Made by a program: the position numbers and the translations under genes. 44,376 bases of DNA from the NCBI GenBank assembly GCA_000996355.1, contig LCAH01000006.1, forward strand, positions 1 through 44,376, given 5' to 3'. The DNA is from Candidatus Uhrbacteria bacterium GW2011_GWC2_41_11. GTDB lineage: Bacteria > Patescibacteriota > Patescibacteriia > UBA9934 > GWF2-40-263. Numbering within the stretch: the first letter of the stretch is position 1; each line of letters opens with the position of its first letter. Under the pieces are notes generated by a model, which saw only the letters and a program-made list of their open reading frames with translations, was not told the origin of the DNA and did not search any database. Below are positions 1 to 44,376 of the stretch, in pieces.

Positions 1-22
1 AATTCAACGCTTTTTTTATTAC

Positions 23-901
23 TTATTCTTGACTATCAGTTTTTGTCTCATCGCCTTTTTGCGCAAGACTTGTAAGGAATCTTGTCACATCATCGCTGAT
101 CTTTGATTCAAGCGAACGTTGCTCTATCTCTGCTCGCGTTGTAATATAGTTTCTGAGCCCTTCAAGTACAACATCTTTGTTCATGCTGGCAAGGAACGCA
201 TCTCGAGCAGCTACAAGTTCAGCATATGGTTTACCAATCATCTCCTCGGTAACGCTAAGACCTCGTCTCATTTTCTTGATGACGTGTCCTATCTCTCTGT
301 TACTAAGAGGCGATTCGAATAAGTATTGTCCAATAACACTCCAATCATCTGCAGTAATGCTTGGACACCCTCCGCCTTTGCTTAAGGTTCTTTTCGCATA
401 CTCTGCAAACTCTGCTGGCGTCTTAAATCGTGTCAGCTCAAGGATCTCATCAAACAATCTGCTCTTTGTTGCATCATCAATACCATCAAGATAATTTGCG
501 TCCATAATAGACAAGAACTTACCGTTCTTTGGAATGTAGGTTCCATCGAACATTCTAAAGTACACAGAAAGCGTTTGTTGCTGCTCTGCACTCAATCGTG
601 GATCTTTTCTTGATTGGAAAATAGTATCAGCATCGGCAACATACATGACAACAACTCCTGGGAAGCTGTTTATTTTATTTGCTAATGCGGAAAGTTCATT
701 CGCTGTTTTATTTTGATAGTGTGATGCGTAGTCTGTAACGTTATGCGTAAACGCCCAGCAGGGTAACCCTTTTTGTTGCATAAGATCAGCAAATGATCGC
801 AAGAGCGCATGCGCAGTAAAGGTTTTTCCAGATCCTGGTTCCCCGGTCAGAAACACATTTTTTCCGATTTTGAGAATGGCAAGCGCTTCAGCCTGGGTCA
901 T
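23..901 (-). CDS. AAA-type ATPase (P-loop NTPase)
   Basis: Walker A GEPGSGKT in MTQAEALAILKIGKNVFLTGEPGSGKTFTAHALL; downstream FLSIMDANYLDGIDDATKSRLFDEI resembles AAA core. Start moved to internal ATG at 901 because the upstream 62 aa of the ORF overlap the divergent gene. Confidence 0.75.
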   Translation of the reverse strand: MTQAEALAILKIGKNVFLTGEPGSGKTFTAHALLRSFADLMQQKGLPCWAFTHNVTDYASHYQNKTANELSALANKINSFPGVVVMYVADADTIFQSRKDPRLSAEQQQTLSVYFRMFDGTYIPKNGKFLSIMDANYLDGIDDATKSRLFDEILELTRFKTPAEFAEYAKRTLSKGGGCPSITADDWSVIGQYLFESPLSNREIGHVIKKMRRGLSVTEEMIGKPYAELVAARDAFLASMNKDVVLEGLRNYITTRAEIEQRSLESKISDDVTRFLTSLAQKGDETKTDSQE

Positions 902-1000
902 AAGAAAATAAAGGGAAAGATAGCTCGACCAGTATAACAGAATTCGTTTGAAACTCTCGAAATATGCTATCCTACTTTCATAATCCTTGTCTTTAACTGT

Positions 1001-1306
1001 ATGCAAACCTGTATTTCGTGCGGCATGCCACTGGAAAATCAAACCGATATTGGAGCGGAAATGGAAAAAGGATCTGCTTGTATTCATTGCGTGAATGCAG
1101 ATGGAACCCTCAAAAGTTGCGGAGAAATTTTTGAAGGAGGTGTTGCTTTTTTCCTTTCCACAGGAGTGGAGGATCGTACTTTAGCTGAACGAATCACCCG
1201 AAAAAACATGAAACTCCAACCTGCATGGCAAGATGGAGCTTGTGACTGTCTCCAAGGAGACGAAGCAACAGAGGAAGAATTTCAAGCAGCATTGGAGAAA
1301 CTATAA
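1001..1306 (+). CDS. putative zinc-ribbon domain protein
   Basis: CISCGMPLEN...ACIHCVNADG and later CDCL cysteine pattern; 101 aa ORF divergent from the AAA gene. Confidence 0.7.
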   Translation: MQTCISCGMPLENQTDIGAEMEKGSACIHCVNADGTLKSCGEIFEGGVAFFLSTGVEDRTLAERITRKNMKLQPAWQDGACDCLQGDEATEEEFQAALEKL

Positions 1307-1408
1307 AAAGAAGGACACATGGGAGGCAAATGGTACATGGGGAAACAAGCGGCTCATGGAAAAACTCATCCCTTGAATCCCCTGCATCTCATGAGCCCCT
1401 TGCACCTC

Positions 1409-1612
1409 TTAAATTTTGGTCACATCAACCGTAACTTCTGTTTCCTGCTCATTTTTTTTCACAGATAGTTGGGCATAAGAACTTGGACACATCCCGACAA
1501 CAACAAGCAAAATAAGTGTCGCAAACATGGTCATTGAAATAAAAACGAGACGAGTTTTTTTATGGATATTAAAGATGATTAATGATTCGAATATTTCCAT
1601 CCACCACAACAA
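1409..1612 (-). CDS. possible small secreted protein
   Basis: Hydrophobic segment MTMFATLILLVVVGMCPSSYAQ resembles a signal peptide; short ORF overlapping the 3' end of the peptidase E gene. Confidence 0.3.
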   Translation of the reverse strand: MLWWMEIFESLIIFNIHKKTRLVFISMTMFATLILLVVVGMCPSSYAQLSVKKNEQETEVTVDVTKI

Positions 1613-2180
1613 TCATTTGATTATCTGTGAGTCGAGTGACTTGTTTTCCTGTTTTATGTTCGTATATCTGCACTGCTTCTTCTTCTCCAAAACGATCATG
1701 ATGTGGGTTGATCACAAGATCAACTAAACCCATTCCTGTATAATCTGTCAGACCAACATTATTTGGATCAGCTGGTTCAGCTGTCCCAATATCTGTTCCA
1801 GCAACAATGGTTCCAGCACTGACACCGACATAGATTTTTCCCTGTTGAATGAGTTCCTGTACCAGTTGATCAAAACCACTCTCACAAATATATTTCATAA
1901 GATAAAACGTATTTCCACCTTGCACATATACGATATCCTTATCTACAAAAAGAGGACGAAGTTCTTCAATAGACTTTCCTTCAAGATCAATATCTTCGAC
2001 CGTAAATCCAAGATCTCGCATAAAAGTAACATCTCTTACAGCAAACGATGGATCAGGTTCTCCTTTTGCTGCAGTTATAATATGAGCAACCTTCATTTGA
2101 TGAGCTGGTTTGGGAAGAAGTGCGAGAATTTCATTCTTCATACGCATGCCAGCAGAAGTGAGGATAAGGGTGATAGACAC
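1569..2180 (-). CDS. peptidase E-like (S51 / type 1 glutamine amidotransferase-like) protein
   Basis: VQGGNTFYLMKYI and GVSAGTIVAG nucleophile-elbow motifs typical of S51 dipeptidase E. Confidence 0.85.
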   Translation of the reverse strand: MSITLILTSAGMRMKNEILALLPKPAHQMKVAHIITAAKGEPDPSFAVRDVTFMRDLGFTVEDIDLEGKSIEELRPLFVDKDIVYVQGGNTFYLMKYICESGFDQLVQELIQQGKIYVGVSAGTIVAGTDIGTAEPADPNNVGLTDYTGMGLVDLVINPHHDRFGEEEAVQIYEHKTGKQVTRLTDNQMIVVVDGNIRIINHL

Positions 2181-2186
2181 AAAATG

Positions 2187-2702
2187 TTACTTAGTTATTT
2201 CCTCCCTCAATCGATCAAAAAGAGGATCTTGTATTCCTTCAGGAAGCTGTTCCAAAATATATTTTCCAATATCCATACTTCTTTGTATTTCATCTGAGTG
2301 ACCGACTGATTGATAAAATTTTAAACTATCCAACGTATCAGCTGCTTTCACAATAAGTGCATCTTTTCCAAAGAAAGAACAACGCACGACCATGTCTTGC
2401 CATTGTTCTTTTTTGCTCTCGATGGTTCTCTTTTGCGTATTCGCAACAATAATATTGAAGACGTTTTGACCAAAAAGGTCTAAAACGACTTTTTGCGAAA
2501 CCTCTGTCCACTCCAGAATATCATGAAGTAATCCAGCAAGAATACTATCTTCTGAATATTCGTGGTCATATAAATAGATTCCGACTCTCATCGCATGCAT
2601 CAAAATCGGTTTCTTTCGATCCTGACCTGCTGGCATATACTGACAAAGGAGTTGGACAGCTTTTTCAAATTTTAATTCCAATATCTTATTTCCCAGATTC
2701 AT
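2187..2702 (-). CDS. HD-domain phosphohydrolase (RelA/SpoT-like HD fold)
   Basis: KPILMHAMRVGIYL...ILAGLLHDILEWT...KAADTLDSLKF pattern of HD hydrolases. Confidence 0.75.
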   Translation of the reverse strand: MNLGNKILELKFEKAVQLLCQYMPAGQDRKKPILMHAMRVGIYLYDHEYSEDSILAGLLHDILEWTEVSQKVVLDLFGQNVFNIIVANTQKRTIESKKEQWQDMVVRCSFFGKDALIVKAADTLDSLKFYQSVGHSDEIQRSMDIGKYILEQLPEGIQDPLFDRLREEITK

Positions 2703-3408
2703 ATTGATCTTGCATTTGCTTGAGTAACGGATGGTCTGGCATCAATTCTTTCATAAGTTGTGGCATACGAACATACCATTCTTCAATAACATCAACATGA
2801 GGAATGCCCTGATTTTGGCGTTCACGAAAAAATGAAAACTTCCGTTTAAAAAATTCATGATGCTGCTCAAGTCGTTCTTTGCTCTCAAGTGTCCATAAAG
2901 ATTCTTGAAGAGCTATGGATTCTTTTTGATCAATGATTTTAGCATCAAGATATCGATTTTTTGATACATCAAAATCAATCGACTGAACAATTGCTTCAGA
3001 ACCAAAAATAATATCTGTAACTTTTCTCACTCGTTCACGACGAGTTTCTTCACAAAAAATCACAATCATTCCATTTAATTTTTGTTCATCAAAAATCTGT
3101 TTTGCAAAAACCAAATTCTCAAGAGTAGATAATGATTTTTGTTCTAAATAAAATTTGCATTTTTCTGTACTATGTTTCAATTCAGGTCGTTTCATTATTT
3201 TTTGCAAATAATAAGCGATCACAGCTGCTTCCGTCTCTTCATAAGGTGATTCCATTGCTGTTGGCCCACCACAAGGAATAATAACCACTTCATCGATCAC
3301 ACTTTTTGAATAGATGTGATTAAAAACAATATTCAAATATGTGTGATAATTTTCATCATTATCTATATCTTTTGGAATCCCGTATCCACAAATAATATAC
3401 GTGGTCAT
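2686..3408 (-). CDS. DUF218 / YdcF-ElyC-like protein
   Basis: VVIIPCGGPTAMESPYEETEAAVIAYYLQ ... LEQKSLSTLENLVFAK matches the SGG...SEA...E.S.sT.EN pattern of DUF218. Confidence 0.65.
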   Translation of the reverse strand: MTTYIICGYGIPKDIDNDENYHTYLNIVFNHIYSKSVIDEVVIIPCGGPTAMESPYEETEAAVIAYYLQKIMKRPELKHSTEKCKFYLEQKSLSTLENLVFAKQIFDEQKLNGMIVIFCEETRRERVRKVTDIIFGSEAIVQSIDFDVSKNRYLDAKIIDQKESIALQESLWTLESKERLEQHHEFFKRKFSFFRERQNQGIPHVDVIEEWYVRMPQLMKELMPDHPLLKQMQDQYESGK

Positions 3409-3959
3409 AAATAAAAAACTGTCATATTTTCAACATTCTTTGCTTCCTCAATTGTGTGTTCTTTCACTACTGTTAAAACAATTTCTGAAACAGAACCTTT
3501 AAACAAATATTCATTTCCTAATTCATTCAATGCAACCATGTAATCGTCCGAGCTTAGATCTATTCCAATCGTGATATGTGGTCGAAAATTTTCCTCGTAT
3601 GTTTTTGTTTTCTCCTCAAAAAAATTTAAGTATTCAACCAAAATGGCTCGTAATCTTTTTTGAAGATCTAAAAGCAAAAAATTTTGTTTCGGACCAATCA
3701 TGACGCAATTTTTCTCGGTCTTTGTTTCTTCTGGAATCAAGGTATCAAATATGACATCAATACGATGATTTGGAATGTGAAAATCTGAGAAAAAAGAAGA
3801 AACACGTTTTTTTATATCCGATACTTGCTCTTCTGAAATAATACGTGGTTGTATCAATGTGATATGAGGATCGTACGCATCGTGATATTTCTTACGAAAT
3901 GCATCTAACCAAGTATTTCGATCCAAAACAACTCTCGCATACATGGCAAAAATTTTCAT
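3405..3959 (-). CDS. 2H phosphoesterase / 2'-5' RNA ligase-like protein
   Basis: Two HxTx motifs: DPHITLIQP and RPHITIGIDL. Start MKIFAMYARVV chosen (ORF track start at 3983). Confidence 0.8.
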   Translation of the reverse strand: MKIFAMYARVVLDRNTWLDAFRKKYHDAYDPHITLIQPRIISEEQVSDIKKRVSSFFSDFHIPNHRIDVIFDTLIPEETKTEKNCVMIGPKQNFLLLDLQKRLRAILVEYLNFFEEKTKTYEENFRPHITIGIDLSSDDYMVALNELGNEYLFKGSVSEIVLTVVKEHTIEEAKNVENMTVFYL

Positions 3960-3963
3960 AGTC

Positions 3964-4815
3964 TCAAAAAACATGTCCATCACAAATCATTCTTCCACCA
4001 TCTACCACAATTGATTGACCATTGATGTACGAAGATTCAGCTCCTGCCAAAAACGAAACAACATGTGCAATTTCATCAGGTTCACAAACACGTTTCATTG
4101 GATATCCGAGTGCAATATCTCCATGCCATTTTTGAAGTTCTTCTGGTGATCGATTATTTTCTGAATTCGCAATTTTCACAAATCCTGGGAGAACGGCATT
4201 GGCGCGAATTTGAGGAGCAAAATCTACTGCGATACTTCGTGTGAGTGCATCAATGGCTGCTTTGGAAACGGAATACACACTAAAATTTGGAAGAGCCACA
4301 AAACTTTCAATCGACGAAATGTTTACTATCGTTCCTCCACCAGATTCCAAAAGAAGTGGAATAGTATATTTTGCCATTTTAAAATATCCATTGAGATTCA
4401 CTTCAAGCGTTGCGTTCCATTCTTCTTCAGAAATTTCTGCTACATTTTTCATCATACCAGAACCATAACGTGCTACGGTATTTACAAGACAATGAAGACC
4501 ACCATACATATCTTTGGTCGTCTGAATAATGCGTCCAATATCGGCTGTCTTTGTCACATCTGCTTGGATAAAAACCGCGTGTCCACCACCTGCCTCAATA
4601 AGTTCAACTGTCTTTTGTCCCATCTCTCCCAAATCAACTACCACAACATTGTATCCATCTTTTGCTAATCGCAACGCAATCGCTCCCCCAATCGACGGAC
4701 CCCCATCTTTATATCCCATAGCCGCACCCGTAACGATCGCTGTTTTTTTAGACATAGATTTTATGATTTTGTAAGAGAATGAATGGAGAAAAACATGGTC
4801 TAATATTGAACTCAT
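3964..4815 (-). CDS. SDR family oxidoreductase
   Basis: TGAAMGYKDGGPSIGGAIA Rossmann motif, VNISS, YSVSK catalytic motif. Start either 4815 (ATGA overlap with upstream gene) or 4755 (MSKKTAIVTGAA). Confidence 0.9.
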   Translation of the reverse strand: MSSILDHVFLHSFSYKIIKSMSKKTAIVTGAAMGYKDGGPSIGGAIALRLAKDGYNVVVVDLGEMGQKTVELIEAGGGHAVFIQADVTKTADIGRIIQTTKDMYGGLHCLVNTVARYGSGMMKNVAEISEEEWNATLEVNLNGYFKMAKYTIPLLLESGGGTIVNISSIESFVALPNFSVYSVSKAAIDALTRSIAVDFAPQIRANAVLPGFVKIANSENNRSPEELQKWHGDIALGYPMKRVCEPDEIAHVVSFLAGAESSYINGQSIVVDGGRMICDGHVF

Positions 4816-5297
4816 GAAAATTCTTGAATGTTATCTGGTAAATGATCCATTCCACCGAATTCCTTAACCGAAACAGATTTAATTTTCTTCTTTTTCTCCG
4901 AATCAATGTTGGTATAGGTCATTTCCAAAGATCCACCAATACTCTCACAATCGTCTTCAATAAGAATATCTGGCATAAATCGTTCAGCAACATCTTTATA
5001 CTCCTCACCTTGTTTTCGAAAAAAGAGTTCTCCTTGCGGAAATTTGTATTTGAAAAGAAGGGTATGTATGATTTCAACTTCTTCAAAATTCTGTCGCGAT
5101 GTAAGATAAGCGATTTCAGCACCTTGTTCTTTCCATCCGTTCAATTTCTCTACAACATTTCCAATCGGAACATACGAGACAAAATCATAAACCGAAGTTT
5201 CTTTGTCTTTCACCTGCTTTACTCGTTCTTCCCTGGTTCGTCCCACTCCAGCCATGTGCATGAAAATGGTTCCTTCTGTAAAAATGAGAATTTTCAT
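4812..5297 (-). CDS. HAD-fold-like protein with degenerate motif I
   Basis: MKILIFTEGTIFMH at the N-terminus, AYLTSR, and ILIEDDCESIGG near the C-terminus, in HAD-like order; start at MKILIF. Confidence 0.5.
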   Translation of the reverse strand: MKILIFTEGTIFMHMAGVGRTREERVKQVKDKETSVYDFVSYVPIGNVVEKLNGWKEQGAEIAYLTSRQNFEEVEIIHTLLFKYKFPQGELFFRKQGEEYKDVAERFMPDILIEDDCESIGGSLEMTYTNIDSEKKKKIKSVSVKEFGGMDHLPDNIQEFS

Positions 5298-5301
5298 AGT
5301 C

Positions 5302-5724
5302 TCAATAGCCTTCTTCATTGCTCGACCAAATCACCAACACAGCCACCACAGGAGTCACGAACGCGAGCAATAGGGCAAAAAAAACATATTCTCCAAAATC
5401 ATTTCGCATATTCCAAGCAACTATGGTCGCAATAAGACTTGCAAACAAAGATAAAATCATTTGCCAGTTGCGATGATTTTTTGTGTGACGAATCGCCATG
5501 GCCCACCATATTCCACTCATGAATACCGGAAACAAAAAAAGATTGGGAGAGAAAAAACGCGAAACAAATCCTGGAAGAAAAAAATCCAAAAGAAAAAAAC
5601 CAACAAACGAAACAAGCGAACTTAAGAAAAGTGTTCGTGCCAACATTTCAGAAGGTGAATAATGATCACGTAAAAACCACATAGTTACAAACGTTCTTTT
5701 ATTTCTTGTTTCATTTTTTCCCAA
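5302..5724 (-). CDS. multi-pass membrane protein of unknown function
   Basis: At least four hydrophobic segments (e.g. TLFLSSLVSFVGFFLLDFFLPGF); overlaps upstream gene. Confidence 0.6.
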   Translation of the reverse strand: MGKNETRNKRTFVTMWFLRDHYSPSEMLARTLFLSSLVSFVGFFLLDFFLPGFVSRFFSPNLFLFPVFMSGIWWAMAIRHTKNHRNWQMILSLFASLIATIVAWNMRNDFGEYVFFALLLAFVTPVVAVLVIWSSNEEGY

Positions 5725-7148
5725 GTAAGCACTGGGCGTTGTAAAGTCAAACGCACACCTCCAAGCAAAAACTCCTGCGTAGATGCATCAATTCCTGGAA
5801 GTGAAAAAACAAATTTCCATGTTTCATCCTGAAAAGAAAGAATGGATGCATCCATTTTCACATCTACCACAAACCAGTTTCCCTCTTTTTTTGGAGCCTT
5901 ATATTTTGCCATAATAAAATCAATTCCTTGACGATCCAAATCAGTGTCTGCACGCAAACGAACAGGATCCGGACGAAAATATTGCTCTGGAGCAAACGCA
6001 AACAAACCATCTCCACGAATGATCATATCCCCTTTTGGAATGTGACCAGAAAGCACACCGAGTTCATCCAACACGGTGCGATATTCTTCATAGGGCTTTG
6101 TCACAGAAATAATTGTCTTCCCGACTTGAACATCCTGAACAGCATCCGCATGTTGAGTCACAAACTGGAGGTGTTTTCCTTCTGTCCAAAAAGAAACAGG
6201 GCGTGGAGTTTCTTGATATCCCACTTCATCAGCCAAATAGAGTTGGTTTAAAAAAACCATTTTTTGTTGAGAAGTAATAATGGAACGGAAAAAAATATCA
6301 TGTTCTGCTTGTAATTGAACTTTATACACTCCTTCTGGAAGGTGTAGAATATCCAAAGTCAGTGTTTTTAACGCAGATGGGCGACTATTATCTCCGGTAT
6401 TTCCATCATCCAGTGCCCGTACCTCTCCAACGGATTGACCTGCTTCGTTCAAAACAACCACACGAAGAGCATCATCCCCATTTGTACGGTTCATATCCAT
6501 GTAACGAATATCAAAATGAAGCGTCTCGTTTTTAATATACGTATAAAATTCATGAAATCCGCGCAAAGATACATCAATCGTTTGTTTTTCGTTTGAAGGA
6601 TTATATGTACTTAAACGAAAAGGTGTCTCAAGCGCATAATGATAAGTTGCGATCTGTTCACGAGCAGGTGGATGTTTACGAAACGCATCAATAGATTCGT
6701 AAACAGGATCACGTTGAAGAAGCACAAAACCATCCTGTTCTAAACGATTCCAAGAAGAATGATCGATCAATAGATTTTGTAATGGATGCAGGTCATATAC
6801 TTCCCCAACATTTTGAGCCAATGCACCAAATTCCACGATTGGCACTGTCTCATTTTTAAACCACACTTCTGCTTGAACCATATCAAATCGTCGATGTGGG
6901 TGCACAAAGAAAAAAGCAGGATCTCCCACAATGGATTGAACCCAATCTCCAGAAGCATCCACATAAGGCTCACGCACACGAGTGTCTGGAAGGACACGCT
7001 CTATAAATGCAGACTGACCATGAACCGAACGTTCTGTGACAAATACTCCAGACGGAACAAGATTCATCCAAACAAGCCAACAAAAAATTCCAACGGGAAG
7101 AACCGCGATCAATCCTTGGAGCACACGAATAAACCAATGAGATTTCAT
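5685..7148 (-). CDS. membrane-anchored extracellular protein of unknown function
   Basis: N-terminal hydrophobic helix VLQGLIAVLPVGIFCWLVWMNL followed by a soluble ~450-aa region; start overlaps the GT39-like gene stop. Confidence 0.65.
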   Translation of the reverse strand: MKSHWFIRVLQGLIAVLPVGIFCWLVWMNLVPSGVFVTERSVHGQSAFIERVLPDTRVREPYVDASGDWVQSIVGDPAFFFVHPHRRFDMVQAEVWFKNETVPIVEFGALAQNVGEVYDLHPLQNLLIDHSSWNRLEQDGFVLLQRDPVYESIDAFRKHPPAREQIATYHYALETPFRLSTYNPSNEKQTIDVSLRGFHEFYTYIKNETLHFDIRYMDMNRTNGDDALRVVVLNEAGQSVGEVRALDDGNTGDNSRPSALKTLTLDILHLPEGVYKVQLQAEHDIFFRSIITSQQKMVFLNQLYLADEVGYQETPRPVSFWTEGKHLQFVTQHADAVQDVQVGKTIISVTKPYEEYRTVLDELGVLSGHIPKGDMIIRGDGLFAFAPEQYFRPDPVRLRADTDLDRQGIDFIMAKYKAPKKEGNWFVVDVKMDASILSFQDETWKFVFSLPGIDASTQEFLLGGVRLTLQRPVLTWEKMKQEIKERL

Positions 7149-8788
7149 GGATGAAACAAAACAAAATGATACAACGATTCTTGTCCGAATGTTTCTCTAT
7201 GTTCAATTCGTAAACCTAAAGGTGGAAGTTTTTCTGTGTTCAAATAATTCACATCTACTTCAGGGAGGGTAATCCCGTAATAATAAAGCGGTGCACGAGA
7301 AGCAATATCTGGCAGAAGCGCATAAGTTTTTTCATCACGAAGCGGATAGCGAATACGACGTTCTGGAAAAAACAATTTATCCGCACGATCAACAATAAAA
7401 ACAGCATCAGGTTCTGTCAGAATAAAAACACGATCACGAATCGCTGTGTAAGTAACCAGTCGTTCACGCATCGCAACAAGTCCATCTTGAGGTGCAAAAA
7501 AAGCCGCACGCATTCCTAATCCAAACAAAAGAAGCATCATGCACCCATAGGCAAACCGCCTCGCAAATTGGGTACGCGCTCGACGGCAAATCCACTGAAC
7601 TGCGAGGGCGACAAATGGTGTGGTCATCACAAAAATTGGAAGCCAGTAACGAATGTATGAATTTCCAATCGTAACCACAGATGGATCTGGGTTATCATGA
7701 ATGGTCCAGCTTCCATACATGAGAGCAAGCCAACCAGCCACAAAGAGAAACAAAAAAAGATACGCTCCGCGTGCGTGCCAGGAAACATTTTGTTCTCCAT
7801 TTTTTGTAAAAATCAAAGGAATTCCTAATAAAACCAACACAGAAATCCACCAAAATAATTCAATTCCATACAACCGTACATTCATCCACGCGATACGCGG
7901 ATGAATTCCAAATGGCGCAATTTCTACCAATGAACGATCTTGTGTTTGAGGAGAAACAGGGATCGAAACAATACTTGCTTGCTCGTCAGCAATTCCAACG
8001 GTATATCCGGTTGCAAACAGATTGCTGTAGAGTGAACGATTAAACAAAAGCAAAGGAATAAGAACAAGGATGACACCAAATATGGCAACAACTATTCTGA
8101 ACCACCCAAACCGTTTCCCTATCCAAAAAAGACAAACAAAAAAGAGGATACCGACCCAGACCGCTTCGGATGTACGAACAAAAAGAGAAAAACCCACACA
8201 CATTCCTCCGAGAAGTGCATCAATCCACGAGGGAATATATCTGAACCGTTCACGGAAAAAATGAAACGGATGAACCAGGAAAAAAAAAGCGGCAAAAATA
8301 AGACAGGAAGTGAAAAGGACGTTATGCATGAGTCCGCGTGCTGTGTAATACCACCAAGCCGGATGCGAAAAAAGAAGAAGACTTGCAAGTAGTGCGGTTC
8401 GTGAACCAAACAAACGCCGTAAAATCGCATACCATGCAAACACGGCAAAAACCGCAATCACTGGAGTCATCACAGACAAAGACATTCCTCCAAATATACG
8501 AATAAACAGACCATACAAAACAGGAAGTCCAAGAAAACTTCCAGGCAACAGACGCCCATGAAACGCCACAATACTTCGCGGATACAACACATCACCAAGC
8601 ACTTCATTTAATGGTTCAGAAATAAATAAACGCCCATGTTTCGCAAATGTCTGTGCAAAAAATGCATTCGCTGTTTCATCCGGTGAATTATACAAAGGAC
8701 GTGGAAGAGTAAGAATGAGAGAGGAAACAAAAAAAAGACAACTGAAAAAAACGAGAATAAAAAAATGTTGCTTTGTTTCAGATGCCAT
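7145..8788 (-). CDS. GT39/ArnT-like integral membrane glycosyltransferase
   Basis: Multi-TM protein with early acidic loop NSPDETANAFFAQTF typical of GT-C enzymes. Confidence 0.65.
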   Translation of the reverse strand: MASETKQHFFILVFFSCLFFVSSLILTLPRPLYNSPDETANAFFAQTFAKHGRLFISEPLNEVLGDVLYPRSIVAFHGRLLPGSFLGLPVLYGLFIRIFGGMSLSVMTPVIAVFAVFAWYAILRRLFGSRTALLASLLLFSHPAWWYYTARGLMHNVLFTSCLIFAAFFFLVHPFHFFRERFRYIPSWIDALLGGMCVGFSLFVRTSEAVWVGILFFVCLFWIGKRFGWFRIVVAIFGVILVLIPLLLFNRSLYSNLFATGYTVGIADEQASIVSIPVSPQTQDRSLVEIAPFGIHPRIAWMNVRLYGIELFWWISVLVLLGIPLIFTKNGEQNVSWHARGAYLFLFLFVAGWLALMYGSWTIHDNPDPSVVTIGNSYIRYWLPIFVMTTPFVALAVQWICRRARTQFARRFAYGCMMLLLFGLGMRAAFFAPQDGLVAMRERLVTYTAIRDRVFILTEPDAVFIVDRADKLFFPERRIRYPLRDEKTYALLPDIASRAPLYYYGITLPEVDVNYLNTEKLPPLGLRIEHRETFGQESLYHFVLFHP

Positions 8789-9398
8789 ACGTCAACATAC
8801 TCAAAAAAGCAAAAAGGATAGAAACAGAAAGTGTTCCAATGGACAAATAGGTAAAGACATCAATTTGAAACCATAAAGCAATAAGAAGAAAAAGGACACC
8901 GGTCACCTGAAGAAACATTTTTGTTTTTCCAAACACATTTGCGCTCAAAATTTTTCCTTTGTGCGTATGACGATATCCACCAATAATAATCATGACTTCC
9001 ACGAGGAGAATTAAAATAGCAATCGAAGGATGCAAATGTTTGTACACAACCAAGAGAACAACAGATCCAATAAGAATTTTATCTGCCACAGGATCGTACA
9101 ATGTCCCCCAGGCGGTAATCTGTCCGCGAACCCGTGCCAGCGAACCGTCTAATGCATCCGTAAATGCCGTAAAAAAGAAGAGCGGAACGCCAATTTCATA
9201 TTGTCCTACAGCCAAAAACCACAAAACAAACGGCGTAAAAAGAAACCGAAGAACCGTGACATGATTGGGATGAATTTCAGGTGGAATCAACGGAAGAAAA
9301 AACCGTTGAAACAAAAAATCATGAGGATAGAGTTTTGCCGGATCTCTGGAAATCCCCTGCCGGTGTTTTTTCAAAAAATTTCTTATGGCTTGAAACAT
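8778..9398 (-). CDS. CDP-alcohol phosphatidyltransferase family protein
   Basis: DALDGSLARVRGQITAWGTLYDPVADK matches the D-x2-DG-x2-AR-x8-G-x3-D-x3-D signature; multiple TM helices. Confidence 0.9.
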   Translation of the reverse strand: MFQAIRNFLKKHRQGISRDPAKLYPHDFLFQRFFLPLIPPEIHPNHVTVLRFLFTPFVLWFLAVGQYEIGVPLFFFTAFTDALDGSLARVRGQITAWGTLYDPVADKILIGSVVLLVVYKHLHPSIAILILLVEVMIIIGGYRHTHKGKILSANVFGKTKMFLQVTGVLFLLIALWFQIDVFTYLSIGTLSVSILFAFLSMLTYGI

Positions 9399-9401
9399 GG
9401 T

Positions 9402-11534
9402 ATGATCATGATATCTATGCTTTCACGGCTATCCTCTGCAAAATTTACCACAGGAAGCATTCTTTTTCTAGCACTTTTTCTTTTAAACATTTTTCAGATA
9501 CGATCCATGGTTCTTGGGGTTATCTTGTTTGGAGTTTGGATTCTTTTTCTGGGAACGAGACTTGGTCAGGCAGTCGCTCCGGAAGAAAAGGGTGTTATTG
9601 GTCGCATCTGCGGAATATGGACTCTTCTTTCTGGAGTCGCTCTTGCCGGGACTTTTGTCTTTTATCTATGGATTTTTTCTGAACCTGTTGCGATTTTTCT
9701 TTCCTTGTTAGCAATGCCGGTTGTCTGGTTTGTTCTCAAACGAGTTCCAAAATCTTCTGTTCATGAAGCCATCCGCGGTAAATATCATCACATACCACCT
9801 GCAGTTTTGGCGGCAATAACCGTCATGATTGCTTGGGTTATCCTTGCTTTTCTCCTCGTCCTTCCTACAGCTACTGAAGAAGCGATTCGTTCTCCTTGGG
9901 AACAAATTCCTTCAGCAGTTTTCTTTGTATTTGCCGGGGCTGCTCTCATTCTTATTTCTCTTCTTTTTCGAGGACGAGAACGAACCCTAACATTATTTCT
10001 CAGTTCTCTTTTCCTCTTTCTCATGATTTCTGTTGTGTTGTTTGTTTATCCGCTCGGATATGGATTTGATCAATTCATTCATCAGGCAACAGAAGAACAT
10101 ATTGCCGCATTTGGCACCATCCAACCAAAACCGTTTTATTATATCGGTCAGTATACACTTGTTCTGTTTCTCCATCATGCCTTTTTTTTCCCGTTAGAAC
10201 TCACAGATCGTTTCCTTCTTCCTGTTCTTGTAGCATTTCTACTTCCTGCAGCATGGTATGCAGCTGCTGTTCATCTCTTTCAGGAAAAACGTCATGCGAT
10301 TGCTTCTTTGCCATGGCTCTTTTTTCTTCCTCTCTCTTCTTTTATTGCAACCACCCCTCAAGGCATGGCAAATCTTTGGATTCTCATGATTATTCTCACG
10401 GCTCTGCCGCGTCTCTTAGGAAAAGAATCTTGGCCACTCTGGCCATCCGTCATTGGAACAGCTGCTACTCTTGCCATTCATCCAATCGCCGGTATTCCTG
10501 CTGCTCTTTTTTTGATTCTCGTGGCTGCAGATTCTAAAAATCCATCCCAACGTTTCCCAACGATCACTCGTCTTTTATTTTGGACAACCGTTGCTGTGGG
10601 TAGTGTGATTCTCCCTCTTTCTTTTTTAGCAAATGCTGCCTGGTCTCACCAAGAAATTTCTTTCAATCTTTCTTCATTTTTTTCTCCTCAATGGTGGCAA
10701 GGACTTCCTCTTCCTGTTCTTTTAGAAAATCGTTTTGCTCCCCTATTAGATGGGGCTTCCTTTTTTCTTCATAACCAGTTCTTACTTCTTTTTCTTGCCG
10801 GTGCTGCCGGATGGTGGTTTGCAGACAAAAATACGCGTTCAAAACTGAAACCATATGCTTTCGTAAGTGGCATGTTGATCACAAACTATTTTCTCATGAA
10901 AACAGTTGTCCAATTTACTTTTCTCATCGACTACGAACGTGGAAACTATGCAGAACGTCTCCTTCCTCTTTCTGTTTTTTTTCTTTCTCCATTTCTCATG
11001 ATTGCAGGAGAAAAAATGATCTCTTTCCTTCGCGAAAAACCATTCATTCTTCGGGTTTCTCTTGCAGGTCTTCTGGCTCTTTGCCTCACGGCTGCCTGGT
11101 ATGGAACCTATCCGCGCCAGGATGCCTATACATCGAGCCATGGGTACAATGTCAGTCGCACGGATCTAGATACGGTTCTTGATATCGAAAAAAATGCGTC
11201 AGGACAAGCCTATATTGTTCTTGCAAACCAAACTGTTTCTGCTGCTGCGGTTCGAGAATGGGGGTTCAAACGATATTATGACGATATTTTTTTCTACCCT
11301 ATTCCAACCGGAGGTGATCTGTATCAAATTTTTCTTTCCATGAATAACGAGCCAGATACAAAAAAAGCAGAAGATGCTATACGTCTCACAGGCGTATCTG
11401 TTTGCTATTTCGTGGTAAACGATTATTGGTGGCAAGCTCCGCGTATTATTGAAACCGCAAAAACGGTTGCAAATGATTGGTGGAGTATGGGAGACGGGAG
11501 TGTATATATTTTCAAATTTGAGATGACGAAATAA
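9402..11534 (+). CDS. large multi-pass membrane protein, possible GT-C type glycosyltransferase
   Basis: More than ten hydrophobic segments and a soluble C-terminal region; start placed at ATG 9402, directly abutting the divergent gene start at 9398. Confidence 0.6.
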   Translation: MIMISMLSRLSSAKFTTGSILFLALFLLNIFQIRSMVLGVILFGVWILFLGTRLGQAVAPEEKGVIGRICGIWTLLSGVALAGTFVFYLWIFSEPVAIFLSLLAMPVVWFVLKRVPKSSVHEAIRGKYHHIPPAVLAAITVMIAWVILAFLLVLPTATEEAIRSPWEQIPSAVFFVFAGAALILISLLFRGRERTLTLFLSSLFLFLMISVVLFVYPLGYGFDQFIHQATEEHIAAFGTIQPKPFYYIGQYTLVLFLHHAFFFPLELTDRFLLPVLVAFLLPAAWYAAAVHLFQEKRHAIASLPWLFFLPLSSFIATTPQGMANLWILMIILTALPRLLGKESWPLWPSVIGTAATLAIHPIAGIPAALFLILVAADSKNPSQRFPTITRLLFWTTVAVGSVILPLSFLANAAWSHQEISFNLSSFFSPQWWQGLPLPVLLENRFAPLLDGASFFLHNQFLLLFLAGAAGWWFADKNTRSKLKPYAFVSGMLITNYFLMKTVVQFTFLIDYERGNYAERLLPLSVFFLSPFLMIAGEKMISFLREKPFILRVSLAGLLALCLTAAWYGTYPRQDAYTSSHGYNVSRTDLDTVLDIEKNASGQAYIVLANQTVSAAAVREWGFKRYYDDIFFYPIPTGGDLYQIFLSMNNEPDTKKAEDAIRLTGVSVCYFVVNDYWWQAPRIIETAKTVANDWWSMGDGSVYIFKFEMTK

Positions 11535-11572
11535 TTATTCCTTGATACAACCATTTTATCTTTTTTAATGAA

Positions 11573-12781
11573 TCATGAATTGGACACAAGTTCATGCATG
11601 ATTTCCTCCAGACGATCAAGATATCGTTCAATGGAATAATCAGACACTGATGCCCGAATTTTGCTTGTTCTCGCCCAAAATTGATCAACTTGATCACCAA
11701 ATTTCTGAATCGCTTGAACCAACGCCTTTGGATCTGCCGGACGAACAAGAAGTCCATTCTCTCCATGATGGATCAATTCTCCGACACCACCAATATCTGA
11801 AGCAATCACCGGAACGCCTGCTTGTAAACTTTCATAAATAATCGTCGGTGAATTTTCATAACATAATGAAGGAACCACGACTGCATCCATAATTCTCAAC
11901 AAATGTTGGAGCGGTTCTTCAGAAACAAATCCATGATAAGTAATCCGCGCATCGCTATGCGAACGTTCAGCGATAAAAGAAGCAAGAGTCCCTTCCCCGG
12001 CAAAATGAAGTTCAATCGGAAGAGAAACATTATCCAATACACTCACCAATTCGAGAACTCCTTTGTGTTTTTCCAATTGTCCGGCAAATAAAAGACGAAT
12101 TGGTCCGGAAAGTCGTGATTGTCGAATCGCCGCCCGAGATGTTGGAGCCGGATTTGGAATAACTTGTATATCCGAATCGTGAAAAAATCCTCGTGCATGA
12201 TAAAAATCAGCCAAAAAACGCGAAGGAGAAATCACCACATTCGGTTGTCCAAATGCATGACGCACGGTGCGTTCATACCAAGAACGCAGTACTTGTTCCC
12301 ATGGAGGAAGATCTTGATCGTAAAATAATAACCCGCTTGGAACAGACAGTTGGACGTCATGGATCGTGTGAATCCATGGAATTTGAAGACGCTGCACAGC
12401 CTGAGGAATACGCAAACTGATTCCTTTCAAATTATGAGTCAAAACAATGTCCGGTCGCTCTTGAGTAAGAACGATCTCCACTGCACGTTCGGCTGAACGA
12501 GAATACAAATCAATCAAATGCCAAAAGGCACGTATAGGATAAGGAAAACGAAAATCATCCAAAATATAATACAAATTTTTTGGATAAAAACGATAGATAC
12601 GCTCAACATTTACCTCGCGTAGACGCGGATACAAAGAAGCGCGCCCATCAAAAGGCATGGTCGAGATCACACAAATATCATGTCCTCGCGTATGGAGTTC
12701 TTGGGCAATGCGTTGAGCAACTCGTTCCGCTCCCCCGCGGCTCATCGGCGGATATAAATTTGAAATCAAAGCAATTTTCAT
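11573..12781 (-). CDS. glycosyltransferase family 4
   Basis: MKIALISNLYPPMSRGGAERVAQRIAQELHTRGHD and VVPSLCYENSPTIIYESLQAGVPVIASDIGGVGELI. Confidence 0.9.
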   Translation of the reverse strand: MKIALISNLYPPMSRGGAERVAQRIAQELHTRGHDICVISTMPFDGRASLYPRLREVNVERIYRFYPKNLYYILDDFRFPYPIRAFWHLIDLYSRSAERAVEIVLTQERPDIVLTHNLKGISLRIPQAVQRLQIPWIHTIHDVQLSVPSGLLFYDQDLPPWEQVLRSWYERTVRHAFGQPNVVISPSRFLADFYHARGFFHDSDIQVIPNPAPTSRAAIRQSRLSGPIRLLFAGQLEKHKGVLELVSVLDNVSLPIELHFAGEGTLASFIAERSHSDARITYHGFVSEEPLQHLLRIMDAVVVPSLCYENSPTIIYESLQAGVPVIASDIGGVGELIHHGENGLLVRPADPKALVQAIQKFGDQVDQFWARTSKIRASVSDYSIERYLDRLEEIMHELVSNS

Positions 12782-13920
12782 ATGATACGTTCGTGAGTCA
12801 ATTCCCGATATATTCCCTCCAACCGATCCATCAAAAACTCCCATTCATATAATTTTTCTACTCTCTGACGAGCAGCTTTTCCCATTGTGTCACAACGAAT
12901 CGGATCACGCATCAATTCTAAAATCACCGCACGCAAAGCAACAGGATCGTCAGGCGGAACAAGTCGACCTGTTTCCCCATCGGCTACGATTTCCCGAACT
13001 CCAGGAAGATCAGAAGCAATCGTAGGAATACCACTTGATCCAGCCTCAAGCGCAACTAAACCAAACGCCTCGGAACGATCAATAGAAGGAAAAATATGAA
13101 AATCCGCTGCACGCAGCCAGTCAGCCTTCTCCTCTTCCGAAGCATGACCAAAAAATCGCACACGATTTTTACAACCTGCATCCAACGCTTGTTGTTCAAA
13201 CATTTGGCGTAAATCTCCATCTCCAATCACCACACACTGCCACGACTCCTTTTGCATGCCCGTTAGTGCTTTCAAGAGAACAGAAATCCCTTTGAAATAA
13301 TGCGGACGATCAAGCCCGCCAATAAAAAGAAAGAGAGGAATATGTTCAGAAACTCCAAAACGACGACGCATAGCTCTTTTATCGCCGGGATGGAAAAACT
13401 GCGTATCCACCCCAAATGGAAGAATGCGCCCTTTTGCCATAGCAGAAGGGATGGTTGCTAATGCACTTGTTTCCATATAACTTTTTGAACTCACAAGAAT
13501 ACAATCAACCCGTTCAACAATCCAAGGAAAAAGCACGCGTCGATGCGCATCAAAGAGAAGATGTTTCAGTCCCTTTCCAACCCAATCCATGTGATACGTC
13601 ATCACAAGCGGCTGATTTGGACGTACCGCTTTGCGTACAATGATCGGTTCTGCCCCTCCAAAAAAAGGATAATGCAGATGAACAACATCAAATCCAGACA
13701 AACGAAAAAATAAGGATGGCATCACTCCCGCATTCCCCCAATGTACAGGCGAAGGAATACGGTGTACATACGGCGGGTCATCCAATCCTTTTTGATAACG
13801 TGGAGTAAACACGTGAACATGATGTCCCCGCGCACGTAAATATTCTGTGTAGGCAAAAGCCACAGTTCCCATGCCGCCGTGATAGGGAGGATATGTACAG
13901 ACAACTTGCGCAATTTTCAT
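12778..13920 (-). CDS. glycosyltransferase family 4
   Basis: MKIAQVVCTYPPYHGGMGTVAFAYTEYLRARGHHVHV and FPSIDRSEAFGLVALEAGSSGIPTIASDLPGVREIV. Confidence 0.92.
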   Translation of the reverse strand: MKIAQVVCTYPPYHGGMGTVAFAYTEYLRARGHHVHVFTPRYQKGLDDPPYVHRIPSPVHWGNAGVMPSLFFRLSGFDVVHLHYPFFGGAEPIIVRKAVRPNQPLVMTYHMDWVGKGLKHLLFDAHRRVLFPWIVERVDCILVSSKSYMETSALATIPSAMAKGRILPFGVDTQFFHPGDKRAMRRRFGVSEHIPLFLFIGGLDRPHYFKGISVLLKALTGMQKESWQCVVIGDGDLRQMFEQQALDAGCKNRVRFFGHASEEEKADWLRAADFHIFPSIDRSEAFGLVALEAGSSGIPTIASDLPGVREIVADGETGRLVPPDDPVALRAVILELMRDPIRCDTMGKAARQRVEKLYEWEFLMDRLEGIYRELTHERII

Positions 13921-13924
13921 ACAA

Positions 13925-15007
13925 TCACCATCGAATCAAAAAGAAAAATATACGCCAAATTCCGGTCATGAGAGGATTTCCAATCTGTTCCACAAAGACA
14001 TTTCTCATATCCTGATGTTCAATCTTTGCGGTAAAAAGCGAAAGCATTTTACGATCCGATACCCCTTGACGCAAGACATGTGATGCGTAGCGTTTCTCCA
14101 CAACATATCGCCAGATCGAGCGTTGCAGGAATGAACCATACACCTTTTTCTTCTCTTTCCACCACCCTCCTTTGATGGCAAAAACAAGAAGGGCACATTC
14201 AACTCCCAACCACAATGGAAACAAAAGAACGAGCGTTGAAAGTCGTAAATGGGATGCGTGGACAAGAATGCGATTTCGTTCCATCCAAAAAAATTTCTGA
14301 ATGCTTCGTCGAAATTCATACTGATGATAAACGATCGACGAAACAGATAAAACATTTCGATATCCGGCCAAACGAATACGCCATCCAAGCTCAAGGTCTT
14401 CGTGATACAAAAAAAGAAACGGATCTAACAATCCAACCTTACGTAAAACAGAAGCGCGATACAAAACCGCAGCCCCACTCGCATACGCAATTTCCTCTCC
14501 ATCTCGGATAGAAACGTCTCCAAGACATTTTCCATTGTCTCGTACAAATCCAAACCCAAGAAAATGAACCATTCCTCCGGTTGAATTGATCACCTCTGGT
14601 TTTTTCCAAAGCAACATCAAGGATTGAACCGACCCAATTCGATCGTCAGATTCAGCCATCTTTACTGCTTCACGAAGAACATCTGAATGAAATTTTGCAT
14701 CGTTATTTTCGAGATATACATAATCAACCCCGTGTTCCAACGCAAGGCGGATTCCCGTATTATTCCCTTCTGCAAAACCCGTATTTGTTTCATTGACAAT
14801 CAAGGTAACTTTTGGCAAAAAACTTTCCGATTTAGGCAATACCTTTTCGCGTATCAAATCAGCACTTCCATCGCCAATGGGATTATCAACAATAATCAAT
14901 TCCCAACGGTCACGCGGATAATCGACCTGTTCCCAACAGGATAAAACTTCATCCAAAAAAGGACGCACTCCATACGATAAATACACAACAGCGACTTTAG
15001 GTGTCAT
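13925..15007 (-). CDS. glycosyltransferase family 2 (rhamnosyltransferase-like)
   Basis: VAVVYLSYGVRPFLDEVLSCWEQ...IIVDNPIGDGS...NTGFAEGNNTGI...VYLENND. Confidence 0.9.
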   Translation of the reverse strand: MTPKVAVVYLSYGVRPFLDEVLSCWEQVDYPRDRWELIIVDNPIGDGSADLIREKVLPKSESFLPKVTLIVNETNTGFAEGNNTGIRLALEHGVDYVYLENNDAKFHSDVLREAVKMAESDDRIGSVQSLMLLWKKPEVINSTGGMVHFLGFGFVRDNGKCLGDVSIRDGEEIAYASGAAVLYRASVLRKVGLLDPFLFLYHEDLELGWRIRLAGYRNVLSVSSIVYHQYEFRRSIQKFFWMERNRILVHASHLRLSTLVLLFPLWLGVECALLVFAIKGGWWKEKKKVYGSFLQRSIWRYVVEKRYASHVLRQGVSDRKMLSLFTAKIEHQDMRNVFVEQIGNPLMTGIWRIFFFLIRW

Positions 15008-15345
15008 AAATCCTTCTCCGGTTGAGATTTCGTTTTTGTAAGAGCTTCATTTATTTTTGTGAGAGACTCTTCCATTTTTTCCAATTTAAGCCGCAGACGA
15101 AAAATAAAATAAAATAAAATAGCGATGGCTAAATACACTGCAACCTGAATCGCAGAAACAGAAAATCCTAGAGAGGCCACAAATCGATCAAGAGGCTTAA
15201 GAAGCAAAACCAAAATCAATGTCCCGAACCAAAAAACAAGCCAAAAAATAAATTCAGCTGAAGAAACAGCTCCTTTTCTTTTTTGCCAATACAATTTCAT
15301 CAGAAAAAAACAGATCATGACGACCGCAACCAATATTTGTGCCAT
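15004..15345 (-). CDS. DUF2304 domain membrane protein
   Basis: Three TM segments with the SSAEFIFWLVFWFGTLILVLL core; lies between GT2 genes, a usual DUF2304 context. Confidence 0.75.
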   Translation of the reverse strand: MAQILVAVVMICFFLMKLYWQKRKGAVSSAEFIFWLVFWFGTLILVLLLKPLDRFVASLGFSVSAIQVAVYLAIAILFYFIFRLRLKLEKMEESLTKINEALTKTKSQPEKDL

Positions 15346-15348
15346 ATC

Positions 15349-16017
15349 TTAACCCAACCTCTTCAAAAAGAGATCTTTTAAAATTTTCAATCCTCCAAAA
15401 AAACCTTGACCAAATTCATGATAGATAACCGTAATAGGAACTTCCTGAATACGCCAATGTCCGCGAACCATCAGCGCTAATAGTTCAGAAGCATGCGCCA
15501 TGCGATCCTGACGCCAATATAATTGATGCCCGACAGAAGCAGTAAACGCGCGAAATCCAGACTGTGGATCAGACAACCGCACCCCAAATAACAAATCATT
15601 TATTATACGTGCAAGCGGCATAAGCAAAAAACGCTTTCCCAACGGCACGTTGGTTGTACGATCTAAAAATCGTGAACCTAAGACAATATCTGCGGTTCCA
15701 TGCGTGATTGGTTGAATCACTCGAGCAACATCTTCAACGCGAAATTGACCATCTGCATCAAAATGAACCACGATGTCTGCTCCATGTTTTAAAGACCAAT
15801 TCGTTCCGGTCCTCAAAGCGGCTCCTTGTCCACGATTGATGACATGACATAAAACATGTGCTCCTGCTTTTGATGCGAGTTCAACTGTTCTATCTTTAGA
15901 ACAGTCGTCCACAACAAGGACGTCATATCCAGCACGGATTATTTCCTGAACCACTTTGAAAATCCAGCGTTCTTCATTGTAAGCAGGGACAATAACGCTG
16001 ACTTTCATATTACCCAA
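15349..16017 (-). CDS. glycosyltransferase family 2 (DPM1/polyprenol-phosphate sugar transferase-like)
   Basis: VSVIVPAYNEERWIFKVVQEIIRAGYDVLVVDDCSKDRT...VHFDADGQ. Confidence 0.92.
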   Translation of the reverse strand: MGNMKVSVIVPAYNEERWIFKVVQEIIRAGYDVLVVDDCSKDRTVELASKAGAHVLCHVINRGQGAALRTGTNWSLKHGADIVVHFDADGQFRVEDVARVIQPITHGTADIVLGSRFLDRTTNVPLGKRFLLMPLARIINDLLFGVRLSDPQSGFRAFTASVGHQLYWRQDRMAHASELLALMVRGHWRIQEVPITVIYHEFGQGFFGGLKILKDLFLKRLG

Positions 16018-17026
16018 GGGTCGTCAACAACATTTTATTCGCTCGGATGTAGTCAATGGTTTTTTGAAGACCGTCTTCTAATCGAGTAAGGGGAAGCCAT
16101 CCGAGTTCTTTTGCTTTTCCAATATCCGGCAAACCAGATTCTTTCAAATATGGCATAGAATCGTCAAATACAACTTTGGAACTCGATCCAATAATATCAA
16201 TAATCATTTGTGCCACATCGAGAAGTCTAACATCGATATCGCTTCCAAGATTGACTGGTCCGATATTGGCAGGTGCCTGCATCAAGCGCATCATACCATC
16301 CACTATGTCATCAATATAACAAAGGGAGGACTTAAATGATTCATTTCCATAAATCACTACATCCTTTCCATCCAAGGCATTCAAAATAAAATCCGGAATC
16401 AAATGCCCTTGAAACAACTGCATACGCGGACCATATGTCCGAAAAATTCGAGCAATCTTTACATCAATTCCATGAACTTGTCGATATGTTTCAAACATCG
16501 TTTCCGAAAATCGGCGTCCTTCATCATAACAAGCTCGCGGAGTGAGATGCTCCACAATTCCCTCTTCGTCTTCCTGAAAAAATTTGCGGTCCTGCCTGCG
16601 GGAACCATAGATAGATGAACTGGAAGACAAAAAAACCTTTGACCGATATTTCACAGCTGTTTCAAGAACGTGATAATTTCCGATCGAATTCGCGAGAAGG
16701 GTCTGAATTTTAAACTGCTCGAACTGTTTGATAGAAGTCGGACAGGCAAGATGATAAATTTCCTGAATTCCCTGAAATGGAATCTTAAAAGCTGCAAGCT
16801 CTTGAAAACTTTCTAATGGAAACGGTTGATTAACATCAAGACGGAGAAATTGAAAATTTGGATGCGAAAGTAACCCTTCGATGTTCCGTACATGTGACGT
16901 CGCAAAATTATCAAGACAAATCACACGCGCATCATCACGTAAAAGGCGTTCACACAAATAGGAACCGATAAAACCTGCGCCGCCTGTCACAAGAACATTT
17001 TTTCTTTCAAATCCTTGGTCTGACAT
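16010..17026 (-). CDS. NAD-dependent epimerase/dehydratase, UDP-glucuronate decarboxylase (UXS)-like
   Basis: NVLVTGGAGFIGSYLCERLL, ACYDEGRRFSE, ARIFRTYGPRM. Confidence 0.88.
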   Translation of the reverse strand: MSDQGFERKNVLVTGGAGFIGSYLCERLLRDDARVICLDNFATSHVRNIEGLLSHPNFQFLRLDVNQPFPLESFQELAAFKIPFQGIQEIYHLACPTSIKQFEQFKIQTLLANSIGNYHVLETAVKYRSKVFLSSSSSIYGSRRQDRKFFQEDEEGIVEHLTPRACYDEGRRFSETMFETYRQVHGIDVKIARIFRTYGPRMQLFQGHLIPDFILNALDGKDVVIYGNESFKSSLCYIDDIVDGMMRLMQAPANIGPVNLGSDIDVRLLDVAQMIIDIIGSSSKVVFDDSMPYLKESGLPDIGKAKELGWLPLTRLEDGLQKTIDYIRANKMLLTTLG

Positions 17027-17095
17027 AGAAACAAAACATCAAATAAATACTATTTTAGTATAACAGAAATCTTTCTTTAAACAGAACATTTTCCT

Positions 17096-19159
17096 TCACC
17101 AAGCTGCGACATTTAACCCATATCGATCCTTTTCATCAAAAGCAAAAAAACTTCCAAGGACCCGTCCTGAACGGTCAAACATCCGAACTTGCGGTCCGCC
17201 TCCTGGTCCTGCTCCTGTATAAATTTCCGCTGTGCCATCACGATCAAGATCTGCGACTTGAACGCGTACTCCCCCTCGAAATGTTTCATCAAAAGCAAAG
17301 AACGATCCAATAACGGTTCCATCTGCAGTAAATATTCGCACCTGCGGACCTCCTCCATTATCTGTTCCTGTGACAATCTCATCTTTTCCATCTCCATTTA
17401 GGTCTCCTGCGGACACAAAAATACCACGGTCATACGTCGAAGCATAAGCTTCGAATTCCGCTAAAAACGTCCCATCTGCACGAAATGCTCGCACAAACGG
17501 TTTTCCCCCAGAACCCAACGTAGCAAGAATCTCGTCTTTTCCATCCCCATCAAGATCCCCAGAAGCAATACGCACGCTTTTGCTCGTATGATCAAACGGA
17601 TAAAAAGAAAATAATTGTTTTCCAGATGAATCAAAAATACGAACTTCTCCCTCTCCTCCTTCATCCTGAGCTGTCAAAATTTCATCTAGATCATTGCCGT
17701 CAAAATCACCAGAGGACACAAAAATTCCAAAATGGTCATCTGATCCATACGCAAAAAACTGATTTCGTACCGTTTCATTTTTTTCAAAAATGCGCACCTG
17801 CGGTCCGCCTCCTGGTCCTGCTCCTGTGATAAATTCCTCTTGTCCATCTCCATCCAGATCCCCGGAAGCAAGACGTACTCCGCCTCTAAATTCAGACGCA
17901 TATGCCAAAAAGGTTCCAAACGAATTTCCATGACGATCGAATAATACAACTCGCGGTTCTCCTCCAGATGCTTCTGCGACTGCAAGGGAAAAATTTGGAG
18001 ATGAAACCGTCGAAGTTTGTAAAACCGCTGGAGCAAAACTTTTTGCCACGTTTAAGGCATTCATGATATTTAATCGCCCAGATCCAAGCTGTCCTGCGGA
18101 AGGACTATTTCGTTCCATGGTTGGATCGACAGATAATTGCAAAACCGTTCGAATTTGATCTGGTGAAAGTGTTGGGTAAGCCGCTTTTAATAAAGCAGCC
18201 GCACCGGCAACCATCGGAGCTGCGATGGATGTTCCAGACCAATATCCTCCATATAAATCCATTGTCTCTGGTGTAAGTCCGTCTTGATACATGGTTCCGA
18301 TAACATCGACTCCTGGAGCGGCTAAATCTGTGCAGTACGATCCATAATTCGAAAATGATGCTTTTCGATCTTCTTCGTCTGTGGCTGCAACTCCGATCAC
18401 TACATCAACCCCTTCTTTTGTCACAAAACACGCAGGATAAATAGGCTGTTCATTTAAATTTACCCCTCCATTTTCGTCATTTCCAACCGCTGCCACAACT
18501 GTCACTCCTTGCTCGTATGCATCTTGAACCGCTTGTAAAAAATCTTCATCAACCTCAAAACCGGTAAAACTCAAATTAATGACATCCGCTCCATTTTTTA
18601 CCGCATACTCAATGGCACGACGTGCTTTTGATGAGTCTCCAGAACCGATATTATTCAAAATACGCACAGACATGATCCGTACATGCCAATTAATACCAGC
18701 AATTCCTTCTCCATTATCTGTCACCGCTCCGATAATTCCAGCAATAACTGTTCCATGAGAAATTGCCCCTTGATCAAGCTGATCTACAGCGGAAATCGTT
18801 GGCTCAGGGGTCGCATCTCCATCCACAAAATCCCATCCGTGTATGTCATCAATAAATCCATTTCCATCATTATCTCGACCATCATTTGGAATTTCTCCAG
18901 GATTGATCCAAACATGGTTGGAAAGATCCGGGTGATCCAAATCTAGACCTGTATCAAGCACCGCGACGATCACTTCAGGAGATCCAGATGTCGTATCCCA
19001 GGCATCAAATGCATGAATAGTCCCTAAATACCATTGTTCATCTAATAATGAATCATTCGGCATTTTGGCAAACATGGTTCCTGGAATAAAAAACAAAATT
19101 GTAACCACGAAAAAATAAAAAGAATGTCTCTTTTTATTTTTTGACGTAAAAGAATTCAT
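17096..19159 (-). CDS. secreted S8 (subtilisin-like) serine protease with C-terminal FG-GAP/VCBS-type repeats
   Basis: Signal-like N-terminus; catalytic triad VLDTGLDLDHPDL / SHGTVIAGI / GTSIAAPMVAGAA; repeats such as GDLNGDGKDEIVTGTDNGGGPQVRIF. Confidence 0.95.
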   Translation of the reverse strand: MNSFTSKNKKRHSFYFFVVTILFFIPGTMFAKMPNDSLLDEQWYLGTIHAFDAWDTTSGSPEVIVAVLDTGLDLDHPDLSNHVWINPGEIPNDGRDNDGNGFIDDIHGWDFVDGDATPEPTISAVDQLDQGAISHGTVIAGIIGAVTDNGEGIAGINWHVRIMSVRILNNIGSGDSSKARRAIEYAVKNGADVINLSFTGFEVDEDFLQAVQDAYEQGVTVVAAVGNDENGGVNLNEQPIYPACFVTKEGVDVVIGVAATDEEDRKASFSNYGSYCTDLAAPGVDVIGTMYQDGLTPETMDLYGGYWSGTSIAAPMVAGAAALLKAAYPTLSPDQIRTVLQLSVDPTMERNSPSAGQLGSGRLNIMNALNVAKSFAPAVLQTSTVSSPNFSLAVAEASGGEPRVVLFDRHGNSFGTFLAYASEFRGGVRLASGDLDGDGQEEFITGAGPGGGPQVRIFEKNETVRNQFFAYGSDDHFGIFVSSGDFDGNDLDEILTAQDEGGEGEVRIFDSSGKQLFSFYPFDHTSKSVRIASGDLDGDGKDEILATLGSGGKPFVRAFRADGTFLAEFEAYASTYDRGIFVSAGDLNGDGKDEIVTGTDNGGGPQVRIFTADGTVIGSFFAFDETFRGGVRVQVADLDRDGTAEIYTGAGPGGGPQVRMFDRSGRVLGSFFAFDEKDRYGLNVAAW

Positions 19160-19184
19160 AAAAAATATCGAACCTAAAACAAAA

Positions 19185-19206
19185 AGAATCTAAACATGCA
19201 GATTCT
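19185..19206 (-). terminator. possible intrinsic terminator of the TPR gene
   Basis: AGAATC stem / GATTCT, followed on the minus strand by TTTTTG. Confidence 0.45.
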
Positions 19207-19226
19207 ATTGTATCAAATTCGAATCA

Positions 19227-19949
19227 TCACGACTTTTGCAAATTTTGTTCAGAAGAAAGCGCTTTACGTGCCTCTTGAATCAAAAGATCGATCGTTTGAT
19301 CATTTGAATCCAATTGTTTAGCAACCTGGTAATGAGAAATCGCTTCTTGATACAATCCCTGATCCGCATACCACTTTCCAAGACGAACAAGAAGTCCTGG
19401 AGTTTGACCAAGCGTTGCGATAGCTTCTTCAAGAAGTGGACCAATTTCAGAACGACGTGAGGAAAAACGTGTATCCAATAAATCAGCAAGTTTGATATAC
19501 GTTACCTCATAAGCTGAAATAGATACGGCTTTCCGCCAACTTTCTTCTGCCCCAACATCATCTCCCATTTCTAAAAGGGTTTGCCCTAAATTTTCCAACG
19601 CTGGTGCATCTTGTGGATGATCAGACAAAATGCGTTCGTACCACTCTTTCGCTCCGGCAAGATCACCGTACGCATATTTCAAATTACCCAACTCAAGCAT
19701 CTTACCAATATCCTGTGCAATTTCACTATCTGTCTGCATGGAAGATTCAAGCGTTTGAATCTCTGAAATGAGTTTAGCTTTACCTGTCTCATCCAATCCG
19801 CGTTCAACAAAAAGAATAAGAGAAGAGGAAAGGAGACGTGGTGTTTGTTTACGTATGTAATCCTGATACCAAAAAAAACCGACAACAAGAACAATAAGAA
19901 GAGCTAATCCAAATAACCAAATACGAAAGAAAAAAGATTTTTTATCCAT
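19227..19949 (-). CDS. membrane-anchored TPR protein
   Basis: N-terminal TM (FRIWLFGLALLIVLVVGFFWY) then TPR-like ALENLGQTLLEMGDDVGAEESWRKAV and LGKWYADQGLYQEAISHYQVAKQLD; start at MDKKSFFFRIW. Confidence 0.75.
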   Translation of the reverse strand: MDKKSFFFRIWLFGLALLIVLVVGFFWYQDYIRKQTPRLLSSSLILFVERGLDETGKAKLISEIQTLESSMQTDSEIAQDIGKMLELGNLKYAYGDLAGAKEWYERILSDHPQDAPALENLGQTLLEMGDDVGAEESWRKAVSISAYEVTYIKLADLLDTRFSSRRSEIGPLLEEAIATLGQTPGLLVRLGKWYADQGLYQEAISHYQVAKQLDSNDQTIDLLIQEARKALSSEQNLQKS

Positions 19950-20013
19950 AAAATATACATGGATTGTAACGAAAAGCCTTGAATTCAGCAAGTTTAAACA
20001 AATGTTAGATACC

Positions 20014-20039
20014 AAAAACCCCGCCAAAGCGGGGTTTTT
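20014..20039. terminator. bidirectional intrinsic terminator downstream of the S-layer-like gene
   Basis: AAAAACCCCGC-CAAA-GCGGGGTTTTT perfect stem with T tracts on both strands. Confidence 0.9.
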
Positions 20040-20120
20040 GTCTTTTCAGCTAAACCGTTTCCAGAAATCTGGACGTATTTCAGTGAAAATAAGAATCGTT
20101 TTGTGTGTATCTAACAAAAG

Positions 20121-23100
20121 TTAGTACACGATTGTGCCACCCGTAACTGGAAGATTCTTAACGAAATCTCCATTCACGTTGTCGGCTTCGACATCGTCAT
20201 CCCAAGCAATAGCCTGGAGATCGTTGTCGTCATCGTCATAAGAGGCACAGTCTGGCGCACCTCCAGCGACACAGTCTTCAACAAGACCATCTGCCTCGGT
20301 CTCATCGATAATATCGATGCGGATCGAGTCGTCATCCGTTGAACTGGCACCTGTGGTGTCAATACGGAGAACGTAGGTCTTTGTTTCACCTGCTCCAATT
20401 TCTTCCACTGGAGTTGTGGCACTTGTTGCAAGGTCCAAGATCGCATATTTGAGATCTTGAGCAGCTGTACAAGCATCATCATCGGTTGTGTTGTCGAGGA
20501 AGAACCAGTCTGTTGCATCATCGAGCTTGGTAGATGGGTCTGCGTTGTCGTAGAATTCCCATTTTGTTGCACTACCAAGAGCAGAACAAATGTTCCAGTC
20601 TCCAGCTCCACCGTCTGTTGATGTCACCTTAAAGGTGATTGCATTCAAAGCAACATATCCACGAGAATCCGCGGAAACATTGAATCGGAACACTTCAGAG
20701 AGACCAGGAACGCTGGCACCTGATGGGCTACCGGAAGCCAAACTAATTGTTGGTTTGGTCTTACGGGCAACCATATCGTTGGCAACAACGTAGGTATCTA
20801 CATCATCTTCGGTGAGTGTTTCACCGGATCCAGCACCAATGGCTTCAAAATCTCCAATTGCACCTGTTGATTCCGCATCCAGGTTGAGCTGGATAGAACT
20901 GCCGGATGCAGCACCGGTCGAAGACACAGTTGCTGTATCAGCAGTCACGGACAATGTACGGGTGGAATCGGTTGGGACGTAGAAGTCAAGGTTATCAAAT
21001 ACCACTTTACCACCGGAAATAAATCCTGTTTTGGTTTGTGTGGCACCGGCTTTGTCCAAGTAACTGATTTTCACAGCAGAAGCAATACTGTCAGATCCAT
21101 CAGCTTCTCCACCATCTGCGCAGTCATCATCTGCATCAGCAGCGGCTGCAACACAGTTGCGGAGAGTCAATTTCTTAACCGTGAAAGCTTCGTCTGTAGC
21201 ATCAAACTTGTATTTTGCCATGGAAACTCCTGTGGAGGAACCAAGGATGATGGTGGATTTGGCTGTGGAACCATCAAGAGTGATGTCAAGATCACCTGTA
21301 CTTGCAATAACGATTGCAACCGCACCATCCGAGTTGTCATCAGACAATGTTGGATCGATCTGGTCACCATCTGCATCTTCAGCTGTTATATCTCCAGCTG
21401 CTGCGATGTAGAAGGCATATGCATCGTCCGTAGCACTTTCCGTGTCTTGGTTGCTGTAGTTACAGCGCAAGACCATCTTCGATGTCTCACCTGCTTCGAC
21501 AGACCAGTCAAAATCAGAGAATGTGACTTCGTCGTCAGAGTTCAAAGATTCTGGACCGTCAACCAATGCACCGGATTCGCTATCGTACACACTACAGGAA
21601 CTTACATGGTCTCCAACGTCGATATCGCCGTCGAGATCTGTAAAGGCTCCATCATTGTCACCCATGGCTGTGTATTTCACTTCAGTCACGGTGAGGTCAG
21701 ATGCACCTCCAGCTACAAATGAGAATCCAACTGTGTCAACATTGTTGGCACCTTTAACGTATGTTCCGCTTGACGGAGGTTCGGCAAGATCAACTGTCAA
21801 AGAAGCATCTGTAAGCGTGAAGTTGTTTCCACCAATATCCGAACTTGGAACAATGTCGTCGGCTGTACTCAATTCATCACCATTTGCATCTTCTGCCACT
21901 ATTGCACTCATATCGAGTGTCATAGAGTAGATATCTCCCTGGATTGCATCTGTGGAAATATCTGCAGTGATCATGAGATCAAGAGTCTCACCAGTCTGAA
22001 GAATTTGATCATCACTAAAGGTAAGTGTGTGGGTGATATCACTTGTATCATCGTATTCTTCTGGACCCATCCAAGTTGTACCATCTGTTTCACGGATGGT
22101 GATATCCTGGAGGTTTGGTTCGTCTGCACCGTCGTTGTACAAGTCTCCATCATCAGCTACAGGATCGGCATCACAACCAGAAGCTGATCCGTCTTCACAA
22201 GCAATGATCACAGCAAGTTCTTTGAGGTCTGTCCAGTTCTGAGCTGTGATGCTGAATTCCATAAACACCTGGTCATCACCATCGATCTGAACATCGTCAC
22301 TCGCAGGTCCATTGAAAGCAAATGTGAGTTCACCACCAATGATTGTTCCATAGGAACAGTCATCAGCTGAACTTGCACAGGAAGAACCTGTTTCATCATA
22401 TCCAGTAATATCTGCAGACATGTTGAAACCATAGTCACCACCAATAGCAAGAATGTCAGCTTCTTCTTCGATAGCTACATGAACGGTGTCATTAGCTTGT
22501 CCTCCGATATCAGCTGTGACTTTCAAAGTTGCACTCTTTCCTTCTGCGAGTTCAAGTGGGTTTGTGAGGATAAAAGCAACGAGATCACCACTCTGTTCAC
22601 CTGCAGCGAGCAACGTGTCGCTCTGCCAGAGGTCATAATTGGAATGATCTGGAGCATCGTCTACACGAACCGTGATGCGCTCAATAGAAGCAGCTTCGTC
22701 CTGAGCTTCAACCGTAAATTTGGCAATAACGGCACCTTCTTCTCCAATGGTTGGATCAGAAATTGTGCCTGTTTTGTCAACAACGATTGTACCAGCCTGA
22801 GTCTCAGAGAATGTCATGGTGTTTCCCGAGATCGAGAAATTACCACTGACGGTTGCAGAACTGGAAACAGAACTCTCCGAAGAGAGATAAAAGCTTGCGG
22901 TATCTCCACCGTTTGGTGCAGCAGCAATGTCTGCACGAACGGTAAGATATTTGGATTCGCCACTGGAAAGATCAATGTTCAACGCGCTGAAGGTGACTTC
23001 GCGTGTTGATGAGTTCACAGAACGTCCATCAGTCAAACGTGTACCATCATCATAGAGATACACATTGCCGAGGTTTCCAACGGCTCCAACACCACCCAAC

Positions 23101-23960
23101 TTGAAGACAAGCTGGTCAATGGATGCGGATCCGGAAGTTGCTGTAAATTTAATCTTTGTGAATGGGACGGAAGCAGCATCAGCTGGCACCGTGGCCGAAG
23201 CCGGGGTGTCAGATGCAAGACTCACGGAAAGGCCACCTGTGACCTCTTCACCGAGTTGAGCTACATCAACTAATACAGATTCTTGTCCCGAAACACTTGA
23301 TCCTGAGGTAACACCAGCAAGATCAATACTTGTTCCATCAAGGAGAACACGGTCCTGGTAGCGGTTTCCGCTCCATCCAGAACTGGTCACTTCTCGTTTT
23401 ACCCCGTTCCAAACGAGGTATTTTTTGTCAGACATTTTCACAAGCGCGCCATTGTAGGCATCACCTGCATCCATGAGAGACGTTCCAACTGTGTAATCGA
23501 CGAAGAACGTGTCCGAAACATCATCAATGAACGCGTTCCAGTCAGAACCAGCAAGACCTTGTGCTACCGATTCAGACTCGATCCAACGGATCTGGCCTTG
23601 TGGGGTAACAGCATAGGTTTTGGGATCGCTCTGGATTTTGATCCAGCGAGATCCTGGACGGTAGACAATGTTTCCCGCGAGTGGAATGGCGGCGAGTTCA
23701 CTGTCTGTAATCGTCTTCACGCTACTAAAATCGGAATACCATGTGTAATAGGTCTTTTCGTTTGGGAAAGCGTAGCGCGATCCATCTGCGGCGTAATAAT
23801 ACAACGTAGACAGAGTCGTTCCTTTGATTACATCTCCGGCAGAAGCCGCGGATGCGTTCGAAGGAAGAACGAATGCTGAAATCCCAACGGACCAAAAAAT
23901 GGTCGCGAGAGCAACAGCAACCGTAAAGGTGCGCTTTCCAAGTTTCAAAACATCGGTCAT
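20121..23960 (-). CDS. S-layer-like secreted surface protein
   Basis: Signal peptide (VAVALATIFWSVGISAFVLPSNASA), N-terminal YYYAADGSRYAFPNEKTYYTWYSDF...VYRPGSRWIKIQSDPKTYAV module I associate with CPR surface proteins, then Ser/Thr/Asp-rich beta/Ig-like repeats to the C-terminus. Confidence 0.75.
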   Translation of the reverse strand: MTDVLKLGKRTFTVAVALATIFWSVGISAFVLPSNASAASAGDVIKGTTLSTLYYYAADGSRYAFPNEKTYYTWYSDFSSVKTITDSELAAIPLAGNIVYRPGSRWIKIQSDPKTYAVTPQGQIRWIESESVAQGLAGSDWNAFIDDVSDTFFVDYTVGTSLMDAGDAYNGALVKMSDKKYLVWNGVKREVTSSGWSGNRYQDRVLLDGTSIDLAGVTSGSSVSGQESVLVDVAQLGEEVTGGLSVSLASDTPASATVPADAASVPFTKIKFTATSGSASIDQLVFKLGGVGAVGNLGNVYLYDDGTRLTDGRSVNSSTREVTFSALNIDLSSGESKYLTVRADIAAAPNGGDTASFYLSSESSVSSSATVSGNFSISGNTMTFSETQAGTIVVDKTGTISDPTIGEEGAVIAKFTVEAQDEAASIERITVRVDDAPDHSNYDLWQSDTLLAAGEQSGDLVAFILTNPLELAEGKSATLKVTADIGGQANDTVHVAIEEEADILAIGGDYGFNMSADITGYDETGSSCASSADDCSYGTIIGGELTFAFNGPASDDVQIDGDDQVFMEFSITAQNWTDLKELAVIIACEDGSASGCDADPVADDGDLYNDGADEPNLQDITIRETDGTTWMGPEEYDDTSDITHTLTFSDDQILQTGETLDLMITADISTDAIQGDIYSMTLDMSAIVAEDANGDELSTADDIVPSSDIGGNNFTLTDASLTVDLAEPPSSGTYVKGANNVDTVGFSFVAGGASDLTVTEVKYTAMGDNDGAFTDLDGDIDVGDHVSSCSVYDSESGALVDGPESLNSDDEVTFSDFDWSVEAGETSKMVLRCNYSNQDTESATDDAYAFYIAAAGDITAEDADGDQIDPTLSDDNSDGAVAIVIASTGDLDITLDGSTAKSTIILGSSTGVSMAKYKFDATDEAFTVKKLTLRNCVAAAADADDDCADGGEADGSDSIASAVKISYLDKAGATQTKTGFISGGKVVFDNLDFYVPTDSTRTLSVTADTATVSSTGAASGSSIQLNLDAESTGAIGDFEAIGAGSGETLTEDDVDTYVVANDMVARKTKPTISLASGSPSGASVPGLSEVFRFNVSADSRGYVALNAITFKVTSTDGGAGDWNICSALGSATKWEFYDNADPSTKLDDATDWFFLDNTTDDDACTAAQDLKYAILDLATSATTPVEEIGAGETKTYVLRIDTTGASSTDDDSIRIDIIDETEADGLVEDCVAGGAPDCASYDDDDNDLQAIAWDDDVEADNVNGDFVKNLPVTGGTIVY

Positions 23961-24070
23961 AGCTCTTTTGTTTCTGCCCTTAATTTTACATGCTGAAGCA
24001 CGGCATGGACTTTTAATTGAAAAATTGCAAACGATCCCAGCTTGTCTGAGCCGACCTTTTACCGTTCACA

Positions 24071-24101
24071 AGGGGAGACACGCGAAACGCGTCTCTACCC
24101 T
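24071..24101. repeat. imperfect palindromic element (REP-like)
   Basis: AGGGGAGACACGCGAAACGCGTCTCTACCCT: GC-rich inverted repeat in an otherwise AT-rich intergenic region. Confidence 0.55.
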
Positions 24102-24133
24102 GATTTCCATCCCAATCTTTTGACGGAAATCAG
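24100..24133. terminator. hairpin just downstream of the DUF5667 gene
   Basis: CTGATTTCCATC...GACGGAAATCAG: 12-nt arms with one non-Watson-Crick position, 13 nt beyond the stop; no clean minus-strand T tract, so the terminator role is uncertain. Confidence 0.45.
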
Positions 24134-24145
24134 AGAAGAAAAACG

Positions 24146-25216
24146 TTATAAACTCACTTTAGTACTTATCTCTATTTCCATCGTCTGAATGGCAGATCCC
24201 ATTGATGTTAAATCTCCTTTCAATTGACTCACCATTTCTGAAACCCGACGGAATCCTCCTGCTGCAAAGAAATCCATAGCTTCGATCAAAGAACTTTCAA
24301 AATTTTGTAATGATCTTTTGAAAGACTCCGCATCTGTTCGATATTTTTCTTCGTTGTCGAGTGTTTGTGTATTTAAAACCTGTTCAATAACAGTGATACG
24401 TCCATAATAGGAATTCATGGTTGTTCGAATTTCTCCAAGATCACGCTGAAAGGTACTCTGAAGATAGACCGTTGTTGCGGGTTCAGGTGTTGCTTCATGT
24501 GTTGTCACAATCGCATCTGTCACCTGCTGTTTCGTTTCCTCAACAATCTGACGAGCTGCATCTACTTCTATTCGATGTTCATTCAAAGAAGGATTTTCTT
24601 CATTGCGCGCAAATACAGCTTCATATTCACCTACTTTGCGATCCACCACTTTTGCCATTTCAAAGGCTTCTTGAACATTTCCTGTTGTTGCTTGCACAAA
24701 TTCCTCGTTCACAGAAGCAATCTCTTGTTTAAAACCAGCAACCGCTTCATGCATACGAACATCTTTTGCTGTTCGATTTGATCCAGCAATATCCATAACC
24801 TCTTCCAAACGACGACTAGCAAACTCTGCATGCAATCGAGCACGTTGTTCATTGTTGGTAATAGCAAGGGTTAGCTGAACACGTTCTGTCGCAAGCTTAA
24901 CTGGATAAAGAAAATCTCCTGGCACACTGGAAAAAGAAGCATTCACGGTTGCAATCCATCCCATGAAGACCAAAGAAAAAAGCGAAGCTCCAATACTGAC
25001 TGGCCGAAGAAATGTTCGAAAAATTGTTTTCTCTATATAAGAAAAAAAATCTTTCCAAGAAAGTACGGGTGCGGACGGAAGGGTTGTTTGTTTAAAAGAC
25101 AATTGTTCAGCAAGGTGTTTCCATCCTTCTTCCATTTTTGAACGTTGAAAATCACCCCCAAATACAGGAGTGTCTTTTACTTGTTTGAGAAGATGGAGAA
25201 GTTCTTTTTCATTCAT
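24146..25216 (-). CDS. DUF5667-type single-TM protein, putative anti-sigma/regulatory partner
   Basis: GASLFSLVFMGWIATVNASFSSVPGDFLYPVKLATERVQLTLAITNNEQRARLHAEFASRRLEEV is DUF5667-like; ATGA overlap with the sigma factor gene. Confidence 0.8.
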   Translation of the reverse strand: MNEKELLHLLKQVKDTPVFGGDFQRSKMEEGWKHLAEQLSFKQTTLPSAPVLSWKDFFSYIEKTIFRTFLRPVSIGASLFSLVFMGWIATVNASFSSVPGDFLYPVKLATERVQLTLAITNNEQRARLHAEFASRRLEEVMDIAGSNRTAKDVRMHEAVAGFKQEIASVNEEFVQATTGNVQEAFEMAKVVDRKVGEYEAVFARNEENPSLNEHRIEVDAARQIVEETKQQVTDAIVTTHEATPEPATTVYLQSTFQRDLGEIRTTMNSYYGRITVIEQVLNTQTLDNEEKYRTDAESFKRSLQNFESSLIEAMDFFAAGGFRRVSEMVSQLKGDLTSMGSAIQTMEIEISTKVSL

Positions 25217-25782
25217 ACTGGTTGAAGCATGCTGCGCAACTGTTTTAGAGCCCGATGCAACATCACGCGTGTGGCATTTTCTGTTTTTTGAAAATGCGTT
25301 GCTATTTCTCTGATGGAACGTCCTTCAAAAAATCGAAGGACAATTAATTCTTGATCTCGATCTTCAAGACGATTCAATGCTTGGCGAACTAAGGCGATAT
25401 CCGCAGAAAGATACAAAAGGTTTGTCTGGTCACTCTGTTCCTCTCCCTCTGATAACGGAACATGTTCTGGGTGTCGTGTTCGATAGAACTCAGCAACGAC
25501 ACCTCTCGCAATGGTAAAGATGAGACCAGAGATACTCTCAACCGCATCTGCAGCCGTAAGGTAATTCCATAATCGAAAGAAGGTTGTTGAAACAGCATCC
25601 TCTGCATCTTGAGGGGTAGGCAGTTTCAGAAACAAGAAACGACGAACAGCTGAGACATGTTTTTCGTAAAGAACGGCGAATGCTGTTTCATCTCTACTTG
25701 TCCGAATCCGATACAAAAAAATTTGTTCTTGAATATCCTTCACAAACAAGGTCGTAAATTTATCCCAAAATATTACATCCAA
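25213..25782 (-). CDS. ECF-type RNA polymerase sigma factor
   Basis: Region 2 DAEDAVSTTFFRLWNYL and region 4 LEDRDQELIVLRFFEGRSIREIATHFQKTENATRVMLHRALKQLR. Confidence 0.92.
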   Translation of the reverse strand: MDVIFWDKFTTLFVKDIQEQIFLYRIRTSRDETAFAVLYEKHVSAVRRFLFLKLPTPQDAEDAVSTTFFRLWNYLTAADAVESISGLIFTIARGVVAEFYRTRHPEHVPLSEGEEQSDQTNLLYLSADIALVRQALNRLEDRDQELIVLRFFEGRSIREIATHFQKTENATRVMLHRALKQLRSMLQPV

Positions 25783-25820
25783 CCCGCATTCTTTAAAGAA
25801 AAACGAAAAAGAGTAACAAA

Positions 25821-25849
25821 ATCATACAAAATTAAACATAAAAAGACAA
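25821..25849 (-). promoter_or_regulatory. predicted promoter of the sigma factor/DUF5667 operon
   Basis: Minus strand TTGTCT - 17 nt - TATGAT. Confidence 0.55.
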
Positions 25850-25865
25850 TAAAAGGAAACAAAAA

Positions 25866-25904
25866 TTGACAAAAAAAATATTTTTGTCTACTCTAGTGTA
25901 GACA
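25866..25904 (+). promoter_or_regulatory. predicted promoter with overlapping dyad operator
   Basis: TTGACA (25866-25871) - 17 nt - TACTCT (25889-25894), overlapped by TGTCTAC-TCTAGT-GTAGACA (25885-25904). Confidence 0.65.
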
Positions 25905-25941
25905 TCACAACGTAACCAGAATTTAGACATATTCCAAACCT

Positions 25942-26253
25942 ATGGCAATTAATACGATTATTCGTTTATCTGTCTCTGAAGCAGCTCTCTTATTTGGAGT
26001 AAGTCAACGTACGATTCGCAGAGCCATTACTAAACAAGAGATCACCTACGTTGTAGTACAAGGTCGATATAAACTCAATTTTGAATCCTTACTTAAGTGG
26101 TCTCAAACCACGACCGGAATGCGAAACAAACGAGACAAAGAAGGGATTGGACAATATGTTGCCCAATGGAAAATTAAAAACAAATTATTTTCTCCGAATC
26201 CCAAACTCTTTCTCAAAGAAGATGTGGAAACGGAAACAGATCCTCATGAATAA
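25942..26253 (+). CDS. small helix-turn-helix DNA-binding protein (MerR/excisionase-like)
   Basis: LSVSEAALLFGVSQRTIRRAITKQEITYVVVQGRYKLNFESLLKW. Confidence 0.75.
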   Translation: MAINTIIRLSVSEAALLFGVSQRTIRRAITKQEITYVVVQGRYKLNFESLLKWSQTTTGMRNKRDKEGIGQYVAQWKIKNKLFSPNPKLFLKEDVETETDPHE

Positions 26254-28285
26254 AATTCTTCTCTCCTGTTTTCTTTTTGGTCAAATTTTCTTTTTCATCC
26301 CAGGTAACGCACTGGCAAAAAATGAACACAAGTCTTTTGTCCGAACCTCAAATTATTTTCTTCTCTCTGGGACAGCTCTGGAAAATCCTGAGACAATTGA
26401 GACATTAAGTCATTTTGACCTCTTGATTCTCCCGGCAGAGGCACAAATCTTTAATCAGGATTTTTTTGAAGATGTTCGAAAACGAAATCCAGATGTTCTG
26501 ATTCTCGCATATGTCCCAACCGTCAGTTACAACAACCTCTATTGGTCTGACACCCTTCACATTCAATTGAAACATGGAATAAAAAATACCTGGTGGCTCA
26601 AGGATCAGAACGGAACAATCCAAACCATCTGGCCTGACACATCTGCTCTGAATCTTTCTTCTGATTGGGCAACTTACCTTGCGAACTTTGTGATAGACAA
26701 CATCCTTTCCACTGACCTTTGGGATGGTATTTTTTATGATGAAGTTGGAGACACTATTTCCTGGGTCGGTTCAGTTGATACAGACAACAATCATCGTTCG
26801 GATAATCCCGCTTCTGCTGATGATTCTTGGAAGAAAGGATATATCCAACTTCTTTCTCAAACACGTGCCAACATGAAACCAGATGATCTTATTGTGATAA
26901 ATGGAAGTTCAACAAAAGAGTATCAACCTTTTATCAATGGCCGCATGTTTGAATCCTTTCCCACTCCTTGGGAAGGAGACGGGACATGGACAACCGTCAC
27001 AAATCAATATCTTGATCTTGAAACAAGGGTTCGAAAATCTCCTTTATTCATTGTGAATGGAAACACAAACAATACAGGAGACCAGACAAATTATCGTGCC
27101 GTTCGATTCGGTCTTGCTTCCACGCTTTTGGGAAATGGATATTTTGGATTTGATTTTGGAACAAAAAGTCACGCGCAATTGTGGCAATATGACGAATACG
27201 GTGCATTTCTTGGAGATCCAAAAGGAACACGAGAAGATGTCTTGTTTCCAGAAAACAAATACCTCAAAAAAAGTGTTTGGGAACGAGATTTTTCAAATGG
27301 AAAAGTTCTTGTGAATGCCACAGATACAATCCAAACCGTTCGCCTGGACGGAGAATATGAAAAACTTCACGGAACACAAGATCCAATCGTAAATAATGGA
27401 GCCATTATTTCTCGTGTAACACTCAATGCAAAAGATGGCCTTCTTCTTCTTCGCCCTTTGGAAAATGTCTCTAATGCTTCTTTTGTGAATGGAACATTTA
27501 CACGTGTGTTTAATGGAACTGGACAGACAAAACGAACAGGCTTTTTTGCCTATGATGCCAGATATCGAGGCGGTCAACAGATCGTACACACAGATCTTGA
27601 TGCAAATGGATCAAAAGAAACCATTGTTGCAGATCAAACGCACGTAACGATTTATGAGGAGGATGGAACACAGATGACTTCTTTTTATCCGTACTCAAAT
27701 ACATATAAAAACGGAATAAACATAGCCGTCGGAGATTTGAATGGAGATGGACGGGCAGAGATTGTCACAGGAACAGAAAATGGAGGCGGACCTCATGTAC
27801 GTATCTTCAACAAAGATGGGTTTCTTATCCATCCAGGATTCTTTGCATACGATGAACAGTTTCGTGGAGGCGTTCATGTTGCTATCGGGGACATAAACGG
27901 AGATCATATAAACGAAATCATTACCGGAGCAGGAAAAGGAGGCGGACCTCATGTGCGTGTTTTTACAAAAGATGGCACAGCTATCTCTCCAGGATTCTTT
28001 GCATACGACGAAGAATTTCATGGAGGAGTCCATGTTTCCGCAGGAGATGTCAATGGCGATGGAATAGACGAAATCATTACCGGAGCAGGAAAAGGAGGCG
28101 GACCTCATGTGCGTGTTTTTGATGAACGTGGAAATATCAAAAATCAATTTTTTGCTTTTGATCCAACAGAAACACAAGGGGTAGAAATTGCTTGTTCAGA
28201 TGTTGATGGGGATGGAATCGATGAAATCCTTGGATTGACATCAAATGTCTTTACCTTGAGTTCTGAATCCCTTGGAAATCCATAA
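26246..28285 (+). CDS. secreted GHL15-like (putative glycoside hydrolase) protein with C-terminal FG-GAP repeats
   Basis: Signal peptide MNKILLSCFLFGQIFFFIPGNALAK; TIM-barrel-like pattern LLILPAEAQIF...VLILAYVPTV...WDGIFYDEVGD; C-terminal GDLNGDGRAEIVTGTENGGGPHVRIF repeats. Start placed at the signal peptide Met. Confidence 0.75.
   Translation: MNKILLSCFLFGQIFFFIPGNALAKNEHKSFVRTSNYFLLSGTALENPETIETLSHFDLLILPAEAQIFNQDFFEDVRKRNPDVLILAYVPTVSYNNLYWSDTLHIQLKHGIKNTWWLKDQNGTIQTIWPDTSALNLSSDWATYLANFVIDNILSTDLWDGIFYDEVGDTISWVGSVDTDNNHRSDNPASADDSWKKGYIQLLSQTRANMKPDDLIVINGSSTKEYQPFINGRMFESFPTPWEGDGTWTTVTNQYLDLETRVRKSPLFIVNGNTNNTGDQTNYRAVRFGLASTLLGNGYFGFDFGTKSHAQLWQYDEYGAFLGDPKGTREDVLFPENKYLKKSVWERDFSNGKVLVNATDTIQTVRLDGEYEKLHGTQDPIVNNGAIISRVTLNAKDGLLLLRPLENVSNASFVNGTFTRVFNGTGQTKRTGFFAYDARYRGGQQIVHTDLDANGSKETIVADQTHVTIYEEDGTQMTSFYPYSNTYKNGINIAVGDLNGDGRAEIVTGTENGGGPHVRIFNKDGFLIHPGFFAYDEQFRGGVHVAIGDINGDHINEIITGAGKGGGPHVRVFTKDGTAISPGFFAYDEEFHGGVHVSAGDVNGDGIDEIITGAGKGGGPHVRVFDERGNIKNQFFAFDPTETQGVEIACSDVDGDGIDEILGLTSNVFTLSSESLGNP
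27913..28120 (+). repeat. 52-bp exact direct repeat, period 156 bp, inside FG-GAP repeats
   Basis: CGAAATCATTACCGGAGCAGGAAAAGGAGGCGGACCTCATGTGCGTGTTTTT at 27913-27964 and 28069-28120. Confidence 0.9.
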
Positions 28286-28290
28286 ACAGT

Positions 28291-30015
28291 ATGTCTATTT
28301 TAACATCCAAGTTTTTACGACCTTTTGTTCATCACTTCCATCGCCGATATCATGAAAAATATCCGTTCGCACGTTTCATTTTTGCGTTTGATCTTTTACT
28401 GATTGGGTGCGTTTTTGGATTGGCCGTTATGACAGCTCTTCTCTTTTTCTTTCAACCAATGAAACTTGCACAAAAATTATCCATGCAAATTGAAGTGACT
28501 CCTACAGAAATCGTAAGCGGAGATCCAATCACATTCATAATTCGATATACCAATGGAACAGGAGAACGTTTAGAAAACGTCTTTTTGAATCTTGATTTGC
28601 CAGAAACATTCATTCCATTCCCTAAAAAATCAAAAAATACATCAAACATTTCCATTGGAATCCTTGAACCAGGAAACTCAGGAATAGTGAAAATTCAAGG
28701 AGTAATATATGCGAGCATAAAAGAGCCTCAAACAGTTACGAGTCAAATGACATTTACCTACGGTAAAGCCCATCGTTTGGGTGAAAAAAAATCAACATAC
28801 ACAATCATTCTCCCGCATTCTAGTCTTATCTTAGAAACAAAGATGCCAGAACAACTGATGACTGGACAAAAATTTACAGGAAAAATTCAATATCAAAATA
28901 AAGGAGTATTAAGTACTCCAGAGATTCTTGTGACACCAGAATGGCCAAAAGGATTTCGTTTTATTTCAAGTTCTTCTCCCTTACAAAATGATTCATGGAA
29001 ACTCTCTTCTTTAAAAACGGAAGAAAAAGGTGAAATAGAATTCATAGGTATTTTAGAACAAGACACTCAGGAAACAACATTCCGTTTTCAACCATTTTTT
29101 GTTTTTGACACAACAAACTATTTGCAAGAAACCGTAACGATTCATATCCCTGTTACAAAACCTTCGTTAGGAATCACTCACAGTGTTGATATAAATTCTG
29201 TCCGTTCAGGCGGAACGCTCAAAGCAGTTGTTCAATATAAAAACACGGGAGATATTCCTATAAATCACCTCACGATTTCTTTGGAAAGTTCTAGTCCTTT
29301 TGTTTCAAAAAATCCATCTGTTTTCATTGATCATCTTGATCCAAAACAAACAGAAAAAATTTCTCTTGCCATGCCACTACTTTCACAAATTCAACAAGAA
29401 GAAACAACAACCTATGAACAATTTACAATCGTCACACAACCAAAAATGACCTATGAAATTGGTGAAACACAGACACAAAAAATCACAGCATTTGGTCCGT
29501 CTGTTTCAACTCCTCTTACAACAGGAGTCATAATTGATTCTTTTGGTCGATATACGTCTGATCAAGGCGATCAACTAGGTCGCGGTCCTCTCCCTCCGGT
29601 TATTGGAGAGGAAACAAAATATTGGATTTTTTGGAATATCAAAAATACCACAAACACTCTTCACAATGTCACTCTTATTGGTCACCTCCCTGAAAATGTC
29701 CGGTTTACAGGAAAACAAACGGTTTCTGAAGGAAATGCGATTTCTTATGACTCATCAACCCGTACAATCCTTTGGCAAGCAACACAAGTAGATCCAACCT
29801 TTCCACCTGATGCAAAAATGATTAGCATGGCGTTTGAAATTGGATTGACCCCAAACGAATCCCAAATTGGTAATATTCTTCCTTTATTATCTGACATCCA
29901 ACTCACAGCAATAGATAATTGGACAGGAGCAGCTATTATTGCTTCAGGAAATATGGTCACAACAGACCTTCCATACGACCAATCAGCTGCTGGATTAGGC
30001 ATTGTTCATCCATAA
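28291..30015 (+). CDS. membrane-anchored surface protein with DUF11/CARDB-like Ig-fold repeats
   Basis: N-terminal TM LLLIGCVFGLAVMTALLFFFQP; repeats such as GDPITFIIRYTNGTGERLENVFLNLDLPETF and GGTLKAVVQYKNTGDIPINHLTISLESSSPF. Confidence 0.7.
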   Translation: MSILTSKFLRPFVHHFHRRYHEKYPFARFIFAFDLLLIGCVFGLAVMTALLFFFQPMKLAQKLSMQIEVTPTEIVSGDPITFIIRYTNGTGERLENVFLNLDLPETFIPFPKKSKNTSNISIGILEPGNSGIVKIQGVIYASIKEPQTVTSQMTFTYGKAHRLGEKKSTYTIILPHSSLILETKMPEQLMTGQKFTGKIQYQNKGVLSTPEILVTPEWPKGFRFISSSSPLQNDSWKLSSLKTEEKGEIEFIGILEQDTQETTFRFQPFFVFDTTNYLQETVTIHIPVTKPSLGITHSVDINSVRSGGTLKAVVQYKNTGDIPINHLTISLESSSPFVSKNPSVFIDHLDPKQTEKISLAMPLLSQIQQEETTTYEQFTIVTQPKMTYEIGETQTQKITAFGPSVSTPLTTGVIIDSFGRYTSDQGDQLGRGPLPPVIGEETKYWIFWNIKNTTNTLHNVTLIGHLPENVRFTGKQTVSEGNAISYDSSTRTILWQATQVDPTFPPDAKMISMAFEIGLTPNESQIGNILPLLSDIQLTAIDNWTGAAIIASGNMVTTDLPYDQSAAGLGIVHP

Positions 30016-30039
30016 AATCGAAGTGGATAACTCAAAAGA

Positions 30040-30073
30040 AAAAAGAAGGAATCTTCAAAAATTCCTTCTTTTT
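30040..30073. terminator. intrinsic terminator
   Basis: AAAAAGAAGGAAT-CTTCAAAA-ATTCCTTCTTTTT. Confidence 0.85.
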
Positions 30074-30103
30074 GTTTGAAAAACTAAAAAATGTATAAAA
30101 CTA

Positions 30104-30131
30104 TTGACAAAAATCTATTTTTTGGTATTAT
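30104..30131 (+). promoter_or_regulatory. predicted sigma70-like promoter of the GT4 gene
   Basis: TTGACA - 16 nt - TATTAT, only 10 nt before the ATG at 30142. Confidence 0.65.
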
Positions 30132-30141
30132 ATCGCGTTCT

Positions 30142-31323
30142 ATGCGTATTGCCATGATCGGACAAAAAGGATATCCAGCTCGCTCTGGAGGCGTGGAAAA
30201 ACACGTGGAAGAGCTTTCTAAACGGCTGGGAAAACAAGGACATGATGTGTTTGTTTTTTGTCGTTCTTGGTATGTAACAGATTCTACAACTGACAAAGGC
30301 ATTCACCGAATCTTTACCCCGTCGCTTCATACAAAACATTTGGATACGATCACACATGTTTTTTTCTCCATTTTAAAAGCAGCTCGATTAAACGTAGATA
30401 TTTTCCACTTACATGGAGTAGGTCCCGCTCTCTTGTCCTGGCTTCCAAAAATCATTCGACCATCTGCAAAAGTCGTTGTCACCTTTCATAGCATTGATCG
30501 ATATCAAGCCAAATGGAATGGATTTGCAAAAAAAATTCTTCATTTTGGAGAAACAGCTGCTTGTCGCTTTCCAGATCAAACAATTACTATTTCCAAAACG
30601 CTGACGGAATATTGCCAAACAGTGTATCAAACAGAAACTCGCTATATTCCAAATGGGGTCACAACCCCTCCTTCATCTGTTTCAACAGAGTCACTGAAAA
30701 CATTTGATCTTGAACCAAATCGCTATTTTCTCATGGTTGCTCGTCTTGTTCCACACAAAGGACAACACACATTGATTACCGCGTGGAAACAAGCGAAAAT
30801 AAAACAACCTACGTTATTTCAAGGATTCAAGCTTGTGATTGTAGGAGGAAGTTCATTTACAGATGTGTATAAAAAAGAACTGATCCAATTAGCTGGGGAT
30901 GACACTTCTATTATTCTTACCGGAGAACAAACAGGAGAAACATTATCTGCTTTGTATGCACATGCATATGCAGGTGTTCATCCGTCTATGGCTGAAGGAT
31001 TACCCATCAGTGTACTCGAGGCTATGAGTCATGGAAAATGTGTTCTTGCTTCAGACATTCCAGAACATCTGGAAATCACGGAACAATATGGACTCAATTT
31101 TCGGGCAGGATGTGCAGAAAGTTTAACAGAACATCTCATCATGATGATTGAGTCACCAGAACTCGTTACTCATGTGGGTCACGAAGCAGCTTTATTTGTT
31201 CAACGCAATTATCATTGGGATGAAATTGCTTTACACAATGAAATGGTTTACAAACAACTTCTCTTTCCCGTTCCTCTCCCCCAACAATCAGCCTACATTC
31301 GCACACAAAAAATAGTGCGTTAA
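30142..31323 (+). CDS. glycosyltransferase family 4
   Basis: MRIAMIGQKGYPARSGGVEKHVEELSKRLGKQGHDV and GVHPSMAEGLPISVLEAMSHGKCVLASDIPEH. Confidence 0.92.
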   Translation: MRIAMIGQKGYPARSGGVEKHVEELSKRLGKQGHDVFVFCRSWYVTDSTTDKGIHRIFTPSLHTKHLDTITHVFFSILKAARLNVDIFHLHGVGPALLSWLPKIIRPSAKVVVTFHSIDRYQAKWNGFAKKILHFGETAACRFPDQTITISKTLTEYCQTVYQTETRYIPNGVTTPPSSVSTESLKTFDLEPNRYFLMVARLVPHKGQHTLITAWKQAKIKQPTLFQGFKLVIVGGSSFTDVYKKELIQLAGDDTSIILTGEQTGETLSALYAHAYAGVHPSMAEGLPISVLEAMSHGKCVLASDIPEHLEITEQYGLNFRAGCAESLTEHLIMMIESPELVTHVGHEAALFVQRNYHWDEIALHNEMVYKQLLFPVPLPQQSAYIRTQKIVR

Positions 31324-31352
31324 AAATACTCGACCAACCGTCGAGTATTTTT
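31322..31352. terminator. bidirectional intrinsic terminator between convergent genes
   Basis: AAAAATACTCGAC-CAACC-GTCGAGTATTTTT perfect 13-bp stem. Confidence 0.9.
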
Positions 31353-31374
31353 ATGAAAAAATTTTAAAACTTTC

Positions 31375-32613
31375 TCAAAATTTTCTTTTCTTTCCCCAAT
31401 GATCACTCATCGCATCCTCATACACCTCCATGAGTCCATGATAATGTCTTTCAAAAGAAAAATCTTCAAGAACACGCTCACGTCCTGCGACACCCAATTC
31501 ATGTGCAAAAGAAGGATAATCCACAAGACGGCGAAGTGTCTCAACCAAGGCATGTGTATTCCCAGGAGGAAAAAGGAGTCCGGTTGTGCGATCACTTACA
31601 ATTTCTGGCAATCCACCAATATGAGAAGCAACAACAGGCTTTCCAACTGCCATAGCTTCAAGAGCAACGAGACCAAAAACTTCATACCAAAGTGAGGGAA
31701 CAACCACACAACGCGCTCCGCGATACAAATCCCAAATTTCATCCTTGTTTCGGAATCCTAAAAATTCAACATTAGATAAACGATCTCCAGCCAAGTGAAG
31801 TTTTTTTTCTTCTGGCCCAGTCCCGACAATTTTGAAAGAAATATCCGGCATCTCCTTTGCGGCACGCAAGAGCGTCCAAATGCCTTTTTCTTCCACAAGT
31901 CGACCAACAAATAAAATATATCCATCATCATCAAAACGTGGAGAAATTTTTTCTGCATCTATCCCAAATGGAAGCACCTGAATTTTTCCAGCCGGAAATC
32001 CTGCATGAACGAGTCGATGTTTTACAAAATGAGTCGGAGCAATGTAACGATCAATCAGACGATACAATCCCATTCGCTCATGGAGACGAAACGTAAATGC
32101 CGCGGCAGCACTCGCCAAAAAAGAATGTTTGTGAAAACGAGCAATAGCAGACCGCCACAAAGGCACATTTCTCCAATTTTCTACACGACCACGAGACCAC
32201 ATCATGTATTGTGGAGAAATCAGATGATAATCATGAACCGTCATGACCATTGGAATCCCTTTCTCATGAAGGACAGATAAAATCGAAGGAGAAATTTGAT
32301 AATAAATATTGTGAATATGACAGAGATCTGGATGAGTTTCTTGAATAAGTGCACGCATCTTTTTTGCAGATTCAAACGAATACACCATACGACCAAGTCC
32401 GCGTAAACCTTCAAGACCGAGTTGAGCTTTTTCTGTTTCAATAGAAGAAACAAAAAAACGATTGAATGGCGTCTCGTGATTTTTTCTCTGTTGCATGGCA
32501 AACGGAATCGTTGTGTGACCATGTGTATTCAATACATGTTCCAAATCAAACACATATTGTTCTGCCCCAGCTCCTTTCAAAAAATAAAATTTATTTGCCA
32601 AAACAATTTTCAT
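31375..32613 (-). CDS. glycosyltransferase family 4
   Basis: MKIVLANKFYFLKGAGAEQYVFDLEHVLNTHGHTTIPFAM and VVPSLWYEVFGLVALEAMAVGKPVVASHIGGLPEIV. Confidence 0.92.
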   Translation of the reverse strand: MKIVLANKFYFLKGAGAEQYVFDLEHVLNTHGHTTIPFAMQQRKNHETPFNRFFVSSIETEKAQLGLEGLRGLGRMVYSFESAKKMRALIQETHPDLCHIHNIYYQISPSILSVLHEKGIPMVMTVHDYHLISPQYMMWSRGRVENWRNVPLWRSAIARFHKHSFLASAAAAFTFRLHERMGLYRLIDRYIAPTHFVKHRLVHAGFPAGKIQVLPFGIDAEKISPRFDDDGYILFVGRLVEEKGIWTLLRAAKEMPDISFKIVGTGPEEKKLHLAGDRLSNVEFLGFRNKDEIWDLYRGARCVVVPSLWYEVFGLVALEAMAVGKPVVASHIGGLPEIVSDRTTGLLFPPGNTHALVETLRRLVDYPSFAHELGVAGRERVLEDFSFERHYHGLMEVYEDAMSDHWGKKRKF

Positions 32614-34142
32614 AAAAAAATTTTCTTCTTTTGTCCGAGTACAACAATGAATCCTCCATATAACCACAAATAAAATGCCAGTGTTCGCACCTCAAGAAAT
32701 GTTGCTAAAAATGCATTCAATGCAACGGCAATCATGGCAGCCATATACCCAAGAGCAAGGGCTCGAACAAATCGATCATTTTTTGCTTCACGATACACTT
32801 TTCGCGTGTAAAAAAACAAACCAAGATACATCCACAGATAAAAAATAAGTCCAAGTGTTCCTGTTTCTCCCCACAAAGAAAACCAATTATTGTCAATATA
32901 TCCATCCGTACCATACACCCCAAATGGAAGTCCGAGATGTTCATACACACGACCATTTCCAAGAGCCGCAACAGCCCCTCCTCCATATTGTCCAGGACCA
33001 AATCCAAAAAATGGTGAGGATGGAACGACAAAAAGGATCGTCTGAACGATCCAAAACAAACGTCCAAGTCCATAATATTCTCCTCGCCAACGTTCGTATG
33101 AAAATGCTTCAAAAAATCGTTCAATAACGGTCTGCTCCGGAACATCAACGAGATAACGAACAACAAGTCCTGAATAAAGAAGATACGAGATAATAATCCC
33201 TAAAAAAATAAGACAAGCCAACAAAACTCGACGATCGCGTTTGATCCAAAGTCCTATAAACAAAAAACCGGAAAGAAATCCAAACCATGCAGAACGGGAA
33301 TATGTGAGAAGAAGAGCTGGAAGACCGAGGACAAATAACCAGATCAGGAAAAAACGTTTTTTCTGAAGGTACCATTCATACAAAAATCCCACGGCAATCA
33401 GGAGAAAAAAAGCAAGAAATGTTCCGAGCCGATCATACCGTCCAAGCGTGGCAAAAATACGCGAACCAAAATCCCAGGATTGGACAACTCCTGAAGTCAA
33501 AACAATATCTCCAAGGGTGTGTGTTTCAGACGGAAGAAGGAGTTGATCAAGCGGTTGACCTATCACTGCCTGAAGAAGACCAAGAGCAGCTTCCCCTCCT
33601 GTGATTCCCAAAAGGAGAAAGGTAAGACGACGAATTTGTGTACGGCTTGGAGAAAGAAAAACAGCGATAAAAAAAAGAAGAATAAATCGCACGATTTGAC
33701 GAAGACCAAGAATTGCAATAGATGGCTCTACGGCATTCACAAGAATGGAAGTGATCGCAACAATCAAAAAAAGAAAAAAAGGAACATCAATCGGTGTTGA
33801 AAAAAATTTCCATCCTCGATTAAATCGTTTCCATAAAACAACGACAAGCAAAAGATAAATCAGTCCTTCAGAAAGATATCGCGCAAATACGTAAATTTCA
33901 TCTGGAATGAATGTGAGAAAAAAGGATTCAAACGGAAGATATACACTTAAAAAAACAAGCGTCCAAAACGGACGAATCAATGTAAGAATAAAAAATCCCG
34001 CTCCAATCGTAATCGCTAAAACAGCAATTCCGGAAAAAATGGATTGAGCAGCAATGAGAAGAAAAAAGAATCCAAAAAGAACAGCAATGTACGCAGCTGT
34101 ATGTTCCTCTGCAAAACGATAGAGAGAACGAAAATCAATCAT
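32610..34142 (-). CDS. O-antigen ligase/polymerase-like membrane protein
   Basis: Multi-TM protein with large loop and TYSRSAWFGFLSGFLFIGL Wzy/WaaL-like motif. Confidence 0.8.
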   Translation of the reverse strand: MIDFRSLYRFAEEHTAAYIAVLFGFFFLLIAAQSIFSGIAVLAITIGAGFFILTLIRPFWTLVFLSVYLPFESFFLTFIPDEIYVFARYLSEGLIYLLLVVVLWKRFNRGWKFFSTPIDVPFFLFLIVAITSILVNAVEPSIAILGLRQIVRFILLFFIAVFLSPSRTQIRRLTFLLLGITGGEAALGLLQAVIGQPLDQLLLPSETHTLGDIVLTSGVVQSWDFGSRIFATLGRYDRLGTFLAFFLLIAVGFLYEWYLQKKRFFLIWLFVLGLPALLLTYSRSAWFGFLSGFLFIGLWIKRDRRVLLACLIFLGIIISYLLYSGLVVRYLVDVPEQTVIERFFEAFSYERWRGEYYGLGRLFWIVQTILFVVPSSPFFGFGPGQYGGGAVAALGNGRVYEHLGLPFGVYGTDGYIDNNWFSLWGETGTLGLIFYLWMYLGLFFYTRKVYREAKNDRFVRALALGYMAAMIAVALNAFLATFLEVRTLAFYLWLYGGFIVVLGQKKKIFL

Positions 34143-34185
34143 GTCTCTATTTTAACACAAATAGATAACGTATTTAAAACAAAAA

Positions 34186-34212
34186 AATCGGACGTAAGAA
34201 ACACGTCCGATT
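34186..34212 (-). terminator. intrinsic terminator of the 13-module MopE-like gene
   Basis: AATCGGACGT...ACGTCCGATT, followed on the minus strand by a T run. Confidence 0.85.
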
Positions 34213-34220
34213 CGTTTTGA

Positions 34221-37200
34221 TTACACACAGAGGGAGAGTCTGCTCCCATTCCAGGCCGTACAAATCTCATAATTATACGACCCTTGGGAGACACACAAGA
34301 CGTCCCTGTTTTTTTCACACCAGTCATCGTAAAAAGCATACTCCCACGTGGAAGGATCCTTCTTATCGACGACCTGACTTGTGCTTGTTGCAGACAATTC
34401 CGAGACAATCGTGAAAATTGTCGTCACACTCGAACGCCCGACAAAATCCACACACAAGAATCCGTATCTGTTTGAAATATAATTATCAATTTGCAACTGA
34501 TCATCCGGTCCAAACGGACTTTCCCCGGTTGCATATGCTCCGGCAGTTGCATACCGATCGTTCGCATCCACCAATGTCCAGGAGTCTGAAGAAACATCGT
34601 AGGAAGAACCCTGCGTATAGTCGAATACGGAGGAATCGAAACAGAGTTCAGTTCCATCAATAAACACCACACATTCAGGATCATTCCCATCAATCACGTT
34701 ATCGCAGTCGTTGTCAACCTCGTCACCGCATTGCTCGTACGCACCCGGATGAATAGATGCACTGAGATCATTGCAGTCGCCGGCCTTTGCCACATATCCG
34801 CCTGGCTGGATGCAGGCGATCTGTTTCACGTAAGGATTGCCGTACATGTCACGGTCCACATCCTGATACCAGGTATTCGGAGCGGCAGTTCCCTCGTCAA
34901 CCGACCCGTCACAATCATCATCGATTGTATTACAGGTTTCCGTGGCACCCGGATACACGGAGCCGTTCGTGTCATCGCAGTCCCCTGCCCGCGAGACATA
35001 TCCCAACGGCAGAGCACAATTCGTTTTTGTCGTTCCGGAACTGCCGTAGGTATCTCCATCCGCGTCACGATAGTAAGTAAAAAAACTCAACCCATCGTCC
35101 GCAACCCCATCACAGTCGTCATCCGAGCCATTGCATGCTTCGGTCGCACCAGGATAAACGCTCACATTGGAGTCATTGCAGTCTCCGGCAACAGGTTCAT
35201 ATCCCGCAATCGGATGGCAGGATTGGGTCGTACTGGTGGACGTGCCAAAACCGTCTTCATCCCAATCCAGATAATAAGAAACAGTAATACCATCGTCCGC
35301 AACCCCATCACAATCATTATCAACCTCGTCGCACGTTTCCGTGGCATCGGGATGAACGCCAGTATCCGAATCGTCGCAATCCAGGGCGTTCAAAACGTAT
35401 CCGACCGGCTGCTGACATTGGAAAAGCATCTCACTGGACACACCATATCCATCTCCGTCACGGTCCACGTACCACGCCTGACTGACGACATTATTATCGA
35501 CTATACCATCACAGTCATCATCAACCTCGTTGCACTGCTCGTCCGCGTCCGGGTGGATGAAAACATTTGTGTCATCACAGTCCGAATGGTCAGCAACATA
35601 GCTGATCGGAGGTGCACAGGACTGCTTGGATTGATCAATGTTGCCATAGCCATCACCGTCTTCGTCAGGATACCAGAGTGTTTCCTCCAGTCCTTCATCA
35701 ATGAATCCGTCGCAATTATCATCGATTGTATTGCAGATCTCTTCCGTGTTTGGATGCATGGATGCGTCCGTATCGTTGCAGTCCGTATTGTCCAGGACAT
35801 AACTCGCCGGTTGTGTGCAGACCTGTACAGACTGCGAGGCGTTTCCATACCCGTCTCCATCCGCATCTTGATGATAAATGACCTCAAGTCCGTCGTCTGC
35901 GACATCATCACAATCATTATCAAGACCATCACAAGTCTCGGTAGCACCTGGATAAATGAACATGTCGTTGTCGTTACAATCCCAACCAACTGACACGTAC
36001 CCAGTCGGAGCGGAACAATCATCTATTTGTTTTCCGATATCTCCGTACCCATCTTCATCATTGTCCACATAGTAAGTGGTGGACACACCTTCGTCGACTG
36101 ATCCATCACAGTCGTTATCTTGTTCGTCACACAGTTCCAGTGCACCTGGATAAACAATGACATTGGAGTCATCACAATCGGAATTGTATAGGACGTACCC
36201 GTCCGGTTGGCTGCAACCATCGATGACAGGTTCGGATGCTCCATATCCATCTTGATCCGCATCCTGGAAATACCGTGTAGTTGAGATTCCGTCATCCGGA
36301 ATCCCGTCGCAATTCTCGTCCGCGCCATTACAGACCTCGGACGCCCCGGGATACACGGAATCTTTCGCATCATCACAATCGTCTGCAACCGGGACATACG
36401 AATCCGGTGCAAGGCAGTCATAAACGACTCCATCTTCGACTCCATGACCATCCCCATCCGCATCCGGATACCAAAAACGACTGACGACATCATTATCAAT
36501 GTTGCCATCACAGTCGTCATCAACCTCATTGCACTGCTCGTCCGCATTCGGATGGACAAGGAAATTCCTATCATCACAATCCGATCCGTCCGCAACGTAT
36601 CCCTCAGGCGCTGAGCATAACTGTTCAAAGATGTTTTGATCACCATACCCATCTGCATCTGCGTCGAAATACCAAGTTTGCTTGGATAATTCTTCGTCTA
36701 CAACCCAATCGCAGTTGTTGTCGATTCCATCACAAACTTCAACAGCGCCAGGATAGATCAACGAATTCGAATCGTTACAATCCAAACTGTTCGCAACATA
36801 TCCAGTGGCAGGAATCAAACAAAATATGTCCATTATATCCGGATTTCCAAATCCATCACGATCCGCATCGAAATAGAAGACCTGACTGACCTGCTCATCC
36901 ACGATCCAGTCACAATCATCATCCACTGCATTGCATTCTTCTGCAGCATCCGGGTGGATCAATGGATCAAGGTCGTCACAGTCTCCGGCTGTTTCCGTAT
37001 AATCAGACGTTGGAGGCTCACAGGCCTCGACCGAACTTGTCGACCGACCGAAACCGTCTCCGTCCGCATCAAAATAATAACTGGTTTCAACGTCTTCATC
37101 GACAAGATCATCGCAATCATCATCCTTGCTGTTGCACTTCTCGTCCGCATCCGGGTGGATCAATGGATCAAGGTCGTCACAGTCCAGAGCCGATGAATAT

Positions 37201-37397
37201 CCGTCGTGATCCACATCCTTCTCAGGTGTCGGAGAGACGGGAGAAACTGTCATTGTAACGTCGTCATCTCCAGGCGCCTCGCTTTCGCAAGGTGTACCAC
37301 CCACTTCTTCGCAAGTGGGCAAATCCTCATCTTCAACAGAAACACATCCTGCCAAAGCAAATCCAACGGAAAACAGAAAAACGAAAAAATGATACAT
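34221..37397 (-). CDS. secreted lipoprotein with 13 MopE-like putative metal-binding modules (PF11617-like) and a C-terminal globular domain
   Basis: Lipobox FALAGC; 13 repeats of DCDDxNxxhxPxAxExCNxxDDDCDGxVDxx alternating with YxDADGDGYG; start at MYHFFVFLFSVGFALAGC preceded by AAAGGTG. Confidence 0.88.
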   Translation of the reverse strand: MYHFFVFLFSVGFALAGCVSVEDEDLPTCEEVGGTPCESEAPGDDDVTMTVSPVSPTPEKDVDHDGYSSALDCDDLDPLIHPDADEKCNSKDDDCDDLVDEDVETSYYFDADGDGFGRSTSSVEACEPPTSDYTETAGDCDDLDPLIHPDAAEECNAVDDDCDWIVDEQVSQVFYFDADRDGFGNPDIMDIFCLIPATGYVANSLDCNDSNSLIYPGAVEVCDGIDNNCDWVVDEELSKQTWYFDADADGYGDQNIFEQLCSAPEGYVADGSDCDDRNFLVHPNADEQCNEVDDDCDGNIDNDVVSRFWYPDADGDGHGVEDGVVYDCLAPDSYVPVADDCDDAKDSVYPGASEVCNGADENCDGIPDDGISTTRYFQDADQDGYGASEPVIDGCSQPDGYVLYNSDCDDSNVIVYPGALELCDEQDNDCDGSVDEGVSTTYYVDNDEDGYGDIGKQIDDCSAPTGYVSVGWDCNDNDMFIYPGATETCDGLDNDCDDVADDGLEVIYHQDADGDGYGNASQSVQVCTQPASYVLDNTDCNDTDASMHPNTEEICNTIDDNCDGFIDEGLEETLWYPDEDGDGYGNIDQSKQSCAPPISYVADHSDCDDTNVFIHPDADEQCNEVDDDCDGIVDNNVVSQAWYVDRDGDGYGVSSEMLFQCQQPVGYVLNALDCDDSDTGVHPDATETCDEVDNDCDGVADDGITVSYYLDWDEDGFGTSTSTTQSCHPIAGYEPVAGDCNDSNVSVYPGATEACNGSDDDCDGVADDGLSFFTYYRDADGDTYGSSGTTKTNCALPLGYVSRAGDCDDTNGSVYPGATETCNTIDDDCDGSVDEGTAAPNTWYQDVDRDMYGNPYVKQIACIQPGGYVAKAGDCNDLSASIHPGAYEQCGDEVDNDCDNVIDGNDPECVVFIDGTELCFDSSVFDYTQGSSYDVSSDSWTLVDANDRYATAGAYATGESPFGPDDQLQIDNYISNRYGFLCVDFVGRSSVTTIFTIVSELSATSTSQVVDKKDPSTWEYAFYDDWCEKNRDVLCVSQGSYNYEICTAWNGSRLSLCV
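36946..37184 (-). repeat. 38-bp exact direct repeat between MopE modules 1 and 2
   Basis: GCATCCGGGTGGATCAATGGATCAAGGTCGTCACAGTC at 36946-36983 and 37147-37184 (201-bp period). Confidence 0.85.
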
Positions 37398-37481
37398 GTT
37401 TACACCTTTTGTTGGTTGATTCGTACCCACAGCTCCACTTGCTGGAGCTTCCAAAATCGCTCTTTAATTTTTAAAAAACGC

Positions 37482-37540
37482 GAACGATTTCGGCTTGTTT
37501 GCACAAAAAAATCATTCATGCAAACAAGCCGAAATCGTTC
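37482..37540. promoter_or_regulatory. perfect 22-bp inverted repeat with 15-nt loop at the predicted 5' end of the MopE-like mRNA
   Basis: GAACGATTTCGGCTTGTTTGCA (37482-37503) and TGCAAACAAGCCGAAATCGTTC (37519-37540). Confidence 0.9.
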
Positions 37541-37549
37541 AGAATGAGC

Positions 37550-37579
37550 ATCTTAAAGAGAAAAAACCAAATTTGTCAA
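37550..37579 (-). promoter_or_regulatory. predicted promoter of the 1077-aa-ORF MopE-like gene
   Basis: Minus strand TTGACA (37579-37574) - 18 nt - TAAGAT (37555-37550). Confidence 0.6.
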
Positions 37580-37651
37580 GTAAAATACATTCTTGCGAGA
37601 AAAAAAGATTTGTGGCATTCTCATGTTCTCTCTTTCCAAGAAAGGAAAAAC

Positions 37652-38269
37652 ATGGATCGATTCCTCATTCTTCTCATGTTAGGACAAACTCTTTTTTTCG
37701 CTTGCCAACCAGAAGAAACAGTTCTTGATTCCATAAGAACAGAAGGAGACGAAGCAAATCGTCCGAAGACCTGTGGAACCTTCTTTGAAATCTTCCAACA
37801 AGAAGCCAATTTGTTTGCGACAACAACCTTCACGAATTCGAACGAAATTAAGATTCCATGGGGGGACGAATTTTCTTGTTTGAGCGGATTTCTTACGGTC
37901 GCAAACAAAGAAGATCTGGATGGAGATATCGTTCTTTTTGCCACGAGTGATTTGGGAACGGTCATGGACGCGGAAGGAACTTTTTTGAACTACGATGCGT
38001 CCTTATCAGACGAGATGGTTTATGGGTTTGAGGAATATGCCTGGTGTTCTGACGGCACATTCCTTGGACATGCGTATGTTCCTTTTCCCGTTCAACGAAA
38101 TCTCATTCTGATCGGATGGACAAAAGAAAAGGATGCGGAAGACAATCCCATTCTTTCAACGCTCAATTTTTGGATCGGGGAAGGAATATACGAACCATCC
38201 TATTCCATTTCCGATTATATGAATTCTTATCCGCGCATCGCGGAAGGAACCATAAAGGAGTGTCACTGA
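37652..38269 (+). CDS. putative secreted lipoprotein of unknown function
   Basis: MDRFLILLMLGQTLFFACQPEET lipobox; RBS-like AAAGGAAAAAC before ATG. Confidence 0.65.
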   Translation: MDRFLILLMLGQTLFFACQPEETVLDSIRTEGDEANRPKTCGTFFEIFQQEANLFATTTFTNSNEIKIPWGDEFSCLSGFLTVANKEDLDGDIVLFATSDLGTVMDAEGTFLNYDASLSDEMVYGFEEYAWCSDGTFLGHAYVPFPVQRNLILIGWTKEKDAEDNPILSTLNFWIGEGIYEPSYSISDYMNSYPRIAEGTIKECH

Positions 38270-38283
38270 CACATTTCATCTTT

Positions 38284-38304
38284 CCGCCAACCTGGCGGTT
38301 TTTT
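38284..38304 (+). terminator. intrinsic terminator of the plus-strand lipoprotein gene
   Basis: CCGCC-AACCT-GGCGG-TTTTTT. Confidence 0.85.
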
Positions 38305-38310
38305 GTTAAC

Positions 38311-38340
38311 AAAAAACGGACACGATTTTCATCATGTCCG
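38311..38340 (-). terminator. intrinsic terminator of the 530-aa MopE-like gene
   Basis: Minus strand CGGACATGATGAAAATCGTGTCCGTTTTTT. Confidence 0.85.
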
Positions 38341-38360
38341 CTGAGATTTGTTGTGCCGGC

Positions 38361-39953
38361 CTACATATTGCCGGCTGGCGTTGCGACTCCCTCCGTAATA
38401 TCTACCCGGAGGTCGTATGAACCATCACTGTTGCGATAACAAAGATCACTCTCCGTATCCGCACACCAGTAATGGTAGATTGCCCAACGCCAGTCGGATT
38501 GGCCATCCGTATCCGCTTTCACGCTCACGTTGTCGTCCGACCATTCGGACACGAGTGTGAAATCGGTTCCGCTGTAGTTACCACCACTCACCTCCGAAAA
38601 GTCGAAGGTGAAGTATCCACTCGAGGATTGCTTCAAATAATTCTCTTGAAGAAGTTCTCCCCAAGCAAACGGTCCATCCCCTACGAGATATGCATTACCG
38701 TCCACGTATGTGGACTTTGCGGCAATGCAATCGTCGATGGTCGACTCGGGGGTACATTCGAAAACCAACGAGGAAATATAAATGGATGTTCCACTGAGGA
38801 ACACCATACAGTCCTCATCATCGGCATCCACTGCACCATCCTTGTCGTTGTCAACACCATCACGACAGGTGGAGGCAGTCTCTTCCGTGGCTGTGGGCGT
38901 CGAAGTCGTTCCCTCGTCGATGACGCCGTCGCAGTCATCATCCTTCCCATTGGAGGTTTCGGTTGCTCCGGGATAGATGCTGCTGTTCGAGTCGTCGCAA
39001 TCCGAATGGTCGGCTACGTACCCGGACGTCTGGGAACAGGAAACCTTCGCGGTCCCACTCTTGTTCCCATACCCATCCTTGTCCGCGTCCTGATACCAGG
39101 AAATTTCGGACACATTCTCGTCGACAACTCCGTCGCAGTCATCGTCTTCCCCATTGCACTGTTCGACAGCGCCAGGGTGGACAGATGCATCGGAGTCATC
39201 GCAGTCCAGGCTATTCACTGCATACCCAGTGGGTACGGAACAGGCCTGGGTCGTACTGGACGTGGTGCCGTAGCCATCCACATCCGCATCCCGGTAGTAG
39301 TTGTCCTTCACATCCTCGTCGACTGACCCGTCACAGTCATTATCTTTCCCATCGCACACTTCTGTGGCTCCAGGATGGACGCTGATGTTCGAGTCGTCGC
39401 AATCACTCCGGATGTCGTATCCGTCCCCGTCCGAATCTGAATCCGGATAAGGAGTCGGGGTGGGGGTAACCGGCGTTGACGTCGGGGTCGGAGTCTGAAC
39501 AACCGGCGTTGGTGTTGCCGGAACAGGCGTCTGGGTCGGATTTGCCACAGTGGCATCATCATCCCCAGAATCTGTCGAATCGTCGTCCCCACTCACCGGA
39601 GTGGCAGTCGCGGACGAGTCGTCATCGCCGTTGGTCACGGTGGCATCATCGTCATCTCCCGAGGTCGAATCATCGTCCCCGGAAGTCGCGTCGTCGTCAC
39701 CAGAAGCAGTGTCGTCATCGCCAGTCGAGGCGGACGAGTCGTCGTCTCCACTCACCGGAGTGGTGATTGACGCATCATCGTCACCAGACTCCACTGGAGT
39801 CGTGGCAGACGAATCATCATCACCGCTGATCTGGGTGACATCATCGTTTCCACCAGTCAACGACCTCTCATCCGACTGCGTGTCAACCACGCAACCGCCG
39901 AACAGACCCGCTACCAGAACCCAACCAAAACCGATCCAATTGGAAAGCTTCAT
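38361..39953 (-). CDS. secreted lipoprotein with Asp-rich GDDDS repeats, Pro/Thr linker, 3 MopE-like modules and a C-terminal globular domain
   Basis: Lipobox LFGGC; SGDDDSSA repeats; PTPTPVVQTPTPTSTPVTPTPTP; DCDDSNISVHPGATEVCDGKDNDCDGSVDED; RBS AAGGAG. Confidence 0.88.
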   Translation of the reverse strand: MKLSNWIGFGWVLVAGLFGGCVVDTQSDERSLTGGNDDVTQISGDDDSSATTPVESGDDDASITTPVSGDDDSSASTGDDDTASGDDDATSGDDDSTSGDDDDATVTNGDDDSSATATPVSGDDDSTDSGDDDATVANPTQTPVPATPTPVVQTPTPTSTPVTPTPTPYPDSDSDGDGYDIRSDCDDSNISVHPGATEVCDGKDNDCDGSVDEDVKDNYYRDADVDGYGTTSSTTQACSVPTGYAVNSLDCDDSDASVHPGAVEQCNGEDDDCDGVVDENVSEISWYQDADKDGYGNKSGTAKVSCSQTSGYVADHSDCDDSNSSIYPGATETSNGKDDDCDGVIDEGTTSTPTATEETASTCRDGVDNDKDGAVDADDEDCMVFLSGTSIYISSLVFECTPESTIDDCIAAKSTYVDGNAYLVGDGPFAWGELLQENYLKQSSSGYFTFDFSEVSGGNYSGTDFTLVSEWSDDNVSVKADTDGQSDWRWAIYHYWCADTESDLCYRNSDGSYDLRVDITEGVATPAGNM

Positions 39954-40019
39954 GGCTCTCCTTTCTCTATTTGATGTTAAACCAACTTCTCAAAAACCGC
40001 TGAAAAACAACTTTCCTGC

Positions 40020-40070
40020 GATTTTGAAGTGTGTTAAGGAATAAAAAATTCCACAAAATGCTTCAAAATC
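40020..40070 (-). promoter_or_regulatory. 5'-UTR hairpin of the 530-aa lipoprotein gene
   Basis: GATTTTGAAG...GGAAT-AAAAA-ATTCC...CTTCAAAATC nested stem. Confidence 0.7.
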
Positions 40071-40088
40071 CCATTTATCCAACGTATA

Positions 40089-40117
40089 ACTATACCAAAA
40101 AATTACATTTTTGTCAA
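40089..40117 (-). promoter_or_regulatory. predicted sigma70-like promoter of the 530-aa lipoprotein gene
   Basis: Minus strand TTGACA - 17 nt - TATAGT. Confidence 0.75.
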
Positions 40118-40132
40118 TAGATTGAAACAAAA

Positions 40133-40161
40133 ACAGGGTCTTTCTGAATGAAAAACCCTGT
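40133..40161 (-). terminator. intrinsic terminator of the 418-aa gene
   Basis: Minus strand ACAGGGTTTTTCATTCAGAAAGACCCTGTTTTTG. Confidence 0.75.
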
Positions 40162-40169
40162 AGATTTGG

Positions 40170-41414
40170 TTATATAGCGTCGCAATCCTTTACAGACGCC
40201 TGATAGACCTCACCATCATCGACCACGAAACACAAGGAGTATCCATACTCCTGCTCCGCAGTGTTGGTGTGGCAAAGTACGGAATCCGAACTCGAGGACG
40301 AACAATATGAGCCATATTCAGCCCAAGTGGACTGATTCGAATTCGCTCCATCCGTCCGCCAGGTCACGCGGTAGAGACCGTCATCAAAGGAGAACCAAAG
40401 GAAATCAGTGGATGAGTTATACGACGCCCTGTTATTGGCGTTGTAGCCCCAATCTCCTTGGATCCCCTCGCCTGTGACAGCGATCTCTGAAACATCCGTG
40501 CCGGATGAAAAAACATACCCGTATTTCAATCCGACTTTGTTATCCTGAACATCAATCCAGGACAAATTTTCTCGGATGTCCACTGGATCGCTGTCGTCCG
40601 CACACGTGAGTCCCTCGTCCGCAACACCGTCACAATCCTCATCCTCACCATCACAAGTCTCGGTAGCACCTGGATGAACAGACGCGCTGGCATCATTGCA
40701 GTCGAGGTTGTTTGTTACATACACCCCAATTGATGGTTTGCATGGGCCGTATGGCGTACCGTCTTCGTTGCCATACCCATCTCCATCACTGTCCAGGAAG
40801 TAGGTGGCAAAAAAGCCTTCGTCAATCGACTTGTCACAGTCGTCATCGAGGCCGTTGCAGACTTCGCCTGCACCGGGATAAATGGCTTGATTATTGGGAG
40901 CACAATCGTCTTGATCAAGGCTCCCGTCTCCATCCGCATCCGTGTCATTGTATGGCACCTCATCGACCAATCCATCACAGTCATCATCCAGGTGGTTATT
41001 CGCCACCTCGGATGCATTTGGATGAATCACCGGATTGGTATCATCACAATCACCTGCGACTGTGACGTATCCGTCGTGGACACTATCACAACTGTCAATG
41101 TGAATTTCGGAATTGGATCCATAACCGTCCGAATCCCAATCGAGATACCAGGTGGTGGTATTCAAACCGTCATCCACGACACCATCGCAGTCATCATCTA
41201 CCTCATTGCAGACTTCGCCTGCACCAGGATAGACGGACGCATTGGCATCGTTGCAGTCCCCGTCATCCTCCTCGTTGTAACCGTCACCGTCGTCATCCGA
41301 GGCGAGGATTGCTGGGTCAGTTATGATCACTCGCTCATCATACTGCGTGCCTGGCACACAGCCGACCAGCAGAAGAGCCAAACCGAGACAACTGAAACCA
41401 AGACGAGTCCACAT
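40170..41414 (-). CDS. secreted lipoprotein with 4 MopE-like modules and a C-terminal domain
   Basis: Start MWTRLGFSCLGLALLLVGC with GGAGG 5 nt upstream; DCNDANASVYPGAGEVCNEVDDDCDGVVDDG repeats. Confidence 0.88.
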   Translation of the reverse strand: MWTRLGFSCLGLALLLVGCVPGTQYDERVIITDPAILASDDDGDGYNEEDDGDCNDANASVYPGAGEVCNEVDDDCDGVVDDGLNTTTWYLDWDSDGYGSNSEIHIDSCDSVHDGYVTVAGDCDDTNPVIHPNASEVANNHLDDDCDGLVDEVPYNDTDADGDGSLDQDDCAPNNQAIYPGAGEVCNGLDDDCDKSIDEGFFATYFLDSDGDGYGNEDGTPYGPCKPSIGVYVTNNLDCNDASASVHPGATETCDGEDEDCDGVADEGLTCADDSDPVDIRENLSWIDVQDNKVGLKYGYVFSSGTDVSEIAVTGEGIQGDWGYNANNRASYNSSTDFLWFSFDDGLYRVTWRTDGANSNQSTWAEYGSYCSSSSSDSVLCHTNTAEQEYGYSLCFVVDDGEVYQASVKDCDAI

Positions 41415-41446
41415 GGAAACCTCCAAAATTTAAAGACCAACCAAAA

Positions 41447-41485
41447 GCTCGGGACTCCGAGCACAAGAGAACACAAAACGTTCTC
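41447..41485 (-). promoter_or_regulatory. tandem 5'-UTR hairpins of the 418-aa lipoprotein gene
   Basis: GCTCGG-GACT-CCGAGC (41447-41462) and GAGAAC-ACAAAAC-GTTCTC (41467-41485). Confidence 0.65.
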
Positions 41486-41551
41486 GGAAAATCTCATAAA
41501 ATCTTGTGAAACTTTCTGAAAACCCTTTATTTTCTCAAAAATGAACTTGAA

Positions 41552-41580
41552 ACCTTATCAAAAAACTCTCTTTTTGTCAA
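41552..41580 (-). promoter_or_regulatory. predicted sigma70-like promoter of the 418-aa lipoprotein gene
   Basis: Minus strand TTGACA - 17 nt - TAAGGT. Confidence 0.7.
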
Positions 41581-41595
41581 TAGTTAAACAAAAAA

Positions 41596-41620
41596 CGAGC
41601 TCTGAGAACCAGAACTCGTC
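41596..41620 (-). terminator. intrinsic terminator of the 170-aa lipoprotein gene
   Basis: Minus strand ACGAGTTCTGGTTCTCAGAGCTCGTTTTTT, 10-bp stem with one G-U. Confidence 0.85.
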
Positions 41621-41626
41621 GCATTG

Positions 41627-42139
41627 TTACGCCTCGTCCCCTGTGCTTTCACATTGGGAGTCCGAAGCCACCTCGATCGTACTGCCCTGTACAAAGAAAC
41701 ATAAGGCAGCAGATCCGTTATCGTTCACCCAGTAGGCGGCACTAGATGAAACAACATCGAGGTCAATCCAGTTCATTGGATCGGAATCAGTTCCACTGAT
41801 CCGACCGTTACCCCGATACAATCCATCCCCCAGGTTGACCTGACACATGCCATTGACCTCCGCGAACGGAAGTCCGGCACTGTATGCCCAGTCGCCGGTT
41901 CCACCGAGACCATATCCGACCCATCGAGCAGAGTCGCAATCTGAACCTTTGGGTATCAGACTCTTCGCAAAAGCGAGAGTGTTGCCCTCGACTCGCAGAT
42001 ATCCGTCAACCGACAAGGTGTCGGTATCGGTGGACTGGTCGTCATCATCAAGAGTACGCATGGTACTTTCGCTGTCGACCATGCAATTAGCTCCAAAAAA
42101 AACCAACACAACGATCGCCATTATTCTCCAAATTTTCAT
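41627..42139 (-). CDS. secreted lipoprotein without MopE modules, C-terminus related to the 418-aa protein
   Basis: MKIWRIMAIVVLVFFGANCMVDSEST lipobox; GGAGGAG RBS; GTGDWAYSA...DGLYRGNGRISG...ALCFFV. Confidence 0.75.
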   Translation of the reverse strand: MKIWRIMAIVVLVFFGANCMVDSESTMRTLDDDDQSTDTDTLSVDGYLRVEGNTLAFAKSLIPKGSDCDSARWVGYGLGGTGDWAYSAGLPFAEVNGMCQVNLGDGLYRGNGRISGTDSDPMNWIDLDVVSSSAAYWVNDNGSAALCFFVQGSTIEVASDSQCESTGDEA

Positions 42140-42181
42140 CTTCTTTTCTCCTCCAAAATTTGTGAAAATCGACCTTGATGA

Positions 42182-42210
42182 ACCCTAACAAACAGAAAAC
42201 CGCTTGTCAA
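42182..42210 (-). promoter_or_regulatory. predicted sigma70-like promoter of the 170-aa lipoprotein gene
   Basis: Minus strand TTGACA - 17 nt - TAGGGT. Confidence 0.6.
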
Positions 42211-42212
42211 AA

Positions 42213-42611
42213 CTATGCGGCTTCCGCAAGTTCCTCAAACAACGGCTCTACCAGATTCCTCAAATCTTCTGGTTCAAGCAAAAGCACAGCTGAATTCGGT
42301 CGAAGTCTCTGGATCCGGTGACCCACACGCTCCAGATACAACTCGGTCTGTTTCAGTGAGAGAATTCCATGGATCTCGATACGACTGAGAAATCCTCCAA
42401 CACGTCCGTCCTCGAACAGAATCGGCATTGTCTGATACTTCTCTGTATCCATCGGCAACGTGTTGAATCCGCATACACAGACAAGACAGATGTGACTTTC
42501 AAACAGAGCGAGGAGATACACTTCCTTTCCTTGATTAACCTCCTCAAGAACAGATTCAAGAAGTTCACTGCACTCTGAAAAGTACAGAACGCTCTGGATT
42601 GCTTCTCTCAT
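42213..42611 (-). CDS. hypothetical cytosolic protein
   Basis: 132-aa ORF with RBS-like AAGGAAG, own predicted promoter; no family recognised. Confidence 0.6.
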   Translation of the reverse strand: MREAIQSVLYFSECSELLESVLEEVNQGKEVYLLALFESHICLVCVCGFNTLPMDTEKYQTMPILFEDGRVGGFLSRIEIHGILSLKQTELYLERVGHRIQRLRPNSAVLLLEPEDLRNLVEPLFEELAEAA

Positions 42612-42651
42612 TCATCTTCCTTTACCGGTTCTACAAATGAATTGAAAAGAT

Positions 42652-42674
42652 GTCTGACTACAGAAAAATCAGAC
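42652..42674 (-). promoter_or_regulatory. 5'-end hairpin of the 132-aa gene transcript
   Basis: GTCTGA...TCAGAC immediately at the TSS predicted from TTGACT-16 nt-TAATCT (42707-42680). Confidence 0.55.
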
Positions 42675-42729
42675 TGTGAAGATTAGCATTTTGAACAGAA
42701 AAGTCAAGAGAATTGGGTAGAAACAAAAA

Positions 42730-42760
42730 CCGGCAGAATGGAAGATACCCATCCTGCCGG
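42730..42760 (-). terminator. intrinsic terminator of the 520-aa gene
   Basis: CCGGCAGGATGG...CCATTCTGCCGG then TTTTTG on the minus strand. Confidence 0.88.
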
Positions 42761-42769
42761 AATATTTCT

Positions 42770-44332
42770 TTACTTTTGTGTGCGGGATTTCAGACCCGCG
42801 TCACAACCGAATGCCAGGAACCCAGAGGCCCCAACACCGGAGTCGAAACCACCGTCCGGTGTGGAAATCGTGATGACCTCAGGTCCAATCACGAAAGTTG
42901 CTCCGCACGATTTGCGGAGACGAGAGTTTGTGTCTCCGTACTCTCGTCGATATTGGATTCCGACCATTCCACCAACACCAGACACCTGAGTGGTGCTGGT
43001 ACTGTTGAGACCGGTGAAGTGCCAGGACGGAGCCAGAAGACCCTCGACTGTATCCCTCTGACCAACTTTTCGACCAATGTAGGCGAAAGGTGTGATCTGA
43101 AGCCCGGGAACAGTCCTGTCCTTCCCGGCTGAGTACTGGGTATATTCGCCCAGCCCGCTCACGAAAGTTCCCACACCGATATTCATTTTTGGTGTGACTT
43201 TCGCGCCGAGCTGAAGCTTAAAGCCAATTCCGGCGTTGAACGGACCCCGAAGACGGTTCCGATAGGTTCCGTCGTTGGTTAGGAGAGTATACGTTCGTTG
43301 CGAGTTGAGACCCAGGGAAATCCCTGCGCCGATCGCGAACTCGGGGCCAGTAGCCTGGTCATAGACCAAGCTCCCAGGCTTCGGTTCAGCCGGAGTACCA
43401 AGCTCTCCGTTTTCCTCTCCATAGAGGGTCACGGAATGCTCTCGAACGGTCTCGGTGTTTTCGGCGATCCTCTTCTCAACAACCCCACCCGTCTTCAACG
43501 AGTCAACAACCACCCTTAAATCATTTCTTTGGTTGTCAACCGTCTTCCAAACATCTTCGAGTTCACGAGCAACTCCGTCTACAACCCCTACCAAGGATCG
43601 TTCCGACGGGGTCTCAAACGACCCGTTTTGACCGTAGATCAAGGCTTCGAGGTCGCCAGTTCGATCCTGGACATCCTCGAGACCATCCTCTACCACCCCA
43701 ACCCTCGAGACCAACCCATCCGACTTGGGATCGGTGGCAGTTCCACCCTCTCCATAGAGGGTTCTGGCCTGTGCAGCGGATCGGGTCACGAGTCCGTCGG
43801 TGGGTTTGGTGGGTGTTCCACCCTGACCGAACACCGTTCGATAGAGCGGACCCGGATTCTTTGGCCTCGTGGCCTGATTCAAACGTCGCTGCCTGGCCTC
43901 CAACACAGAGGAATCCTCAAACGAGAGATACCTGGAGTTCCAGGTGAGGATCTCGTCGATGGTTCCATCGCTGTTGTTGTCATACCCACAAGCGCAGGCA
44001 TCTTGGTCCCACATGGCCCCGTTGTCGTGGGGCGATGTGTTGCAAGCGCTGAACTGAAGGGAATACTCCCTCCGAACAGCCTTCTCACTCGTGACCTTGG
44101 TGGTCTTGCCACAGTTGGTCACCGTGACCTGGTACGCGGGCTTGGCTTTGAGACCAAACGGATCCACGGACCAGCAGATATCGACCGACTCCTTGAGGTC
44201 ATTGGCCGCGGTTGCGGCATCGACCGTCAGAGGAGCCGGCGGCGTGGTCTGGGCATGAGCCGAATTTACGGTTGTTCCAAACGCAAACGAGAGAACGAGC
44301 CCTGCGAGCAGGGCGGTCATCAAACTTTTCAC
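42770..44332 (-). CDS. secreted protein with LYGxxGT repeats/coiled coil and beta-rich C-terminal domain (barrel-like)
   Basis: GTG start preceded by GGAGG; signal peptide MKSLMTALLAGLVLSFAFGTTVNSAHAQ; four VFGQGGT/LYGEGGT-type repeats; C-terminal GAGISLGLNS...FNAGIGFKLQLGAKV...GVGTFVSGLGEY pattern. Confidence 0.7.
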   Translation of the reverse strand: MKSLMTALLAGLVLSFAFGTTVNSAHAQTTPPAPLTVDAATAANDLKESVDICWSVDPFGLKAKPAYQVTVTNCGKTTKVTSEKAVRREYSLQFSACNTSPHDNGAMWDQDACACGYDNNSDGTIDEILTWNSRYLSFEDSSVLEARQRRLNQATRPKNPGPLYRTVFGQGGTPTKPTDGLVTRSAAQARTLYGEGGTATDPKSDGLVSRVGVVEDGLEDVQDRTGDLEALIYGQNGSFETPSERSLVGVVDGVARELEDVWKTVDNQRNDLRVVVDSLKTGGVVEKRIAENTETVREHSVTLYGEENGELGTPAEPKPGSLVYDQATGPEFAIGAGISLGLNSQRTYTLLTNDGTYRNRLRGPFNAGIGFKLQLGAKVTPKMNIGVGTFVSGLGEYTQYSAGKDRTVPGLQITPFAYIGRKVGQRDTVEGLLAPSWHFTGLNSTSTTQVSGVGGMVGIQYRREYGDTNSRLRKSCGATFVIGPEVITISTPDGGFDSGVGASGFLAFGCDAGLKSRTQK

Positions 44333-44376
44333 CTGTCTACCTCCATAACCCCAAAGGAACCGTGGGGACCGGTTGG

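Follow-up and report, generated by a model that had tools for sequence, protein, structure and literature searches.

A 22-bp perfect inverted repeat at the predicted mRNA 5' end of a MopE lipoprotein gene in a Candidatus Uhrbacteria genome, and hairpins in related leaders

The locus and its inverted repeat

The window analyzed here is the whole stretch of 44,376 nucleotides. Its minus strand carries a lipoprotein gene with 13 MopE repeats, which is separated by an intergenic region from a divergent gene on the plus strand. The features of this part of the window are as follows.

34221-37397, minus strand: lipoprotein gene with 13 MopE (PF11617) repeats, ATG at 37397
37398-37545, minus strand: predicted mRNA leader of about 146 nt, with an AAAGGTG Shine-Dalgarno (SD) sequence before the ATG
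37473-37478, minus strand: T6 tract, possible terminator tail, 3 nt after the perfect stem
37481-37541, minus strand: predicted 5'-terminal RNA hairpin of 27 pairs containing the 22-bp perfect repeat (match to model R1, described below, at 37480-37543)
37550-37555, minus strand: -10 hexamer TAAGAT of the MopE gene promoter
37574-37579, minus strand: -35 hexamer TTGACA of the MopE gene promoter
37652-38269, plus strand: divergent small lipoprotein-like gene

The MopE domain is frequent in this order, where genomes are mostly 0.7-1.2 Mb in size: it was present in 22 of 24 and in 38 of 42 genomes searched. The product of the divergent gene has no match in Pfam or NCBIfam and no homologue in 43 genomes of its family.

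The intergenic region holds the perfect inverted repeat GAACGATTTCGGCTTGTTTGCA-15-TGCAAACAAGCCGAAATCGTTC at 37482-37540. The two 22-nt arms, at 37482-37503 and 37519-37540, show 100% complementarity across a 15-nt spacer. In a survey of nearly the whole 1.07-Mb genome with loops of 3-40 nt, this was the longest perfect inverted repeat. Five genomes of equal length simulated with an order-2 Markov model contained none longer than 16 bp. The first-pass annotation had described the repeat, the two promoter hexamers and the two flanking genes, and position, arms, spacer, hexamers and gene layout all agree with the sequence.

Folding energy, which the first-pass annotation had put forward as a check, indicates a very strong hairpin. 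The minus-strand RNA of the repeat forms 27 pairs counting U.G, closed by a 7-nt loop, with an energy of -41.5 kcal/mol and a z-score of -8.9 to -10.9. The minimum free energy (MFE) and centroid folds both contain this hairpin alone. The SD sequence is located outside it, and a second small hairpin lies in the same leader near 37428-37452. Read along the minus strand, GCG comes directly after the distal arm and leads into the T6 tract, which begins 2 nt past the outer U.G pair. A 39-codon ORF (37519-37400, minus strand) opens in the hairpin loop, overlaps the SD sequence and ends 2 nt short of the MopE start codon.

The promoter directly upstream of the hairpin, TTGACA-18-TAAGAT, is of the sigma70 type and matches the consensus at 10 of 12 positions. 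From the hexamer spacing we infer a transcription start at about 37543-37545, so that the hairpin is predicted to begin about 4 nt into the transcript. Upstream of genes, promoters matching at least 10 of 12 positions have a density of 1.03 per kb, compared with 0.31 per kb in the remaining intergenic DNA and 0.07-0.09 per kb within coding DNA. This approximately 12-fold enrichment upstream of genes relative to coding DNA indicates that the consensus is in use in this genome. The minus strand has no second promoter of this quality between the repeat and the ATG at 37397, and the plus strand has only weak candidates (8/12). Among 93 promoter-downstream regions, the repeat hairpin gave the strongest fold, and the next two strongest resemble tRNA genes.

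Recurrence of the layout at paralogous and orthologous genes

Two further MopE lipoprotein genes lie beside the first in the window, each with a promoter and a leader hairpin of its own.

38361-39953, minus strand: paralogous MopE lipoprotein gene
40015-40077, minus strand: leader hairpin of this gene, an imperfect inverted repeat (I3) and training member of R1
40089-40117, minus strand: promoter TTGACA-17-TATAGT of this gene
40170-41414, minus strand: third MopE lipoprotein gene, ATG at 41414
41467-41536, minus strand: leader hairpin of the third gene, 29 pairs, with a weak R1 match at 41474-41530 (17.8 bits)
41552-41580, minus strand: promoter TTGACA-17-TAAGGT of the third gene

The sole genome of the same genus that was compared, G001, contains a syntenic orthologue of the 13-module gene (46.8% over 1002 aa). 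Its promoter-like sequence, TTGACG-17-TAAGGT, is followed by a 29-pair hairpin (-45.7 kcal/mol, z -5.8) that begins 4 nt into the folded stretch. The adjacent paralogue in G001 has a 23-pair leader hairpin (z -6.1). A promoter and a hairpin near the start thus go together at each of the three MopE genes in the window and at the two syntenic ones in G001. The common layout would be a promoter, a gap of about 4-16 nt, a hairpin of 20-29 bp within a leader of 129-215 nt, an SD sequence and the ATG. The hairpins are predicted to begin 11-16 nt from the start in the paralogues, several of the stems contain internal loops and mismatches, and that of gene 38361 is weak (z -2.65). Only the leader of the 13-module gene contains the T6 tract; no comparable T tract was found in the other four.

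The proposal of the first-pass annotation that the transcript starts with this hairpin gains from the enrichment of the promoter class and from the hairpins at the same place in the paralogues and the orthologue, the start itself being a predicted one. As a marker of the class, the sequence GGATTTTGA after the promoter was dropped, given that its 8 matches in 73 genomes included just 3 MopE or lipoprotein leaders.

Sequence relationship of the hairpins

When three of these leaders were aligned without regard to structure, 86.8% of the cells were paired and 9 pairs were changed on both sides in a compensatory manner. None of 500 shuffles gave pairing as high, and sliding the partners by 1-3 columns lowered it to 38-56%. 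The query supplied the structure for this alignment, and a pair of unrelated hairpins matched in length could align likewise. Sequence similarity was therefore assessed separately, pair by pair. The hairpin of the 13-module leader resembles that of the G001 paralogue more closely than any of 3000 random hairpins matched in composition (p 0.0007 with shuffling confined to the arms), and common descent is well supported for this one pair. The values for the other partners were p 0.009-0.017 for the G001 orthologue, 0.06-0.08 for gene 38361 and 0.17-0.18 for the third gene. What the remaining leader hairpins have in common is position and structure.

A covariance model (R1) built from the three aligned leaders gave 17 weak matches outside its training set, in the window and the loci of relatives. 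Seven of the 17, including the one at gene 40170-41414, lie at most 320 nt upstream of a same-strand lipoprotein start (p 1.5e-7 against an expected 2.7%, a figure derived from the same MopE-centered loci). Because leaders are generally structured, these matches point to hairpins in lipoprotein leaders and not necessarily to one ancestral element. Across whole genomes of the family, R1 at an E value of 0.001 matched only the genome under study (G000), G001 and one ribosomal-protein gene in G010, which shows that the element as modeled is narrow. A long hairpin at L018 15717-15775 (G000:C14), located outside lipoprotein leaders, scored 31 bits with R1 on both strands.

To place the MopE leaders among others, promoter-based sets of 16 MopE leaders, 8 leaders of other lipoprotein genes and 32 other leaders were compared, using gene calls from a simple script and start codons picked by lipobox. 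MopE leaders with strong promoters had a median length of 201 nt, the difference in length not being significant (p 0.17). Their median z-score over the full leader was -5.6, versus -2.0 for other genes. For the difference in structure, p was 0.0025 over the first 90 nt and 0.0066 over the full length, modest values that are descriptive given several comparisons on small sets. Within the genome under study, 67 leaders were ordered by fold z-score, and the two that belong to MopE genes with promoters of at least 10/12 came 1st and 9th. Simply counting paired 5'-end bases did not separate MopE from other genes, weak AT-rich stems being dominant.

Functional interpretation

The repeat is best explained as the strongest case of a leader hairpin common to the paralogous surface-lipoprotein genes of this lineage. 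That this lineage-specific 5'-leader hairpin serves most likely as an mRNA stabilizer similar to that of ompA is a reading to which we give about an even chance. The hairpin would shield the 5' end of the message from decay that depends on access to this end, and the long-lived messages would supply abundant cell-surface proteins. The genome encodes RNase Y and RNase III (TIGR02191), and a motif search of it recognized neither RNase E/G nor RNase J, a motif miss being weak evidence.

In E. coli, the ompA mRNA has a leader well over 100 nt long and encodes an abundant protein. The likeness to the 5' stem-loops of ompA and papA lies in a stem-loop predicted close to the 5' terminus of the mRNA, a leader of more than 100 nt and an abundant surface protein as the product. 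The repeat differs from them in its much longer, nearly perfect stem, and in an organism where RNase Y is present and RNase E was unrecognized by motif. Hairpins at or close to the 5' end stabilize mRNA in both E. coli and Bacillus subtilis (PMC3997798; PMC7509114), and this, together with the set of nucleases in the genome, is why stabilization is favored. Like the present hairpin, the stabilizing 5'-proximal hairpins of B. subtilis occur alongside RNase Y (PMC3997798). They differ in that the 5' exonuclease blocked by them, RNase J, was unrecognized by motif here, which is weak evidence. Several points weigh against this reading: the paralogue hairpins are set farther from the start than a strict 5'-terminal protector would be, the 27-bp stem may itself be a substrate for RNase III, the comparison covers a single genome of the same genus, R1 gave no clear further members in the genomes of the family, and the paired-base counts did not set MopE genes apart.

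Other readings at the RNA level start from the same features. The first-pass annotation had suggested an attenuator or terminator, in which the hairpin and the GCG-T6 that follows would halt RNA polymerase about 70 nt from the start and leave a short stable RNA, with regulated or stochastic read-through. In its favor are the very strong stem, the T6 tract 3 nt later and the good promoter directly before them, and a strong leader stem with a T tract after it recalls intrinsic terminators and attenuators. The T6 tract, however, starts 3 nt after the stem and is private to this leader. Many long inverted repeats of this genome have a terminator-like look, their loops being short and their A/T runs lying within or right next to the stem, and the 22-bp repeat does not share this look. 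The MFE and centroid folds revealed no stable competing antiterminator and, since no other good promoter precedes the ATG, termination would silence the 13-module gene; we regard this reading as unlikely. Cleavage by RNase III soon after synthesis, creating a mature 5' end that sets stability or translation, has in its favor that this enzyme is encoded and that stems of 20-29 bp recur in the leaders. The internal loops and mismatches in several stems, and the weak stem of gene 38361, count against such a site, which is rather unlikely. Control of translation or by ligand sensing, where a leader ORF or a riboswitch-like fold would gate the access of ribosomes, draws on leaders that are long and structured along their full length, on the 39-codon ORF that runs from the hairpin loop to the SD sequence (chance p 0.005) and on a 30-codon leader ORF with an SD sequence in the G001 orthologue (p 0.035). 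Leader ORFs are nevertheless not a feature of the class (mean p 0.50) and were dropped as such, no riboswitch of Rfam matches and the SD sequence lies beyond the hairpin, which leaves this reading improbable.

The repeat could also act as DNA, either as a dyad operator between the divergent genes, as the first-pass annotation had put forward, or as a functionless relic of a mobile element or of template switching. Its location in a divergent intergenic region fits, and templated correction of an older imperfect hairpin could yield perfect arms. No second copy of the 22-mer was found in its own genome at up to 3 mismatches, a result that goes against the dispersed MITE or REP element that the first-pass annotation had named as a counter-explanation. 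The arm has no match in viral contigs, nor does the surrounding intergenic DNA in plasmids, phages or 40 relatives. The likeness to REP- or MITE-like palindromes is thus that of a long palindrome in intergenic DNA, from which the repeat differs in being single copy, linked to a promoter and recurrent as diverged leader hairpins downstream of the paralogue promoters. For the operator, nothing positive emerged: the arms are far longer than those of the recognizable operator-like dyad of this genome, a CIRCE-like sequence with 12-bp arms and a 7-nt gap (TTTAGCACTCT-N7-AGAGTGCTAAA at L023 5098-5128, G000:C19) that is presumably a heat-shock operator. Taken as a whole, a reading at the DNA level is quite improbable.

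Candidates from known families were also set aside. Matches of the hairpin to Rfam microRNAs were below threshold and reflect generic long hairpins; no Rfam family exceeded its gathering score. An integron attC site was set aside, as its core sites do not seem to fit when judged by eye. Elsewhere in the genome, inverted repeats at L065 14329-14364 and L016 8289-8323 lie in opposite orientation with a common flanking CCCCAACATCCCCG, and this shared flank suggests a small dispersed repeat. REP-like palindromes GTAGGGGCGAACGGCCGTTCGCCCCTAC occur near the MopE genes of a relative (L105 7200-7249, 9630-9679 and 16990-17037).

Wider occurrence and other structured leaders

The similar hairpins of neighboring and related surface-lipoprotein genes suggest that their messages have an element in common with a protective or regulatory effect. 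An extension of this view, which we hold only tentatively, is that an undescribed family of structured leader RNAs is found at the 5' ends of surface-lipoprotein mRNAs across the order and coordinates a MopE regulon through message stability, cleavage by RNase III or the sensing of a ligand. If the leader-hairpin reading of the repeat is right, bacteria with genomes of about 1 Mb would retain long structured leaders on the messages of their surface lipoproteins. The hairpin would also be a defined RNA element with which post-transcriptional control could be tested. Gene regulation is almost unexplored in the Patescibacteria (PMC11665869), to which this genome belongs.

Strongly structured leaders of about 300-390 nt were also observed at genes for secreted proteins, with a GAAGCGGTTTGATGTTC-like stretch in common. 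These are found at L100 (gene start 5094), L159 (1826), L172 (1925) and L160 (5850), and may represent a second leader RNA.
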